Source of the DNA: a candidate division WOR-3 bacterium | GTDB taxonomy: Bacteria; SDB-A | Length of the DNA stretch: 64,000 bases | NCBI GenBank assembly: GCA_016926475.1 | Contig: JAFGON010000040.1 | Location: forward strand, 19,799-83,798 | Direction: 5' to 3' | In this document: in pieces, positions 1-64,000 of the stretch | How positions within the stretch are numbered: the first letter of the stretch is position 1 | How the letters are laid out: each line of letters starts with the position of its first letter | The notes under the pieces: model-generated | The model's database searches: none | The model's input: only the letters and a program-made list of their open reading frames with translations | What the model was told of the DNA's origin: nothing | Translations under genes and position numbers: made by a program

Positions 1-27
1 ACTGGGTTTTGAGTGGAAAGAGCCCTG

Positions 28-3000
28 ATGGGGCACAATATCAACCTGAAGATTTACGAAGCTTCCGCGGGTTCCGGAAAGACGACGAAATTAGCCTCTG
101 AATACATCACGCAGTTGTTCAAATCATTCAAGCCTTTGTTCAGAGACAACAGCCCTGATAAGACCTACACCGACAAAAACCTCGAAGAGTTCAGAAAAAC
201 CCTGAGTTCAATATTGGCGGTGACTTTCACGAATTTGGCTTCCGAGCAGATGGGGGAGAGAATTCTCGACTATCTCTATAAATTCCGCGAAATTGAAAAC
301 TACAAAACCGATGTAGTAGAAAAGGTTTTTCGGGAAGTCTCGGATAAATCCGGGGTAAGACCTGAAGACATAAAAAAATGGTCCTCATTTTTTCTCGATT
401 TCATAATTACCTGTTATTCGGATTTCAAAGCGACCACAATAGATTCTTTCTCCGCCACACTTGTTAAAGTCCTCTCGCCCGAGATAGATGGAATCACTCC
501 AGATTTTAAAATCAGAGAGAGCTTTGGAGAAAACTTAAAAGAGTTGATTCGCCGTTTTCTTGAAGACAAAGTCCGGGAAGACTGGCCAGAAGTCGAATTA
601 TCCCTGATAAACCTTTCCGAGATAGAGAGCAAGAACAATTATAACTACGACAATTTGCTGACGGATAAAATCTACCAAATATTTGAAAAATTCAAAGACT
701 TAAAAAAAATTGATGTCACAGAGTTGAACAAAGATTTGGATATGTTTTCAGAAGAAATCCAGAAAACTTCAGAACCACTTTTTGGATTCATTGAAAAGAA
801 CTCTGGCGGAATTAATAAGAAAAAAATCAGCGAAAATATTCTTGAAAAATTGGGAGAACTCGGAAAAGCTAAAAAAAGAGAATTAAAATCAAAAGTACCT
901 TTTTTTGCAGAAAAGACCATTTGCCGTGACAATTCACAGGATTTATTAAACACCGGTTATAAAAATTTAGACTCTGAGTTTGAAGAATATTTAAAAGCTT
1001 TCAGATTTGCGGTTGGAAAGTTCGTCTTCTGCTTAAACAAACTCAAAATAGCCCATTTTGCCAATTTAACTGTAGAGTTTTCGGAGGTTTTTGACAGCAG
1101 AAAAAAAGACGTTGTGTATCTCTATGAAATATCGAATATTTTAAAAGAGAAACTGAACGTCGAATCGATGCCGTATTTATACTTAAAACTTTCCGAAAAA
1201 TATTTGCGCTTTCTCATCGACGAATTTCAGGACACGAGTTCAAGACAACTGGATGTTCTCGTTCCCATAGCTTCAAACGCTATTCTATCCGAGAAGGACC
1301 AGAGCTCACTTTTCATAGTCGGAGACCAGAAGCAGGCCATATATTTCTGGCGCGGCGTCCAAATGGGGATGATGGACGAAGACAAAATTGTAAACGATTT
1401 TGAGCTAAAAGACGCCTTGGGCAAAAACAGGGGAAGTATAAAGAACAGCCTCGAATGCAATTTCCGCAGCGATAGAACGCTGGTCGAATTTTTCAACGAT
1501 TTTTGGAAAAAGGAAAACATGGAAGGTTTGGACTCATACGCTTTGGAAAAAACTTTCGAAAAAAGCTTTGCGGATGTCAATCAAAAACCCGCGCGTCGAG
1601 ACATGGTAAGCGGGTATGTAGAGATAAAAAAAATTGACGCACCAGACAAGGAGACGATATTCGAGGAAATTTTTATGACGGTGGAAAAGATAAAGGCGAA
1701 AGGATGGCGAGACGGAGACATAGCGATTCTTTTGAGAAACAAGAGCTATATAAAGGATTTGTTTGATTTTTTGACGAAAAAAGGGCTTGAATGCATAACA
1801 GACGAATCAACGTATCTTTTGAGTTCACCTCTCGTGGCGGAGATTATTTCCTTTATGAAATTTTTGGATTTTCCGCCGGACGACCTCAGTTTTATTGAAT
1901 TTGCCCGTAGCAACCTGCTGAAAAAAGCCGCTGAATCTGTGAACCTTGATTACAAATATGAAGATTCCGTATATTTTAAAGCCGAGGGAAGTTTCTACAC
2001 GATTTTCAGGGAGAAATATTTCCAGGTCTGGAAAATATTCGTCGAGCCCTTTTTCAATTCTGTGGGGTTCATGACAGCCTATGACGTTTATGAAGACATC
2101 ATCTATAAGTTCAAGGTAGAGGAAAACTTTCCCGGAAGCTCTTTTTTTACAATTAAATTGGGGGAGATCCTACACGACCTTGAAGTGTCAAACAAAACTT
2201 CGATATCTTCTTTTTTGTCTTTTATCTATGAAAACGGAGATAGCGAAGCCGACTTTAAAATCGACATTCCGAAAGATGAGGACAAAATTAAAATATCGAC
2301 TATACACAGTTCCAAAGGGCTGGAATTCGAAAATGTAATTCTGGATGTCTCTGAAAAGCTGGTCAAAAGATTTGATGCAATCTACTCAACTGGAGGGCAT
2401 CTTATTAAAATTCCCAAGGAAGAAGCCAAAGTAGATGTTTGTATGTTCAAAACTTACATTGAAGAGACTCGAAAAGGCAATACAGGCGAATTGAATTTGC
2501 TGTATGTGGCTATGACGAGAGCCAAACACGGATTGTTCATGATCGGCGATAAAACAACAAAAAATGCCGAAAAAAAAATACCCGGAAAATTGATGAAATT
2601 TCAAGATATTGTATTTGCTAACAGATCAATCAAATTCGAAAATGACGTCTACTCATCCGGAGAGATGAGCTTCAAAATTGAAAAGGATGAGAACAAAGAA
2701 AGCGTGGAGCTGACAAACGTGCCAAAGAGAAAAAGTGTAAACGAAATCAAGGACGCCTACCTTGTCTATGAATCAGGCAAAGCTAAGAGCGCCAGCCAGA
2801 AAAGAGGAGATGCTATCCACAACGCGCTTTCTCTTCTGGGGGTGTACAAAGATAAAAACGATTTTAAAAACGCCCTTTCGGAGGCTCTCGATTTGAATCT
2901 CCTGTCTGAAGAGGAGAGAAGACTCTTAGAAGATTTTTTTCTCGAAGAGAGTGTTGTAAAGTATTACGTCGGAGATTTTCCGGCTTTGAACGAAGCAGAA

Positions 3001-3222
3001 TTCATTTCGGGTAGCGGCGATATAATGAGGCCCGACAGGATAGCCAAGATGAGGGATTGTGTTTGGATAATAGACTACAAGACGGGAAAAGAGTACGAGT
3101 CAGAACACAGAAAACAGCTTGAGAAATACCGCGAAAACCTGAAAAAAGTTTACGCCGGATTAGAAATCAAGGCATGCCTTTTATACCTCGATAAAAAAGA
3201 AATGGTCTATGTCGAAAGTTGA
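28..3222 (+). CDS. AddA/RecB-like UvrD-family helicase-nuclease
   Basis: Probable ATP-dependent helicase and nuclease that processes double-strand DNA ends for recombination. Seen: Walker A ASAGSGKTT about 12 residues from the N-terminus, helicase motif II LIDEFQDTSSRQ, motif III GDQKQAIYFWRG, motif V STIHSSKGLEFENV, motif VI LLYVAMTRAKHG, and a C-terminal PD-(D/E)XK nuclease signature (GDAIH, RPDRI, IIDYKTG). About 1060 residues, somewhat shorter than Bacillus AddA. I chose ATG 28 because it gives the usual short lead to Walker A; an in-frame GTG at 13, right after a stop, is possible. It overlaps the next gene by 14 nt, so the two are probably co-translated as an AddAB-type complex. The family is clear; AddA versus another RecB-like helicase is inferred from the partner. 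Confidence 0.88.
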   Translation: MGHNINLKIYEASAGSGKTTKLASEYITQLFKSFKPLFRDNSPDKTYTDKNLEEFRKTLSSILAVTFTNLASEQMGERILDYLYKFREIENYKTDVVEKVFREVSDKSGVRPEDIKKWSSFFLDFIITCYSDFKATTIDSFSATLVKVLSPEIDGITPDFKIRESFGENLKELIRRFLEDKVREDWPEVELSLINLSEIESKNNYNYDNLLTDKIYQIFEKFKDLKKIDVTELNKDLDMFSEEIQKTSEPLFGFIEKNSGGINKKKISENILEKLGELGKAKKRELKSKVPFFAEKTICRDNSQDLLNTGYKNLDSEFEEYLKAFRFAVGKFVFCLNKLKIAHFANLTVEFSEVFDSRKKDVVYLYEISNILKEKLNVESMPYLYLKLSEKYLRFLIDEFQDTSSRQLDVLVPIASNAILSEKDQSSLFIVGDQKQAIYFWRGVQMGMMDEDKIVNDFELKDALGKNRGSIKNSLECNFRSDRTLVEFFNDFWKKENMEGLDSYALEKTFEKSFADVNQKPARRDMVSGYVEIKKIDAPDKETIFEEIFMTVEKIKAKGWRDGDIAILLRNKSYIKDLFDFLTKKGLECITDESTYLLSSPLVAEIISFMKFLDFPPDDLSFIEFARSNLLKKAAESVNLDYKYEDSVYFKAEGSFYTIFREKYFQVWKIFVEPFFNSVGFMTAYDVYEDIIYKFKVEENFPGSSFFTIKLGEILHDLEVSNKTSISSFLSFIYENGDSEADFKIDIPKDEDKIKISTIHSSKGLEFENVILDVSEKLVKRFDAIYSTGGHLIKIPKEEAKVDVCMFKTYIEETRKGNTGELNLLYVAMTRAKHGLFMIGDKTTKNAEKKIPGKLMKFQDIVFANRSIKFENDVYSSGEMSFKIEKDENKESVELTNVPKRKSVNEIKDAYLVYESGKAKSASQKRGDAIHNALSLLGVYKDKNDFKNALSEALDLNLLSEEERRLLEDFFLEESVVKYYVGDFPALNEAEFISGSGDIMRPDRIAKMRDCVWIIDYKTGKEYESEHRKQLEKYRENLKKVYAGLEIKACLLYLDKKEMVYVES

Positions 3223-6088
3223 AATTATCGATTTCGGAAAGAGTTTAATCGATCGAACGGCGGAAATCGCAATCGAAAACGATTTAAAAAATATTTTCAT
3301 TTTGTATCCGTCAAAGAGGTTTGAAGTCTTTCTAAAAGAAGAGTTCAAAAAAAGGTTGAAAACCGTCCGTTTTCTGCCGAGGATGGACACGATAGACGAA
3401 TTTGTGATGAGGCTCTACCAAATGAACCAGCCGGGCTTCAAAATCGCCTCTGAAATCGAAACTTCTTTTGTGCTATGGAAAACGCTCAAAGAAATTTCGC
3501 CGGATGGAATGTATTTGGGGAAAAAAGAGATTTCGAATTTCGTATCCTTTTATCCATGGGCTTTGAAACTGAAAAAATCTGTCGAGCAGATCCTCGTGGA
3601 GTCGGAAAATTTACCTGATCAAAACGCCGTCTATGAAAAATTCGTAGAGATGGGCGAATATTTCAGGGAATACAGGGATTTTATAGCGAATTTGCCCCTT
3701 GTTGTAAACGCTTACGTCCAAGCGCACAACGAAATGAAGCTGTTCACGAGGGGTGTAGCTTACAGGGGTTTAACCGGAGAGAAGTGTCTTGATGTCTTGA
3801 AAGCTTGGGATTTGAAAAGTTTCGTGTTTTCAGGCTTCAACGCCTTGAATTTCGCTGAAAAACTCCTTGTAGAAAACATTTTAAAAAATTTTGAGAATTC
3901 GATTTTTCTCGTCAGATATCAAAAACCGGATAAAACCGAGTCCCTATCTCCCTTCAGGACAATTTCCGAGACAGTCCGGAGTTTGAAGGGGGGGTTTAGA
4001 GCCGATGTCGGAAAGTCAGAGGTTTTCAGATATTCTGACATAGTGGATAAAACCGAGGTCTATTCTTCTTCTAACGTGGAGCACGAGATGATTCTCATGC
4101 ATGACGTCCTTTTGGATTATCTCCAGACTAACAAGAGTTCACGTAGGATAGGCGTTTTGCTTCCGGAACCTTCTTCTCTTATACCTTTTGTCGAAAACGT
4201 ATTGACCCGCGTCGACCCTGAAAACGCGGACATGAAATTCAACATAACACTCGATTATCCTTTCCAGAGGACTCCGCTATTCCAGCTCCTGGACTCAATT
4301 CTTTTAATATCACAAAGTGTCGAAAATGGATTTATACCGACATCTTTATACCTCGAGATGATAAGGCATCCTTATATAAAATTAGCCCAAAAATCAGAAA
4401 ACACTGATTCTCAAAGGATACAGATACACAGGTTTGAGAGCCATGTGATAGACCTGAACGTCCTGGAACTCGAGCTTGGAGAAGACGGTGATTTTTTGAA
4501 CATTAAAAATTTCAGCCAGAACTACGAGTATCTCAGGGGCATAAACCGCAGGTTTCTTCCGGGAAAAAACGAGAGTGTTTCCGATCTTTGCAGGCGTTTG
4601 TTGGATTGCCTACTCTTCATAAACCAGAGCCGCAATTCATACCTGTTCTTCAGAGATTTTTTGAATTCAGCCCAAATAATTCTCGACGAGGTCTTGGAAT
4701 TCATTGAAAAACAACCCGATTTAGCGCATTTCAAAGATCCGCATAAAAACGCCGATTTCATTAGATATCAGCTCTTGAACATACCCGTTCAATTCACAGG
4801 CACTCCGCTTGAGGGCATCCAGGTAATGGGGGCTCTGGAGTTCAGGAACCTCGATTTCGACGCCGTCTTTATTGCTGACTGCGTCGAAGGAATCATGCCT
4901 GACTCTTCGAAATACGACCCGGTACTACCCGGAGATATCAAAGAGATTTTCAAGCTTAGGTCGTATGGTGAATGGGAGAGCATATACGCTTCGAATTTGT
5001 TTTCAATTCTGCTTTCCAGTAAAACGGTGAAAATTTTTTACCCTGAGAAAATGAGGGAGCAGAGAACAAAAAGGAGCAGGTTTATAGAGAAAATTTGTTT
5101 CAGCGACAAAAGGAGAGCGAAGCCAATCGTGAAAAAGATGAACTTTTCGATATCGAAAACCGAAAAGATTCTTGAGGTCGAAAAGACAAAAGAAATCAAA
5201 GAAAAAATACTCCAAAGAGGGTTTTCTCCAAGCGCGTTTGAAGACTATATATCCTGCCCGATAAAATTTTATTTCAAGAGAATCCTGAATCTTGAAGAGA
5301 GGCAGACGCTGGAAGAAGAACCCGACGCCGCTGGAATAGGGACGATTGTCCACGAATCCTTAAGGGAATTCTACCAAGAAAGAAAAAACGTCAAAACACC
5401 GGAAGACATAACCGAGATACTGAAAAAAAACTTTATGGAACAAAACATTGAAGTTGAAAGCGGGTTGGGAAAAATAAAATTCTGGGGAGTTGATAGAAAC
5501 CTGAAAAAATTTTTAAGCTGGGACATGGAGAATCAGAACAGAGAAGAAATTGAAATTTTACAACTTGAAAAAGAGATAAAAGCGGATTTTGAATTTGAAG
5601 AGCAGACGGTTTCATTCAAGGGAAAAGTCGACCGAGTTGAAAAGGTAAAAGACGAATTGTTTATCTGCGACTACAAGACGAAAGAGAAAATTGTAAAATT
5701 GTTCCTCAAAAATTATTTGGAATTTGATGTCCCCCGACTAAAAGAGATCACAGACCCTTGTCAATACAGAAAACATTTCAGAAATTTGTCCAATATGTGT
5801 AAATGTCATCAGGTAATGATTTATATCGAGATGTGGTCAAAGAATGAAAGTGAGCAAAAGGGAGAGCTAAACGGCAAATACTATTTTCTGAAAGAAAAAG
5901 ACAAGGATGTCCAGAAAATTGTCTTGGAGAAAAGTAAAATTGAGTATCGTGAAAAATATTTGGAGATATTCAAAAGCTTCATGGATGATTTGCTTTTTGG
6001 CGACAAGTTTATAACGGTTCCCCATAAAGATGTTTGCATGTATTGCCCGTTTGAAAATCTCTGTCAAGTCGAAATAAGTCAAAATTAG
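3209..6088 (+). CDS. AddB-like PD-(D/E)XK nuclease subunit
   Basis: Second subunit of the presumed AddAB-type end-processing complex. Seen: an N-terminal helicase-like region without a recognisable Walker A (the usual place reads ILYPSKRFEVFLKEEF), a C-terminal nuclease domain with SCPIKFYFKRIL and CDYKTK, and a closing CMYCPFENLC cluster. The cysteine of SCPIKF plus the three of CMYC...LC fit the four-cysteine iron-sulfur staple known from AddB-type nucleases. 959 residues. Starts inside the end of the upstream helicase gene. Loss of Walker A fits a non-translocating scaffold subunit, as in AddB-like proteins of several phyla. It could also be annotated simply as a PD-(D/E)XK nuclease family protein. 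Confidence 0.8.
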   Translation: MSKVEIIDFGKSLIDRTAEIAIENDLKNIFILYPSKRFEVFLKEEFKKRLKTVRFLPRMDTIDEFVMRLYQMNQPGFKIASEIETSFVLWKTLKEISPDGMYLGKKEISNFVSFYPWALKLKKSVEQILVESENLPDQNAVYEKFVEMGEYFREYRDFIANLPLVVNAYVQAHNEMKLFTRGVAYRGLTGEKCLDVLKAWDLKSFVFSGFNALNFAEKLLVENILKNFENSIFLVRYQKPDKTESLSPFRTISETVRSLKGGFRADVGKSEVFRYSDIVDKTEVYSSSNVEHEMILMHDVLLDYLQTNKSSRRIGVLLPEPSSLIPFVENVLTRVDPENADMKFNITLDYPFQRTPLFQLLDSILLISQSVENGFIPTSLYLEMIRHPYIKLAQKSENTDSQRIQIHRFESHVIDLNVLELELGEDGDFLNIKNFSQNYEYLRGINRRFLPGKNESVSDLCRRLLDCLLFINQSRNSYLFFRDFLNSAQIILDEVLEFIEKQPDLAHFKDPHKNADFIRYQLLNIPVQFTGTPLEGIQVMGALEFRNLDFDAVFIADCVEGIMPDSSKYDPVLPGDIKEIFKLRSYGEWESIYASNLFSILLSSKTVKIFYPEKMREQRTKRSRFIEKICFSDKRRAKPIVKKMNFSISKTEKILEVEKTKEIKEKILQRGFSPSAFEDYISCPIKFYFKRILNLEERQTLEEEPDAAGIGTIVHESLREFYQERKNVKTPEDITEILKKNFMEQNIEVESGLGKIKFWGVDRNLKKFLSWDMENQNREEIEILQLEKEIKADFEFEEQTVSFKGKVDRVEKVKDELFICDYKTKEKIVKLFLKNYLEFDVPRLKEITDPCQYRKHFRNLSNMCKCHQVMIYIEMWSKNESEQKGELNGKYYFLKEKDKDVQKIVLEKSKIEYREKYLEIFKSFMDDLLFGDKFITVPHKDVCMYCPFENLCQVEISQN

Positions 6089-6124
6089 GTTTAAAAAAAC
6101 AACCACAACTTGTAAAATGCTAAA

Positions 6125-7537
6125 ATGTCTTCAGAATATTACGTTTCCAATAAGTCTATTTCGGTCAGGCTTTTAGGCGAAAGCGACGCCCAGCTTTTTC
6201 AGCCTGACACAGGCTCTAAAATATATCTCAATCAGACCGGGCTTTTCATTTGGAAGTTACTCGACGGCGGTAATTCAAGGGTTGAAATTGTCAACGCTGT
6301 TCAGAATGAATTTGACGCTCCCGACAGCAAGGAACTCGACTCCGATATAGGGCAATTTCTGAGCGGTCTCGAAGAAAAGGGGTATGCCCATTCACGGAAT
6401 TTTCTTAGAAGAGAACCCAGAAGCACCTATTTCATTCATGAAAATGAAGCGCCCAGGTCAATTGACATATCTGTTACGAAAAATTGCAACCTGAACTGCA
6501 AGTATTGTTTTTATCGCGAAGAGATGAAAAATAGGGAAGACCTGCCCCTTTCGGAATGGGAGAAGTTTTTGGAGGAGCTTAAAAGCCTTGCGGTCGAAGA
6601 AGTCGTGCTGAGTGGTGGAGAGGTTTTTTGCAGAAAAGATCTCTGGGATTTCATCGATTTGATCGTGGAAAGCAACCTCAGGTATTCGTTTCTTTCAAAC
6701 GGAACGTTGTTCGACGATTCTGTTCTCAGCGAGCTCGAGAAGGATGGGCGTAAAAAGAGGCTATCGAGCATACAAATCTCAATAGACGGTTCAAAGGCGG
6801 AAGTTCACGATATGTCGAGAGGGAAAGGAAGTTTTGAAAAGGCTGTAAGGGGTCTGAAAAACGCCATGGGTGCCGGATTAAACGTCACGGTGAGGTTGAC
6901 GGTAAACAGACACAACCTCGGCGACCTCGAAGAAGCCGCGAAATTCCTGCTGGTCGATATCGGACTTCCATCTTTCAGCACCAACGACGCGATTCCTCTC
7001 GGGGCGGCGTGCTGGAACAAAGACACGATAACACTCGATCCTTTAATGCAGTTTGAGGCGATGAAAACCCTCGGAAAACTTCAAAAACAATATGACAACA
7101 GAATCACGGCGATGGCAGGGCCTTTGGCGAAATGGCATCTTTACCGAAAGATGGAGAGGATGAAAAGGCAAGGCGAAAAACCAGAGCCCTGGATGGGATA
7201 TTTGACGGGATGCGGATGTCCTTTCAGCAAATTGGCAGTTCACCACGACGGTGTATTTATTCCATGCAATATGCTCTCGAAAATTGAACTTGGCCAGATG
7301 AACAAAGATTCTCTGAAAGATGTTTGGATCAACAGCCCTATTTTGAAGAGGATGAGGGAGAGGCGAAGAGTGCCTATGAAAGAAGTCCCGGGCTGTGAAA
7401 ACTGCGAGTACAATTTGTATTGCAACGGCAGCTGTCCAGCTTTGGCCGGAGTGACTGCTGAAAATTTTATCCTTCCAAACCTCTTCGACTGTTACAAGAA
7501 ATTCAAAGAAGATACAGGCCGGAATCTTGACGAATAA
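6125..7537 (+). CDS. Radical SAM/SPASM peptide maturase with N-terminal PqqD domain
   Basis: Likely modifies the cysteine-rich precursors encoded downstream. Residues about 1-95 form a PqqD-like domain (peptide-recognition RRE fold). The radical SAM core follows with C121-x3-C125-x2-C128 (CNLNCKYC), which binds the 4Fe-4S cluster and SAM, and a glycine-rich LSGGEVF. The C-terminal third is a cysteine-rich SPASM domain (CGCPF, PCNML, GCENCEYNLYCNGSC) for auxiliary clusters. SPASM maturases of known RiPPs make thioether or carbon-carbon links; the product here cannot be read from sequence. It starts 36 nt after the AddB-like gene with no obvious Shine-Dalgarno and overlaps the next radical SAM gene by 11 nt. 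First gene of the RiPP locus. Confidence 0.88.
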   Translation: MSSEYYVSNKSISVRLLGESDAQLFQPDTGSKIYLNQTGLFIWKLLDGGNSRVEIVNAVQNEFDAPDSKELDSDIGQFLSGLEEKGYAHSRNFLRREPRSTYFIHENEAPRSIDISVTKNCNLNCKYCFYREEMKNREDLPLSEWEKFLEELKSLAVEEVVLSGGEVFCRKDLWDFIDLIVESNLRYSFLSNGTLFDDSVLSELEKDGRKKRLSSIQISIDGSKAEVHDMSRGKGSFEKAVRGLKNAMGAGLNVTVRLTVNRHNLGDLEEAAKFLLVDIGLPSFSTNDAIPLGAACWNKDTITLDPLMQFEAMKTLGKLQKQYDNRITAMAGPLAKWHLYRKMERMKRQGEKPEPWMGYLTGCGCPFSKLAVHHDGVFIPCNMLSKIELGQMNKDSLKDVWINSPILKRMRERRRVPMKEVPGCENCEYNLYCNGSCPALAGVTAENFILPNLFDCYKKFKEDTGRNLDE

Positions 7538-8585
7538 GTTTTACCCTCTTAAAACGATCTACATGTATCTGATGGGCAGCTGCAACCTAAAATGCAGACA
7601 TTGCTGGATTGACCCGGATTTTGTGGATGTCCCGCAGAAATACTTGACTTGGACTGAAATTAAGAGGATCTACCAGGAAGCAAAAATAATAGGCCTGTCT
7701 TCAGTTAAATTGACCGGGGGGGAACCTTTCCTTCATCCTGAAATTCTCCAGATAATAACTGGAATAAAAGAACTCGGACTTGGTTTGACCATAGAGACAA
7801 ACGGTACTTTGTTGGATGATGAGAGAGTGCATGCGCTGAAAAAACACGCGAATTTCGTCGCCATTTCCATAGACGGCGCTGAACCCAACAGTCATGAAGA
7901 CCTTAGGGGTGTCGAAGGCTCTTTTGACGCAGTCTTAAAAGGCGCGGGACTGCTAAAAAAAGAAGGCTTGGGGTTTCAAGTCATATTTTCTCTCTACAGG
8001 AAAAATCTCCGGGATCTTTTTTTGATGCCCAGCTTTGTCGAAGGAATAGGAGGCGCAAGCCTCAAGGTAAATCCGATCAACGTCGTAGCGAGATCTGAAA
8101 AAATGGAAAGAGACGGAGAACTGTTTTCTGTAGAAGAAATTTTAGAAATAAAAAATGATTTTGACCGTATATCAAAAAAATCAAAACTGACGATAACATT
8201 CGATGTGCCTGCCGCTTTTCATAGTCTTGAGCACATTTCGAAACAGGGATTTGGAACGTGCGGAATCCTGACTATTTTGGGGATACTCAGCGACGGAACG
8301 GCGAGTATCTGCGGCATAGGATCGGTTAAAAAAGAACTCGATTTCGGAAATTGCCTCGACCGAGGAATTGAGAATATATGGCGTGAAAATGACACTCTGA
8401 ATATGCTCAGAGAGAATATACCTCATAACCTGCAGGGTGTATGCATGAGGTGTGTCCACAAGCATTACTGCCTGGGCAAGTGCGTAGCGGAAACATACGC
8501 CAGAACGGGCAGTTTTTTGTCAGGTTATTATTTCTGCCAGATAGCTCAGGAAAAAGGACTTTTCCCCCCTACGCGACTTTTATGA
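7527..8585 (+). CDS. Second radical SAM/SPASM peptide maturase
   Basis: A 352-residue radical SAM enzyme with C19-x3-C23-x2-C26 (CNLKCRHC), a KLTGGEPFLHPE motif, and a C-terminal SPASM region with cysteines in TCGIL, SICGIG, GVCMRCVHKHYCLGKC and YYFCQ. It has no PqqD domain, so it may share the leader-binding domain of its neighbour. The TTG start at 7527 overlaps the upstream maturase by 11 nt; its stop overlaps the next ATG as ATGA. This coupling supports one operon. Two different SPASM enzymes next to an HPr-kinase-like gene and a PqqD protein recall the SynChlorMet (Scm) cassettes defined in TIGRFAMs; that comparison is from memory and untested. Confidence 0.87.
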   Translation: MTNKFYPLKTIYMYLMGSCNLKCRHCWIDPDFVDVPQKYLTWTEIKRIYQEAKIIGLSSVKLTGGEPFLHPEILQIITGIKELGLGLTIETNGTLLDDERVHALKKHANFVAISIDGAEPNSHEDLRGVEGSFDAVLKGAGLLKKEGLGFQVIFSLYRKNLRDLFLMPSFVEGIGGASLKVNPINVVARSEKMERDGELFSVEEILEIKNDFDRISKKSKLTITFDVPAAFHSLEHISKQGFGTCGILTILGILSDGTASICGIGSVKKELDFGNCLDRGIENIWRENDTLNMLRENIPHNLQGVCMRCVHKHYCLGKCVAETYARTGSFLSGYYFCQIAQEKGLFPPTRLL

Positions 8586-9454
8586 AAGACAAGCCATCAT
8601 CGGATATAGCGGTTTTTGTGCTATCGGGAGAAAGTATGAAACCGCTTATGAAGACCGGCGATGTTTTCATGGCTTCAAAAGTTTTTCCGGAGAAATTGAA
8701 ATACGGCGACATAGTCGTCTTTGAAAAAAATGGAAAACTCGTATCTCACTCAATCATCAAAGTGAAAAGAGAAGGAACGGATATCAAAGTCTTGACAAAG
8801 GGTTTGAACAGAAACGAGGACGACGGATGGACAGATGGGGATGTTTTGAAATTCGAAGTCGAAGCCCTGAAAAAGGGGAAACATTTTTTGGGTTTAAACC
8901 GGACAAAAAAGACATTTTATTGTGCGTTGGCGCCGTTGAGGAAAAAAATCCGCAACTGTCTTTTTGAGTTTTCTGTTAAAATTTCGCCACTGTTTCGATT
9001 TATGATGAAAAAAGGGCTGATAAAGGTAAAAAAAATTATGTCTCAAGACGAAGAATTAGTGGTATTATGGGACAGAAGTGTTTTGAAAAGAAGGGGCGAT
9101 AATAGAGAAATACACCCCTTTTTTAGAAAAGGCGCGGTGAAAGAAGAGGATTTAATGGAGTCTGCAGAAAAACAAGGCAAGACAGGTAACGTTTATATGA
9201 ACCCTGATCTGGTTTTCAGAATTGAGGGAGACGAGGGTCTTGTATATAATGTGAAAACAGGTGATTTTAGAATAATAAACGAGACGGGTTGCGCGATTTT
9301 AAAACTCGCCAACGGAAACTTCGACAAGAAAGGAATAATAGACCTTATACTTGAAGAATACGAATCAAAGGACCAAGAAGAGATGATGGTAAAAGAGGTG
9401 GGTGAATTTATTGACGATTTATCAAAACGAGATATAATAAGATTGATTGATTGA
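8582..9454 (+). CDS. S26-type signal-peptidase-like protease fused to PqqD domain
   Basis: A 290-residue two-domain protein. The N-terminal part resembles S24/S26 peptidases of the SipW/archaeal type: SGESMKP supplies the nucleophile (Ser18), and GDIVVFEKNGKLVSHSII places a histidine (His56) where the Lys-type enzymes have lysine. TKGLNRNEDDG resembles the next conserved block. The last ~90 residues (from about NPDLVFRIEGDE, with a DFRIINETGCAIL core) are PqqD-like. No clear membrane anchor is seen. ATG 8582 overlaps the preceding stop as ATGA; an upstream in-frame extension inside the radical SAM gene was rejected. I infer a leader-binding protease that cleaves or presents the precursors. 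Such peptidases occur in other RiPP loci, but a PqqD fusion is not one I recognise. Confidence 0.77.
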   Translation: MKDKPSSDIAVFVLSGESMKPLMKTGDVFMASKVFPEKLKYGDIVVFEKNGKLVSHSIIKVKREGTDIKVLTKGLNRNEDDGWTDGDVLKFEVEALKKGKHFLGLNRTKKTFYCALAPLRKKIRNCLFEFSVKISPLFRFMMKKGLIKVKKIMSQDEELVVLWDRSVLKRRGDNREIHPFFRKGAVKEEDLMESAEKQGKTGNVYMNPDLVFRIEGDEGLVYNVKTGDFRIINETGCAILKLANGNFDKKGIIDLILEEYESKDQEEMMVKEVGEFIDDLSKRDIIRLID

Positions 9455-9473
9455 TTAATTAATTGGGGGAAAT

Positions 9474-9770
9474 ATGAAAAAGAAATACATAAAACCTTCT
9501 ATTTTAGATTTTAAACCAAGGGTTGCCCAGGGAAATCTTTTTTCGGGAACCAACACCAGCAGCCCGGAAGGCGGCTGTACAGCTGGTTCAGCGGCTGATT
9601 ATTGCAATTATGGACAAATGGCGACCGGTTTTTCTGATTGCGCCAACGGTTCTGGCGCTATGGACTGCACGCAGGGCGCTTTGGCGAGTGGAAATCTATG
9701 CGCCACGGGCACGAACGCGACAGGAGGCGGAGGAGGATTTTGCGCTTCAGGGTCAAGCCCTCTCGCTTGA
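9474..9770 (+). CDS. RiPP precursor peptide 1 (CxxGxxA repeats)
   Basis: A 98-residue peptide with a strong ribosome site (GGGGGAAAT) just before ATG. The leader opens KKKYIKPSI, which fits the Y-x2-P recognition motif that lasso-type leaders present to PqqD-like domains, and continues to LFSG and SPEG. From residue 35 the core has six cysteines (35, 44, 56, 65, 76, 90), each in C-x2-G; the first five extend to C-x2-G-x2-A. Otherwise it is rich in Gly, Ala, Ser and Thr. It lies between the peptidase-PqqD and HPr-kinase-like genes, and its paralogue lies 1 kb downstream. I infer that the two radical SAM enzymes modify these cysteines. An overlapping ORF in another frame (9523-9783) is a shadow. 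Confidence 0.83.
   Translation: MKKKYIKPSILDFKPRVAQGNLFSGTNTSSPEGGCTAGSAADYCNYGQMATGFSDCANGSGAMDCTQGALASGNLCATGTNATGGGGGFCASGSSPLA
9576..9767 (+). repeat. Six Cys-x2-Gly units in precursor 1 core
   Basis: Protein-level repeat. The units read CTAG, CNYG, CANG, CTQG, CATG and CASG. The first five have Ala at position +6 from Cys. Cys-to-Cys spacings are 9, 12, 9, 11 and 14 residues, so the heptad-like motif is fixed while linkers vary. Linkers are rich in glycine. Confidence 0.9.
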
Positions 9771-9796
9771 TGTGAAGGTTTAAAAAAGCTAATTGC

Positions 9797-10609
9797 TTGA
9801 ATGAATTAAAGATCAAAATAGGTTCCATATCTCTGAAATTACGGTCAAAAGAGCGTATCGGCTTTTTTTCTGATTTGTTTGAATACTTTAAGACAAAAGA
9901 TGAATGTCTATATGACACTGAGATCGTTTTTTGGGATTGTGAAGACATCCTCGACTGCATAAAGAAGAAAATTTTTTGGGTGAAAGACAACATAAAATCC
10001 GCCAGAAATACTATTCACATGATTTCTTCTTTCGGATTTAAGACAATTGTTGACGAAGACCAGGGCAAGATATTTATTTTTTCCCCCCAGGAATACAAAG
10101 CCAAGGCTTTGAGGGTTTCTGTGGGCTTTTTTTGCTGGAAAATGTTTCCCAAAGACAAATATCTTTTTTTTCATGCCGCGTCCTGTAAGTTCTCAGAAAA
10201 CAGCTATCTCTTTCCGGCGAACAGCGGCAAAGGCAAGACCACTTTGAGTGAAAACGCAATAAAATGCGGCGAGGTATTCAACGACGAGTTTTCTCTCGTC
10301 GAGATTACCACAGACGGATATGTTCTTCATGGCACACCTTTCGGGCAGGTGACGAGCGGACCGATTTTGGGTCAACTAAAAAAAATATTCTTTCTCGAAA
10401 AAAGCGAAAAAAACGACTTCAAGAGGATTACGCCCGTCGAATCAATGAAAATTGCTTGGGAGGACAACCTATACAGAACAGGGATAACCAATTCCGAAGA
10501 GAGAAAATTGGTGTTCAACGAAATTTTGGATATTTTCGAAAATATTCCATGTTTTGAGATGAATGTGAGAAAAGATTTCAACGATTTTAAACTACTCGAG
10601 AATTTATAG
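9797..10609 (+). CDS. HPr kinase-like P-loop protein of the RiPP locus
   Basis: A 270-residue protein with a Walker A ANSGKGKTTLS at about 141-151 and an acidic FNDEFSLVEI motif shortly after, the pattern of the HPr kinase/phosphatase fold. It lacks the N-terminal and C-terminal parts of true HprK, and no HPr gene is near. HprK-like proteins recur in RiPP loci; in some lasso clusters they phosphorylate the C-terminal serine of the precursor, and the SynChlorMet cassette has one (ScmC, from memory). Here the substrate is unknown. The likely start is TTG 9797, 26 nt after precursor 1; there is no good ATG in frame nearby. Placed between the two precursor genes. Confidence 0.77.
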   Translation: MNELKIKIGSISLKLRSKERIGFFSDLFEYFKTKDECLYDTEIVFWDCEDILDCIKKKIFWVKDNIKSARNTIHMISSFGFKTIVDEDQGKIFIFSPQEYKAKALRVSVGFFCWKMFPKDKYLFFHAASCKFSENSYLFPANSGKGKTTLSENAIKCGEVFNDEFSLVEITTDGYVLHGTPFGQVTSGPILGQLKKIFFLEKSEKNDFKRITPVESMKIAWEDNLYRTGITNSEERKLVFNEILDIFENIPCFEMNVRKDFNDFKLLENL

Positions 10610-10799
10610 ATCCCTTTTCTAAATAAAATGTTAAAATGACAGAAAACATTGGAATATAGAGCTGTTTTGGTATTTTTGAATCTTTTCTAAAACTCCGATT
10701 TTATAAATAGATAATTAGAGATATTTGCAGTGAATTGTTAATAAAAATATTACTTGTTAATTTCCAAAAAAATCAATAAAATGTCAAAAAGGCTGTTTT

Positions 10800-11090
10800 A
10801 TGGGGAAAAAGAAGTATATTAAACCTCAAATAAGGTGTTTTGAAGCAATCACGGCATATTCACAGCTTTTTTCGAATGAATCACCTGAAGGGGTTTGCAC
10901 CATAGGCACCGTTGCAAACGCCTGTCAGGAAGGGGGAAGTGCGTCCGGAGGTCCAGGACAGTGCCTTTCCGGCTCGACTGCCAATTTTGACTGCCTCACT
11001 GGGAGTTATGCGCAGGGTTCGGTATGCTCCAACGGAGACCACGCGGCAAATCAAGGCGGACAATGTAAAGTGGGTATGAGTCCAAAATAA
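10800..11090 (+). CDS. RiPP precursor peptide 2 (CxxGxxA repeats)
   Basis: A 96-residue paralogue of the precursor at 9474-9770. It shares the leader block KKKYIKPxI, an LFS motif, the boundary SPEG, and the core repeat. Core cysteines are at 33, 42, 55, 65, 76 and 89, all in C-x2-G, the first five in C-x2-G-x2-A. It ends CKVGMSPK where precursor 1 ends CASGSSPLA. One extra cysteine (13) lies in the leader. A 190-nt AT-rich gap separates it from the HPr-kinase-like gene, and AAAAAGG lies just upstream of the ATG, so it may have its own promoter; no clear -35/-10 pair could be fixed. Conservation of leader and repeat between otherwise divergent copies marks it as a real substrate of the locus. 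Confidence 0.82.
   Translation: MGKKKYIKPQIRCFEAITAYSQLFSNESPEGVCTIGTVANACQEGGSASGGPGQCLSGSTANFDCLTGSYAQGSVCSNGDHAANQGGQCKVGMSPK
10896..11087 (+). repeat. Six Cys-x2-Gly units in precursor 2 core
   Basis: Units CTIG, CQEG, CLSG, CLTG, CSNG and CKVG. The first five have Ala at +6 from Cys. Spacings are 9, 13, 10, 11 and 13 residues, close to those of precursor 1, so unit number and order are conserved between copies while the other residues have diverged. Confidence 0.9.
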
Positions 11091-11434
11091 GCAGTGGACG
11101 AAGGGTTTCGGGAGTTTTGCTTCTGATGAAAAAAATCAAAAGCAGATGGCAAAATGAGTGGACAGCTAAAAGATCTGTTTTAAGATGGATTTCAAAACAT
11201 AATTTTCCCATAATAGGCGATTGAGGTCGCGTGTTCAAAACCAGCAGGCAGAGAAAAAATATTTTTTAATGATGCATAAAGTTAGAAATAGGCAAATCGC
11301 GAAAAATTTCGGGAATTTTTTACTATCTTGGATTGTCGGTGTCCTAATAAAATCGTTATAAAGATTCATTTCTGGAGACAGTTCTTTTCAGGACACTGCT
11401 GATTTTGTATTTTTATCATAGGGGGGATTTTGTT
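11091..11434. other. Gap after the RiPP locus; no confident gene
   Basis: About 340 bases. A 32-codon ORF (11126-11224, beginning MKKIKSRWQNEW, basic) has only a weak upstream GGGAG and is unsupported. An AT-rich terminator-like hairpin is at 11302-11320. A 7-bp inverted repeat (GTGTCCT 11339-11345, AGGACAC 11390-11396) could fold the leader of the following DUF402 gene. Nothing else assignable is seen. Confidence 0.5.
11302..11320 (+). terminator. Weak AT-rich terminator-like hairpin
   Basis: AAAAATT pairs with AATTTTT around a TCGGG loop, with the T run forming part of the stem. It lies about 210 nt after precursor 2 and could end the RiPP transcript. The stem has no G-C pairs, so it is weak. 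Confidence 0.35.
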
Positions 11435-11905
11435 TTGAAGAGTATTATCGAGAGGAAGATAAAATTGTCTGGTGAAACAGAAGATTTCCAGTGTGAAATC
11501 ATAGAAATTTTTCCTGATAAAGCAATACTTAAATACACAATTGAAAAGGAAACCTCAGTGGCTGGTCTCGTGCTGAGCCCGGGTGATGTAACCCGAGCTT
11601 ATTACAGCGAGAAAGAACCTTATGTACTATACAGGTGGTTTTCCAAAAAATCTGTTTTTATGGGGGACTATTTCAACATAGCAGATAGCGTGAAAATTTC
11701 AGGTGATTGTGTGAGGTGGAGAGATCTTGAGATAGACCTGCTGTTTCTCCAAAACGGGACGCACTTAGTTTTGGATGAGGACAAGTTGCCTGAAAATATT
11801 TCACTTGAACTCAAAAAGTATATAGACAACGCTGTGGATTTCATCGTAAGAAACTATGAATCAATCGTAGGGGAATTTGACGGAATTAGACTATTCAGAC
11901 CTTAA
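11435..11905 (+). CDS. DUF402 family protein
   Basis: About 156 residues. The central block with SPGDVTRAYYSEKEPYVLYR and the later EIDLLFLQNG resemble the DUF402 fold, whose members include nucleotide phosphatases and the FAU-1 RNase C-terminal domain. Exact activity here is unknown. I chose TTG 11435 because a run AGGGGGGA sits about six bases before it; the longer in-frame TTG at 11405 has no such site. Its 3' end overlaps the endonuclease V gene by 29 nt, so the two are co-transcribed. Confidence 0.6.
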   Translation: MKSIIERKIKLSGETEDFQCEIIEIFPDKAILKYTIEKETSVAGLVLSPGDVTRAYYSEKEPYVLYRWFSKKSVFMGDYFNIADSVKISGDCVRWRDLEIDLLFLQNGTHLVLDEDKLPENISLELKKYIDNAVDFIVRNYESIVGEFDGIRLFRP

Positions 11906-12560
11906 AAGGATACAGGAAAGGCTTGTTTCACGGGTCAAGATCAAGCCTTTGAAAAGCGGAATTAGATATGTCGCAGGTCTTGACTGCGCCGTGACGAAAG
12001 ACAAAATTGTCGGCGAAGCCGTTCTTATGAGTTATCCCGAACTTCAAATGGAGGAGGAAAAATTCAGCTTCAGAGAGCTCAGTTTTCCCTATGTCCCGGG
12101 TTTTCTCTCGTTCAGAGAAATGCCGGCTCTCATTTCTGCCTACCTCAAACTGTCGAGAAAACCAGATATGATTATTGTCGACGGGCAGGGAATTCTTCAT
12201 CCCCGCGGTATGGGTCTGGCAAGCCATTTGGGTGTAATACTCAACAAACCTTCAATAGGCTGTGCGAAGAGTCTTTTGTGCGGGGAATATGAAGAACCTT
12301 CTTTTAGAAGAGGATCTAAAAGCCCGGTGTTTTTGAATGAAAAGATTATGGGTTATGCCCTGAGGACGAGAGACGGGGTCAAGCCCGTCATTGTATCTCC
12401 CGGACATCTCATTACTCCACTGCAGGCGCAAAAACTTGTCCTAGAAATGTCTTTTTTCAGGCTTCCGGAACCCGTCAGGCTGGCCGACAAGTATTCAAGG
12501 GAGAATAAAAAGTATTCTTCGCAGAATAGTAAGGTTTTGGTCGAAAATAATGATTTTTGA
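11877..12560 (+). CDS. nfi: Endonuclease V (deoxyinosine endonuclease)
   Basis: Cuts DNA near deoxyinosine (deaminated adenine) for repair. Conserved blocks: GLDCAV with the first metal-binding Asp, the damage-binding YVPGFLSFREMP, the VDGQGILHPRGMGLASHLGV core, and GCAKS. 227 residues, the usual family size. TTG start at 11877 inside the DUF402 gene; its own 3' end overlaps the cyclase gene by 11 nt. The C-terminal tail (SRENKKYSSQNSK) is low-complexity and probably not part of the fold. Confidence 0.92.
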   Translation: MTELDYSDLKRIQERLVSRVKIKPLKSGIRYVAGLDCAVTKDKIVGEAVLMSYPELQMEEEKFSFRELSFPYVPGFLSFREMPALISAYLKLSRKPDMIIVDGQGILHPRGMGLASHLGVILNKPSIGCAKSLLCGEYEEPSFRRGSKSPVFLNEKIMGYALRTRDGVKPVIVSPGHLITPLQAQKLVLEMSFFRLPEPVRLADKYSRENKKYSSQNSKVLVENNDF

Positions 12561-15500
12561 AAAAATTGACGGATTGATTGGAAAATTATCTGAGTCTGAC
12601 GCACGGTCGAAGGAAAAGCAATTCCGCCTTGTAGCTGGAGACAGGAGAGACGTAGCTGTTTTATTCGCCGATATACACGGTTTCACATCAATTTCGGAAA
12701 AACTCGACCCGGAGAAAGTCAAAATTTTGGCTGATAAACTAATGCAGATTCTGTCTTTCTGCGTCAAAAATTACGGGGGCTTCGTCGATAAATACGAAGG
12801 TGACAGAATCATGGCGCTGTTCGGCGCAAAAAAAGCTAGCGACAAAGACGCGGAAAAAGCAGTCAGAGCAGCTATCGATATGATAGAAAAAATCACTCTT
12901 TTGGCAAAAATATTCAAGGAGGACGAGGAATTTAAAGAATTCGACCTTTCGATGAGAATAGGAATAAACTACGGACTTGTGACGACAGGAAGAATTGGAG
13001 AAAAAAGAGAAGGGGATTTCACCGTGTACGGCGACACGGTCAACATAGCTTCGAGGCTGGAGGAAAAGTCTCCGTTAAATTCGATTTTGGTTTCATCGTC
13101 GGTCAGGGAATCCCTAAAACAGATCTTTGAATTTGACCCGTTTGGAGATCTCGAACTCAAGGGGAAAATCCAGAAGGTAGAGGCTTGGATTGCCAAAAAA
13201 TACAAAACGAAGAAAACATTGATGGCCGATGACGACAGTCTGTTTTTAGGAAGAGAAAACGAAATAACAGAGACAACCAGAATAATCAATTCGGCGCTCA
13301 ACAGAGCAGTATCTACAAAGGACGCCAATTATTTGAGCCTCGGTTTCATAACCGGAGAGCCGGGGATAGGGAAAACGAGACTATTAGGGGAAATTTTAAA
13401 GTTGTTCCAGGGCAGGGCAGAGTTTTTTTGGGGGAGTTGTGATTCACTGAAGGTATCGAGATTCGGAGTGATAGAGGAAATGGTTAAAGAGCGGCTCGGC
13501 GTGGCGAGAGAAGATGAAAAGAATGCGATCGTCTCAAAAATATCCCAATGGGCGTTCTCAAACAAAGCGGGTGAGGATCTTAGAAACAATTTGATTGATT
13601 TGTACGCGTGCGCAGGCAATCCTTACAACTCGGAGGGAAGAGATGAAAGCAGGTTTGTTTTCGCAAGGCAGGTTTTTATCGAATTTTTCAAAACAATCGG
13701 GTCAAAAGCCTCGGAAAATTCGAAACCAGTAATAATAGCTATAGATGATTTTCAAGAAGCGGATGAAATTGAAGTATCCTTTCTCGAGTGTTTTCTGGAA
13801 GCTTTAAGACATAAAGATGAAAAATTGGTTTTCTCTACCTTCGTTATCCTTATTGCTTCGAGAAAAGACATCGAAACTGATTTTGGAGCTTCGGGGATTT
13901 TGCAAAACAGAATTCGACTATTGCCTCTTTCATCAGAAAACTCAATGAAATTACTCGATGGTGTACTGCGCGATGAAAACATTGAGGAGCGCCTGAAATC
14001 CTTCATCATCGAGAGAGCGCAGGGTAACCCTCTTTTTATTACAGAGCTGAGCAAAATAGCCAAAAAAAGAGGAGGAGAGAACCTGTCTGTTAGCGATATC
14101 CCTTCTTCCATGAAGTCTCTTATGCTTTCAAGGCTCGATTGTTTAGATGAAAATTTAAAAGAACCTCTGAAAATCCTCACGGTTTCAGGTGAAAAGATAG
14201 AAATAGACATATCTGAATACGTTCTTCGCAGATTTGAAATAGACCCGGAATTCTTGATTTCTCGACTCGAGAGTGAAAAGGTCATTTATGAGTATGAAAA
14301 AGAAATTTATCGATTCTCGAGTTTATTTTTCAGGGAAATTATCTACGAGACTTTTTTGGTCGAAAACAGAAGAATAGTCCACGCTGAATACGCAAAAGCT
14401 TTGGAAGACAAAAGAAAACATTCAATCGATAACTACATATCCGAAATCTGCGGGCACTATTTGGAGACGGATGACGATGAGAAAATAATCGAATACTTGG
14501 AAAAAAATGGAAAGCTGCTTAAAGAAAGGTTCGACAACAAAAGCGCCCTTGAGATTTTTTTAAAACTTGATAGCATGCTTTCGAAAAAGTATTTAGAAAA
14601 CGCATCGTCTGCATTCGCTTACGCAGAATGCCTTTTGAATATGTCTGAAATTTTAAACATTGCCGGAGATTGGGAGTTATCGGAAAAGAAAACAATTCTC
14701 TCATTGAGTATAATTGGAGAAAAAAACCTGGAAAGTCTCAAGGGACGGGCCTTTTTATGCCTTGCGAGAGCATACCTGAATTTAAACAGGTTAAAAGACG
14801 CAGAACATGCAGTTGAGAGATCTTTGGCCTATTCTAAAAAATTAAAGAACACCAGCGTAATGATCTCTTCGATGATGCTGAAAGGAGAACTGTATATTTT
14901 GTTTTCGGATTATAAGTCCGCCGCGAAATGTTTCAAGAGCATTGAAAAGAAATCAAAGACCGCCGGCGACGAAAAAGGACTTATGATGTCTTTCTTCAAT
15001 TTAGCGCATGTTTACATCAAAAAGAGCAAGTTTAAAAAATCGCTCGAGTACAATTTGATGGCTTTGAAAATTGCCGAAGACATTTCGGACAAATTGAGCA
15101 TAGTGAGAATTCTCAACAACATAGGTATCGGTTACAGAAATATCGGGGAATTTGACAAAGCATTTAGAGCTTATCAAAAGAGCTTGAAACTCGCCGTGGA
15201 AATGGGCAGTAAAAAAAATATCGCTACAGCCTATGGAAATTTATCCATTCTCTACATGCAAAAAGGCGAGATGAACGAATACGTGAGATTTTTAAGAAAG
15301 CATTTTTTGTTGAATTTTGAATTGAATGATAAAATGGGGATGGCTTATTCGTTGGCAAATTTCGGAAATTACCACAATTATTCAGGCAACCTGCGGGAAG
15401 CTGAACTCAGTTACAAAAAAGGTCTTTCTATAGCTAAGATTTTCAAAAACAAAGTTCTCGCAATGAACCTCGCTTACAACCTATCTACTGTCTATATGGC

Positions 15501-15918
15501 TCAAAAAGACAACAGCAAAGCACTTAAATTCTCGGAGATTTCTTACAAAACAGCAGACGAAATAGGAAACTTCAACTGGAAATTTCTAACGAGAGCCATA
15601 GGGTTGAGGATAGAATTCAACGCGGCAAAAAGTCTGGTGGAAAAAAATACAGTTTTGAAAAAAACCGAAGAAATGCTCAAAGATTACAAAACAAAAGATA
15701 CAAGGGCTGAAATATTATACCGAATCTGGGAATTCACTATGGAATATTCGGAGTTGGCGGCAAAGAGAAGACAAATAATAGAAACATACAGAAATGAAGC
15801 GATCAAGCTCTTCGCGGAATTGCTTAAGAAAGAAAAAAAGAGCGATTATTCAGATAAACTTGAAAACCTGACAAACGGCTTTATAACAAAAAGAGGGAGC
15901 AGATTCAGTATTCATTGA
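12550..15918 (+). CDS. Class III adenylate cyclase - ATPase - TPR regulator
   Basis: A 1122-residue multidomain protein. The cyclase domain (about 30-200) has metal-binding Asp41 in FADIHGFTS and Asp85 in YEGDRIMALFG, the purine-selecting pair Lys81/Thr158 (KYEGD, FTVYGD), and catalytic Asn/Arg in DTVNIASRLEE. Lys/Thr is the class IIIb (bicarbonate-responsive type) adenylate cyclase pattern. An NTPase domain follows with Walker A GEPGIGKTR (about 269-277) and Walker B VIIAIDDFQEAD, then many TPR-like repeats (about 650-1050). The layout is that of soluble adenylate cyclase (sAC)-like proteins. No membrane segments are seen, so cytoplasmic. Starts within the end of nfi. cAMP product is inferred from the residues. 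Confidence 0.85.
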   Translation: MIFEKIDGLIGKLSESDARSKEKQFRLVAGDRRDVAVLFADIHGFTSISEKLDPEKVKILADKLMQILSFCVKNYGGFVDKYEGDRIMALFGAKKASDKDAEKAVRAAIDMIEKITLLAKIFKEDEEFKEFDLSMRIGINYGLVTTGRIGEKREGDFTVYGDTVNIASRLEEKSPLNSILVSSSVRESLKQIFEFDPFGDLELKGKIQKVEAWIAKKYKTKKTLMADDDSLFLGRENEITETTRIINSALNRAVSTKDANYLSLGFITGEPGIGKTRLLGEILKLFQGRAEFFWGSCDSLKVSRFGVIEEMVKERLGVAREDEKNAIVSKISQWAFSNKAGEDLRNNLIDLYACAGNPYNSEGRDESRFVFARQVFIEFFKTIGSKASENSKPVIIAIDDFQEADEIEVSFLECFLEALRHKDEKLVFSTFVILIASRKDIETDFGASGILQNRIRLLPLSSENSMKLLDGVLRDENIEERLKSFIIERAQGNPLFITELSKIAKKRGGENLSVSDIPSSMKSLMLSRLDCLDENLKEPLKILTVSGEKIEIDISEYVLRRFEIDPEFLISRLESEKVIYEYEKEIYRFSSLFFREIIYETFLVENRRIVHAEYAKALEDKRKHSIDNYISEICGHYLETDDDEKIIEYLEKNGKLLKERFDNKSALEIFLKLDSMLSKKYLENASSAFAYAECLLNMSEILNIAGDWELSEKKTILSLSIIGEKNLESLKGRAFLCLARAYLNLNRLKDAEHAVERSLAYSKKLKNTSVMISSMMLKGELYILFSDYKSAAKCFKSIEKKSKTAGDEKGLMMSFFNLAHVYIKKSKFKKSLEYNLMALKIAEDISDKLSIVRILNNIGIGYRNIGEFDKAFRAYQKSLKLAVEMGSKKNIATAYGNLSILYMQKGEMNEYVRFLRKHFLLNFELNDKMGMAYSLANFGNYHNYSGNLREAELSYKKGLSIAKIFKNKVLAMNLAYNLSTVYMAQKDNSKALKFSEISYKTADEIGNFNWKFLTRAIGLRIEFNAAKSLVEKNTVLKKTEEMLKDYKTKDTRAEILYRIWEFTMEYSELAAKRRQIIETYRNEAIKLFAELLKKEKKSDYSDKLENLTNGFITKRGSRFSIH

Positions 15919-15934
15919 AAGGAAAAAATCGATT

Positions 15935-17659
15935 ATGTTTAGATCAAGCGCGTTGATTTTTTTGACGTTGAACCTGCAGGGTTTGTTTTCTTCGGAGTTG
16001 AGGTTTGCTGTATTGGGAGACAGAACAGGCGGTCATGTGGAAGGAGTTTTCGAGAAGGCGCTTCTTAAAGCCGATATGCTCGACCCTGAAATCATGATCT
16101 GTGTGGGAGATATAATTGAAGGCTACAGCGAAGACGAAGGAGAAATAAGATCGGAGTGGGAAGAGATATTGCCTTACATAAGAGGGATTTCCTGCCCTTT
16201 TTATTTCACTCCGGGTAACCACGATATTTCAAATGAGATTCAAGCTGAAATTTACAGAGAATTGATAGGAGAACAGGATTATTCTTTCGACAGAAACGGC
16301 TATCATTTCGTCATCCTCGACAATTCGCGCATAGAATATCCGACCGATTTTACATCGAAACAGATGGAGTGGCTCGAGAAGGATCTCAAGAAAAGTAGGG
16401 ATGCCGAGGCGATTTTTGTCTTCTACCATAAACCTTTTTGGTTTGAGTCGATTCTGAGAGGCGAAGTAGACCCTCTGCATGAACTTTTTGTAGAATACGG
16501 GGTTGACGCGGTCTTCACAGGTCATTACCACTTTTATTTCACCGCTGAAATTGACGGAATAAAATACACCGGTGTCGGAAGCTCCGGCGCCGAATCCCAC
16601 CTCGGAATTTTAGGACCCAATTTTCATTTTCTTCTCGTAAGCGCTAAAGAAGATTCGATAAATATTTCCGTGATAGAACTTGAGGGAGTGCATTCCTGGG
16701 ACGAGATAAAAATGGAGGACATTCAAACAGCCGATAGGGCTATGGAAAACGGCATCGAGATAATTCGACCGGCAAGGGTTGATGAAGATCTAAAAGTCTT
16801 TGAACAGATGGTAGGTGTTGTCGTAAGAAATTATTCAGAAGATGTCAAGATAGAAGATGTTCTGAAAATAGATTTACCCCATGGGTGGTCGTCTTCGGCG
16901 GATGAAATACCGATTTCTCTTATGCCGGGCGATTCAACCGTGTTTGAAGTTGCCTTAAATTCAACTGGGAGCCTATACCCTCTTCCTGTTTTTAGTTTAA
17001 ATTATCCTGTACGAGACGGCGTGGTTTTTCAACTGCGCCGAACCTTGAGAATTCAAAGAAGCGCTGTTTCCTCCCCTGCTTTTCAGACGGCGAAAATAGA
17101 CGGTGATATTGACGAGTCATTTTGGAAATGTCCCCAGCGGAATTTTTTTTCTTCGGGTGGTGTTGTTTCTGAAACTGATTACACAGAGTTTTATTTCGCC
17201 TACGACTCCGACAATTTGTATTTGGCCGCCAAATGCGTTTTTGAGGATTCGAGTGAAATAAAAGCGGAAGAAAAGGAAAGAGACGGACAAATATTTTCAG
17301 AAGATTGTGTCGGTTATTTTTTTGTTCTTAATCCCGGAGGGGGGGAAATATATCAAGTCTATTTCAATCCTCTCGGGACAATATACGACGCTGTCTTGAA
17401 AAGGGATTGGTCTGGTTCTTTCCAAGGGGACGAAGAGAGGGATTTCGAAATAGAAAGTTATGTCAAAATTACCGAGAACTGCTGGACTTTAGAGGCGAAA
17501 TTGCCTCTTGAGCAATTTGAAAAAATATCCTTTTCTCCCGGAGACAGCATATTGCTGAATTTCAGGAGAAAACAACCGTCAAAGACTGCAAACGCGGATT
17601 GGTTGACGCCGATTGAGTTCGACCCGTCGACTTTTGGAGTCTTGTTTTTCGGGAGTTGA
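15935..17659 (+). CDS. Secreted metallophosphoesterase with C-terminal CBM9/DOMON-like domain
   Basis: N-terminal signal-like stretch (MFRSSALIFLTLNLQGLFSS), then a calcineurin-like phosphoesterase domain with all metal motifs: GDRTGG (Asp29), GDIIEG (Asp59), GNHD (94-97), FYHKPFW and GHYHF. After a linker, the last ~190 residues (from KIDGDIDESFWK) resemble family 9 carbohydrate-binding or DOMON modules common in exported proteins. 574 residues. ATG preceded by AAAGGA. It ends two nt before the ATG of the TonB receptor, so both may be expressed together and act at the cell envelope. The substrate cannot be inferred. Confidence 0.8.
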   Translation: MFRSSALIFLTLNLQGLFSSELRFAVLGDRTGGHVEGVFEKALLKADMLDPEIMICVGDIIEGYSEDEGEIRSEWEEILPYIRGISCPFYFTPGNHDISNEIQAEIYRELIGEQDYSFDRNGYHFVILDNSRIEYPTDFTSKQMEWLEKDLKKSRDAEAIFVFYHKPFWFESILRGEVDPLHELFVEYGVDAVFTGHYHFYFTAEIDGIKYTGVGSSGAESHLGILGPNFHFLLVSAKEDSINISVIELEGVHSWDEIKMEDIQTADRAMENGIEIIRPARVDEDLKVFEQMVGVVVRNYSEDVKIEDVLKIDLPHGWSSSADEIPISLMPGDSTVFEVALNSTGSLYPLPVFSLNYPVRDGVVFQLRRTLRIQRSAVSSPAFQTAKIDGDIDESFWKCPQRNFFSSGGVVSETDYTEFYFAYDSDNLYLAAKCVFEDSSEIKAEEKERDGQIFSEDCVGYFFVLNPGGGEIYQVYFNPLGTIYDAVLKRDWSGSFQGDEERDFEIESYVKITENCWTLEAKLPLEQFEKISFSPGDSILLNFRRKQPSKTANADWLTPIEFDPSTFGVLFFGS

Positions 17660-17661
17660 AC

Positions 17662-20031
17662 ATGCGTAAAAAAATAGCTATAATTATTCTGACGATGATC
17701 TCCTTTTCATCTTTTATCGTAGCCCATACGGTAACGGGTAAAGTAACTGACATGGACACACACCAGCCTGTGATTGGAGCGAATATAGCGGTTTTTGACC
17801 TCGACGGAAATCTGATTGCCGGTGTCCTGGCCGGTAACGACGGAGCATTTTCGATCGAGAATCTTCCCGCTGGCAGTTATAACCTGAGAGCTATGAGGTT
17901 GGGATACAAGACACAGGTAAAAAACAGGGTGACGGTTCGACCAAACATACCGACGTATGTTGATTTTGAACTTGAAGAAGAACTCCTGCAGATGGAGGGC
18001 ATCACCGTCAGGCCAAAATATTTCGAAAAACCCGAAGACGCTGTCGTGTCGACAAGAAGCATGGATTTTGAAGAAATAATTTCACAGCCTGGCGGTGTAT
18101 ATGACGTACAAAGAGCAGTTCAAGCACTGCCTGCAGTGGTCTCGGGTTCGGACCAGAACAACGAAATCATTGTTCGAGGAGGAAACTACGGAGAAAACCT
18201 TTTTCTGATTGACAACATGGAGATGCTCAACCCCAACCATTTCGGGTGGCAGGGAACAGGCGGAGGGCCTGTGAGCGTAATCAATACTGATTTTATCAGG
18301 AGCATAGACTTCATGGCAGGCGCATTTCCAGCCAGATACGGCGACAAGGCGTCGAGTGTTTTGGACATCACTTTAAGGGAAGGCGTTCGGGACAGGATTC
18401 ATTACAAATTCGATCTGAGCATGGCGGGAGCGGGAGGAACCTTGGAAGGACCTCTTGGAAAGGGAAGTTTTTTAATATCGGCCCACAGAAGTTTTTTGTC
18501 TCTCGTGGCGTCGAGTTTCGGACTGACTGCCGTCCCTCATTACTACAACATCCATTTCAAAGCTGTTTACGATCTTTCTCACACACGTAAATTCTCGTTG
18601 TTGGGAATTTACGGCAAAGACTGGATAACAATCGAGAGTTCAGAGGAAGAAGACGAAGAAATCTACGACGACATAAAAAAAATTGAAGCCAAATCCGATC
18701 AGTACACAGTGGGTGCGAGTATAAAATCCCTTTATTCAATGGGATACTACAACATTACACTTTCAAGGACATACAGCACCTGGAACCATGACATCATCGA
18801 CACTCTGGACATGAGATACCTTTTCAACGATTCGGACGAGGGGGAGAATACAGCGAAAATTGACTTCAACATAAATTTCGCAAGACACACAAAACTGACA
18901 ATGGGTCTTTTTGCCAAAAATGTATCGTTTCATTACGAGACTTGGGCGAGACCTGACACTCTTTTCATTTACGACTCCTCCGGAAACATAGTCGACACCA
19001 CAGACTACATTACCGTTATAGACGTCGACGAAGAAGCCGATTCGTGGAAATACGGGGGTTACGCCCAATTAAGACACGACGCGGGAACTTTTCTGACACT
19101 AAACCTGGGGTTGAGATACGACAAATTCGACTACACTGGATTTGATTGCCTTTCACCAAGGGTGTCTCTATCGGTTCATTTGACTGGAAACACCGACCTC
19201 AATGCGGCTTACGGAGTGCATTTTCAATCTCCTCAGTGGTTTGAACTCGCTTTTGATCCCGAAAACCACTACTTAAAGAGCAAGTACACCGAACAGGTTA
19301 TATTAGGTGTCGAGCATTTGTTCGCTGACGACATCAAGGCGACCCTTGAGGTTTACTACAAACGATACAGAGACGTCCCTATCGACAGGGCTTCGACCAC
19401 TTCCGATCCCAACGACTGGGATGAGGTTTTTGTAAACGAGGGCGATGGCTTCGCCAAGGGCATCGAGTTTTTTCTGCAGAAAAAGGTGATGAAAAATTTC
19501 TGGGGAACGCTGAGTTATTCCTACTCTGTGGCTAAAGCTTTCGACCCGAGAAACGAGCAGAATGAATACAGTTGGGATTTCGACTACGGAAACGTTTTTA
19601 CACTGATAGCAGGATACAGAAAAGAGTATTTTAAAGACGCATGGTATCAGTCCTTTTCAAAATCACTTGTTTATAAATTCATTTCGTTTCTGCCGTTTGT
19701 GCCTTCCGACGCGTCGGAATACACAATAAAATACAGATACCTCGGAGGCAAACCTTACACGCCTGTGACCTATCATCCGGAGTGGAGGAGGTGGGTCGCC
19801 GATCCGGACCAGGCTTACAATTCCGATAGAACAAAACCCTACCAGAGGTTCGACGTGATGTTCTCCAACAGATGGTATTTCAAATCCTGGAACATGGTGT
19901 ATTATCTCGAAGTGGAGAACCTCTTCAACCACCCCAACGTATGGGAATACTACTATTGTGAAGACGGCGAGGTCGAAACCGTCTATCAGATGGGCAGAAT
20001 GATAGTAGGAGGGGTGATATTTGAGTTCTGA
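17662..20031 (+). CDS. TonB-dependent outer-membrane receptor
   Basis: Imports or binds an unknown ligand at the outer membrane. Signal peptide (MRKKIAIIILTMISFSSFIVA), a carboxypeptidase-regulatory-like beta domain (about 22-105, with GANIAVFD and FSIENLPAGSYNLR), a plug domain (RAVQALPAVVSG, IIVRGG, FLIDNMEMLNP, GAFPARYGDKASSVLDI), then a long beta-barrel region ending in aromatic GGVIFEF. 789 residues. ATG 17662 is chosen with GGGAG upstream; the TTG at 17656 would overlap the preceding stop. The plug plus carboxypeptidase-like fold is typical of SusC-like and CirA-like receptors of the FCB group. Overlaps alkD by 11 nt. Confidence 0.87.
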   Translation: MRKKIAIIILTMISFSSFIVAHTVTGKVTDMDTHQPVIGANIAVFDLDGNLIAGVLAGNDGAFSIENLPAGSYNLRAMRLGYKTQVKNRVTVRPNIPTYVDFELEEELLQMEGITVRPKYFEKPEDAVVSTRSMDFEEIISQPGGVYDVQRAVQALPAVVSGSDQNNEIIVRGGNYGENLFLIDNMEMLNPNHFGWQGTGGGPVSVINTDFIRSIDFMAGAFPARYGDKASSVLDITLREGVRDRIHYKFDLSMAGAGGTLEGPLGKGSFLISAHRSFLSLVASSFGLTAVPHYYNIHFKAVYDLSHTRKFSLLGIYGKDWITIESSEEEDEEIYDDIKKIEAKSDQYTVGASIKSLYSMGYYNITLSRTYSTWNHDIIDTLDMRYLFNDSDEGENTAKIDFNINFARHTKLTMGLFAKNVSFHYETWARPDTLFIYDSSGNIVDTTDYITVIDVDEEADSWKYGGYAQLRHDAGTFLTLNLGLRYDKFDYTGFDCLSPRVSLSVHLTGNTDLNAAYGVHFQSPQWFELAFDPENHYLKSKYTEQVILGVEHLFADDIKATLEVYYKRYRDVPIDRASTTSDPNDWDEVFVNEGDGFAKGIEFFLQKKVMKNFWGTLSYSYSVAKAFDPRNEQNEYSWDFDYGNVFTLIAGYRKEYFKDAWYQSFSKSLVYKFISFLPFVPSDASEYTIKYRYLGGKPYTPVTYHPEWRRWVADPDQAYNSDRTKPYQRFDVMFSNRWYFKSWNMVYYLEVENLFNHPNVWEYYYCEDGEVETVYQMGRMIVGGVIFEF

Positions 20032-20740
20032 CAAAAGCTCCTACAAGAAGATTTCTCTCGATCTGAAAAAAGCGAAAAATCGTGAAAAAGCTTTTATCCT
20101 CCAGAAATTTTTCAAGACCGGCAGAGGCGAATACGGCGAAGGTGATGTCTTCTACGGGATTACAGTTCCGTACCTGAGAAAATTATCTGCAAGATTCGCA
20201 GGAGCGGATTTTTTCGTTCTCGAAAAATTGCTCGAATCTGAAATTCACGAGGAAAGAACGCTCGCTTTGTTCATACTCATCAGAAAATTCGAAAATGGGA
20301 ACGAAAGCGACAGAAAAGCGGTATTCAAAATTTATTTCAAGAAGAAAAAACGCGTGAATAACTGGGACCTTGTTGATTTGTCGGCCCCGAAAATCGTCGG
20401 AGCGTATCTTGAGGACAAAGACAGATCTCTGCTTTACAAACTGGCGGCCTCGAAAAACCTCTGGGAGAGAAGAATCGCCGTTATATCCACCTACACTTTC
20501 ATTAAAAAAGGTGATTTCAAAGACGCGTTGAACCTGTCGGAAATCCTACTTGACGAAAAACATGACCTCATCCACAAAGCGACAGGATGGATGCTCAGGG
20601 AAATAGGAAAGAAAGACGAAAGCGTTTTGTTGAAATTTCTGGAAAAGCACTGCGCGAAAATGCCCAGAACCATGCTCAGGTATTCGATCGAAAAGCTGGA
20701 CACTAAAAGAAGAAAATATTATCTCGGAAAAAAACAATAA
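20021..20740 (+). CDS. AlkD-like DNA alkylation repair glycosylase
   Basis: HEAT-like repeat DNA glycosylase family that removes alkylated bases. Seen: NNWDLVDLSAP, LWERRIAVISTY, HKATGWMLREIGKKDE and MPRTMLRYSIEKL, all conserved in AlkD. 239 residues, normal size. TTG start with a strong AGGAGGGG site, overlapping the TonB receptor stop. It ends in a bidirectional terminator. Pairing with a TonB receptor is probably chance of operon order rather than function. Confidence 0.9.
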   Translation: MSSDKSSYKKISLDLKKAKNREKAFILQKFFKTGRGEYGEGDVFYGITVPYLRKLSARFAGADFFVLEKLLESEIHEERTLALFILIRKFENGNESDRKAVFKIYFKKKKRVNNWDLVDLSAPKIVGAYLEDKDRSLLYKLAASKNLWERRIAVISTYTFIKKGDFKDALNLSEILLDEKHDLIHKATGWMLREIGKKDESVLLKFLEKHCAKMPRTMLRYSIEKLDTKRRKYYLGKKQ

Positions 20741-20766
20741 AAAGGGGGCTTGCGCCCCCTTTTTTA
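20741..20766. terminator. Bidirectional intrinsic terminator
   Basis: GGGGGC (20744-20749) pairs with GCCCCC (20754-20759) around TTGC, flanked by A's and T's, so it works on both strands. It ends alkD on the plus strand and the converging secreted-protein gene on the minus strand. Confidence 0.88.
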
Positions 20767-22650
20767 TTCGACAAAGATAAGTTTTACCTGACCTGAATTT
20801 TCACCGGCTGTAACTTTCACGAAATAAACTCCCCGGGTCAATTCTTGTCCCTGGTTGTCATTTCCGTTCCAGTGAACTGTCATCAGTCTGTCAGCGTCGT
20901 TCAGACCGAAGTTGAACTCGCGGACTGTTCTACCGGATACGTCGAATATCTCGACCTCTGAGAGAATCCCAGCCGGCGAGGTGAAAGAGATGAGAACATT
21001 CTTTACGAAAGGATTTGGAGAGGCAGTCAAAGCGACCCATGAAGAATTGACAGGTGGCTGCTCCGCCACAGCGTTCAGACCGTCGAGGAAGAAAACCATT
21101 ATGGAGTCGAGAATGTCCGCTCTCGTCGAGGCATCTGCTGCGTCAGTGAGCATTCCGAGCTCGAAACTGGTTCCAACCGTCCTGTAAGTCGCGGTTTGAT
21201 TCGCAACTCCGCAGTTGTAGTTGTCGTTTCCGTCGCTGAAAATCACAAATCCGGTACCGGTCGCGTTGATTTGGTCAATGTAGCTGTTTTCACCGGCATA
21301 GGCGAAATTCATGGAGTTGGTGAATGTTCCGGACGCGCCGACGACTGGTCCAAGATTCCCGGAACCGTCTGCTACCGCCTGGATTCCGAAAACCGGACCA
21401 AAATTGTGGCCGCCTCCGTAACTGGGGTCGTAAAACCACATGTCACCGCCTTCCATGTAGGCGCATCCCCCGTTGTTGATAAAATCTATTATCGAGGTAG
21501 CTATGGCTCCCCCCGATGATATTACGGTATTGTTTGGATAGACGCCAAGGCAAACAAAAATGGATTTGAAAAAAGATAAATCCGAAGGCAGTTGAATTGA
21601 ATGTATTCCGGAGTAACCGATTGCGCTGAGAATACTGTCAATTTTGATTCCGGATCCGGCAGATGGATCGAGATTTAAAACGAGGTAACTGTATTTTCCG
21701 ACGGTAAGGTCGAACGAGAAGGTGTCGCAGAAACCCGCGTCTGTTACAACAAGGTTGAAAGCGGCTTCATACCCTTCCGGTGTTGAAACGTCCACAGAAA
21801 GGTTGAATGGATCAGAGACGTTCGTCTTTGTGCTGTCTATCGACAACGGGCCGAACACTGCGCTGTTGTCGTTTATTGTTATGTTGGGATCAGAAGAAGA
21901 TAAAACGGAAGTGATGTTCGTGAAATTTGTCCCTCCGACGTTTTTGATGGTCGCCAGAAGGTTAGCTGTTTCACCGGGGTCCAACCTGCCGTTGCTGTTA
22001 CCGGCAGCGTCGTCGACAGTTGTACTCAATAAAACAAGATAAGGGGTTGACCCTGAATAGGAAAGTGTTATTTCATCGGCGGAGACCTCCGCCAGTTCTG
22101 AACCCCCTCAACAGTCGTAGGTAGAGTCGAATAGAGCAATTTCAATTTTGTTTACTTGCAGGGGATCTACACCTGTCAGATTTGTAAGTTCGGTGCCGAC
22201 GTTAAAAGAGTAATTGTGCCACTGGGAGTCGACGGCTTGTATCAAGTGCATCGTTGGTGAGTTCGCCCAAGGACAGTAGCTGGTCTTTGAACAGATCCTG
22301 GTCTGACCGAGGACGTTGCCGGATATATCGAGGTACTTCAGACTCAGTGCAGTTCCTGCCCAAGCTGTCGAAGTCGCGTAAGCGTAAAGTCTGACGCTTG
22401 CCGAAAATACAATGTCGGTTGTGGGAACTGTAACTGTCTGGTTTAAAAGGGCGTATCCGCCTCCATCGGTTTTGCGGACCATTACTTCGTAATCAGGGTC
22501 GGGGTCATAGTTAGTCGCCCGGTTTACACTCGCTCCGGATCCGTTGAGAATCTGTTTCCATCCCACGGAGAGATCTTGCTCAAAGTCGCCGTTGACTACG
22601 TATTGGGATGTTGAAAAACCGATCAGCAAAGACAGGATTACGGACAGCAT
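20764..22650 (-). CDS. Secreted FlgD-tail protein with in-frame UGA; candidate selenoprotein
   Basis: One reading frame runs from ATG 22650 to 20764, broken only by UGA at 22110-22108 (codon 181). Signal peptide at the start, a jelly-roll-like domain up to STYDC, then UGA, GGSELAEVSADEITLSY, an Ig/CARDB-like region (DPGETANLLATIKNVG), a second domain, and a C-terminal FlgD/sorting-type domain (ASPNPF, IFDVSGRTVREF, GVYFVKVTAG). A GC-rich hairpin with the fdhF-like loop AGGUCU lies 14 nt after the UGA, so reading it as selenocysteine (Cys-Sec-Gly-Gly) is plausible. Alternatives are a nonsense mutation or sequencing error, or two genes (22108-22656 and 20764-22029). ATG 22650 is preferred because GAGGAGGT abuts the ATG at 22656. 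Confidence 0.7.
22078..22093 (-). promoter_or_regulatory. SECIS-like hairpin after in-frame UGA
   Basis: On the minus strand GGCGG-AGGUCU-CCGCC forms a perfect 5-bp GC stem with a six-base loop. The loop is identical to that of the E. coli fdhF SECIS (from memory). Counting U of UGA as 1, the loop G-U is at 25-26, against 23-24 in fdhF. No SelB or selenocysteine tRNA gene lies in the window to confirm it. Confidence 0.5.
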
Positions 22651-22713
22651 AGGCATACCTCCTCGTTTGGTTGGATCTAATTCTAATAGTCCGGCAAAAC
22701 GAAAGCAACGGCT

Positions 22714-24065
22714 TTAGACGTAAGAAGGAATTTTGTATTTAATCCATCCCCCTCTTTTGTAAAAAACAAAAAGAAACAGGGATTCAATCAGTAGTGAAAA
22801 GCCAATTCCTGACCATACCCCGACTACGTCGAGGAAAAGGTGTTTTGCGAGAAAGTAGGAAAGGGGGAGCTTGATAAGCCAATTTGCTATTATCGAGGTT
22901 ATCAGAGGAGGAACATTGTATCCTGACCCTCTGTGGACAGCGTTGAAAGTCGCGGAAAGAGGATAGAAAAGGAGAGAAATTCCAATTATTTTCAGATACG
23001 AGGAGCCACTTTTTACTACCGAGGGATTGACGCTGAAAACTTTCGTCAATTCTTCCGAAAAGACAAAAATCAGCGAGCAGGTGATTATCTGAACCAGATA
23101 CCCCATTCTCAACGACCGCAGAACTACCTCTCTGGCTTTATCAATATTTTTTTGCCGAGGAGCTGACCGATAAAAGTCTGAACAGCCATCATCAGACCGT
23201 CCATGTAAATGAAAGTTACTCCTATTATTCTGCTGCCAATTCCAAAAGCGGCTATAGATATGTCTCCGTAGAAGGACACTATTTTGTATATCAGCATACC
23301 GGTCACCGGCCTTGTAATCCCAAAGAAAAAAGCCGGAATTCCGGTTTTTAAAAAACTAATGGATAAATCCTTTTGAAAAGAGGGTTTAACGGCGCCGAAT
23401 TTTTTTAGAAAAAAAAACGTGAACAGAGAAAAACCAATCAGAATCGAGACAGAAGAAGCTATCGCGGCTCCAGAAGTTTCCAATCTCGGGAAGAAAAACC
23501 AACCGAAAATAAAAAAAGGGTCGAGTAGGATGTTTATAAGCAGAGTCGTTATCGTCAGTTTCATCGGGGTTTTGGAATCTCCGGTTCCGAAAAATATATT
23601 ATACATTATGTCCAGTATGAAGAGAAAAGCGAAACCAAGGAGCATTATTCGCATGTATGTTTTTGCCTGGGAGAGAACTTCACCTTTGGCTCCGAAAAAA
23701 CTTAGAATTTGATCTGAAAACAAAATTGAGGGCACGATCAAAACCAGGGCAATCAGAATCGAGAAAAAAAGTGAAATTGAAATGCTTTTTTTCAGAAGCT
23801 CCGTGTCTTTTGAACCATAAGCTCTTGAGACGAAAGCTATGGCTCCAGAAGAAACAAGAGTCATGGAAGATATAAGAATAAACAAAAACGATCCGACCAT
23901 GCTCACAGCGGCGACCGAGATATGACCAAGTTTTCCTATCCAGAACATATCTGTGACATCGAGCAGTGTGAATGCGAGTGATGATACCATCACAGGCCAG
24001 GAAAGATTCCAGATGTTGCCGTAGGTAATATTTTCCGGATCGAAATTTCTTGTATTTTCAACCAT
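22714..24065 (-). pseudogene. MATE-family efflux transporter, single-base frameshift
   Basis: Multidrug/toxin extrusion (MATE) cation antiporter with about 12 membrane segments, in two frames. The N-terminal part (24065 to 23124) runs from MVENTRNFDPENITYGNIW to GQLLGKK and then hits a stop; the C-terminal part (from about 23154 to 22714) continues LRMGYLVQIITCS. At the join is A7 (T7 on plus, 23147-23153). One extra A would give GKKNIDKAREVVLRSLRMGYL, a normal MATE sequence, so the gene is whole but for one base. It may be a true mutation, transcriptional slippage, or an assembly error. ATG 24065 is chosen; the longer ORF from 24140 would crowd the divergent promoter. Confidence 0.85.
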
Positions 24066-24089
24066 ATTTTCAACTTTTCTTTTTAAGTT

Positions 24090-24117
24090 TTGCGATGATT
24101 TCCCAATAGAGTATAAT
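24090..24117 (+). promoter_or_regulatory. Sigma70-type promoter for the alkyltransferase-like gene
   Basis: TTGCGA (24090-24095), 16-base spacer, perfect TATAAT (24112-24117), 26 bases before ATG 24144. It lies in the divergent gap between this gene and the MATE gene. Confidence 0.55.
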
Positions 24118-24143
24118 GATATTAAAAATTTATAAAGCATTTA

Positions 24144-24473
24144 ATGGATGATATGGAAGATTTTACCGGAGCTGTCATCGAGACTGTAAAATTAATCCCT
24201 CGCGGAAAAGTGATGACATACGGACAAATAGCATCTTTCGTCGGTTCACCGAGAAGTTCAAGGCAGGTTTCGAGGATACTGCATTCGTGCAGTGAAAAGT
24301 TCTCTTTGCCCTGGCACAGAATTGTCAATTCAAAGGGTGAAATTGCGTTCAAGAGAAACCAGGCTTATTCAGAGCAAAAAACTCTTCTCGAAGGTGAAGG
24401 GATCGTTTTCGACAAAGAGGGAAGGATAGACCTCGATAAATTTTTGTTTAAGCCTTTCAACGGAAATAGCTGA
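24144..24473 (+). CDS. Alkyltransferase-like protein (Atl), O6-alkylguanine recognition
   Basis: A 109-residue member of the MGMT/Ogt DNA-binding domain family (VMTYGQIASFVGSPRSSRQVSRIL). The active-site motif PCHR of true methyltransferases reads PWHRIV here: Trp replaces the alkyl-accepting Cys, the hallmark of Atl proteins, which bind O6-alkylguanine and hand it to nucleotide excision repair. No N-terminal Ada/Ogt domain. Driven by its own promoter; 15 nt before the sodium symporter gene, so the two may share a transcript. Confidence 0.88.
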   Translation: MDDMEDFTGAVIETVKLIPRGKVMTYGQIASFVGSPRSSRQVSRILHSCSEKFSLPWHRIVNSKGEIAFKRNQAYSEQKTLLEGEGIVFDKEGRIDLDKFLFKPFNGNS

Positions 24474-24488
24474 AAAGGAGGAAAGAAA

Positions 24489-26186
24489 ATGGGCAGGGAT
24501 AAAGGTCTTTGGGATTCAAGGACGGCTTTTGTTCTCGCTTCTATAGGTTCGGCTATAGGCCTGGGAAATATCTGGCGTTTTCCCTACATTTGCTACAAAT
24601 ACGGGGGAGGCTCTTTTTTGATAGCCTACATAATAGCACTTTTTGTTGCCGGGATTCCTCTTCTTCTTCTTGAATTTTCTTTAGGGCATAAAATGGCGGG
24701 TTCCGCCCCCTTCGCTTTTTCAAAATTGAAGTTCTCTTTTAAAGGCAGTTCTTCGGAAGAAGAAATCACCGAAAAAAAAGGCGATTTCCAGTGGGTCGGA
24801 TGGATCGCGCTTTTCATAGGTTTTTTTATAACAACTTATTACGCCGTAATAATGGGGTGGTCTTTTGATTACCTTTACTATTCGGTAAAAATGTCGTGGT
24901 CACAAGTCGGCCCGGAAAAGTTTTTCTATGAAAATGTCCTGCATTTAACTGAAGGCGTTTTCGATTTCGGCAAACTTCAACTGCCTATCATTATTGGGCT
25001 CGTCATAAGCTGGATATGGATTGTCTTGTCGATTTGGAAAGGCGCTAAAACAGTAGGTAAAGTAGTATTTGTCACGGTGACTTTGCCATGGCTTCTGCTC
25101 CTGGTTTTCGTCTTTAGGGGTGTCTTTCTTCCCGGTGCCTCAGAGGGAATAAAATACTACCTTTTGCCGGATTTCACGATGCTTTTGAACGTAGAGCTCT
25201 GGCACGCGGCGTTTTCTCAAGTTTTCTTTTCTCTTTCGATAGGCTTCGGAATTATGGTGGCGTACGCGAGTTTTCTGCCGGAGAAATCCGATATAGCAAA
25301 CAGTGCAGTCATAATAGCTCTGGCGGACGCCGCGACCGCTTTCGTCGGCGGATTCGCGGTTTTCTCAGCCCTGGGTTATTACGCCAAAATCCAGGGTGTT
25401 GACGTCTGTGATGTCATGCAGTCAGGACCCCATCTCGCTTTTGTTACTTATCCCGAAATAATTTCAAAACTGCCCTTCGCGCCTTTTTTTGGTTTTTTGT
25501 TTTTCCTGATGCTGCTCACATTGGCCATTGATTCGGCATTTTCACTTGTCGAAGGTATCGTAGCCGGTCTGATGGACAAATTCAACATAGGCAGAATGAA
25601 GACCAACCTCGGAGTCGCCGCCGCCACGTTTCTCGTCGGATTGATTTTCACTTTCGGAGCGGGTCTATATTGGCTCGATATAACAGATCACTTTATGAAT
25701 AACTTTGGGCTTTTCACCGTGGCATTTTTGGAAGCTCTCGTTGTCGGTTACGCGGTATCTCCCGAAGAGATAAGAAAATACATAAACCAAAAATCCGAAA
25801 TTCAAATAGGCAAGTGGTGGACCGTTTCCGTCAAGTACTTCATACCGATAATCGCCTTTGTGCTGTTGTTCTTTTCTATAAAATCAGTGTTGTTTTCAAA
25901 CTATGGAGGGTATCCTGCTCTCGCTGTTTTCCTCGCAGGGTGGCTACCCCTTCTAATAGCGGCAGTTGGATCTTATATACTCTCAAGCAAAAAAATACCT
26001 TGGAGCGTGCTTTTGATCGGCGTGTTGACTGCTGTTTTAATTTGGACTTTAAAAAGATTCGACCTTCTGTCGGGGTTGAACAAGTTGATACCCGATATTA
26101 TTCTCACTATAGTGATATTCATATTCACTTTCTTTGTCTTGATAGGAGGGGTTGTTTATTTTCTCATCATAGCAAAAAAGAGATAG
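24489..26186 (+). CDS. Sodium:neurotransmitter symporter family transporter
   Basis: Inner-membrane Na+-coupled transporter for amino acids or amines. Seen: N-terminal SRTAFVLASIGSAIGLGNIWRF with the SNF signature, then about 12 hydrophobic segments over 565 residues. Strong AAAGGAGGAAAG ribosome site. The C-terminal end adds a twelfth segment as in many bacterial members. Substrate is not predictable. Followed after two nt by RmuC. Confidence 0.9.
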   Translation: MGRDKGLWDSRTAFVLASIGSAIGLGNIWRFPYICYKYGGGSFLIAYIIALFVAGIPLLLLEFSLGHKMAGSAPFAFSKLKFSFKGSSSEEEITEKKGDFQWVGWIALFIGFFITTYYAVIMGWSFDYLYYSVKMSWSQVGPEKFFYENVLHLTEGVFDFGKLQLPIIIGLVISWIWIVLSIWKGAKTVGKVVFVTVTLPWLLLLVFVFRGVFLPGASEGIKYYLLPDFTMLLNVELWHAAFSQVFFSLSIGFGIMVAYASFLPEKSDIANSAVIIALADAATAFVGGFAVFSALGYYAKIQGVDVCDVMQSGPHLAFVTYPEIISKLPFAPFFGFLFFLMLLTLAIDSAFSLVEGIVAGLMDKFNIGRMKTNLGVAAATFLVGLIFTFGAGLYWLDITDHFMNNFGLFTVAFLEALVVGYAVSPEEIRKYINQKSEIQIGKWWTVSVKYFIPIIAFVLLFFSIKSVLFSNYGGYPALAVFLAGWLPLLIAAVGSYILSSKKIPWSVLLIGVLTAVLIWTLKRFDLLSGLNKLIPDIILTIVIFIFTFFVLIGGVVYFLIIAKKR

Positions 26187-26188
26187 TT

Positions 26189-27337
26189 TTGAACTGGGCG
26201 CCTTTTCTTTCTCTGGGGTTGAACGCCGCAATGATTATTCTGATAGGAGCGGCACTTTATTACTTTTCCAAAAAGATATTCGACAAGGAAAAGTCATTTT
26301 TCGGCGAAATGGTCAAAGACAACCAATCAACCGAAAAAAGACTGCTCGATGAACTCAGCCGCTCGCGTATTGAGAGTGACAACAAGCTTGAAAACATGAG
26401 AAATTCAATAAACGAATCGCTGAGAAACGTCCAGGAAGACAGCATGAAAAACCTCGAGAAAATCAGGGCGACCGTGGAGGATAAACTGCAGGGAACTCTC
26501 GAGAAAAAATTGACTGAATCGTTCGGAATCGTCAGCGAAAGGCTTGAGCAAGTTTACAAAGGACTCGGAGAAATGCAGAGCGTCGCCGCCGGAGTAGGTG
26601 ACCTAAAGAAAGTGCTTTCAAACGTCAAGACAAGAGGAGTTCTGGGAGAATTTCAACTCGAGAGTATTTTGGAACAGGTCATGGCACCCGATCAGTATAT
26701 CAAAAATTTCAAACCCAGGGACGGCAGGGGAGAGGTTGAATTCGCTATTTTGTTGCCCGGAAAAGATAAAGACGAAAAAGGAAAAATATTCCTGCCGGTA
26801 GATTCGAAATTTCCAGTTGAAAATTATCTTAAAATGGTTGAAGCGCAGGAAAACGCAAACAAAAATGAAATTGATAAGTATTCTAAAGCTCTAGAAAACG
26901 ATATAAAAAATCAAGCGGCAAAGATAAACGAAAAATACATATACCCGCCTGTGACGACGGATTTCGCTCTTATGTTTTTACCCTCGGAGAGTCTTTTCGC
27001 AGAAGTTGTCAGAAGGCCTGGTCTCATAGAAAAGCTTCAAAACGATAGTCGTATTGTTGTCTCCGGACCGACGACTCTGTGGGCGATTTTGACAAGTCTT
27101 CAGATGGGTTTCAGGACACTTGCGATTCAGAAAAGGTCATCAGAGGTTTGGAAGATACTCGGAGCCGTCAAGACTGAATGGGCAAAATACGGTGAACAGC
27201 TCGCGAAAATTCACAAAAAATTGGACGAGGCATCCGGAGCAGTTTCCGAAGCGGAAAAGAATTTGAGAAAAGTAGAAAAAAACCTGAGAGATGTGGAGGT
27301 TTTGCCTGAAGAAGAAGCCAGAAAACTTCTTGAATAG
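26189..27337 (+). CDS. rmuC: RmuC-domain DNA recombination protein
   Basis: RmuC limits DNA inversions and rearrangements in E. coli. Seen: an N-terminal membrane helix (MIILIGAALYYF), a long coiled coil (about 30-130), then the conserved nuclease-like domain with TRGVLGEFQLESILEQV, FLPVDSKFPVENY and YPPVTTDFALMFLPSE. 382 residues. TTG 26189, two nt after the symporter stop, is chosen; a much longer frame from 25814 overlaps the symporter and is spurious. Its 3' end is overlapped on the other strand by the DUF1232 reading frame. Confidence 0.87.
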   Translation: MNWAPFLSLGLNAAMIILIGAALYYFSKKIFDKEKSFFGEMVKDNQSTEKRLLDELSRSRIESDNKLENMRNSINESLRNVQEDSMKNLEKIRATVEDKLQGTLEKKLTESFGIVSERLEQVYKGLGEMQSVAAGVGDLKKVLSNVKTRGVLGEFQLESILEQVMAPDQYIKNFKPRDGRGEVEFAILLPGKDKDEKGKIFLPVDSKFPVENYLKMVEAQENANKNEIDKYSKALENDIKNQAAKINEKYIYPPVTTDFALMFLPSESLFAEVVRRPGLIEKLQNDSRIVVSGPTTLWAILTSLQMGFRTLAIQKRSSEVWKILGAVKTEWAKYGEQLAKIHKKLDEASGAVSEAEKNLRKVEKNLRDVEVLPEEEARKLLE

Positions 27338-27673
27338 GACAAATAAAAACTTAAATTTTGCAATGGCTTTTCGACGAGATTTTTGAATTATACTTTTGGG
27401 GATAAGTTTATAAATAAAAAATAAGACTATCGCCAATAATGCTATATCGTCAACTTGTCCGAAAATAGGTACAAAGTCAGGTATTATGTCAACCGGACTT
27501 AAAAAGTAAATCAAAGACAATCCGAGAAAACTTCTGATATACAAGGGCGTTTCAGCGTCTTGTAAAATGAAAATAAAAGAGAAGATATGAATTTTATATT
27601 TTATGGTTTTGCTTTTCCAGCCTGTCCAATTATTTGTGCGTTTTGATATATAATTTTCAGAGAGTTGGCGCAT
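27140..27673 (-). CDS. DUF1232 (YkvA-like) small membrane protein with suspicious tail
   Basis: Residues about 40-105 carry the DUF1232 block (TPLYIRSFLGLSLIYFLSPVD, DFVPIFGQVDD) with two hydrophobic segments; members are uncharacterised. The frame runs on for about 66 residues antisense to rmuC, and that tail (KKFSGFFFRQNL and beyond) looks like antisense translation rather than protein. One extra A in the CAAAAT run near 27354 would give a stop at once after the domain (AKI then UAA), so the natural end may be near 27340. Start ATG 27673 is weakly supported. Confidence 0.65.
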   Translation of the reverse strand: MRQLSENYISKRTNNWTGWKSKTIKYKIHIFSFIFILQDAETPLYIRSFLGLSLIYFLSPVDIIPDFVPIFGQVDDIALLAIVLFFIYKLIPKSIIQKSRRKAIAKFKFLFVLFKKFSGFFFRQNLHISQVFFYFSQILFRFGNCSGCLVQFFVNFRELFTVFCPFSLDGSEYLPNL

Positions 27674-27827
27674 TTTTGTGTTCCCGGATTATATCCTTTT
27701 CAACCATTTCTGAAATTTTTCGAATTTTTAATTAAAACTTGAAATTTATTTTTCAGCAAAATGACAAACATTATTAAATAAAGCAATGTCAAAATTTATT
27801 TCTCAAAACAGGTTATCGCAATTTTTT

Positions 27828-27866
27828 TATTTTGTAAGCTTGCGGAATCCTTGATTCCACAAAATA
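27828..27866. repeat. Nested inverted repeat downstream of tmRNA
   Basis: TATTTTGT (27828-27835) pairs with ACAAAATA (27859-27866), and inside it GGAATC pairs with GATTCC around CTT. It lies about 70 bases past the tmRNA 3' end. It could help transcription end or 3' processing; there is no clear U run. Confidence 0.35.
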
Positions 27867-27931
27867 TCCAGTATTGAGTTTTTCATTGGTAGTATCAATT
27901 AAAACATAGTTTTTATCCCTGGGATTTTAAC

Positions 27932-28279
27932 TGGTGGAGGCGGCGGGAATCGAACCCGCGTCCGAGAGAGTAGCCTTCAAGGCTTCTACATGCTTATCCC
28001 GAAATTTGTTCTCGTCCCAAAAAACTCCATCGGGAAAGATTTTTCCAGGACCAGCGCTGTTTGTTTCCTCCCTCCCCGCGCGCGAAGTTCAGGAGTAGCC
28101 CATCTGTGTGACCCCTGACATTCTTTGTGATAGGCGACAAAGAAGCAGAGGAGCCGCTTAGTTAAGCAGCCAAAGAATAACTGCTGTTGGCAGTTGATTT
28201 TTTGCCGTTTTTTGACGAGCTTCGGCGGCCCGGCATGCGACCCTGAGACATTCAGTCCCGTCGAGACCATTTCGCCCCC
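27932..28279 (-). ncRNA. ssrA: Transfer-messenger RNA (tmRNA)
   Basis: Rescues stalled ribosomes and tags the nascent protein. The 5' end GGGGGCGAAATGGTCTCGAC pairs with 3' CGCCTCC plus ACCA, forming the tRNA-like acceptor; the T-arm GGGTTCGATTCCC and encoded CCA are present. The tag frame ends at UAA 28165-28163 and reads ANSSYSLAA at its end (28192-28166), with the resume codon probably the GCC at 28192-28190 or slightly earlier. 348 nt, normal for a one-piece tmRNA. ORFs called across it on either strand are artefacts. Confidence 0.95.
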
Positions 28280-28289
28280 TTCTTAAGTA

Positions 28290-28317
28290 AAGATATCTAT
28301 AAAAGATAAAAAGTCAA
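28290..28317 (-). promoter_or_regulatory. Promoter for tmRNA
   Basis: On the minus strand TTGACT (28317-28312), 16-base spacer, TATCTT (28295-28290), about ten bases before the tmRNA 5' end at 28279. The -35 is good, the -10 moderate. Confidence 0.5.
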
Positions 28318-28338
28318 GCTCTTAAGCCTTCATTGAAC

Positions 28339-28366
28339 TTGACACAATAAAGCGTTGTGTTAGAAT
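28339..28366 (+). promoter_or_regulatory. Strong promoter for tRNA-Ser
   Basis: Consensus TTGACA (28339-28344), 16-base spacer, TAGAAT (28361-28366), 12 bases before the tRNA 5' end. It diverges from the tmRNA promoter. Confidence 0.75.
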
Positions 28367-28378
28367 GCTTTCGAAAAT

Positions 28379-28468
28379 GGAGAGATGTCCGAGTGGTCGA
28401 AGGAGCACGATTGGAAATCGTGTAGGGGGTTAGTAGCTCCCTCGTGGGTTCGACTCCCACTCTCTCCG
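28379..28468 (+). tRNA. tRNA-Ser (anticodon GGA)
   Basis: Acceptor GGAGAGA pairs with TCTCTCC, discriminator G, and a long class II variable arm after the anticodon stem (ACGAT/ATCGT). Loop TTGGAAA gives anticodon GGA (28413-28415), reading UCC/UCU. T-arm GTGGGTTCGACTCCCAC. CCA is not encoded. Confidence 0.95.
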
Positions 28469-28524
28469 AAAGTATTATCTCAGAGAAAACATTCGAAGAA
28501 TTTGTTCTGAAACCCAGTGGGCGG

Positions 28525-28558
28525 GAGCGGTTTTAAAAAGAAATTTCCCGCTCTTAAT
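28525..28558 (+). terminator. Possible terminator after tRNA-Ser
   Basis: GAGCGG (28525-28530) pairs with CCGCTC (28548-28553) across a 17-base AT-rich loop, followed by TTAATA. The loop is long and the U run poor. The rest of the 28469-28745 gap shows nothing assignable. Confidence 0.35.
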
Positions 28559-28745
28559 AATATTTTCCTTCCCTTACAATCACAAAGTTTTGTATTTTTT
28601 GTGAATCTTTTCACAAACTCAAAAAAAGAAATTGAAAATATCCTTGTTCACTGGGATAATCAAGCGAGATATTTTAAGATATGAAAAACAGATATAATTT
28701 ACCAGTTTTTTTCACCACCCAAATTTTATGTCAAAAGGAGAAAAT

Positions 28746-29102
28746 ATGGATGAAACTAAAAAGGTATTGATAAGCGATACATTCGCAAACTTTTTCGGCA
28801 TCCAATCCAAAGGTTTAAGGCAGATTAGAGGTAACGGTAAATTGGTCTTAGATCAAGAATTTTTGTATTTTAGAATGCTTTTACCAAAGAGAGTAATTCG
28901 AATACCGGTAAATGCGATTATCAAAGCCGAGGAATCTCTGTCTCATTTAAAAAAGACCAAAGCAGCCCCTCTGTTGAAAGTGACTTTTCAAAACGACGAG
29001 GGTAGTATTGATTCGGCAGCTTGGCTTGTAAGAGACCTCAGCAGTTGGAAAATAGAGATTCAATCGCTTATAGATAAAAAAGGATCCGATACAGAAAAAT
29101 AA
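28746..29102 (+). CDS. Small hypothetical protein, PH-like fold possible
   Basis: 118 residues, no signal or membrane segment. The pattern of short strands followed by one C-terminal helix (SSWKIEIQSLIDKK) resembles bacterial PH-like or GRAM domains; this is a guess from the look of the sequence. ATG 28746 is chosen over 28728 because AAAAGGAG precedes it by six bases. Function unknown; likely its own transcript. Confidence 0.6.
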   Translation: MDETKKVLISDTFANFFGIQSKGLRQIRGNGKLVLDQEFLYFRMLLPKRVIRIPVNAIIKAEESLSHLKKTKAAPLLKVTFQNDEGSIDSAAWLVRDLSSWKIEIQSLIDKKGSDTEK

Positions 29103-29220
29103 ATTCTCTTCTGATATACATAGATGATTATCACATGTTTCATTGACACAAAAAACAGAATGGTCAGTCCCAATAATTCGGCAAATATCGAAAACCTCCA
29201 ACATAAGAACCTTGCAATCA

Positions 29221-30159
29221 ATGGAAACAGAAAATAAACAAGGAACACCGATTTCTGAGGAGTGCAGGGCAAAAAAGGCAAGCGCGGTGACTCTTTTCAG
29301 TTTTGTCGGCAACTTGGTTTTGACCTTTTTCAAGCTTTTTTCAGGAATAATCGGGCATTCAGGGGCTATGGTCGCTGACGCCGTTCATTCTCTTTCGGAT
29401 TTCGCGACCGACCTGGTGATACTGATAAGTTTCAGAATTGTAAAAAAACCCCGTGACAAGACCCATGATTACGGACATGGGAAATTCGAGACCCTTGCGA
29501 CGGCGATAATCGGCGTAACTCTTTTTTGGGTTGCAGCCGGCATCTTGATATCAGGGGGCAGAAACGCGTATATAATATTAATAAAGAATGAAACTGTACA
29601 AGGGCCGACAGCGTTAGCTCTTGTCGCTACAATAGTGTCAATCTTGGTCAAAGAAATTATATACAGGTATACCGTCTCGGTAGGCAGAGAAATCGAAAGC
29701 ATGGCTGTTATCGCTAACGCTTGGCACCACAGATCCGATGTTTTCTCTTCTTTGGGCACTTTTTTAGGAATAGGAGGAGCCTATTTTCTGGGAGACAAGT
29801 GGGTGGTTCTCGATCCTCTTGCGGCAATAGGCGTTAGTATTTTTATGTTCAAGTTGTCGTTTGTAATAATCTACAAAAGCGTAAGAGAATTGATGGAAGA
29901 ATCTCTCGGTGATGAAACTAAAAAGCAAATATTGGATTTGATAAAAAAAACGGAAGGGGTATTTGACCCTCACGACCTCAAGACGAGAAAGATAGGAGAT
30001 AAAATCGCCATAGACGTGCACATCCGTGTTCCCAACGACATGACAATAGTTGAAGCGCATAAAATAAACGACAGTATTGAGTTCAAGATAAGGGAGAAAT
30101 TCGGTGAAAACACTATTATTTACATACACACAGAACCGGAAGAGGAACAGATTACATAA
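29221..30159 (+). CDS. Cation diffusion facilitator (CDF) metal transporter
   Basis: Inner-membrane proton-driven exporter of Zn2+/Fe2+/Mn2+. Six membrane segments with the metal-site motifs HSLSD (segment 2) and HHRSD (segment 5), and a cytoplasmic C-terminal domain (about 215-305). 312 residues. ATG 29221 starts at the family's usual N-terminus; the frame extends to 29143 but that part has no homology-like features. The HSLSD/HHRSD forms do not settle which metal is carried. It ends 15 nt before the next gene. Confidence 0.88.
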   Translation: METENKQGTPISEECRAKKASAVTLFSFVGNLVLTFFKLFSGIIGHSGAMVADAVHSLSDFATDLVILISFRIVKKPRDKTHDYGHGKFETLATAIIGVTLFWVAAGILISGGRNAYIILIKNETVQGPTALALVATIVSILVKEIIYRYTVSVGREIESMAVIANAWHHRSDVFSSLGTFLGIGGAYFLGDKWVVLDPLAAIGVSIFMFKLSFVIIYKSVRELMEESLGDETKKQILDLIKKTEGVFDPHDLKTRKIGDKIAIDVHIRVPNDMTIVEAHKINDSIEFKIREKFGENTIIYIHTEPEEEQIT

Positions 30160-30174
30160 AGGAGATGAAAAGAG

Positions 30175-31086
30175 ATGATGCTCAGTCATATTAAAGCCCC
30201 GCCCCTGAATTCGACGCTTATGGGAGTAGTAAGCGCCGTTTCTGATTACTACAGAAACGGTCACAGCACCGCGGTCCTCTATGGTGGCTCCGGACACGCT
30301 TTTCTGATGAACATCCATGAAGATCTCTGCCCGAGCGGACCGTATTGCTGGAACCTAGAACCTTTCTACAAAAACCTTTTCAACCTTGGAATAGACATGG
30401 TGGATGAAGGTTTTTTTACGGTTGAAAGTCCATACGAGGAGAGACAGGAGATTGAGAGCCTTCTTAGAAATTCTCTCGACAGAGGTCGTCCGTGCAGCTT
30501 GTTGAATATGGAGCATCAGCTAATTCTGGGCTACGACGAAGTTGGGTTTGTTTTGTATCAGCCCTGGGGTTCTGATTTCGACTTTACACCTGATCGACTG
30601 ACATTTTCCTCCTGGAATGAGTTCGGAGATTCTGTTCATGTCAATTTTTTCACTTTCAACAAAGCCAAACCCGCAAACGAAGAAAAGATTATTGTAGAGA
30701 GTTTAAGTTACGCCAAAGACCTCTACGACAATCCATCTTCTCATACGGATAAACCTTATGCTGTAGGGCTCTCTGCATACGAAAACTGGATTAAAGCGAT
30801 AAGAAATAAAACCGCGGATGAGCACGGAAACTGGTGGAACGGAAAAGTCTGGAGCGAATGCAGGTCGTGGGCTTGTCGGTATTTAGAGGAAATCTCAAGT
30901 AAATATCCCAGAATATCTCAGATTGCGAGAGAACTTTCTGAGAATTACAAAAAAATCTCTATGGAACTGGAACTTGTCGGGGACAAAACGGGGAAACCTT
31001 CCGATAAATTAGCGGCTCTGCAGAGAGCTGAAGAAATTGAATTTTTGTCGGTTCAGAGGTTTCGCGAGATATTGGAGAGAATGTAG
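30175..31086 (+). CDS. BtrH/C39-like hypothetical protein
   Basis: 303 residues. The N-terminal part has spaced motifs (YGGSGHAFLMNI, CPSGPYCWN, SLLNMEHQLILGYDEVGFVLY) like the BtrH N-terminal or peptidase C39-like papain fold; a Cys-His pair is possible (Cys in RPCSLLNMEH or CPSG). The C-terminal half is helical. No signal peptide. Well-placed AAAGGAGATG precedes the start. Downstream of the CDF gene and possibly co-transcribed. Family assignment is tentative. Confidence 0.6.
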   Translation: MMLSHIKAPPLNSTLMGVVSAVSDYYRNGHSTAVLYGGSGHAFLMNIHEDLCPSGPYCWNLEPFYKNLFNLGIDMVDEGFFTVESPYEERQEIESLLRNSLDRGRPCSLLNMEHQLILGYDEVGFVLYQPWGSDFDFTPDRLTFSSWNEFGDSVHVNFFTFNKAKPANEEKIIVESLSYAKDLYDNPSSHTDKPYAVGLSAYENWIKAIRNKTADEHGNWWNGKVWSECRSWACRYLEEISSKYPRISQIARELSENYKKISMELELVGDKTGKPSDKLAALQRAEEIEFLSVQRFREILERM

Positions 31087-31091
31087 ATTAT

Positions 31092-31790
31092 TCAATTTCC
31101 ATCCCATGTCTTGTTGGTTCCCGAAAATAATCTCTTGCCCGTCACCGCTTCAAATACCTGCAGGTAGTATCCACCTGCCTCATCACCAGCCATTACTATT
31201 TTATCGTCTATAAGCCTTATGAAGACTTCGTTCTTGTATTGGCTGTGCCCAACCGACAACTGTTCGACGTCGGCTCTCCATATCTCGTGACCGTATTCCG
31301 CGTCAAGGCAGGCGAGACCTGAACCTGTTGCTATTGGATGGAAGACTGCCACAAAGAGAAGCGACTTCTCCTCGTCGAAAATAACCTTAGCGTTTCTGCC
31401 GTAAAAAAAAGGCGGTTTCGGATTGCATGTCCAAAGAACTTCGTTTCCCGAAAAATCTTTCAAGATAATCATGGATCCGACGACAGTGTTCGGTTCTTCC
31501 ATGACCGGTTCAACGTATATTTGACCAAATACCCGGCCATCTTCATGATAAACAATGAAAGAATCTCCCGTAAATATCCCGCCGTTGTCCCAGAGAGTCG
31601 TTTCGCTGTCCACTGTCCAAACAACATTAAGCGGCTCTTTACCAAGGTCCTCGACGAGAACCATATCTTCGAGATTCAGAGTCCAGTCTTTAAACATCAC
31701 CGCTTTGTCCTTTTCAGAAGCAGTCGAATTCTGGGTTGAACAGGACACGAATAAAGCTATAAAAAGCGTTGTTTGAACGATTATTTTCAT
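31092..31790 (-). CDS. Predicted lipoprotein, PQQ-like repeat fold
   Basis: Signal peptide with a lipobox (LFIALFVSC), so probably anchored in the envelope. The mature part has short WT/WDN/LACLDAEYGHEIWRAD-type strands like PQQ or beta-propeller repeats, but at 232 residues it is too short for a full propeller. Strong AAAGGAG ribosome site. Converges with the BtrH-like gene, with only five bases between. Function unknown. Confidence 0.7.
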   Translation of the reverse strand: MKIIVQTTLFIALFVSCSTQNSTASEKDKAVMFKDWTLNLEDMVLVEDLGKEPLNVVWTVDSETTLWDNGGIFTGDSFIVYHEDGRVFGQIYVEPVMEEPNTVVGSMIILKDFSGNEVLWTCNPKPPFFYGRNAKVIFDEEKSLLFVAVFHPIATGSGLACLDAEYGHEIWRADVEQLSVGHSQYKNEVFIRLIDDKIVMAGDEAGGYYLQVFEAVTGKRLFSGTNKTWDGN

Positions 31791-31874
31791 TGAGATCTCC
31801 TTTGAATTACAATCCTTTTATACCATTATACTCTTAAAGAAGATAAAATATTCAGGGCTGATTATGGAGGTTGT

Positions 31875-32438
31875 ATGGAGGAGAAAAAAGCTATTTTTCC
31901 TGAACTTGTGACGAAACGACTTGTTCTGAGAGAGTTCATACAGAAAGACGCAAACGCCGTGTTCGAGATGTTTTCTCGAGACGCTGTAACCAAATACCAC
32001 AACGTTGAAACCATGACCGACTTAGAGCAAGCCAGAAAATTCGTTTCTTCGAGGATAAATGTTTTCATCACCAAAGCAGGAGTGAGGTGGGCTCTGGCTT
32101 TGAAAGAAAATCCGACCAAGGCGATAGGCTCGGTCGGGTATTTTAACCTTAACAAGCCCAACGGATTTGCCGAGGTCGGATACGACCTCCATCAAGATTT
32201 CTGGCGTAGGGGGTATATGGAGGAGGCTCTCAGTAAGTCCATTTATTTCGGATTCAGCGAAGAATTCTTTTTTTATCTCAACAGAGTAGAAGCTATGACG
32301 TACCCTGAAAACGAAGCTTCGACAGGTCTGCTTCTCAAATTAGGATTCAAATACGAAGGAGTGCGAAGAGAATATGGTTTAATTAAGGGAAAATACACGG
32401 ATTTAAAATGCTTTTCGCTTCTGAGGAGAGAATGGTAA
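31875..32438 (+). CDS. GNAT N-acetyltransferase, RimJ/RimL type
   Basis: 187 residues with the GNAT pattern: TKRLVLREFIQKDA at the start, IGSVGYF, EVGYDLHQDFWRRGYMEEAL (acetyl-CoA loop R-x2-G-x-[MA]), and a C-terminal ENEASTGLLLKLGFKYEGVRRE. These enzymes acetylate protein N-termini or small amines; the target is unknown. ATG preceded by GGAGG. Two small genes follow on the same strand. Confidence 0.88.
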   Translation: MEEKKAIFPELVTKRLVLREFIQKDANAVFEMFSRDAVTKYHNVETMTDLEQARKFVSSRINVFITKAGVRWALALKENPTKAIGSVGYFNLNKPNGFAEVGYDLHQDFWRRGYMEEALSKSIYFGFSEEFFFYLNRVEAMTYPENEASTGLLLKLGFKYEGVRREYGLIKGKYTDLKCFSLLRREW

Positions 32439-32456
32439 AAGCTCCGGGAAATAAGC

Positions 32457-33173
32457 TTGCTGATAATTGTTTCAAGCCAGACATGTTTTATAGAAGCTGA
32501 TGTGGATTATTCAGATAATATCATTGCGGAATCAGTTTCTATCGCTGAAAATATTTGGGTTAAATCATTCCTGGTCGACATCGAATACATGGATGATGAA
32601 GGCAGGAATCCGTATTTCATTCTTGAACCAGGTTATTACCTGAATCTTGAAGGCTTAGAAGAAGGTAAAGAAACCAGCCTGTACATCCTTGTCACGGATG
32701 ATACGGAATTAGTCGATGATGCTATGACCAGAATTGTCGAGGAAAGAAAATACATCGACGGGAATTGCGTCAGGATTACAAAGAAATTCTGCGCCATTGA
32801 CACCCGGACAAACAGCGTTTACATCTTCGGAGAACAGGTCGATGAATATCACGCAGGTGAAATCACAGGGCATGAAGGTTCATGGCGTTCCGGGGAAAAC
32901 GGAGCAACTTTCGGTCTTTTGATGCCCGGTCTCGTCATTAAAGGATCGAGGTTCTTCACTGCTTACGCTCCGGGAAACGTAATGAACAGAGCGGAAATTA
33001 TAAGCAACGATGTGATCATAGAATTGTTGAACGAGACATTGCATCATTGCGTCAAAACAGAAGAAACTTCAGCACTTTATCCAGTGACCAAAATGACGAA
33101 ATATTACGCGGTGAATTTCGGCCTTTTTATGCTTGACGATTTGCTTATGACCGGTTACGGATATGTGAAATAG
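32457..33173 (+). CDS. Hypothetical protein
   Basis: 238 residues, TTG start at 32457 just after the GNAT gene in the same frame. The first residues (LLIIVSSQTCF) are mildly hydrophobic, so the protein may be exported, but no clear signal peptide is seen. The mature part is strand-rich with an acidic stretch (LVTDDTELVDDAMTRIVEERKYIDG) and FGEQVDEYHAGEITGHEGSW. It resembles in style the truncated remnant near 34.7-35.0 kb. I do not recognise the family. Confidence 0.6.
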   Translation: MLIIVSSQTCFIEADVDYSDNIIAESVSIAENIWVKSFLVDIEYMDDEGRNPYFILEPGYYLNLEGLEEGKETSLYILVTDDTELVDDAMTRIVEERKYIDGNCVRITKKFCAIDTRTNSVYIFGEQVDEYHAGEITGHEGSWRSGENGATFGLLMPGLVIKGSRFFTAYAPGNVMNRAEIISNDVIIELLNETLHHCVKTEETSALYPVTKMTKYYAVNFGLFMLDDLLMTGYGYVK

Positions 33174-33203
33174 TTTTGCCTAAAAACAACAGAAAGATCT
33201 GAT

Positions 33204-34064
33204 TTGAAGTATTCGATCGCGTCGGTAGCTCCTACAATCGCAAAATCCTTCGGGGTGGAATTACCCGAGAAATCAGAGGATAGACCGATAAATTCCGTTT
33301 TAGATTTAATTAAAAAAAATTCGCTGGAAAAGATACAGAAATGTTTGATGTACGCGCCGGACGCCGTAGGCCTTGTTCAGAAAAAAAAATTCCCGTCTTT
33401 TTTTAAAGAAATCGAAAGCAGAACAGACATCAAACAGAAACTGTCGTCAGTTTTACCCCCGAAAACACCGGTTTGCTTTGCGTCAATGTTAACTGGCTTG
33501 AAACCGGAAATTCACGGTATCAGGAAATACGAAAAACCAGTTCTGAGAATTGACACTATTTTCGACGTGCTGATAAGAAGCGGGATAAAACCGGCGATCG
33601 TCGCGGTTAAAAATTCGAGCGTAGACCTGATGTTCAGAGAACGGAAAATGGAGTATTATTCTGAGAGGTACGACACTGAGGCGGTTGAAAAAACCGTGGA
33701 ACTCATAGCCGAGAGCGATAACGATTTTATTCTCTGCTACAACCAGGAATACGATGATGCTATACACGCCTGTGATCCATTCGGTCCGGAAGCCGAAAAT
33801 GCCCTTAAAAACCAAAACCAAAATTTTATGACACTTTTGCGACAAGTAGATGAGAATTGGAAGGATTACGACAATTTGACAATGTATACTCCGGACCATG
33901 GATGCCATATTGATCCAGAGACCGGCAGGGGAAACCACGGCGACGATATTTCGGAAGACATGGAAGTAGTTCATTTTTATAGAATAAAAAGAGGAATTCG
34001 CCCTGATAAACGAAGGTTGAGTGACAAAAAATATCAGACAAAAAACAGAGAGGATTTAAAATGA
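33204..34064 (+). CDS. Alkaline phosphatase superfamily / phosphodiesterase-like protein
   Basis: 286 residues. Motifs of the type I phosphodiesterase/alkaline phosphatase fold: YAPDAVG, PPKTPVCFASMLTGLKPEIHGI (the nucleophile region) and MYTPDHGCHIDPETGRGNHGDD near the C-terminus, with Asp/His metal ligands. It is short for the family, and the N-terminal metal site is less clear, so activity is uncertain. TTG start. ATGA overlap with the next gene. Confidence 0.68.
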   Translation: MKYSIASVAPTIAKSFGVELPEKSEDRPINSVLDLIKKNSLEKIQKCLMYAPDAVGLVQKKKFPSFFKEIESRTDIKQKLSSVLPPKTPVCFASMLTGLKPEIHGIRKYEKPVLRIDTIFDVLIRSGIKPAIVAVKNSSVDLMFRERKMEYYSERYDTEAVEKTVELIAESDNDFILCYNQEYDDAIHACDPFGPEAENALKNQNQNFMTLLRQVDENWKDYDNLTMYTPDHGCHIDPETGRGNHGDDISEDMEVVHFYRIKRGIRPDKRRLSDKKYQTKNREDLK

Positions 34065-34639
34065 TAAATAGCATTGGCTGTGCTGTGATAATTTTCTTTT
34101 TAAGCTCCCTGTTCGGAGAAAATGATCGTGAATCGGTAAGGTTTACCGGAAAAGTTTTTAAGGGTGAGGAATTTATAGAGCCCATATCAGCGACACTCAT
34201 TTTCAAGCTTTTGCCCAAGTCGGACGACGGATGGTTTTTATGGATTGGGGGAGAAGACAGTCTAAAAAATTACTGCAGTGCGGCGACGCCTCCATTCAGA
34301 GGGATAAACGCGACAATAATAGAGGGCTGGCATTTCAGAAACGCTGACAATTCAGGCTCAAACGACGGAAAAGTCAACGCTCCGCAGAATGAAAGAGGAT
34401 TCAGATTCGTTCTGGATGATTCCTGTTACACCATAGCGGAAAAGTATGTGAAGATGGTCTGCTGGCCGCATGAATACACACAAGACGAAATCGATGCCGC
34501 GTCGTATGAATTCAACGGGTTGAAATTCGGCAGAGGAAGGTTAATTATCACGGACATGAAACTCGGCAACCTCTTTGTCGGGGAAAGGGCAATTCTGGAA
34601 TACATCGAATTCGAGGTCGAACTGGAAAATTTCAGGTAA
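34061..34639 (+). CDS. Hypothetical exported protein
   Basis: 192 residues with a signal peptide (MINSIGCAVIIFFLSSLFGE). The mature part is mixed beta, with WFLWIGGEDSL and a later GRGRLIITDMKLGN block. ATG overlaps the upstream stop by four bases, so it is translationally coupled to the phosphodiesterase-like gene. No family recognised. Confidence 0.6.
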   Translation: MINSIGCAVIIFFLSSLFGENDRESVRFTGKVFKGEEFIEPISATLIFKLLPKSDDGWFLWIGGEDSLKNYCSAATPPFRGINATIIEGWHFRNADNSGSNDGKVNAPQNERGFRFVLDDSCYTIAEKYVKMVCWPHEYTQDEIDAASYEFNGLKFGRGRLIITDMKLGNLFVGERAILEYIEFEVELENFR

Positions 34640-34692
34640 CGCCATGCAAGATTTTTTTGTGAAAACTTGATTTTTTGAAGTCAGTGACGGAA

Positions 34693-35019
34693 TTATTTTA
34701 TCTGATAATCTTCAAGCTCAAGCGTCAGATCTAGGTCTCTCTGGTAAATTTTTACCTCTCCAACTCCAAGGGCGTACCAGTGATCCGTTCCACCGCCACG
34801 TGAGTTGGTTCCAAGAACATGCACACATTCGAAAGTTCCTGCAGGGACAGTGACTTCTTCGTTTAAATGGATTACTTCCCAATCAACTTCGTCGCCCAGC
34901 CCCTTGGTGGTCCATGTAAAATCCTGATCAATAGGATATTTGATTACAACTTCAGGGAGTTCCAACTCACCATGCTCAGAATCACCGTGAAAAAGAACTT
35001 CTCCATTTTCATTTACGAT
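34693..35019 (-). pseudogene. 5'-truncated remnant of a secreted beta protein
   Basis: The frame is open from a UAA at 35022-35020 down to 34693 without a good start. It reads IVNENGEVLFHGDSEHGELE, then LPEVVIKYPIDQDFTW, GTFECVHVLG and HWYALGVGEVKIYQ. These look like the C-terminal half of a larger exported protein whose beginning is gone. Calling it from TTG 34965 as a complete gene would be wrong in my view. It sits between two plus-strand genes. Confidence 0.6.
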
Positions 35020-35025
35020 TTAGAA

Positions 35026-35068
35026 CAATGAGTAAAGGGCTGGGTTTGGGACCTGAACCAACTCATTG
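35026..35068 (+). promoter_or_regulatory. Structured leader upstream of adenine deaminase
   Basis: CAATGAGT (35026-35033) is a perfect 8-bp complement of ACTCATTG (35061-35068); inside, GGTT (35043-35046) can pair with AACC (35056-35059). It ends 50 bases before the chosen start. It does not match the purine riboswitch core. Could be a leader RNA or simply a hairpin. Confidence 0.35.
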
Positions 35069-35118
35069 ATTATTTGTTTATGCTGTCGGATAATAAAATT
35101 ATATCTTTAAGGAAAATA

Positions 35119-36765
35119 ATGAGAACATATTCAGGAAACATAGCTTTTCCCTTAGAGCAAAAAATATGTTCCGGGACAATTTTTGTCGAAGATGGTTTGA
35201 TACAGAAAATTGTCGGAGAAAACAAAAAATTCGAAAATTATATAATACCCGGTTTTGTCGATTCCCATATCCATATAGAAAGTTCTATGCTTTTGCCGTC
35301 TGAATTCGCTCGTGCCGCCGTGTCGCACGGCACGGTTGCCGCTGTATGCGATGCCCATGAAATAGCGAATGTAATGGGAACAGAAGGTTTGAAATTCATG
35401 ATGGACGATGCAAAAAAGAGCCCGTTTAAATTTTTCTTTTCAGCTCCATCATGTGTTCCCGCGACTGATTTCGAGACCAGCGGCGCTTGTTTGAACGTTT
35501 CAAAGATAAGGGAGTTGTTTGAAAATTTTCCTGAAATCAAATTTCTCGGGGAGATGATGAACTATCCCGGAGTTATTGCGAGAGATCCGGAAGTGATGGG
35601 TAAAATCGAAATAGCAAAAAAATACGGAAAAAAAATAGACGGCCACGCGCCGGGGTTGATGGGTGAAGACCTGGTTAAATACGTCTCTGCGGGTATAACA
35701 ACCGACCATGAGTGCTTTATGAAACAAGAAGCTCTTGAAAAAATTTCGCTTGGCATGAAAATATGGATAAGGGAAGGATCGGCGGCGAAAAATTTTGACG
35801 AGTTGATATCAATAGCAGAAGAAAACTTCATGAACTGCGGTTTTTGTTCTGACGACAAACACCCTGACGATCTCGTAAAGGGTCATATAAACAAATTGGC
35901 GAGAAGAGCACGAGGAAAGGGAATCGGCGCCATGAAAACGCTGAAAATGGCATGTGTCAATCCTGTTTTGCATTATGGATTGAATGTGGGACTTCTGAGA
36001 ATTGGAGACAGCGCCGATTTTTTGGAAGTAGAAGATCTTGTAAATTTTAAAGTATTGAAGACAGTTATTGGCGGCGATGAAGTTTACGACGGACAAAATA
36101 CTTATCAGAGAACCGAGACAGCAAATGTCATCAACAATTTCAGCACAAAAAAGAAAACAGTTATTGATTTCAAGTTAAAAACCGAAAACAGACCTTTACG
36201 CGCAATCCAAGCTTTGGATTGTCAGTTGATAACGAAATCCATTGAAGCGATTCCTTTTTCAGAAAATGGAGGATTGGTTTCAGACCCTTCAAATGACATA
36301 TTAAAAATATCTGTCGTCAACAGGTACGAAAACGTAAAACCATCTGTCGCTTTCGTCAAAAATTTCGGGTTGAAAAAAGGAGCTGTTGCATCCTCTGTCG
36401 CCCATGATTCCCACAACATTGTCGTAGTGGGTGTCACCGACGAAGACATCTGCGGAGCAGTCAATCTAATTGTCGAAAATCAAGGAGGTCTGAGCGCATT
36501 TTGTAATGACGAAAAGATTTCAAAGATTCTTCCCCTTTCGATTGCGGGATTGATGAGTGCTGAAGATTTTATTACAGTAGCAAGGAAATATTCGGAGTTG
36601 GATCAGCTTGCAAAAAACTGGGGATCGAAACTGAAAGCTCCTTACATGACTCTTTCGTTTATGGCTCTTCTTGTCATACCGGAAATAAAACTTAGCGATA
36701 AGGGACTTTTCGACAGCGTCAAATTTGAATTTATAAATCAAACAGGCAAAACACGGAATAATTAG
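35119..36765 (+). CDS. ade: Adenine deaminase
   Basis: Converts adenine to hypoxanthine and ammonia (purine salvage); amidohydrolase fold with a metal centre. Seen: GFVDSHIHIESSMLLPSEFA, DGHAPGLMGEDL, CSDDKHPDDLVKGHI and a C-terminal AHDSHNIVVVGVTDED. About 548 residues, the normal size. ATG 35119 is chosen because AAGGAAAATA precedes it and MRTYSGNIAF fits the family start; in-frame ATG 35080 and TTG 35074 are upstream alternatives. Confidence 0.93.
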   Translation: MRTYSGNIAFPLEQKICSGTIFVEDGLIQKIVGENKKFENYIIPGFVDSHIHIESSMLLPSEFARAAVSHGTVAAVCDAHEIANVMGTEGLKFMMDDAKKSPFKFFFSAPSCVPATDFETSGACLNVSKIRELFENFPEIKFLGEMMNYPGVIARDPEVMGKIEIAKKYGKKIDGHAPGLMGEDLVKYVSAGITTDHECFMKQEALEKISLGMKIWIREGSAAKNFDELISIAEENFMNCGFCSDDKHPDDLVKGHINKLARRARGKGIGAMKTLKMACVNPVLHYGLNVGLLRIGDSADFLEVEDLVNFKVLKTVIGGDEVYDGQNTYQRTETANVINNFSTKKKTVIDFKLKTENRPLRAIQALDCQLITKSIEAIPFSENGGLVSDPSNDILKISVVNRYENVKPSVAFVKNFGLKKGAVASSVAHDSHNIVVVGVTDEDICGAVNLIVENQGGLSAFCNDEKISKILPLSIAGLMSAEDFITVARKYSELDQLAKNWGSKLKAPYMTLSFMALLVIPEIKLSDKGLFDSVKFEFINQTGKTRNN

Positions 36766-36769
36766 TATT

Positions 36770-36967
36770 ATGGACAAATTCAAATTTCCCGTCGGTTATC
36801 AAAAATTCAACAGCAAGATCATCTTCATTTTCCACCTAAATGCGAAATCTGTTACTGGGATGATTTTTAAGGAAAAGGACCGCTCGCAGAAACATTGTCA
36901 GATGGGATATTTTAAACTGACCCCTGACCTTATGAAAAAGCGGATTGGTATAAAAAGCCTGATTTAG
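36770..36967 (+). CDS. Small ORF of uncertain status
   Basis: 65 residues, Lys/Phe-rich (MDKFKFPVGYQKFN), starting four bases after the deaminase stop, no ribosome site. No family recognised. May be a remnant or not a gene. Confidence 0.3.
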   Translation: MDKFKFPVGYQKFNSKIIFIFHLNAKSVTGMIFKEKDRSQKHCQMGYFKLTPDLMKKRIGIKSLI

Positions 36968-36971
36968 AATT

Positions 36972-37766
36972 GTGGAAATCTCTCAGATATTGAAAATCGC
37001 ATTCTCTTTTTTCGTCGCGGGATTCTGGATTTCTTTCACTACAGCGCTTGCCGAAAGACTTGGAAGCAAGACAGGCGGATTAGTTTCAAATCTGCCTTCA
37101 AACATCCTTGTCAGTTTCGTATTCATAGCACTCGCGAAAAACACGAATTACGTCAGAAACGCTTCTGTTTCGGTTCCGGTGGGCATGACTATAGACACGC
37201 TGTTTTTGGTTGTTTTCACCCTTTTTCTTAGGTTTGGGCTTGCAACCGCGATAATTTCATCTCTTGTCTTATGGTTTTCAGCCGCTTATATTTCCTGCTC
37301 TATTTCTTTGCACAATTACGGGTTAAACTTAATCATCTATCTTGCCGTCACCGGAGTTTCTTTTTTAATTCTCGAAAAAGCCCTTAAGATCAGATCTAAA
37401 CCTGGAGATCTAAAGAGGTATTCATGTTCTCAGATCTTTTTCAGAGCTTTTTTTGCCGGTTCGGTCGTGTCGACGGTTGTCGCGCTTTCGGAATTTCTCG
37501 GACCTCAATCTATCGGAATCATTGCGACATTTCCAGCGGTTCTTCTCTCGACAATGGTAATATTGACAGTTAGTAGAGGTAATGAATTCGCCCGGTCAAC
37601 AGCCAAAATTCTGGTTTTGTCCTCAACAAACATAATAGTTTACATTTTTTCCGTTTATTTAACCTACCCGGTGATCGGAATCATCTTCGGCACGATTGTG
37701 TCGTTTGCCGTATCATTGTTTTACATTGCCGCGTTGAGACAGTTTGTGGAACACCTTACCCGGTGA
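36972..37766 (+). CDS. Membrane protein with internal duplication
   Basis: 264 residues, about eight hydrophobic segments. The two halves repeat one pattern: FVAGFWISFTTALAERLG with SNLPSN in the first, FFAGSVVSTVVALSEFLG with ATFPAV in the second. This looks like a tandem duplication of a four-helix unit as in DUF3147-type proteins; the name is from memory and tentative. Could be a small transporter. GTG start at 36972. Confidence 0.65.
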   Translation: MEISQILKIAFSFFVAGFWISFTTALAERLGSKTGGLVSNLPSNILVSFVFIALAKNTNYVRNASVSVPVGMTIDTLFLVVFTLFLRFGLATAIISSLVLWFSAAYISCSISLHNYGLNLIIYLAVTGVSFLILEKALKIRSKPGDLKRYSCSQIFFRAFFAGSVVSTVVALSEFLGPQSIGIIATFPAVLLSTMVILTVSRGNEFARSTAKILVLSSTNIIVYIFSVYLTYPVIGIIFGTIVSFAVSLFYIAALRQFVEHLTR

Positions 37767-37843
37767 TCCTAAATGAAACCCGATAAACCTGCAGCATCAG
37801 ATCCACATAAAAACTATAAAATCCCAAATAATGAAAACAGAAT

Positions 37844-38344
37844 TCAGCCCCGGCATTTGTTTAAAACTTTCCGAAGCCTGATTGAATAAAATATGCTGAA
37901 TGCTATGAAAAAAACGAAAGCGGCGAGAAAAGTCAGTGACAAGCCTGACAATCTGCCGTATGCAACTTGCTCTATGGTTTGAAGAAGTGAATAAAAAAGG
38001 ACGCATAGGGAAGAGGTCAATCCGGATATCATTTCCGAAAGCAAATCCCAAAAGGGTTTTTGCTTATCAGGGGGTAGAGCCAAAAATTTCTCTTTTTGGG
38101 GAATGTTTAAAAGAAAAGTATAACGGCGTGAAAGCAACAACAATCCGTAAAGAAGAACAGCCATGAAAGGCGGAAGCAGGATTAGACCTATCAGTTCCCA
38201 CCCTTTACCTGTCCATCTGTCGGGTCTCCCTGAAAAACCAAAATGGACAGGAATTTCATCTGGCATTGTTTTCCATAAATGAAGCCCCCAAAAAGACCCC
38301 AATGAAAGAACGACTACGTTGAAAAAATCGTAAAATCTTTTCAT
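37844..38344 (-). CDS. DUF1648-domain membrane protein
   Basis: 166 residues, three or four membrane segments. The DUF1648 signature is clear near the start: MPDEIPVHFGFSGRPDRWTG. Related proteins include the SdpI immunity family, but this one lacks enough of the later part to claim that role. AGGGGT site before ATG. Alone on its strand here. Confidence 0.75.
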   Translation of the reverse strand: MKRFYDFFNVVVLSLGSFWGLHLWKTMPDEIPVHFGFSGRPDRWTGKGWELIGLILLPPFMAVLLYGLLLLSRRYTFLLNIPQKEKFLALPPDKQKPFWDLLSEMISGLTSSLCVLFYSLLQTIEQVAYGRLSGLSLTFLAAFVFFIAFSIFYSIRLRKVLNKCRG

Positions 38345-38379
38345 TTTGTTCTACCCCTGAATACTTTTAGAAAAGCTTC

Positions 38380-39468
38380 TCACCTCATTAAAATGATTTT
38401 TTGTGTTTTTGAAAAATCTTCTGTTCTCAAGCTTGTAAAAAGAACCCCTTTTGGCAGGTCTCTGACGTCGAGAGAAACTGAATGCGTGCCTTCTGAAAAT
38501 CGGCCTTCTTCGACAGTTCTGACAAGCCTGCCTGTTACGTTGTATATGTCGATTGAGACTGTGCGGGATACCGGTAAAGTGAATTGAAATTCAAGGTTTG
38601 AGCCCCTTTTTTTTACATCAAATGTGTAATTCCCTGAATTAACCGCAATTTCTTCCTGGACGGAGTTAGGCGCAAGTTCGTATATGTAAATGGTGTCGTT
38701 TGTCCAGCATGAAACCCATAGCCAGTCTATTGTGGAGTCGTACGTCATCCCTGCAGGATAGGAAGCGGGATTTGCCTGCCACTGGTTTATCCAGGTGGAT
38801 GATGAAAAATCCCATTGGTTGATGTAGTTTGAAGCGCCGCCGCTACTGCCGTCGCAAGCCCAAATTTGACCGGTATTCACGGGAACGTAGCAAAGACCCA
38901 TGGGCCTGACTTCAGGGGTGTAGTAGTTGGCAAAAATTGTATCAACTTGGCTTCCCGTGGTGACGTCGTACGCTACTATTATGTCGCTGTTTCCGAAAGT
39001 CCCCCAGAGGTAAGTGCCGTCCCAAGCTAAATCGAACAGGAAACCCGAACCGTATGAAAATGAAGAAATAACTCCCATTGTCGATGTGTCGATTTTATAA
39101 ATCATGCCGCTTGAAAAATCGGAATGCCAGAGATAAGAACCGTCGAAAGCCAAACCGTAGGGGCTTGCTCCTGGAGTTGTATAAGTCCCAAGGATTGCTC
39201 CTGTGGTGGGGTTGAGCTTGTAGATTTTTGCACCGTTTGTACTGTTGCCGTCGCCGCTGTTAGCGCACCAGAGGTTAGTTCCGTCAAAGGCGAGACCTCT
39301 CGGTGCTCCGTCAGGTGCGGGGATTGAATTTATTAGCACCGAATCTGGAAAGGTCGGTGTTGTGTTGCTGACATCGACGAATGAGCCTGTCGTCGCGTCG
39401 AATTGAAGTGAGAAGAGGTTGAGGGACATAAACAACATCAGTAAAACAACCAAATACCATCTTGTCAT
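38380..39468 (-). CDS. Secreted beta-propeller protein with C-terminal sorting-type domain
   Basis: 362 residues. Signal peptide (MTRWYLVVLLMLFMSLNLFS), then repeats of the type GLAFDGTNLWCAN, GLAFDGSYLWHSD and DLAWDGTYLWGTF, with KLNPTTGAILG and KIDTSTMGVIS, as in SMP30/NHL-like propellers. The C-terminal ~80 residues (FTLPVSRTVSIDIYNVTGRL to KIILMR) match FlgD/Por-type sorting or Ig-like tails. Same tail type as the candidate selenoprotein at 20.8-22.7 kb. Strong AAAGGAGG fixes the start at 39468; the frame's longer N-terminus is spurious. Confidence 0.82.
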   Translation of the reverse strand: MTRWYLVVLLMLFMSLNLFSLQFDATTGSFVDVSNTTPTFPDSVLINSIPAPDGAPRGLAFDGTNLWCANSGDGNSTNGAKIYKLNPTTGAILGTYTTPGASPYGLAFDGSYLWHSDFSSGMIYKIDTSTMGVISSFSYGSGFLFDLAWDGTYLWGTFGNSDIIVAYDVTTGSQVDTIFANYYTPEVRPMGLCYVPVNTGQIWACDGSSGGASNYINQWDFSSSTWINQWQANPASYPAGMTYDSTIDWLWVSCWTNDTIYIYELAPNSVQEEIAVNSGNYTFDVKKRGSNLEFQFTLPVSRTVSIDIYNVTGRLVRTVEEGRFSEGTHSVSLDVRDLPKGVLFTSLRTEDFSKTQKIILMR

Positions 39469-39656
39469 GTTTCCTCCTTTTTTTGCAATTTTCAACAATT
39501 GAACAACTGCTTTAAAGATTATAGAACAATAACCTGAATTTTGCATATTTTTTATGCAGAAAAAATTTCGACAACTCAAAAGAATTGTTGTACCGTTTTC
39601 TGTTACCGAAATTTGTTTTTCGATTGTCTGTCAAAAATACATGGAAAGGATCAGCA

Positions 39657-39863
39657 ATGAGAAAAAAAAGCCAATACCGCAAGCTTCCTGTTGATCTATC
39701 TGTCAGGAATATTGTTATCAGCCCAAGCCCTGGCTTTTGTAACGTCAGCATTTTCGGATACGTTTTCATGGCTCTTGAATTTATTGGATTTGTTCTCGGT
39801 GCCGGTATGCCGATCAATTACCTGAGGTCGAAAAATTATTGCTCCGAGTGCGGATATTTTTAA
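39657..39863 (+). CDS. Short membrane protein ending in a Cys-x2-Cys
   Basis: 68 residues: MRKKSQYRKLP, one or two hydrophobic segments (FGYVFMALEFIGFVLGAGMP), then YCSECGYF and stop. AAAGGATCAGC precedes the ATG, and a hairpin follows the stop directly. It may be the front part of a larger membrane protein whose rear is the next ORF (CPKC), split by decay or frameshift. Low certainty. Confidence 0.4.
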   Translation: MRKKSQYRKLPVDLSVRNIVISPSPGFCNVSIFGYVFMALEFIGFVLGAGMPINYLRSKNYCSECGYF

Positions 39864-39865
39864 TT

Positions 39866-39890
39866 AAAAAACACGTTCTAAGTGTTTTTT
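39866..39890 (+). terminator. AT-rich hairpin after short ORF
   Basis: AAAAAACAC pairs with GTGTTTTTT around GTTCTAA; the T run follows from the stem. It starts two bases after the UAA of the preceding short ORF. Confidence 0.5.
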
Positions 39891-39941
39891 GCATTGGAAG
39901 GGGATGTACTTTTGCAGGGCAGTAAATAAGAAAAGTTTAAA

Positions 39942-40223
39942 ATGATAGGGCACAAAGAGAAAGTTCTCAGAAATGAATTTGCACGAAAAATAAACATGCT
40001 TGTAGATAAATCTCTTGAGGAGAACGTAAAAACACTCAAGGCAATTTCCGGTCAGGGTAAACCAAGGTCGTTTTTCTATCTTGCTTTTTCGTTTATTGCG
40101 TGCCCGAAATGCGCTAAACACTCCATTTATACAACCCTTTACTCAATGGGTGCTGAACAGTGCACAATGACGACACAGGCAATGGAGCACGTTGCATTGA
40201 TAGCAAAAAAATTGTTTGGTTGA
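39942..40223 (+). CDS. Hypothetical Cys-x2-Cys protein, possible gene fragment
   Basis: 93 residues, ATG 39942 with only a weak upstream AAGAAAAG. Charged N-terminus (MIGHKEKVLRNEFARKIN), then FYLAFSFIACPKCAKHSIY. Could be the C-terminal part of a protein begun at 39657, given the paired Cys motifs, but stops and the hairpin lie between. Function unknown. Confidence 0.4.
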   Translation: MIGHKEKVLRNEFARKINMLVDKSLEENVKTLKAISGQGKPRSFFYLAFSFIACPKCAKHSIYTTLYSMGAEQCTMTTQAMEHVALIAKKLFG

Positions 40224-40237
40224 AATTCTTCTCCGGT

Positions 40238-41305
40238 TTAACTGTCGTAGGCGATAATACCGCCTCCTATCACGGTGTCGTCATCGTAAATTACCGCGGA
40301 CTGCCCTTCAGCGATACCTGGTTCAGGGCAGTCAAGTATTATTTTAACCAGGTCGTCTTCCTCAGCGTAAAAATAACACGATGAACCCCTGTGGGCAGCC
40401 CTCAATTTTACCTGAGCTTTTTGCTCGCTTTTGTCTGGATTAGCTGACAGCCAGTTGAACTCTTTGGCGTAGAAAATTCTTTTCAAAGATTCGTTTCTCG
40501 TTCCGACCACAATTGAGTTATTTTTGGGATCAATGGAGACTACGTAAAGAGGCTCGGAATGGGCAATCTTCAAACCGTGGCGCTGTCCCACAGTAAAATT
40601 CCACGTGCCCCAGTGGTATCCGAGAAGCGTTTTGTCTGTGTCAAAAATCCCCCCTTTTTTTGGGGGTGTGTTTAACAAATCCGAATACTTTCCTGAATAA
40701 AAATCCTGGCTTTCCGGTTCGGACCAGGAAGAGAAGCCGTTATTTCTGGCTATCTCGACCGTCTCCTCCTTCAGAAGTCCGCCAAGAGGGAAAAGAGTTC
40801 TTGAGAGCTGGTTCTGATTAAGGCTGTAGAGAAAATACGATTGATCTTTTGAAAGATCCCTGGCTTTTAGCAATTTATAATTGCGGCCGTTTTCATCGAA
40901 TTCAATCTTTGCGTAATGGCCTGTGGCAAAACAATCGGCTCCAAGTTCAGCCCTGGCTTTTTCTGCTAGAAACCCGAACTTGATTTTACTGTTGCATAGA
41001 ACGCAGGGATTGGGCGTTCTGCCAGAAAGATATTCGGACCTGAAATTCGAAAGAACGACATCGGAAAATTCTCGGGACAGGTCGAAAGTTACGCTCTCAA
41101 TACCTATAATTTTGCAGGCTTCGTGAATTTTCACTGCCCTTATATCTTTATTCTGTCCAAAGCATGTGTTTTTACTTGAATCAGCTTTCCCCGAAACGCC
41201 CCATACGTTCATGGTGACGCCGACGACTTCGTGGCCACCCCTGCTGAGGAGAAACGCCGCCACGGAAGAATCTACACCTCCGCTCATTCCCACTGCTATT
41301 TTCAT
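40238..41305 (-). CDS. mnmA: tRNA-uridine 2-sulfurtransferase MnmA
   Basis: Thiolates U34 of tRNA-Lys/Glu/Gln. PP-loop GMSGGVDSSVAAF, NPCVLCNSKIKF (first catalytic Cys), ATGHYAKIE, KDQSYFLY and SEPESQDFYSG. In many MnmA proteins the last motif is ESQxICF with the second catalytic Cys; here that Cys is absent. The NPCxxC form has an extra Cys which may bind iron-sulfur, as proposed for related thiolases. 355 residues, complete. ATG 41305. Confidence 0.92.
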   Translation of the reverse strand: MKIAVGMSGGVDSSVAAFLLSRGGHEVVGVTMNVWGVSGKADSSKNTCFGQNKDIRAVKIHEACKIIGIESVTFDLSREFSDVVLSNFRSEYLSGRTPNPCVLCNSKIKFGFLAEKARAELGADCFATGHYAKIEFDENGRNYKLLKARDLSKDQSYFLYSLNQNQLSRTLFPLGGLLKEETVEIARNNGFSSWSEPESQDFYSGKYSDLLNTPPKKGGIFDTDKTLLGYHWGTWNFTVGQRHGLKIAHSEPLYVVSIDPKNNSIVVGTRNESLKRIFYAKEFNWLSANPDKSEQKAQVKLRAAHRGSSCYFYAEEDDLVKIILDCPEPGIAEGQSAVIYDDDTVIGGGIIAYDS

Positions 41306-41516
41306 GGGTTCCTTTCTATCTTTGTTTATATATCACAATGATAAATGTTCAAATACTTTCAAAACAACCCTATAATTTTCGAAGGCTTGTTTTTATGAAA
41401 AAGGGTTTGTATCAACCCCTGTAACGCCCTTTTTTATAGGGTGGCATTCTACGAATTGTTTTGCAATCATTATGTCAGATTGTAAAATAAATGGGGAAAG
41501 GGAAAAATAAAATTAT

Positions 41517-42197
41517 ATGAGCTGGTCTGTAAGAAAAAAACACATTACTGATTATAATAACGATAGCGTGGTGTCTTTTGTGACGTGTCCCTGGTGCGGC
41601 ACAATAGAGACTGAAACAAGGACAAACTGTAAAAATTGCGGCGGACCTCTTCCTGTATTGAGGACTGTTTTTATTGATGAAGACGAGGAATTCCTGTTTG
41701 ATCCCCCGCCACTTCCACCAAGACAAATATCCGACAGCTACGTGAAAAAAATCGCTGCTTCGAATGCTTTGTTCATCATGAGTTTTGTGTTCAGTATTGT
41801 CGGTGGTTGTTTTGGTTTGGTAGGTTTTATTTTGACGATACTGCTGATCACCGCTGTAATCGGGATTCCATTTTTGATCTTGGGAACAGTTATTTTGGTG
41901 TTCGGGATTTTTACGCTTAAGAATCAATACGAACTGGCAAAAGAAAAGGTGAATGTTTTGAGAATAGGCGAAGCTACTGAAGGAAAAATAGCAAGTTATG
42001 AAGAAAACAAAAATATCACGGTCAACAAAAAACACCCCAAAATTATCAAGTATGAATTTTTTCTAAATTACATCAAATACACCGGTGAAATTACCACATA
42101 CAAAGATTTGTCGCATTTATACTATGAAGGAAAAAAAGTATGGATTCTTTACATGCCGGAAAATCCAGAAAAAAACACTTTGTACCCTCACCCCTGA
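41517..42197 (+). CDS. Zinc-ribbon membrane protein, DUF3592-like
   Basis: 226 residues. An N-terminal four-cysteine zinc ribbon (CPWC, CKNCGGPLP), a Pro-rich linker (PPPLPPRQ), two or three membrane segments (about 82-130) and a C-terminal cytosolic or periplasmic beta domain (EATEGKIASYEEN, YEGKKVWILYMPENP) like DUF3592. Function unknown. GGGAAAGGG lies too far from the ATG for a good ribosome site. Confidence 0.65.
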   Translation: MSWSVRKKHITDYNNDSVVSFVTCPWCGTIETETRTNCKNCGGPLPVLRTVFIDEDEEFLFDPPPLPPRQISDSYVKKIAASNALFIMSFVFSIVGGCFGLVGFILTILLITAVIGIPFLILGTVILVFGIFTLKNQYELAKEKVNVLRIGEATEGKIASYEENKNITVNKKHPKIIKYEFFLNYIKYTGEITTYKDLSHLYYEGKKVWILYMPENPEKNTLYPHP

Positions 42198-42311
42198 AAA
42201 AAGTGGTATAAATGAAACCTCTTCTCAAAACGAAAATATCTGAGTTTAATAGACGGTAACCCTCAATAATTTGATGTTGAAATGCCTAATTAAATATGAG
42301 AACTTATATCA

Positions 42312-42842
42312 GTGAATAAAGATTTCGTTTGGTATGCCGCCTATGGATCAAACCTGTGTTTCCAGAGGTTTATTTGTTATATCAAAGGAGGCAGGCCTTT
42401 TTTCGGTGAATCGGAAAACACCGGATGCGCTGACAGAGAAATTCCAAATGAAAACAGACAAATTGAAATTCCTTTTTCGATGTATTTTGCTTCCAAGAAT
42501 GATGGTTTAAAAAGCATAATGTGGGGAAGAGGAGGGGTAGCTTTTCTCGACAAGAAAAACAGGGGTTTGACCTACGGCAGAATGTGGAAAATTAAACAAA
42601 ATCAATACGAAGAAATCAGAAAACAGGAAAGTCTTTCTTTATACGACGAAGAAATCATCCTGGGGTATGATCTAAACCGTTTACCGATCAAGACAATAAC
42701 CTCGTCATCAAAAATCGAATTTACCCTAAAGCCTTCTTCAGGCTATTTGATGACAATGACAAGAGGTCTTTGCCAGACCTATGGATGGTCGGGTCAAATT
42801 TTACGCCGGTATTTTGAAAATATTGAAGGTTATAAAAATTAA
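42312..42842 (+). CDS. Gamma-glutamylcyclotransferase-like protein
   Basis: 176 residues. WYAAYGSNLCFQRF at the start carries the YGSNL motif of the GGCT-like fold, and RGLTYGRMWKIKQNQYEEI resembles its central strand-helix. The catalytic Glu is not obvious, so it may be a fold member with other activity. GTG start at 42312. Starts a run of four small genes in the same direction. Confidence 0.6.
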   Translation: MNKDFVWYAAYGSNLCFQRFICYIKGGRPFFGESENTGCADREIPNENRQIEIPFSMYFASKNDGLKSIMWGRGGVAFLDKKNRGLTYGRMWKIKQNQYEEIRKQESLSLYDEEIILGYDLNRLPIKTITSSSKIEFTLKPSSGYLMTMTRGLCQTYGWSGQILRRYFENIEGYKN

Positions 42843-42856
42843 AAATCGGAGGTCTT

Positions 42857-43225
42857 ATGGCCAATATGTTTGATGCCGACAAAGACGGCTTTGACGCTTT
42901 TTACTCATTGAAAATATTTTTGGGCGTCTGTCTCGTCGCGGGTGCCGTATTGGCGTATTCATGGGTTTTCGTGAGCGTGTACAAGATATTTTCCAATCCT
43001 CAGAATATTGCTCCCTTCAAGCAGATATTTCCGGCTACAGAGGAAGGGGTCAGGATTGAAATTGAAAACAATGACTTAGTTTTGCCCGAAAGCGTGGTTA
43101 ATTTTATGGCTTATCTGGTGGCGATTTTCTTGCTTCTAATAGCAGTGAAAATCGGCGGTGAAATGCTGTCAAAAGGGTTTTATTTATTGATACCGCCGAA
43201 AAAACCTCAGTCAAAACAAAATTAG
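42857..43225 (+). CDS. Small two-helix membrane protein
   Basis: 122 residues with two hydrophobic segments (SLKIFLGVCLVAGAVLAYSW and VVNFMAYLVAIFLLLIAVKI) around a ~50-residue loop outside the membrane. Strong GGAGG before ATG. Function unknown; same transcript as the flanking small genes is likely. Confidence 0.6.
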   Translation: MANMFDADKDGFDAFYSLKIFLGVCLVAGAVLAYSWVFVSVYKIFSNPQNIAPFKQIFPATEEGVRIEIENNDLVLPESVVNFMAYLVAIFLLLIAVKIGGEMLSKGFYLLIPPKKPQSKQN

Positions 43226-43240
43226 CCCAAAGGTGGAAGC

Positions 43241-43585
43241 ATGAAAAAAATGATCGGATGTTGCGGATTGGTATGCTCTGAATGCCCCGCTTATATTGCC
43301 ACCATTGAAGACGACGGCGATAAAAGAGAAGAGACGTCGAAATTGTGGTCGAAAATTTACAATTCAGAGATTAAACCCGAAGACATCAATTGCCTCGGAT
43401 GTCAGCAGAAAAACGGAGTATTATTCAGCTACTGCAGTATTTGCAAGATAAGAAGCTGTTGTTTCGACAAAAAAATAGAAAACTGCGCTCATTGCTCTTT
43501 GTTTTCTTGCGAAAAGACAGAAGAGTTTTTCTCTTACGCTCCTGAAGCCAAAAAGAACCTCGATGAAATAAAGCGAAAATTATAA
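43241..43585 (+). CDS. DUF3795 cysteine-rich protein
   Basis: 114 residues, 13 cysteines: MIGCCGLVCSECPAY, NCLGCQ, YCSICKIRSCCF and NCAHC. This is the DUF3795 pattern, a probable metal- or cluster-binding small protein of unknown role. Ends overlapping the converging TMEM175 gene by six bases. Confidence 0.8.
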   Translation: MKKMIGCCGLVCSECPAYIATIEDDGDKREETSKLWSKIYNSEIKPEDINCLGCQQKNGVLFSYCSICKIRSCCFDKKIENCAHCSLFSCEKTEEFFSYAPEAKKNLDEIKRKL

Positions 43586-44179
43586 AAACATCACCAAGGG
43601 AATAGTCACGTAGACAAAAGTACTGTATTGAGGTGACAAAAAAGACAGTATTATCGCCAAAGAAGATAAAGCAGACAAAATGAGAACTCTTCTTTTGGTC
43701 TTGTTGAAGTTGAAATTTTCATACTCCGGCTTCAAAAGAACTCTATTTTTGTGGACTATATAAAGTTGTATGAAAACAAGAATATTCAGCGTCAGTATAT
43801 GTATGTTGAAGAAAAAAGCGGAAATGAAATATGAGCCGTGATCATCAATCAGTTCGGTTGAAAAAGGTACGAGAGCGGAAAATAGAAGAAAAATGATCAC
43901 GGTGAGCATCATAGAGGGTTTAACTTTCTGCAGTTTTTCGAAAATGGAGTGGTTTAAAAGCCAGAATAATCCAAGTATGGCAAAGCTTATTATGTAGTTG
44001 ATCAACTGAGGATAAACATAAAGAATGAATTTGTGAGTGACTTCGTCGGTCTCAAAAGATTTTAAATCAGGAATTTCAATGCTCAACATCAGAAACGTCA
44101 TCGCTATGGCGTAGATTCCGTCTATCAAGGTTTCTATTCTGCCGGTATTGTATAAGACTGTTTCATGATTTTTCGGCAA
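43580..44179 (-). CDS. TMEM175-type potassium channel (DUF1211)
   Basis: 199 residues, six membrane segments. The first helix has GRIETLIDGIYAIAMTFLML, the R-x4-D-G-x2-A-I pattern of bacterial TMEM175 K+ channels. Others in the family start FSDGVFA; here LIDGIYA. TTG start at 44179 with GGGAGG seven bases before. Divergent from valS. Confidence 0.78.
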   Translation of the reverse strand: MPKNHETVLYNTGRIETLIDGIYAIAMTFLMLSIEIPDLKSFETDEVTHKFILYVYPQLINYIISFAILGLFWLLNHSIFEKLQKVKPSMMLTVIIFLLFSALVPFSTELIDDHGSYFISAFFFNIHILTLNILVFIQLYIVHKNRVLLKPEYENFNFNKTKRRVLILSALSSLAIILSFLSPQYSTFVYVTIPLVMFL

Positions 44180-44259
44180 TTTATACCTCCCTCAAACGCT
44201 TAAATTCGATTATAGTTTTTCAAGTTCGACAAATCAAGACTCACTGTTTTCTAATTTGT

Positions 44260-44286
44260 TTGACAAAAAAAAACATTGCATATAAC
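44260..44286 (+). promoter_or_regulatory. Promoter upstream of valS
   Basis: TTGACA (44260-44265), 15-base A-rich spacer, TATAAC (44281-44286), about 50 bases before ATG 44336. Spacer is short by two bases. Confidence 0.45.
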
Positions 44287-44335
44287 CTTAATTTGCTTTT
44301 TTAAAACCGTAATTCTCACATAACAAGAGGTAAAA

Positions 44336-46813
44336 ATGCACACAAGAAAAAACTACGACCCCTTCGAGACAGAAAAAAAATGGAGTGAAATATGGAAAAA
44401 GGAAAAAACTCATGAATTTGATTTTTCTTCTTCCAAACCTATATATTCTGTAGATACTCCTCCTCCTACAGTATCCGGAAGCCTGCACATGGGGCACATA
44501 TTCAGTTACACTCACACCGATTTCCAAGTCCGGTTTTTTAGGATGAACGGATTCAATGTATATTACCCAATGGGTTTTGATGACAACGGGCTTCCTTCAG
44601 AAATATTGACTGAAAAGAGTTTGAATATTAAAGCCGAAGATCTCCCAAGAGACGAATTCGTCAAAAAATGCCATAGGACATGCTCCGAATTTGAAGTTTT
44701 GTACGAAAATCTTTGGAAAAAAATGGCACTCAGTGTCGATTGGAATGAAACTTACACGACAATCGACGATAAGACGAGGAGAATATCTCAAAGATCTTTT
44801 TTGGAACTGCTCAAATCCGGTAGGATTTATTACGGTGAAGAACCGGTGATGTGGTGCAGAAAATGCGGTACGGCAATCTCTCAGGCGGAAATTGAAGAAA
44901 AGAATTTCCAGAGTAAATTCAACGATATAGCCTTTAAGGTTGAAGGCATGAATGACCTTGAGATTTCTACGACAAGACCCGAACTTCTTCCCTCCTGCGT
45001 CGCAGTATTCGTCCACCCCCAAGACGTTAGATACAAAGGATATGTCGGTAAAAGGGGTGTTGTGCCTGTTTTTGGGCAAAAAATCGAAATTATGTCCGAT
45101 GCCGCCGTCGACATGGAAAAGGGTACAGGAGCCGTGATGTGCTGCACTTTTGGAGACAGACAGGATATTGAATGGTGGAAAAACAAGGGTCTGGAGCTCC
45201 GCATTTCTATCGATGAAAAGGGGCGCATGAACAATTTAGCGGGAAAATTCAAGGGAATGGAGATAGACCAAGCCAGGGAGAGTATTTTGGAAGAAGTCCA
45301 GAAAAATGGCTGTCTCCTCTCGCGAAGAGATGTAGTTCATCTGGTCAACACCCACGAAAGATGTTCGACTCCAATTGAGTTTCTGTCCAAGAAACAGTGG
45401 TTTTTGAGAGTAATGGACATAAAAGAAGAACTCATCAGAAGAGCAGATGAGATAAATTGGTACCCGAAATTCATGAAGAATAGATACGTGGATTGGGTAC
45501 AAAATTTAGCGTGGGACTGGTGCCTTTCTCGCCAAAGATTTTTCGGAGTGCCTATTCCCATTTGGCGCTGTTCTGAATGCGGAGAGGTAATACTGCCAGA
45601 TTATTCGGATCTTCCCGTCGATCCCATTGTCACAAATCCGCCGGTTGAAAAATGCCCTAGATGCTCATCTTCAGAGATAATACCTGAAACTGACGTCATG
45701 GACACCTGGGCTACATCGAGCTTGACTCCACAAATAAACGCGAAATGGAGGGAAGAAGACGAGAGAAAAGGTTTTCTTCCCATGGACTTGAGACCTCAGG
45801 CTCACGATATAATAAGAACTTGGACTTTTTACACGATAGTCAAAAGTCATCTGCACAACAACTCAATTCCCTGGAAAAATATTGTGATTTCCGGTTTTGT
45901 GACCATCCCTTCACAGGATTCTCTAAATGTCAATGTGAAGGGAGGCAAAAAGACTTTTAAGTCCGAGAAGCTTTCAAAATCCAAACACGGAGACATAGCT
46001 TCTCCTGAGAAACTTCTTGAGAAATACGGCGCTGATGTCATCAGATTCTGGGCGGCTGGAGCTTCTCCGGGGATGGACTTTCAGCTGAAAAATATGGAAG
46101 AAATAGACTATGGTAAAAAAGTTGCCACTAAAATATGGAATGCTTTTAAATTCATGTCGCTGCACTTAAAAGGCTACAAACCGGGTTTTCCAGAAAACCT
46201 TGAAGTCATGGACGAGTTTATTCTTATGAAGCTCTCTGAAGCCATAGAAAAGTCGACCGAATTTTTCAATTCATACGATTTCAGAATGGCTCGAAATACA
46301 GTGTTGGATTTTTTCTGGAGGGATTTCTGCGATTATTATTTGGAAATAGTAAAGGACAGGCTTTACAACCCTCAGACGAGAGGTGAAAACGCCACGAATT
46401 CAGCTAAGTGGACTGTTTACAATGTCGGGAAAAATGTTTTGCTGCTTTTCGCGCCTTTTATGCCGTACCTTACCGAAGAAATCAGCAGTTTACTTTTCTG
46501 TCCCGAAAATGATTGGAAAAGCATACATCTGGCTTCATGGCCCGTTGGGATTCTTTTAAAAGACAACGAAAAGGTTTTGGAGACAGGTCAAATGTTTTTT
46601 GAACTCTTGGGTCAGGTTAGAGAGTACAGAGGCGCCAAAGGGATGTCTCAAAAAGAGGATATTGAAAAAGCGTCGATAGTATCAAACCAAAAAAATATTG
46701 AAAATTTTAAAAGAGTTCAAGACGACTTTTCAGCCGTGAGCAGAATAAAAAATATCGAATTGAAAGCCGAAGAAAGCGTGCAAGGGGCAAAAATGATGAA
46801 CGTTATTCTTTAA
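44336..46813 (+). CDS. valS: Valyl-tRNA synthetase, archaeal-like type
   Basis: Charges tRNA-Val. Class I motifs: PPPTVSGSLHMGH (HIGH signature, residues 51-54) and KLSKSKHGD (KMSKS, about 545-549, with Leu for Met). Editing domain with STTRPELLPSCVAVFVHPQD, zinc-type CxxC pairs (WCRKC; WRCSECGE; KCPRC). 825 residues, without the long C-terminal coiled coil of typical bacterial ValRS, and TRPELLPSCVAVFVHP is the archaeal/Rickettsia-like form. AAGAGGT before ATG. Its last 11 bases overlap the converging HD-GYP gene. Confidence 0.92.
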   Translation: MHTRKNYDPFETEKKWSEIWKKEKTHEFDFSSSKPIYSVDTPPPTVSGSLHMGHIFSYTHTDFQVRFFRMNGFNVYYPMGFDDNGLPSEILTEKSLNIKAEDLPRDEFVKKCHRTCSEFEVLYENLWKKMALSVDWNETYTTIDDKTRRISQRSFLELLKSGRIYYGEEPVMWCRKCGTAISQAEIEEKNFQSKFNDIAFKVEGMNDLEISTTRPELLPSCVAVFVHPQDVRYKGYVGKRGVVPVFGQKIEIMSDAAVDMEKGTGAVMCCTFGDRQDIEWWKNKGLELRISIDEKGRMNNLAGKFKGMEIDQARESILEEVQKNGCLLSRRDVVHLVNTHERCSTPIEFLSKKQWFLRVMDIKEELIRRADEINWYPKFMKNRYVDWVQNLAWDWCLSRQRFFGVPIPIWRCSECGEVILPDYSDLPVDPIVTNPPVEKCPRCSSSEIIPETDVMDTWATSSLTPQINAKWREEDERKGFLPMDLRPQAHDIIRTWTFYTIVKSHLHNNSIPWKNIVISGFVTIPSQDSLNVNVKGGKKTFKSEKLSKSKHGDIASPEKLLEKYGADVIRFWAAGASPGMDFQLKNMEEIDYGKKVATKIWNAFKFMSLHLKGYKPGFPENLEVMDEFILMKLSEAIEKSTEFFNSYDFRMARNTVLDFFWRDFCDYYLEIVKDRLYNPQTRGENATNSAKWTVYNVGKNVLLLFAPFMPYLTEEISSLLFCPENDWKSIHLASWPVGILLKDNEKVLETGQMFFELLGQVREYRGAKGMSQKEDIEKASIVSNQKNIENFKRVQDDFSAVSRIKNIELKAEESVQGAKMMNVIL

Positions 46814-47801
46814 AGGCTTTGGCTATTACGATGAAATGAGCTTCACACCTTAAAAATGCCTCTACTACCATAGGGTCGAAATGTTTTCCTTTGTTCTGTA
46901 AAATAATTGTTTTGGCTGTTTCGTGGCTGTATGGTTCCTTGTAAATCCTCCTTGAGACCAAGGCGTCGTAAAAATCGGCAAGAGCCACTATTCTTGCAGA
47001 CAGGGGAATACCCTCACCCGACAAACCTTCCGGATAGCCTGTCCCGTCGTATTTTTCATGATGGTATTTGGCTATTTCAGCGCTCATTTTCAAATATTTT
47101 GCTCTTGGTGATTTGTTGTATGCTTCGATTAGAGTATTGAAACCTATCAAAGTGTGGTTTTTCATTTTTTCATATTCGGTATCGTCTAATTTTCCGGCTT
47201 TTAAAAGAATTTTGTCGGGTATTCCTACTTTGCCAATATCGTGAAGAGGGCTTGTCAGGTATATTTCTTCGATAAAATTTCTGTCAATTTCCTGAGGAGG
47301 ATTGGGTCCCTTGGCAAGAGATTCAGCGAGAGCTTTGGAGTAATGCCTCATCCTTTCAAGGTGGTTGCCTGTGTCTGTGTCACGGGATTCGGCGAGTTTC
47401 GCGAGCGAGAATATTACGATATCTTTGGTTTGAAGATGGAGAACCCTCTCGGCTGACTTGAGTCTGACTAATATTTCATCTTTGTTGAAAGGTTTTATAA
47501 TGTAATCATCAGCTCCCGAATCCAGCCCTTTGACAATGTCCTGTTTTTCTCCTCTTCCCGTGACGATGATAATGTAAGTGTATTCATCTCCTTCGCTTTC
47601 TCTTATTTTAGAGCAAAGTTCCAGGCCGTCCATCAGGGGCATGTTCCAGTCCGTGATCACGATGTTTGGTCTTTCCCTCCGCCAATTCTCCCATGCGGAA
47701 ATACCGTCTGAAGCGACAATTACCTCGTAACCGAAACTTTTGATGAAAAATTCGAGAGTCATTCGACCTGTGAATTCGTCGTCCGCTATCAGTACTTTCA
47801 T
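46803..47801 (-). CDS. Response regulator with HD-GYP output domain
   Basis: 332 residues. Receiver domain (about 1-120) with DD at 7-8, phospho-acceptor Asp51 in [12 protein letters not shown] and the PFN lysine region. The HD-GYP domain follows (about 125-330): [36 protein letters not shown], the motif of cyclic-di-GMP phosphodiesterases. No PilZ or DNA-binding part. ATGA overlap with the upstream hybrid kinase, its probable partner. Confidence 0.92.
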
Positions 47802-50800
47802 GAGTTTATCTTATCTTTTTCAAGTATTTTATCCCAGTTGATGTTTCCGGATTCCGCGATAAAATCGTCAAGTGCCTTTTTTAGTTCTTTCAGCAGATTC
47901 ACGCAGGCTTGCAAGTCATTGTTCAATGCTGAAACTTCGATATTTTCAGACAAGAAACGAATTTTTTCAGCTCCTATGTAAGATGCGCCTCCTTTTATCG
48001 AATGAGAAATTCGCGAAGCGTTTTGGAAATCAGACTTTTCAAAGCATTCAGACAGTGTTACGATTTCATTCGGGGTCTGTTCAATGAAGATCTCCACGAG
48101 TTCTTTGAGCATATTCTCTTGTTCCGAATACCTTTTCAGGGCTTCAACAATTTTAAAATTTTCTGAGTTGGACAAGTTGCTGAATCTGCTGACATTGTCT
48201 GGATCATTCTTGATTTCACCCAAAACCCATTTTTGCAAAGAATGTTTGATATCTTTGACCGTGACCGGTTTTCGTATATAGTCATTCATCCCCCGGGAAA
48301 TACATTTTTCTTTGTCGTCTTTGTTGATGTTTGCTGTGAGTGCTATTATCGGAGGTTGGTTGCAGGTTTCACCGAGTTTTCTTATCTCCTCGGCAGCTTG
48401 ATAGCCGTCCATCTCGGGCATTTGTATATCCATGTAAACTACGTCAAAAGAACTACCGGACAAAAATATCTCCAGAGCTTTATTCCCGTTTTCAGCGGTT
48501 TCTACCCGACAACCTAGTTTTTCAAGCATTGTTTTCACTACTTTGCAACTGATCAAGTTGTCTTCCACAAGAAGAACAGTGAATGGGTATTTGTCTGAAA
48601 ATTCGTCGACAATTTTTTGCTTTTTGGTTTGGATAAAATTTTTAGTTTTGGATGTTTTTTGAGTTTGATCTTGATCGAGAGCCTTTTTTACAGCAAAAAA
48701 CAAATCAGCTCGGCTGACTGGCTTGGAAAGATAAGATGAAAAACCTGAAGCTAAGAAAAGGTTTTCATCGACGAATTTTCCTACGGAAGACATCATGATC
48801 AGGGAAATTCCGGCGATTCTTGGATCTGATTTGATAGCTCTTCCCAAAGCTTCTCCGTCCATTTCCGGCATCAAGTAATCTATGAGAGCAAGTTTATACG
48901 GGTTGCCTTCGTTGAAAGATCTGTAAATTGCCTTCAAAGCTTCCAAAGCGTTTGAAAAGATGTCGAATTTCATATTCCAAGTCTGCAGGAATTCAGAGAA
49001 TATTTTTAGGTTGATTTTATTGTCGTCCACCACCAGAACTTTTATCTCTTCAAAAGAAGGGTCTTGCAGTTTCTCTTGAACATCGCTTTTATCGATCAGA
49101 AGGTTGAAAGTGAAAAAAAATTCGGAACCTTTTCCTTGTTCGCTGATGACTCCAATTTTACCATGCATGAGTTCAACCAATTTTTTTGCAATGGATAACC
49201 CAAGGCCAGTGCCTCCGTATTTTCTTGTGGTCGAGCTGTCAGCTTGGGTGAAGTTTTCGAAAATGACGTCAAGTTTTTTTTTCGGAATTCCTATGCCTGT
49301 GTCTTTGACTGTTACTTTAACCTTTACATTCTCTCGCGAGAGGTTCTGAAAGCAACAATCCACGAGAATATAACCTTTTTCGGTGAATTTAACCGCATTG
49401 CCGACTAGGTTGAAAATAATCTGTCTCAATCTGTTTTCGTCTCCGATAAAACGAGTAGGCGCGTCAGGATCGTATCTTATTATCAATTCGATATCTTTGT
49501 CATAAGCCAAAGACCTGAAGGATTCAAGCGTTTGAACTATTACTCGTTCAAGGTTAAAAGATTTTTTTTCGATTTCAATTTTTCCGGCTTCAACTTTAGA
49601 AAAGTCAAGAATGTCGTTGACTATGGAAATCAGTGTTTTTGAAGAAATTGCCGCCATACGGATATAATCTTTTTGTTCTTCTGTGATTTCAGTGTTTTCT
49701 AACAAATTGAGCATTCCGATAATCCCGTTTAGAGGGGTTCGGATTTCATGGCTCATATTTGCCAAAAATTGACTTTTGGCTTTTGTGGCTAACTCTGCTT
49801 CTTCTTTGGCCGTTTTTAGTTGGTCTTCAAAAAGCTTTTGCTGTGTGATATCCATCGCAAGTTCATACCTCAGCCATCTTCCGTCCGGCCATTTTATCGC
49901 TTTGTTGAAATTTTTATACCATTTCCCTGTTTTCTCATTGAAGTGAATCCACTTGTATGATTTTTCCAAATTCTTGCCGAAAATATACTTGTTCGGGCAA
50001 AAATCGCAGGGTTCATCTTTGTTGTTAATCGCCTTGTAGCACTTTTGCCCTGTCAAATCGCCGAAATGGTTTTTCAATGTCTTGTTTGAAAAAACAAATT
50101 CATACGTGCTGGGGTCAAGCACGTAAATGATTTCTTCAATGCTGTCGAAGACGGAAAGAAGCTGATCGTGTTCTCGTTTGATCTCTTTTTCGGATTTCAG
50201 CCTTTCTGAGATATCCCTCGAAAGAGAAAACAAAACTTGTTTTCCCTGCCAAATTCCCTTTTTTACGGAAGTTTCAACGGGAATATAAGATCCGTTTTTT
50301 GCCATCAAAGACAGTCGCCATATTCTGCCGTTTTCCGAAATCATCTTTTTGAAAATTTTTTCCGACAATTTTCTCTGGTTTTTCGGGTAGATTTGATGGA
50401 CTTTCATCGTGAGCAGTTTCTTTTCCGAGAAGCCGAGTTTTTTGATCAATTCCGTATTGGCTTTTATGATTTTGCCTTCAAAATCTATTATGCAGATAAG
50501 GTCTTTTAAATTGTTTAAAATGCTGTTTATTTCATTTGAATAATGCCCGATCTGTAGTATATTTTTTGAAATTTCTGTGGAAAATAGGATCAGTATTTTT
50601 GAAACATGTACGTGTGGTTCAATAATACGTATAGATTTATTTTTTTCAGTTTTTTTAACAGCGACAAAAAACAAAATTTCTGATTCTTCAAGCTCTATAA
50701 ATGGGAATAAGAAGACTTTTTGATTATTTTTTATGTCAAAACAAAAAATGTCCCCGGCCAGTTTTTTCTCTCTTTGAGGGAGTTTTGAAAATTCAGACTC

Positions 50801-51028
50801 GATAATTTTTCCAAGTCTTGACGGAAATTTCGTGAAAATGTGGTTAAAACCTGATCTGTCGGTTGCCAAAAAACCCGAGTTGTAGCTTTTATCGATTGAA
50901 TTCACGGATTTAACCGTTTTTTTTACAATTTCAGGAGGTGTAAGAGGCGATGAAAAAAAATAATTCAGAATATCTGCGGACACCTGCAATGAGGTTGCTT
51001 TTTCAGCGGTCTTAGTCGCCCTTCGCAT
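47798..51028 (-). CDS. Hybrid sensor histidine kinase, PAS-HisKA-REC-REC-Hpt
   Basis: 1076 residues. An N-terminal sensor region (about 1-180) of unknown type, PAS domain ([13 protein letters not shown]...), a second PAS with CDFCPN cysteines, HisKA with His427 in [12 protein letters not shown], ATPase with [11 protein letters not shown] and [13 protein letters not shown], receiver 1 ([21 protein letters not shown]), receiver 2 ([22 protein letters not shown]) and an Hpt domain ([15 protein letters not shown]). No membrane segment, so cytoplasmic. Phosphate likely passes via Hpt to the HD-GYP regulator four bases downstream. The signal is unknown. Confidence 0.92.
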
Positions 51029-51056
51029 TTTAAAATTATACCACTGGAAAATGAAT

Positions 51057-51086
51057 TTGAGTAGGTATGAAAAAAAACTTTATAAA
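51057..51086 (+). promoter_or_regulatory. Promoter for tRNA-Val
   Basis: TTGAGT (51057-51062), 18-base spacer, TATAAA (51081-51086), about 30 bases before the tRNA. Confidence 0.45.
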
Positions 51087-51116
51087 GACAATAATTTCTG
51101 ATACATTTCCTTTTCC

Positions 51117-51193
51117 GGGCGGATAGTTCAGCTGGTCAGAACGCCTGCCTTACACGCAGGAGGTCACAGGTTCGAATCCTGTTCCGCCCACCA
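51117..51193 (+). tRNA. tRNA-Val (anticodon UAC)
   Basis: Acceptor GGGCGGA pairs with TCCGCCC, then A and encoded CCA. D-loop with AGCTGG, anticodon stem CCTGC/GCAGG with loop CTTACAC (TAC at 51151-51153), T-arm ACAGGTTCGAATCCTGT. All stems pair. 77 nt including CCA. Confidence 0.97.
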
Positions 51194-51287
51194 AAAAAAC
51201 TGTTTGTGCTCTTTAAACCCTCTTTTCACTTCAACTTCATGGTTTGATGACATGAAGTTTTTCAACGCGACTATCAATATAATATTG

Positions 51288-51313
51288 AAAAAGCCCCCGG
51301 TTGGACAGGGGCT
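51288..51313 (-). terminator. Terminator of the tkt-ftsEX-rnf operon
   Basis: On the minus strand AGCCCC (51313-51308) pairs with GGGGCT (51297-51292) around a ten-base loop, followed by a U run (51292-51288). Lies 27 bases after the rnfA stop. Confidence 0.8.
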
Positions 51314-51339
51314 GAAGGTTTATTAGAGCTAATCGATCA

Positions 51340-51918
51340 TTAGACGTTTACGAGGGCGGAAAAACCCATGAAAGCCATTGAAAGAAGAGAGGCGAGAATC
51401 AGATTAAGAGGAGTCCCTCTGAAAGGAGCCGGAGGATCTGCTGTTTCAAGCCTTTCTCTGATGCCTGCCATTATCACGAGAGCCAGGGTAAAACCTATCC
51501 CTGCCCCGAGAGCGTAGACAAGAGATACAGCGAGAGAATATTTCTTGAGAATGGAATCGATAGCTATACCGAGGATCGCGCAGTTGGTGGTTATCAAAGG
51601 AAGGTAAATCCCGAGAGAATGATAAAGGGCGGGGACATTTTTTTTGAGAATCATTTCCACGAGCTGGACGAGAGATGCTATGACAAGGATGAAAGTTATA
51701 GTTTGTAGGTATGAAATTCCAAGCGGGTTTAAAACATAGTTTTGAAGTGGCCATGTGACGCTGACAGATAAAACCATGACGAAAATGACGGCAAGCCCCA
51801 TTCCGATTGCGGAGTCGATTTTTTTACTTACCCCGAGAAAGGGGCAAATTCCGAGAAATCTGCTGAAGACGAAGTTGTTGACGAGAGCGGCTGAAATGAA
51901 TATAAGTATAAAGATCAT
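51340..51918 (-). CDS. rnfA: Rnf complex membrane subunit RnfA
   Basis: 192 residues, six membrane helices: FISAALVNNFVFSRFLGICP, GMGLAVIFVMVLSVSV, and ITTNCAILGIAI typical of RnfA/NqrE. Part of the ion-pumping ferredoxin:NAD+ oxidoreductase. Nine bases after rnfE. Last gene of the operon; no rnfB follows before the terminator. Confidence 0.95.
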   Translation of the reverse strand: MIFILIFISAALVNNFVFSRFLGICPFLGVSKKIDSAIGMGLAVIFVMVLSVSVTWPLQNYVLNPLGISYLQTITFILVIASLVQLVEMILKKNVPALYHSLGIYLPLITTNCAILGIAIDSILKKYSLAVSLVYALGAGIGFTLALVIMAGIRERLETADPPAPFRGTPLNLILASLLSMAFMGFSALVNV

Positions 51919-51927
51919 TTTGTCACC

Positions 51928-52536
51928 TCATTTCCTCTTGGCTGTGAAAAGGTTGACAAAAGCCATCATAAGACCCAACATCAAAAAACCACCCGGTGGA
52001 AGAATCATGATGAGCATTGAATTATTCTGGTAAGATTGACCGAGTATATTTATTCCCAATACTGTACCATTGCCTAAAAGTTCCCTTAAAGAACCGAGGA
52101 TGAAAAGTGTCAGAGTAAACCCTATGCCCATCCCAAGTCCGTCTAAAAACGATAAAAAGATGTTGTTTTTTGAAGCGAAGGCTTCAGCTCTTCCGAGGAT
52201 AATGCAGTTGACGACGATAAGAGGTATAAATAGTCCGAGAACTTTGTATAACTCAAGAAAATAAGCATTCATGACCAGTTGAATTACTGTCACGAAAGAG
52301 GCGATGACAACTATGAAGATGGGTATTCTGACTTCGGAGGGCACAAAATTCCTTATCAATGATATGACTATGTTTGATCCAAGCAAAACGGCTGTCGCGG
52401 CTATCCCCATAGCCAAGCCATTTTGTGCGTTGGTTGTGACAGCCAGTGTTGGACACATCCCGAGGACGATCACGAGAACAGGATTTTCTATTATTATTCC
52501 TTTCCAAAATTCGTAGAGAGGAGTGTTTTTTTTCAT
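51928..52536 (-). CDS. rnfE: Rnf complex membrane subunit RnfE
   Basis: 202 residues, six helices. ENPVLVIVLGMCPTLAVTTNAQNG and IVVNCIILGRAEAFASKN are RnfE/NqrD signatures; paralogous with RnfA in inverted topology. Forms the electron and ion channel with RnfA. ATGA overlap with rnfG upstream. Confidence 0.95.
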   Translation of the reverse strand: MKKNTPLYEFWKGIIIENPVLVIVLGMCPTLAVTTNAQNGLAMGIAATAVLLGSNIVISLIRNFVPSEVRIPIFIVVIASFVTVIQLVMNAYFLELYKVLGLFIPLIVVNCIILGRAEAFASKNNIFLSFLDGLGMGIGFTLTLFILGSLRELLGNGTVLGINILGQSYQNNSMLIMILPPGGFLMLGLMMAFVNLFTAKRK

Positions 52537-53120
52537 CTTGATTCCCCTGTGTTCAATGAATCTACAAGATGAAGACTTTGGTTGACCGCGAAACAGACCG
52601 CGCGAGGAGAAATAGTGGCGCCGCTGATCGCATCAATGTCTCCACCGTCTTTTTTTACAGATAAAGCGCCGTTGACTAAAATCGAGTTGTCTAAAGATTT
52701 TCCGGAGAACTGTTCCCTCCAGGTTGAATCGATGACTTTGGCTCCGAGACCGGGAGTTTCGCTTTGGCTGAGTATTTCTATTGAAGTTATTGAATTGTCT
52801 TTTAAATCGATTCCTGTCAGCACGGTTATTTTTCCTCCGTAACCAATGCCGGTGTCTTCCAAGGCGATACCGACAGTGTCGCCATTTTTCAGTGCGAGAT
52901 AACCTTTTTGGATGGTGTCGCCATTTTCTGTCACGAAATAATATGGAGCGTTAATTGGATTGTTGTCCGGTTCGAGAGATTCGAAAACACTTTCGATTTT
53001 AAGCCCTTTCTGGATTATCTCGGCTTTCTGGATCGGCTCTTTTGTAACACTGTAAACAATCGCCAGGAGTGAGCCGCATATAACGGTAACTATCGTGAGT
53101 GAAAATACCAGTTTAAGCAT
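52533..53120 (-). CDS. rnfG: Rnf complex FMN-binding subunit RnfG
   Basis: 195 residues: an N-terminal membrane anchor (LVFSLTIVTVICGSLLAIVY), then the FMN-binding domain with GYGGKITVLTGID, ETPGLGAKVID and DIDAISGATISPRAV, the last holding the Thr to which FMN is covalently bound. ATG 53120 (TGATG overlap with rnfD) with AAAGGAGG four to five bases before; the frame also allows GTG 53123. Confidence 0.94.
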   Translation of the reverse strand: MLKLVFSLTIVTVICGSLLAIVYSVTKEPIQKAEIIQKGLKIESVFESLEPDNNPINAPYYFVTENGDTIQKGYLALKNGDTVGIALEDTGIGYGGKITVLTGIDLKDNSITSIEILSQSETPGLGAKVIDSTWREQFSGKSLDNSILVNGALSVKKDGGDIDAISGATISPRAVCFAVNQSLHLVDSLNTGESR

Positions 53121-54217
53121 CACGCCTCCTTTGTGCCGAAAATTTTAGGCTTGATGTATCTGTCTATAAGAGGAGTGAAAGCGTTCATTATCAATATCGA
53201 ATAACTTACTCCCTCTGGGTACCCTCCGTAGGATCTGATCACTACAACCAGAATTCCCGCTCCCAAACCAAAAATTGCCTGGCCTAAGTTGGACATTGGA
53301 GAAGTGACCATGTCCGTTGCCATAAAGAAGGCTCCAATCATCATGCCTCCTGTTATGACAGCGAAGACGGGGTTGCCAGTGAAGAAACCTTTATGTCCAC
53401 CGAGAATCCAAGCCAAAACACCAACCGTGAGTATGTAGGTCAAGGGCAGTCTCCAATTGACTATTTTCATAGCACATAAAAATACCCCTCCGAGCAGCAG
53501 GAGAAGAGCAGAAGTCTCTCCTATGCAGCCTCCTGTGTTTCCGAGAAAAATATTTTTCAAGGAATCCCACTTATAAAGAGAGGCTACGGAGCCTTCTGCT
53601 TTAGCTCTTTGCTCGTCGGTGGAAGCAGGGTTGGAGAGAATTCTCTTGGCGTCTTTCATGACTCCAAGCGGGGTTGCGGCGGTGACCGCGTCAAGTTCTT
53701 CTTGTGTAAGTGTTATCTGAAGATTTGACCTTAATACATCCGCCGAGAAACCTGACGAAGTGGATTTGGAAATTACGGGAGCTGTCCAGCTTGCAGTCAT
53801 GATGGTTGGATAGGCGGCGACGAGAAAGGCGCGACCGATAAGAGCTGGGTTGAAAATATTGTGACCCAGACCACCGAATATCATCTTGCCGATCAGAATA
53901 GCTACAAAAGAACCTACAACCGGTATCCAAATTGGAACTGACGGAGGTAAATTAAGAGAGAGAAGCAATCCTGTCAAAGCCGCGCTTCCGTCAGTAAGGC
54001 TTTTCAAACCTCTTTTTCGCAGCAGTTCGGCGACAGCTTCAGCCGTCATTGCTGAAATGACTCCTGTCAGCATTAAAAACCCGGAGTAAGGGCCAAAGAA
54101 AAATATTGATGCGATGGAAGAAGGCACCAGTGCAGCTATAACGAGAAGCATTATTTTTCTTGTGGTATTTGAGCCTTTTATATGAGGAGAAGAACCGAGT
54201 TGAAATCCGTTTGTCAT
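53120..54217 (-). CDS. rnfD: Rnf complex membrane subunit RnfD
   Basis: 365 residues, nine or ten helices. SSPHIKGSNTTRKIML, FGGLGHNIFNPALIGRAFL and GMMIGAFFMATDMVTSPMSN are conserved. TAATPLGVMKDAKR resembles the flavinylation site of RnfD/NqrB, though the Ser-Gly part reads Thr-Ala. ATG 54217 overlaps the rnfC stop (TAATG) with GAGAGGTG upstream; a longer frame to 54328 is spurious. Confidence 0.93.
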   Translation of the reverse strand: MTNGFQLGSSPHIKGSNTTRKIMLLVIAALVPSSIASIFFFGPYSGFLMLTGVISAMTAEAVAELLRKRGLKSLTDGSAALTGLLLSLNLPPSVPIWIPVVGSFVAILIGKMIFGGLGHNIFNPALIGRAFLVAAYPTIMTASWTAPVISKSTSSGFSADVLRSNLQITLTQEELDAVTAATPLGVMKDAKRILSNPASTDEQRAKAEGSVASLYKWDSLKNIFLGNTGGCIGETSALLLLLGGVFLCAMKIVNWRLPLTYILTVGVLAWILGGHKGFFTGNPVFAVITGGMMIGAFFMATDMVTSPMSNLGQAIFGLGAGILVVVIRSYGGYPEGVSYSILIMNAFTPLIDRYIKPKIFGTKEA

Positions 54218-55542
54218 TAAGCACCTCTCTTTTTCTGAGCGATGATAGTATTTTTCGCAAGTCGTATGAGATGAACAAGGTCTATGCCGGCAGGGCAGAC
54301 AAAACTGCAGGAGCCGCATTCGATGCAATCCATTGCGCCGATCTTTTTGGCGGTTTCAATGTCTCCGATCTTGGTTCTCTGGGCTAATTCAAATGGCATA
54401 AGGCCCATGGGGCAAGCAGAGACGCACTTGGAACATCTAATGCAGTTTGTTTCTGTTTTTTTCTTCGCCTCGGATTTGTTCAAGACAAGAATTCCTGAAG
54501 AACCTTTAAGGATGGGAATTTCATCTGTTCTCTGGTTTATTCCCATCATGGGTCCTCCCAGAATCAATTTTCCGGGTTCGCCATTGTACCCTCCAAGAAA
54601 CTTGATTATATCGCTGACAAATGTACCTATAGGCACGTTAAGGTTGGCTCTCTTGACAACGGCTCCAGTCACCGTAGTCACTCTTGTTACAAGAGGCATG
54701 CCATTATAGACAGCGTCGTAAAGAGCGGCGGCAGTTCCTACGTTTTGAACGAGGACGTTGACGTCGACTGGAAGACCGCCGGAAGGGACTTCCCTTCCGG
54801 TAATCGCATTTATGAGTTGTTTTTCAGCGCCTTGCGGATATTTGGTCTTCATGACCTTAACTTCTATCCAATCTTCCTTTTCGCAGATTTTAGTCCATTC
54901 TTTGATAGCTTCGGGTTTGTTGGATTCAATTGCTATGTAAGTTTTTTTTGCTTTGCATGATTTCATCATGAGTTTCGCGCCCAAGAGTATTTTTTCAGGT
55001 TGTTCGAGCATCAATCTGTAATCAGCGGTCAGGTATGGTTCGCACTCGGCTCCGTTTAATATCAACCATTCATAGTATTTGTCTTTTGGGGGTATGAGTT
55101 TGACGTGTGTCGGGAAAGTAGCTCCTCCCATTCCGACTATACCCGATTTTTTCGCTATATCAGCTATGTCCTGGGGGGAGAGTTTATCAGGATTTTCGAC
55201 CGGTTTAACCGATTCGTCGAGAGTCGAGTTTTCTTTGTCCGTTTCAATTATTACCGCAAGTCCTCTTCCGGTGACAGGATGGTTTATGTAATCTATGTCT
55301 TTAACTTTTCCGCAGGCACTGCTGTGAATGTTGGCTGAAATAAATCCCTGGGCTTCTCCCAAAAGCTGGCCTTTTTTGACGAGATCTCCCTTTTGAACCA
55401 AAGGCTTTGCGGGAGCGCCAAGGTGCTGAAGCAGGGGTATCGCGATGACAGGTTGAAGAGGAAAGTCGAATATGCTTTCGTTTTCAGAAAGCTCTTTTTT
55501 CTCGGGAGGATGTATACCCCCTTCAAAAGAGATTTTATTCAT
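54217..55542 (-). CDS. rnfC: Rnf complex NADH-binding subunit RnfC
   Basis: 441 residues. An N-terminal biotinyl-like region (FEGGIHPPEKKEL), GMGGATFPTHVKL, NGAECEPYLTADYRLM for NAD(H)/FMN binding and two 4Fe-4S motifs, CIRCSKCVSACP and CIECGSCSFVCP. Accepts electrons to or from NAD(H) at the cytoplasmic face. ATG overlaps the ftsX stop by one base. Confidence 0.95.
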   Translation of the reverse strand: MNKISFEGGIHPPEKKELSENESIFDFPLQPVIAIPLLQHLGAPAKPLVQKGDLVKKGQLLGEAQGFISANIHSSACGKVKDIDYINHPVTGRGLAVIIETDKENSTLDESVKPVENPDKLSPQDIADIAKKSGIVGMGGATFPTHVKLIPPKDKYYEWLILNGAECEPYLTADYRLMLEQPEKILLGAKLMMKSCKAKKTYIAIESNKPEAIKEWTKICEKEDWIEVKVMKTKYPQGAEKQLINAITGREVPSGGLPVDVNVLVQNVGTAAALYDAVYNGMPLVTRVTTVTGAVVKRANLNVPIGTFVSDIIKFLGGYNGEPGKLILGGPMMGINQRTDEIPILKGSSGILVLNKSEAKKKTETNCIRCSKCVSACPMGLMPFELAQRTKIGDIETAKKIGAMDCIECGSCSFVCPAGIDLVHLIRLAKNTIIAQKKRGA

Positions 55543-56465
55543 TAAGGTGCATCTCCTTTTTGAGTGTCTTCATCTATCCAAGGGTCGACGAGGTATTTTC
55601 TGAGAGCAATCCAACTGCCAAAAATCCCGAAAAGAAATCCTATAGCCGTCAGAATCGAAAACATAGCCAGTGTAGGAAACATGATGTTCGCCGCCCACTT
55701 TCCAAGCATCTTGATGGCAAAATACAAAGCCGAAGAAGCCAAAATTCCTGATAATATCCCGTGTATGCTTCCCTCCAAAAGAAATGGTTTTGTCACAAGA
55801 GAGTCCGATGCTCCAACAAGCTTCATAATTGCTATTTGTTCCCTTCTTGCGAATACGTTTAGTTTTATTGTGTTGGCAATTACGAAAATCGAAGCAATCG
55901 CTATTATTATCCCGGTGATTAGGTCTGCCATTACTATCGTTTTTATCCATCTGTCCAGGGTGTCAATCCAGATTTTTCCGTAGCTTATTTCTTCTACGCG
56001 ACCCAGAGAGACATCAAGGGTATCCGAAATTTTGTGCGAGATGTTTTCGAGATATTCAGAAGTCCTGAATCCTACTGAAGGGTATACGATAAAAGAAGCG
56101 GGAAGAGGGTTGAAGTCTGGACCCAGCAACTCTGAAAACTCGGGAAAGTCGGTCTTGAATCTTTCCAGAGCTTCTTCTTTGTCTATGTAGACAACTGAAT
56201 CCACTTCTTCGATCGAGGATATCAAATGAAAAAGGGTGTCTGTCCTCGCTTCGTAAACACTCTGAACTTTGTCCATGGGTATATCTTTAAGAAACACTTC
56301 AATCTGAACGTGCTTTTGGGCGATATTTATCAGGATGAGAAGATTTACGGTCAGTACGACAAAGACTCCGAATATAAACAAGGAAAGAGACATTACTCCT
56401 ATACTTACAGAGCTCATGAGCTTATTTTTGAATATGCCTCTTAAGGCTTCACTTATTGTGTACAT
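55542..56465 (-). CDS. ftsX: Cell-division protein FtsX
   Basis: 307 residues, four membrane helices with a large periplasmic loop after the first (about 50-180). TISEALRGIFKNKLMSSVSI opens; FARREQIAIMKLVGASDSLVTKPF is the conserved coupling block. With FtsE, controls cell-wall hydrolases at the septum. Overlaps ftsE by 17 bases. Confidence 0.93.
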   Translation of the reverse strand: MYTISEALRGIFKNKLMSSVSIGVMSLSLFIFGVFVVLTVNLLILINIAQKHVQIEVFLKDIPMDKVQSVYEARTDTLFHLISSIEEVDSVVYIDKEEALERFKTDFPEFSELLGPDFNPLPASFIVYPSVGFRTSEYLENISHKISDTLDVSLGRVEEISYGKIWIDTLDRWIKTIVMADLITGIIIAIASIFVIANTIKLNVFARREQIAIMKLVGASDSLVTKPFLLEGSIHGILSGILASSALYFAIKMLGKWAANIMFPTLAMFSILTAIGFLFGIFGSWIALRKYLVDPWIDEDTQKGDAP

Positions 56466-57144
56466 TTGAATTCATTCCCAGCGCAGATGAGTCGGCTATT
56501 ATTTTTCCTCCTTCAAGCGACAGTACTCTGAAAGGAGTATTTTTGACGTAATCAAGCTCGTGAGTAGCCATTATCACTGTTGTTCCAGCGTTGTTTATGT
56601 CTTTAAGAATTTGAAAAATCTCTGCGGATCCAACAGGATCTACGTTTCCGGTCGGTTCGTCGGCGATGAGGACAAATGGATCTCTTACCAGGGCTCTGGC
56701 AATGGAAACTTTCTGCTGTTCGCCTCCCGAAAGTTGATAAGGAAACTGGTGTATTTTATGGGTCAGCCCGAGTGAAGCCAAAACCTGTGAAATTTTCTCT
56801 TTTATTATTTTCCTCGGAGTTCCCGTCACGAGTAGGACAAAAGCTATATTGTCGTAAACTGTTCTGTCTTCCATGAGTCTGAAATCCTGGAATATAACTC
56901 CGACTTTTCTTCTGAGGAGGTGGATCTGGTTTTTTGGGGTCCCCGGAATTCTAAAACCAGCGACTTGGATGTACCCCTTGCTTGGAGAAATGGCGCCGTA
57001 GATGAGTTTTAAAATAGTGCTCTTGCCGGATCCGCTCGGTCCAACGATGAATGTATAAGAACCTTGTTCTATGCTGAACGTCAGATCGTCAAGGGCCTTC
57101 CAGTCTTTTCTGTAAACTTTTATCACCTGGTTGAATTCTATCAT
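56449..57144 (-). CDS. ftsE: Cell-division ATP-binding protein FtsE
   Basis: 231 residues. Walker A GPSGSGKST, FQDFRLMEDRTVYDN, ABC signature LSGGEQQKVSIARAL, Walker B VLIADEPTGNVD and the H-loop ATHELDYV. Drives FtsX from the cytoplasm. ATG overlaps the upstream transketolase stop as ATGA. Confidence 0.95.
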   Translation of the reverse strand: MIEFNQVIKVYRKDWKALDDLTFSIEQGSYTFIVGPSGSGKSTILKLIYGAISPSKGYIQVAGFRIPGTPKNQIHLLRRKVGVIFQDFRLMEDRTVYDNIAFVLLVTGTPRKIIKEKISQVLASLGLTHKIHQFPYQLSGGEQQKVSIARALVRDPFVLIADEPTGNVDPVGSAEIFQILKDINNAGTTVIMATHELDYVKNTPFRVLSLEGGKIIADSSALGMNSNVHNK

Positions 57145-58079
57145 CTGAAAAACTCCAGAGATTTTTCGAATATTGTTTTTTCATCGAGTTTGTAATGAGA
57201 TAGAAGTTCTTCTTCGGAGCCTGACATCCCGAATTGGTTGTCTATAGCGACAAACCGCATATACGCAGATCTGTCTTTTGAGATTAGAAGCGCGATAGCG
57301 GACCCGAGTCCACCGTTTATAGAATGCTCCTCAGCTACGAGAACCTTCCCTGTCTTACTGGCGTAACAGGCTATAAGATCTTTATCCAGAGGTTTGATCG
57401 TGTGGACATCGACAACAGAAGCCTCGATCCCTTCAAGAGAAAGTTTTTCGGCGGCGAGAAGGCTCTGATAGACCATAAGTCCATGAGCAAAAATCGTCAT
57501 GTCTGCGCCTTCTCTGAGAATTAAAGCTTTTCCAATTGACACGTTCTCGCTCTCTTTGTGAATTTCTGGCGCTTTGCCTCTGGGGAGTCTGAAGTAAAAT
57601 GGACCAGGGGAGTTTGCGGCTTCTTTTATCAGTTCTACAGTAGATGTTGAATCGCAGGGAGAGACAACCCTCATGTTCGGAATGACCGACATCAACGCGA
57701 TGTCTTCAATTGCTTGGTGAGAAGAACCGTCAGGTCCGACTGTTATCCCCGCGTGAGTTGCGACGAGTTTGACGTCAAAGTTGCCGTACGCGACCGTGTT
57801 TCTTATCTGTTCCCAAGCTCTTCCTGTCAAAAACATCGCGAAAGTGCTCGCGAAAACGGTGAAACCGCAGGTTGAAATCCCGGCGGCAGTGTTGACCATG
57901 TCGGCTTCAGCTACTCCCATGTCAAAAAACCTTTCGGGGAATGCAGCCGCGAAAAGAGCTGTCTTGGTTGACTTGGACAGATCGGCGTCTAAAACCGCAA
58001 TTTTGTTGTTTGTCTTTCCGAGCTCTACGAGAGTTTTTCCGTATGCGTCTCTCGGAGAAGAAAACACGGGTTTATCCAT
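57141..58079 (-). CDS. Transketolase C-terminal subunit
   Basis: 312 residues: the pyrimidine-binding and C-terminal domains of transketolase (DADLSKSTKT, FFDMGVAEADMVNTAAGIS, GITVGPDGSSHQAIEDIA). Together with the N-terminal subunit it makes a split transketolase of the pentose phosphate pathway, as in many anaerobes and archaea. The two overlap by eight bases. Confidence 0.92.
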   Translation of the reverse strand: MDKPVFSSPRDAYGKTLVELGKTNNKIAVLDADLSKSTKTALFAAAFPERFFDMGVAEADMVNTAAGISTCGFTVFASTFAMFLTGRAWEQIRNTVAYGNFDVKLVATHAGITVGPDGSSHQAIEDIALMSVIPNMRVVSPCDSTSTVELIKEAANSPGPFYFRLPRGKAPEIHKESENVSIGKALILREGADMTIFAHGLMVYQSLLAAEKLSLEGIEASVVDVHTIKPLDKDLIACYASKTGKVLVAEEHSINGGLGSAIALLISKDRSAYMRFVAIDNQFGMSGSEEELLSHYKLDEKTIFEKSLEFFR

Positions 58080-58878
58080 TTAAGAGGTCCATAGCCTTTT
58101 CGTATTGTTCTTTGTTGGGTGCCACCCCGTGCCAGTCCACGCAGTCTTCCATAAAACTGACGCCTTTTCCTTTGACGGTGTGTGCTATAACTGCAAGAGG
58201 TGGTCCGTCTATAGCCCTTTGTGAAGCATTTTTGAGGGTGTTTAAAATCATCGAGTGATCGTGGCCGTCTATCTCAATTACGTCCCAAAGAAATGCTTTA
58301 AATTTGTCTGGGATCGGCTCGGGGCTCTTTACAGAGTGTATGTATCCATCTATCTGGAGATGGTTGTAGTCTATTATTGCAGTGAGATTTCCGCTTTTGT
58401 AAAAACCTGCGCTCATAGCGGCTTCCCAGATGTTGCCTTCCTCAATTTCACCATCGCCCAAAATCGCGAAAACTCGGGAGTCCTGTTTGAGAAGTTTTAA
58501 GCCCAAAGCCATACCGTGGGCTATGGATAGTCCTTGTCCTAATGAACCTGTGGGAGCTTCGACTCCCGGGGTGTCTAAATTGAAAGGATGACCATGAAGA
58601 GTTGAACCCAGTTTTCTTAAAGTCCATAAATCTTCTTTAGGGAAAAAACCGGCCTCTGACAAAACAGCGTATAGGGCGGGTGCCGCGTGGCCTTTTGACA
58701 GGACAAACCTGTCTCTTTGGGGCCATTTAGGTTGATCTGCCCTGTATCGCAGAATGTCTCCGAAAAAAATAACGGTCATTATGTCAATAACGGAGAGACT
58801 TCCTCCAGGATGACCTGATCCTGCGAGATATATCATGCGAATAATATCTTTCCTGAGTTTACACGACAGAGATTTCAA
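58072..58878 (-). CDS. Transketolase N-terminal subunit
   Basis: 268 residues: thiamine diphosphate-binding domain with AGSGHPGGSLSVIDI, LSKGHAAPALYAVL, GSLGQGLSIAHGMALGLKL and ILGDGEIEEGNIWEAA with NHLQIDG. TTG start at 58878; first gene of the operon with ftsEX and rnf. The 58879-59095 gap upstream shows no promoter I can fix. Confidence 0.92.
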   Translation of the reverse strand: MKSLSCKLRKDIIRMIYLAGSGHPGGSLSVIDIMTVIFFGDILRYRADQPKWPQRDRFVLSKGHAAPALYAVLSEAGFFPKEDLWTLRKLGSTLHGHPFNLDTPGVEAPTGSLGQGLSIAHGMALGLKLLKQDSRVFAILGDGEIEEGNIWEAAMSAGFYKSGNLTAIIDYNHLQIDGYIHSVKSPEPIPDKFKAFLWDVIEIDGHDHSMILNTLKNASQRAIDGPPLAVIAHTVKGKGVSFMEDCVDWHGVAPNKEQYEKAMDLLNG

Positions 58879-59095
58879 AGATTCAATTTCCAGAAATTCC
58901 CTCCGAGATAAAAATGAAAACTAAAAGATACAATTTTAATTTTTTACTGTCAAGTCCGATGGATTCACAAGTCTTTTTATATTTTCAATGTTTTAGAGAA
59001 TAGATAGAATTGAAAAAAACAGCATTATTTCCGGTAATATGATTGATTGAATTAAAAAGTGTTGACAGAGGTCGATTTTAAAACTGATCTTGAAA

Positions 59096-60826
59096 CTAGT
59101 GTTTTATTTCCAGATGGGTGAGATATTCATTTATGGAATTGTTCAGTTTTTTTTCCGTTTCAGTTTCGTTTTTTCCTTGTACAAAAAAATAAAACTTAAT
59201 TTTCGGTTCTGTCCCGGAAGGGCGAGCGACTATTTTTGTGCCATTGTCAAAAAGAATGGAGATGACGTTTGATTTGGGGAGTTTTGTCTTGCCAATCAAA
59301 TTTCCTTTATCATCGATAATTTTATTTTCAAAGTAATCTTCGAGAATTTTTAACTTGCCATCTGTTGATACTCTCGGCGGGTTTTTTCTGAGTTTGGACA
59401 TTATACCATCGATATTTTCTTTGCCTTCCAAACCTTCGAATGTGAATGTCATCAGCTTTTCTCTGTGGACTCCGTATTTTCGGTATATTTTGTCTAATTT
59501 TTCCAGAACTGTCTTGCCTTCGCTTTTTGCGATTGAGGAAATTTCCGCGATAATAAGAGCGGCGTTGATGCCGTCTTTGTCTCTGGCGTGTGTCCCGATG
59601 AGATAACCGTAGCTTTCTTCTCCTCCGACGAGGAATTTCATCTCGGGTCTTTGATTTTCGAAGTTCGTTATCATTTCGCCGATGTATTTAAAGCCTGTTA
59701 GAGTGTTGAAAATTGGGGTCTTGTAGAAGTCCGATATAGACTGCCAGAGTTCGCTTGTAACTATTGTTTTCACGGTGTAAGGGTTTTTGGTTTTTTCGGC
59801 TTTTTTTGAAAGAACATGTTCAAAAATAAGAGCTCCGGTCTGATTGCCGTTTAGAAGGTAAAACTCGCCGTTTTTATCCCTGACGGCGAGCCCTATCCTG
59901 TCGGCGTCAGGGTCATTTGCTATGGCTATGTCGGCATCGATCTCTTTTGCCCTTTTAAGGATCAATTTCCATGCGCTCGGATCCTCTGGATTAGGGTATT
60001 GGACAGTGGGAAATTCTCCGTCTGGAGTGGACTGTTCTTTGACCGTCTCTAAATTTACAAAGCCGGCTTGTCTGAGCGATTCGGGGGCTATTCTGAAACC
60101 CGCTCCGTGGAGAGGGGAATAGAGTATTTTGACGTTTCTCCCGTTTTCCTGAGACATTTTTTTGTCGGTTAAAGAATTCAACAATTCCTCTTTGTAAGAT
60201 TCTTCAACTTCTTGAGGTACTTTTTTTACGATTCCTTCTTTTAGGGCTTTTTCAAAATCAAAGGTCTGCACTTTATCGAAAGTAGTCTCTTTTACCTTTT
60301 CTAAAATTTCTCCGTCCTCCGGCGGCACAACTTGGCATCCGTCGTTTCCATAGACTTTGTATCCGTTGTATTCGGGAGGGTTGTGGCTCGCGGTTATGAC
60401 TAAACCCGTCTTCGAGCCTAAATACCTAACGGCATAGCTCAGAAGAGGGGTTGGCGTCGGTTCCTCAAAAATATAGGCGATTATTCCGTTGGCGGCGAAA
60501 ACAGATGCGGCTCTCTGACAGAAAATTTTAGAATTCCGCCTTGAATCGAAAGCTATAACAGCCGTTATCTCACCTGAATATCTGTTTTTGATGTATTGCG
60601 CCAAACCCTGAGTCGCCCTTCCGACGGTGTATATATTCATCCTGTTTGTTCCGACATCCATCTTGCCTCTCATTCCGCCTGTTCCGAATTCGAGGTCAGT
60701 GTAAAAGAGTTCTTTTAGAATACTCTGATCGGCTGAGTCGATTAATGATTGCACTCTTTTTTTTGTCTCTTCGTCGAAAGGGTCCTCTAGCCATATTTTT
60801 GCATTATCCAAAAAAAATCCGTTCAT
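59096..60826 (-). CDS. Phosphohexomutase (phosphoglucomutase/phosphomannomutase)
   Basis: 576 residues of the alpha-D-phosphohexomutase family, long form (PgcA-like). Catalytic Ser in TASHNPPEYNGYKVY, metal site NDPDADRIGLAV, sugar-binding GGEESYGYLIG and phosphate-binding RPSGTEPKIKFYF. Converts hexose 1- and 6-phosphates, feeding sugar nucleotides for surface polysaccharides. Strong GGAGG before ATG. Divergent from the aminotransferase gene. Confidence 0.93.
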   Translation of the reverse strand: MNGFFLDNAKIWLEDPFDEETKKRVQSLIDSADQSILKELFYTDLEFGTGGMRGKMDVGTNRMNIYTVGRATQGLAQYIKNRYSGEITAVIAFDSRRNSKIFCQRAASVFAANGIIAYIFEEPTPTPLLSYAVRYLGSKTGLVITASHNPPEYNGYKVYGNDGCQVVPPEDGEILEKVKETTFDKVQTFDFEKALKEGIVKKVPQEVEESYKEELLNSLTDKKMSQENGRNVKILYSPLHGAGFRIAPESLRQAGFVNLETVKEQSTPDGEFPTVQYPNPEDPSAWKLILKRAKEIDADIAIANDPDADRIGLAVRDKNGEFYLLNGNQTGALIFEHVLSKKAEKTKNPYTVKTIVTSELWQSISDFYKTPIFNTLTGFKYIGEMITNFENQRPEMKFLVGGEESYGYLIGTHARDKDGINAALIIAEISSIAKSEGKTVLEKLDKIYRKYGVHREKLMTFTFEGLEGKENIDGIMSKLRKNPPRVSTDGKLKILEDYFENKIIDDKGNLIGKTKLPKSNVISILFDNGTKIVARPSGTEPKIKFYFFVQGKNETETEKKLNNSINEYLTHLEIKH

Positions 60827-60901
60827 TTAAAACCTCCGGTGTTTATAATAGAAGATATACTCAGGTTGTGCTACAGTCAACGCCGTCATGAAAGGATTGA
60901 G

Positions 60902-62047
60902 ATGAGATTGGGATACGGAAGGCAGTGGATAGACGATGATGATATTAACGAAGTTGTAAAAGTCCTAGAAAGTGATTTAATATCTCAGGGTTCAAAGATA
61001 GAAGAATTTGAAAATGCGATTCGCGACTACACCAGAGCCAAATATTGCGCGGTCTTTTCGAGCGGTACCGCCGCATTGCAGGTTGCGATTTCCGCTCTGG
61101 ATTTGCCCTCCGGTTCCGAAGGAATAACCTCGACGATGACTTTTGTCGCGACAGTAAATGCCATGATTCACAACGGAATCAAGCCCATTCTTTGCGACAT
61201 TGAACCTAAAGACTTCCTGATGGACCTTGAACAAGTTGAGGACAAGGTAAAGGACAAGACGCAAATTATAGTGCCTGTACATTTTGCCGGGCTTCCCTGC
61301 GACATGGAGAGTATCGACAGGATATCCATGCGAAGAAAAGGGAAAAAAATTCCTGTAATCGAAGACGCCGCTCACGCCTTGGGAAGCACATATTCCAGCG
61401 GCGCTAAGGTAGGATCCTGCGAACATTCTGATATGACGATATTTTCGTTTCATCCCGTAAAAGCGATAACAACCGGTGAAGGTGGCGCAATTACGACGAA
61501 CGACGAAAAACTCTACAAAAGAATAATCGCCCTGAGAAACCATGGTTTTGAAAGAAATTCCGATGGTATAAACGAGATGAAGTATTTGGGCGGCAATTTC
61601 AGGATGACTGATTTTCAAGCCGCTCTGGGAACGAGTCAACTCAGAAAAATCGACAGGTTTGTCTTGAGAAGAAGAGAAATAGCGAAAATGTACAGAGAAA
61701 AGCTGGGAAAGAATTCTTTTGTGAAATTTCAGGATTCTCCCAGGGAAAAGAATTCTTCAATGCATATTATGGTCATGCTGTTTGATTTTGAAAAGACCGG
61801 TCTTGATAAGGACAAGTTCCGGGAAAAACTCAGAGAAAGCGGGATCTTTACCCAGATTCACTATCTTCCGGTTCACATGCACGAATACTACAGAGAAAGG
61901 TTCGGCTATAAAACCGGGGATTTTCCGGTTTCTGAAGAGTATTTCCGGGAAGCTCTTACCATACCTCTTTATCCCAAGATGACGGATGAGGAAGTTGAGT
62001 TTGTAGGAATTTCGATTCTTTCTTCTGTGGAAGAATTGTTGACATAA
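60902..62047 (+). CDS. DegT/DnrJ/EryC1/StrS sugar aminotransferase
   Basis: 381 residues, PLP-dependent transaminase on nucleotide-linked keto sugars, PseC-like by look. VFSSGTAALQVAISAL, VIEDAAHALGSTYSS, and the PLP lysine in FSFHPVKAITTGEGG; RNHGFERNSDG and MTDFQAALGTSQLRKID also match. ATG 60902 is chosen (AAAGGA upstream); an earlier in-frame start at 60839 is unsupported. First gene of the polysaccharide locus. Confidence 0.9.
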   Translation: MRLGYGRQWIDDDDINEVVKVLESDLISQGSKIEEFENAIRDYTRAKYCAVFSSGTAALQVAISALDLPSGSEGITSTMTFVATVNAMIHNGIKPILCDIEPKDFLMDLEQVEDKVKDKTQIIVPVHFAGLPCDMESIDRISMRRKGKKIPVIEDAAHALGSTYSSGAKVGSCEHSDMTIFSFHPVKAITTGEGGAITTNDEKLYKRIIALRNHGFERNSDGINEMKYLGGNFRMTDFQAALGTSQLRKIDRFVLRRREIAKMYREKLGKNSFVKFQDSPREKNSSMHIMVMLFDFEKTGLDKDKFREKLRESGIFTQIHYLPVHMHEYYRERFGYKTGDFPVSEEYFREALTIPLYPKMTDEEVEFVGISILSSVEELLT

Positions 62048-62071
62048 AATGTTTCACAAACAGGGAAATTC

Positions 62072-62899
62072 GTGAAAGAAAAGGCCATTATCACAAAAAT
62101 AACGAGTAAAAGGGATTATTTTTTCTACTTCAAGGAATTGTTTAAATACCGTGAGTTGATATTTTTCATGACATGGAGAGATATTCTCGTTCAATACAAA
62201 CAGACTTTAATCGGATTAGCTTGGGCTGTTTTCAAGCCGTTGACGACAATGCTCATATTTACTTTCATATTTGGTAAAGTTGCAGGTCTTCCTTCGGACG
62301 GAGTCCCATATCCTCTTTTGGTTTTGTCTGGATTGCTGCCTTGGCAATTTTTTTCAACCTCACTCACTCACTCTTCCTCAAGTTTAGTGTCAAACCGAGA
62401 ATTGATTTCAAAGATTTATTTTCCGAGAATGATTTTACCTCTCAGTTCGTTCGGAGTGTCGTTGATAGATTTTTTGATTTCTTTGATTATACTTTTGGGT
62501 TTGATGTTTTTTTATGGAATGGGTTTGACTTGGAAATTGGTTTTTATTCCCATTGCAGTTTTGTTTTGTTTTTTGCTATCTACGGGATTTGGTCTTTTAT
62601 TTTCATCCATAAACGTCAAGTATAGAGACGTCAATCATGCTTTACCTTTCTTTATTCAGTTAAGTTTGTTTTTGTCGCCTGTGGCTTACAGCAATAATTT
62701 GATACATGGCGAGTGGGGTTTTTTACTTTCGTTAAATCCTTTAACAGGGTTGGTAGAACTTTTCAGATGGTGTTTTTTTTCTGGTATTCGGATAAATTTA
62801 TTTTCTGTAGCATTGTCTTTTATTTTTACGGCGGCAATATTTTTTATCGGAAGTGGGTATTTCCTGTTTTATGAGAGAAAATTCGCGGATGTGATATGA
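62072..62899 (+). CDS. Polysaccharide ABC-2 export permease (Wzm-like)
   Basis: 275 residues, six membrane helices. FFMTWRDILVQYKQTLIGLAW and VPYPLLVLSGLLPWQFFSTS are typical of O-antigen/teichoic-acid exporter permeases. GTG start at 62072. ATGA overlap with the ATPase gene. Confidence 0.92.
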   Translation: MKEKAIITKITSKRDYFFYFKELFKYRELIFFMTWRDILVQYKQTLIGLAWAVFKPLTTMLIFTFIFGKVAGLPSDGVPYPLLVLSGLLPWQFFSTSLTHSSSSLVSNRELISKIYFPRMILPLSSFGVSLIDFLISLIILLGLMFFYGMGLTWKLVFIPIAVLFCFLLSTGFGLLFSSINVKYRDVNHALPFFIQLSLFLSPVAYSNNLIHGEWGFLLSLNPLTGLVELFRWCFFSGIRINLFSVALSFIFTAAIFFIGSGYFLFYERKFADVI

Positions 62900-64000
62900 A
62901 AGCTATAAAAGTGACTGATTTGAAAAAAAAATACAGAATAGTAAGCTCCACGGAATCTAGATACGGAACACTTAGAGATTCAGTTGCGGAAAACTTCAAA
63001 AAAGCAGAAGAAATTTTAAAGAGAGGCAGATCAATTTTTAAAGATAAAAAAAGTGATTTTTGGGCTTTAAAAGGGATATCTTTCAACGTCAGTGTAGGGG
63101 AGAGGCTGGGCTTGATAGGAGCAAACGGCGCAGGGAAGACTACTGTACTGAAAATTTTAAGCCGTATAACCAACCCGACTGCCGGTGAGGCTGTTTTAAG
63201 AGGAAGGGTGGCTTCTCTTCTTGAGGTGGGGACTGGTTTTCATCCTGAACTGTCTGGCAGAGAAAACATTTTTATGAACGGTTCAATACTCGGCATGAAA
63301 AAAGAAGAGATTAAAAGAAGATTTGATCAAATAGTCGAATTTTCCGGAATAAGTGAATTTATTGACACCCCTGTCAAGAGGTATTCTTCGGGAATGTATG
63401 TAAGACTTGCGTTTTCCGTCGCCGCACATCTTGAATCTGAAATCCTTCTGATAGATGAAGTGCTAGCGGTAGGAGATGTCAAATTCCAGGAAAAATGTTT
63501 AAAAAAAATGAAAGACATAACAGGGGAAAGCGACAGGACAATCGTTTTTGTCACACATAATATGGCTGCTCTAAACAGATTTTGCGAAAGGGCGATGATT
63601 TTAAACAATGGCAGTTTGATTTTTGATGGACCGGTTGGTAAAGCTATTGAAAAGTATCTTTCTTTCGGGGATGAAGTCAGAGAGAAAATCGAATGGTCTG
63701 AAAGAGAAAGGCCTGGAAACGGGCAAATCAAGATAATAAGCATTGAAGTTCTGAATAGCGACTTTTTGCCCTCAAAGTCTGTTCCAATATCTCAAAATTT
63801 TCACGTTAGAATAGTCTACGAAGTGGCTATAAAAAAAGTAAAACCGCAATTTTCTTTGGTTTTAAGCGATAAAGGAGGGAATTGCCTTTTTGGTTCCATA
63901 AACAACACTGACACAGAATACTATGGTGTTCAATTAGACGAGGGCAGGTATAGCGCGACATGTCAAATTTACGGAAACCTTCTAAACGCAGGCGCTTATT
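62896..64000 (+). CDS. Polysaccharide ABC exporter ATPase (Wzt-like), cut by window end
   Basis: Partial, 368 codons to the window edge with no stop. Walker A GANGAGKTTV, signature YSSGMYVRLAFSVAAH, Walker B ILLIDEVLAVGD, H-loop VTHN. After about residue 270 a beta-rich C-terminal domain begins (IKIISIEVLNSDF), as in Wzt proteins that recognise a terminal sugar group on the O-chain. ATG at 62896. Confidence 0.92.
   Translation, partial: MKAIKVTDLKKKYRIVSSTESRYGTLRDSVAENFKKAEEILKRGRSIFKDKKSDFWALKGISFNVSVGERLGLIGANGAGKTTVLKILSRITNPTAGEAVLRGRVASLLEVGTGFHPELSGRENIFMNGSILGMKKEEIKRRFDQIVEFSGISEFIDTPVKRYSSGMYVRLAFSVAAHLESEILLIDEVLAVGDVKFQEKCLKKMKDITGESDRTIVFVTHNMAALNRFCERAMILNNGSLIFDGPVGKAIEKYLSFGDEVREKIEWSERERPGNGQIKIISIEVLNSDFLPSKSVPISQNFHVRIVYEVAIKKVKPQFSLVLSDKGGNCLFGSINNTDTEYYGVQLDEGRYSATCQIYGNLLNAGAY

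Follow-up and report, generated by a model that had tools for sequence, protein, structure and literature searches.

What is made by six adjoining genes of a candidate division WOR-3 bacterium that encode two radical SAM/SPASM enzymes and two small cysteine-rich peptides? The window analyzed here (64,000 nucleotides of contig JAFGON010000040.1, assembly GCA_016926475.1) was originally predicted to hold an uncharacterised RiPP locus comprising these enzymes, one of them with a PqqD domain, together with a peptidase-PqqD fusion, an HPr-kinase-like protein and two paralogous precursors. All six genes were verified on one strand between positions 6125 and 11090, and NCBIfam and Pfam searches and family alignments bear out each of these descriptions. 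The features are the following.

6125 to 7537, forward strand: ScmE-like radical SAM/SPASM enzyme with an N-terminal PqqD (RRE, leader-binding) domain (NCBIfam, Pfam, alignment)
7527 to 8585, forward strand: ScmF-like radical SAM/SPASM enzyme (NCBIfam, Pfam, tree)
8582 to 9454, forward strand: S26 (Sec11/SipW-like) peptidase with a C-terminal PqqD domain, a probable leader peptidase (NCBIfam, Pfam, profile)
9411 to 9438, forward strand: promoter-like TTGACG-16-TATAAT, just 5' of precursor 1 (weak evidence)
9474 to 9770, forward strand: precursor 1, with a YIKPSI leader, six CxxG repeats and a C-terminal SGSSPLA
9797 to 10609, forward strand: ScmC/HPr-kinase-like protein, a probable peptide Ser/Thr kinase (family profile, invariant residues)
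10800 to 11090, forward strand: precursor 2, with a YIKPQI leader, six CxxG repeats and a C-terminal GMSPK

Short overlaps of a few bases between the first three genes suggest that they are translationally coupled, and the peptidase-PqqD gene probably starts at the ATG at 8582, not at the mechanically called 8441. Precursor 1 begins 20 bp after the third gene, and precursor 2 begins 190 bp past the kinase gene. The promoter-like site matches 11 of 12 consensus positions and is the best of 15 such sites in the region, for which 9.6 +/- 3.4 are expected by chance. Genes for addB-like recombination proteins precede the cassette and genes for a DUF402 protein and endonuclease V follow it, an arrangement that is identical in two species of the genus. 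Farther downstream (12550-15918), an 1122-amino-acid protein that is retained in the sister species appears by eye to have an adenylate-cyclase-like N terminus, a P-loop region and a long TPR-like C terminus.

The resemblance to the SynChlorMet cassette that the original prediction had pointed out is real at the level of the enzymes. Four NCBIfam models describe this system (TIGR04248-TIGR04251: ScmD, ScmC, ScmE, ScmF). TIGR04250 is the top model for the ScmE-like protein (376 bits, with 129 for the runner-up family) and TIGR04251 for the ScmF-like protein (325 bits, runner-up 138), so that each leads the next family by more than 180 bits, albeit below the cut-off of 400 bits in both cases. 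Pfam assigns PqqD (residues 24-87, 1.1e-12), Radical_SAM and SPASM domains to the former and radical SAM and SPASM domains to the latter. Both proteins keep the CxxxCxxC motif and the SPASM cysteines, which in ScmE line up across 18 homologues. In a FastTree phylogeny that included 17 other radical SAM proteins, 18 ScmE sequences (support 0.96) and 16 ScmF sequences (0.87) are each monophyletic; these clades include cassettes that pass all four Scm models, and the window proteins nest inside them with same-genus relatives as nearest neighbors.

Under the strict NCBIfam definition, the cassette falls short throughout. In addition to the two enzymes, the ScmC homologue scores 17.3 bits against a cut-off of 125, and the C-terminal PqqD domain of the peptidase reaches 14 bits against 100 for ScmD. 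A same-family ScmE homologue on contig L029 scores 408 bits, so the lineage straddles the TIGR04250 cut-off. The locus further differs from catalogued SynChlorMet cassettes in having PqqD domains as fusions to ScmE and the peptidase where theirs is free-standing, in a very divergent ScmC and in its two precursors of six repeats each. It shares with them a PqqD domain, the HPr-kinase-like ScmC homologue and, as shown below, a CxxG precursor beside scmF. The tree and the substrate thus place the locus, judged by its sequence, in a divergent branch of the SynChlorMet lineage that lies below every Scm cut-off. When the named genomes were queried with the single ScmF protein, the sole match was a distantly related archaeal radical SAM protein, and a plasmid-borne Scm system was dropped as a candidate because there was no plasmid match.

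In both precursors, six CxxG repeats come after a YxxPxI leader; the repeats take up all six post-leader cysteines of precursor 1 and six of the seven in precursor 2. Shuffled versions reached six CxxG units in just 5 of 200,000 trials for precursor 1 and 1 of 200,000 for precursor 2. The 12 Cys and Gly anchors are identical (12/12) between the window precursors and their sister-species orthologues and also between the two window paralogues, while other core positions agree at 26/53 and 27/53 between species and at 14/53 between paralogues. An encoded precursor with a leader and dedicated maturases with a leader-binding domain, by which RiPP genes are recognized, are both present, and the reading of the locus as a RiPP-type gene set is supported on these sequence grounds.

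The precursors are not peculiar to this genus. Related Scm-type loci were collected by profile search with TIGR04250 from 15 genomes beyond the original window, and short open reading frames with runs of CxxG adjoin scmF or scmC in them. The check that had been proposed for the original prediction, namely whether orthologous clusters lack precursors, was thereby carried out, and the related clusters do carry them: a leader motif with CxxG repeats is encoded in every Scm-type locus that has sufficient flanking sequence. In three genomes (G003, G111, G231) the contig breaks off close to the enzymes, and the absence of a precursor there is uninformative. Across 22 precursors from 15 genomes, glycine follows at position +3 in 117 of 124 core cysteines; for the first 94 of these, 87 CxxG units compare with a mean of 17 and a maximum of 32 in 10,000 shuffles. 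At +6, A, P or V predominates, and all 22 precursors have [YW]xxP near their start; this leader motif and the CxxG repeats are present in both window precursors and in those of 14 other genomes. A few CxxxG units replace CxxG in some homologues (L041, L042). Two cassettes (L049, L038) pass the cut-offs for ScmC, ScmD, ScmE and ScmF and have a CxxG precursor between scmF and scmC; the peptides are therefore part of true Scm cassettes, not of the divergent branch alone. As grouped in the search, Scm-type enzyme sets with CxxG precursors span at least seven bacterial phyla. What the sequences themselves show is the gene set, the placement of ScmE and ScmF in their clades, the leader motif and a run of CxxG repeats that are conserved and linked to the enzymes.

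The reverse search, with a precursor model against 145 genomes, matched eight. Seven of these have Scm-type enzymes, six of them already known and the seventh (G162) with a cassette that lies below the enzyme search threshold. In G162 a single 236-amino-acid precursor with 20 CxxG units (L086:3026-3736) sits between scmF-like and scmC-like genes. The same search recovered the missing half of a second cassette in G047. Matches in G053 were discounted: they come from an unrelated GC-rich, low-complexity tandem repeat that occurs in several frames and has neither leader nor enzymes, and a weak match in G400 (C50, E 0.009) was dismissed as a ribosomal-protein region. An orphan CxxG precursor with a leader was also observed in G402 (L087:6898-7104), on a contig other than that of the cassette and with no adjoining enzymes; it is perhaps matured in trans.

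A sister species of the same genus (G001) offers a view of how the system is lost. Its scmF breaks off after roughly 100 codons and continues directly into scmC-homologue codons (L027:8370-8813; scmC part by BLASTP, 3e-6), and no precursor was found anywhere in its genome. As its sequence reads, the junction is a natural deletion that marks a decayed cassette; an assembly join could also have produced it. This pattern bears on the proposal that the Cys-rich peptides act as metal-binding or redox proteins while the radical SAM enzymes serve another member of the operon. Cys-rich repeats can bind metals, and other RiPP families such as the bufferins are metallophores (PMC12452194). That proposal is nevertheless very improbable, given a leader of the RiPP type that has the YxxPxL motif of lasso peptides, the PqqD domains fused to two enzymes and the strict co-occurrence of precursors and enzymes, including their joint loss. 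These arguments are compatible with a modified product that binds metal.

The variable repeat number likewise bears on a pathway like those for PQQ or mycofactocin, in which a small redox cofactor would be excised from the precursor. The PqqD domains and PqqE-like enzymes bring such a pathway to mind, and PQQ and mycofactocin maturases are among the lower-ranked matches. However, CxxG units number from 2 to 20 per precursor and loci commonly encode two different precursors, where one fixed core would be expected, and a kinase and (elsewhere) an exporter better fit a secreted peptide; we regard a cofactor product as highly unlikely.

The remaining two proteins also have counterparts in known systems. 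The peptidase exceeds the cut-off of TIGR02228, an S26 signal-peptidase model of the archaeal/SipW type (57.8 bits, cut-off 51.85), its PqqD domain is found by Pfam at 3.2e-7, and its family profile matches the solved structure of eukaryotic SEC11 at 5e-17. Ser18 and His56 are invariant among 11 homologues; in the GDxN motif, the Asp is replaced by Leu in the window protein and in this genus. The fusion of peptidase and PqqD, which had been called odd, does exist, but it is less odd than it seemed because a separate S26 peptidase and a stand-alone PqqD protein are encoded in most related cassettes. The HPr-kinase-like protein has no Pfam match and has weak NCBIfam matches to HprK_rel_A and ScmC. 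Its family profile finds the HPr kinases 1ko7 (8.2e-7), 2qmh and 1jb1 (about 1e-6) among solved structures; His126 and the P-loop residues Gly146, Lys147 and Thr149 are invariant, and Asp163 is nearly so.

A comparable set of parts is known from phosphorylated lasso peptides such as paeninodin and BsfA, which combine a YxxPxL leader, a PqqD-like leader binder, an HPr-kinase homologue and a separate leader peptidase. In lasso clusters, where YxxPxL is the leader motif, the PqqD-like B1 protein assists two enzymes, the HPr-like kinase and the peptidase that removes the leader (PMC10368454), and HPr kinase homologues phosphorylate a precursor Ser (PMC8498205). The locus differs in having radical SAM enzymes instead of an asparagine-synthetase-like cyclase or a transglutaminase-like B2 peptidase, and a lasso product was dropped because NCBIfam and Pfam revealed no such cyclase among the six genes. 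Several related cassettes have a gene for an NTP_transf_5 (PF14907) nucleotidyltransferase nearby, and such genes adjoin five of them (L049:2137-3549, L057:1754-3073, L051:8562-9656, L041:10854-11969, L052:388-1527), a pairing that recalls the kinase and nucleotidyltransferase of some lasso clusters. The NTP_transf_5 gene of the window genome was excluded from the cassette because it is located on a different contig and persists in the sister species from which the cassette has been lost. A third type of radical SAM protein, of about 650 amino acids, is encoded near three Scm cassettes (L038:62-2017, L041:12868-14826, L088:797-4672), with none beside the cassette in the window.

From these parts we infer bond type, division of labor between the enzymes, phosphorylation, cleavage site, export and biological role at less strength than the gene-level findings. 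The reading that we favor, and hold to be moderately probable, is a SynChlorMet-type RiPP operon of divergent form. The PqqD domains on ScmE and on the peptidase would hold the YxxPxI leader of each precursor while ScmE and ScmF act on the CxxG units, linking each Cys sulfur with a carbon in the Gly at +3, most likely as a C-alpha thioether. The product would be a chain of six separate four-residue rings, probably as in streptosactin. The ScmC homologue would phosphorylate a Ser or Thr, possibly in the conserved C-terminal Ser-Pro of the window precursors, and the S26-like peptidase would remove the leader near a conserved EG ahead of the first Cys. This sequence of steps is proposed because of the lasso precedents for leader and kinase and the streptosactin precedent for the rings.

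Streptosactin, a sactipeptide of the GGG subfamily from Streptococcus thermophilus, carries two four-residue sactionine rings in succession, both installed by a single radical SAM enzyme (PMC13361665), and consecutive, un-nested rings of this size are what CxxG predicts here. The likeness has its bounds: streptosactin is a 14-mer with two rings and one maturase, whereas the locus here has six units per precursor (2-20 elsewhere), two maturases, a kinase and an S26 peptidase. Other radical SAM repeat peptides, including those of the ACGX system (TIGR04340), likewise pair a radical SAM/SPASM enzyme with a Cys/Gly repeat peptide. ScmE matches TIGR04340 at just 92 of 400 bits, and the repeat here is CxxG, not the ACGx repeat of that system.

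The sactipeptide-type linkage from Cys sulfur to C-alpha is suggested by the CxxG motif and the enzyme type, and CxxG taken alone leaves Gly a role that could be that of a recognition or turn residue instead of an acceptor. The same RiPP system might then install another modification, such as a beta or gamma thioether to a different residue, a C-C or C-O crosslink, an epimer or a heterocycle. Radical SAM/SPASM enzymes form several bond types (PMC8326336), numerous other maturase models in NCBIfam also give scores with ScmE and ScmF, position +6 is almost always occupied by A, P or V, and the presence of two different radical SAM enzymes suggests that the peptides are modified in more than one way. 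Set against this, no other position is nearly as constrained as the Gly at +3 (93% of Cys), Gly offers no side chain to crosslink, and the closest solved structure to ScmE is that of the sactionine-forming SkfB (4e-15). We rate another chemistry as possible but less likely. The thioether ring reading itself must accommodate the constraint at +6, the occasional CxxxG units, a peptidase that lacks the Asp of the usual Ser-His-Asp and the absence of an adjoining ABC exporter gene in the window, where most other cassettes have one close by.

Extended to the family, there is perhaps an even chance that Scm cassettes constitute an undescribed RiPP class, in which 2 to 20 CxxG units would be closed by ScmE and ScmF into four-residue thioether rings, phosphorylated by ScmC and released by an S26-type peptidase, across at least seven phyla. 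The original claim of an uncharacterised locus holds for the precursors, which fit no known class in that no NCBIfam, Pfam or PHROGs model matches them, but not for the enzyme set, which is already catalogued as Scm. No precursor is among the catalogued SynChlorMet models. To our knowledge, the NCBIfam notes on Scm state that the precursor had not been identified, and we know of no substrate for these enzymes, which are catalogued as peptide-modifying. The open-access papers that were searched make no mention of SynChlorMet, of ScmE with radical SAM, or of CxxG in a RiPP context.

The main value of the locus is therefore a CxxG substrate family for an orphan enzyme set whose substrate, we believe, was previously unassigned. 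Since current family libraries miss these precursors, annotation probably leaves such clusters with no product assigned. A substrate family defined by so simple a motif makes the Scm system testable at once, and the system unites radical SAM chemistry with parts of the lasso type, namely the YxxPxL leader and the HPr-like kinase. Should the predicted rings exist, these peptides would be a modular scaffold in which the number of rings is set by the number of repeats.
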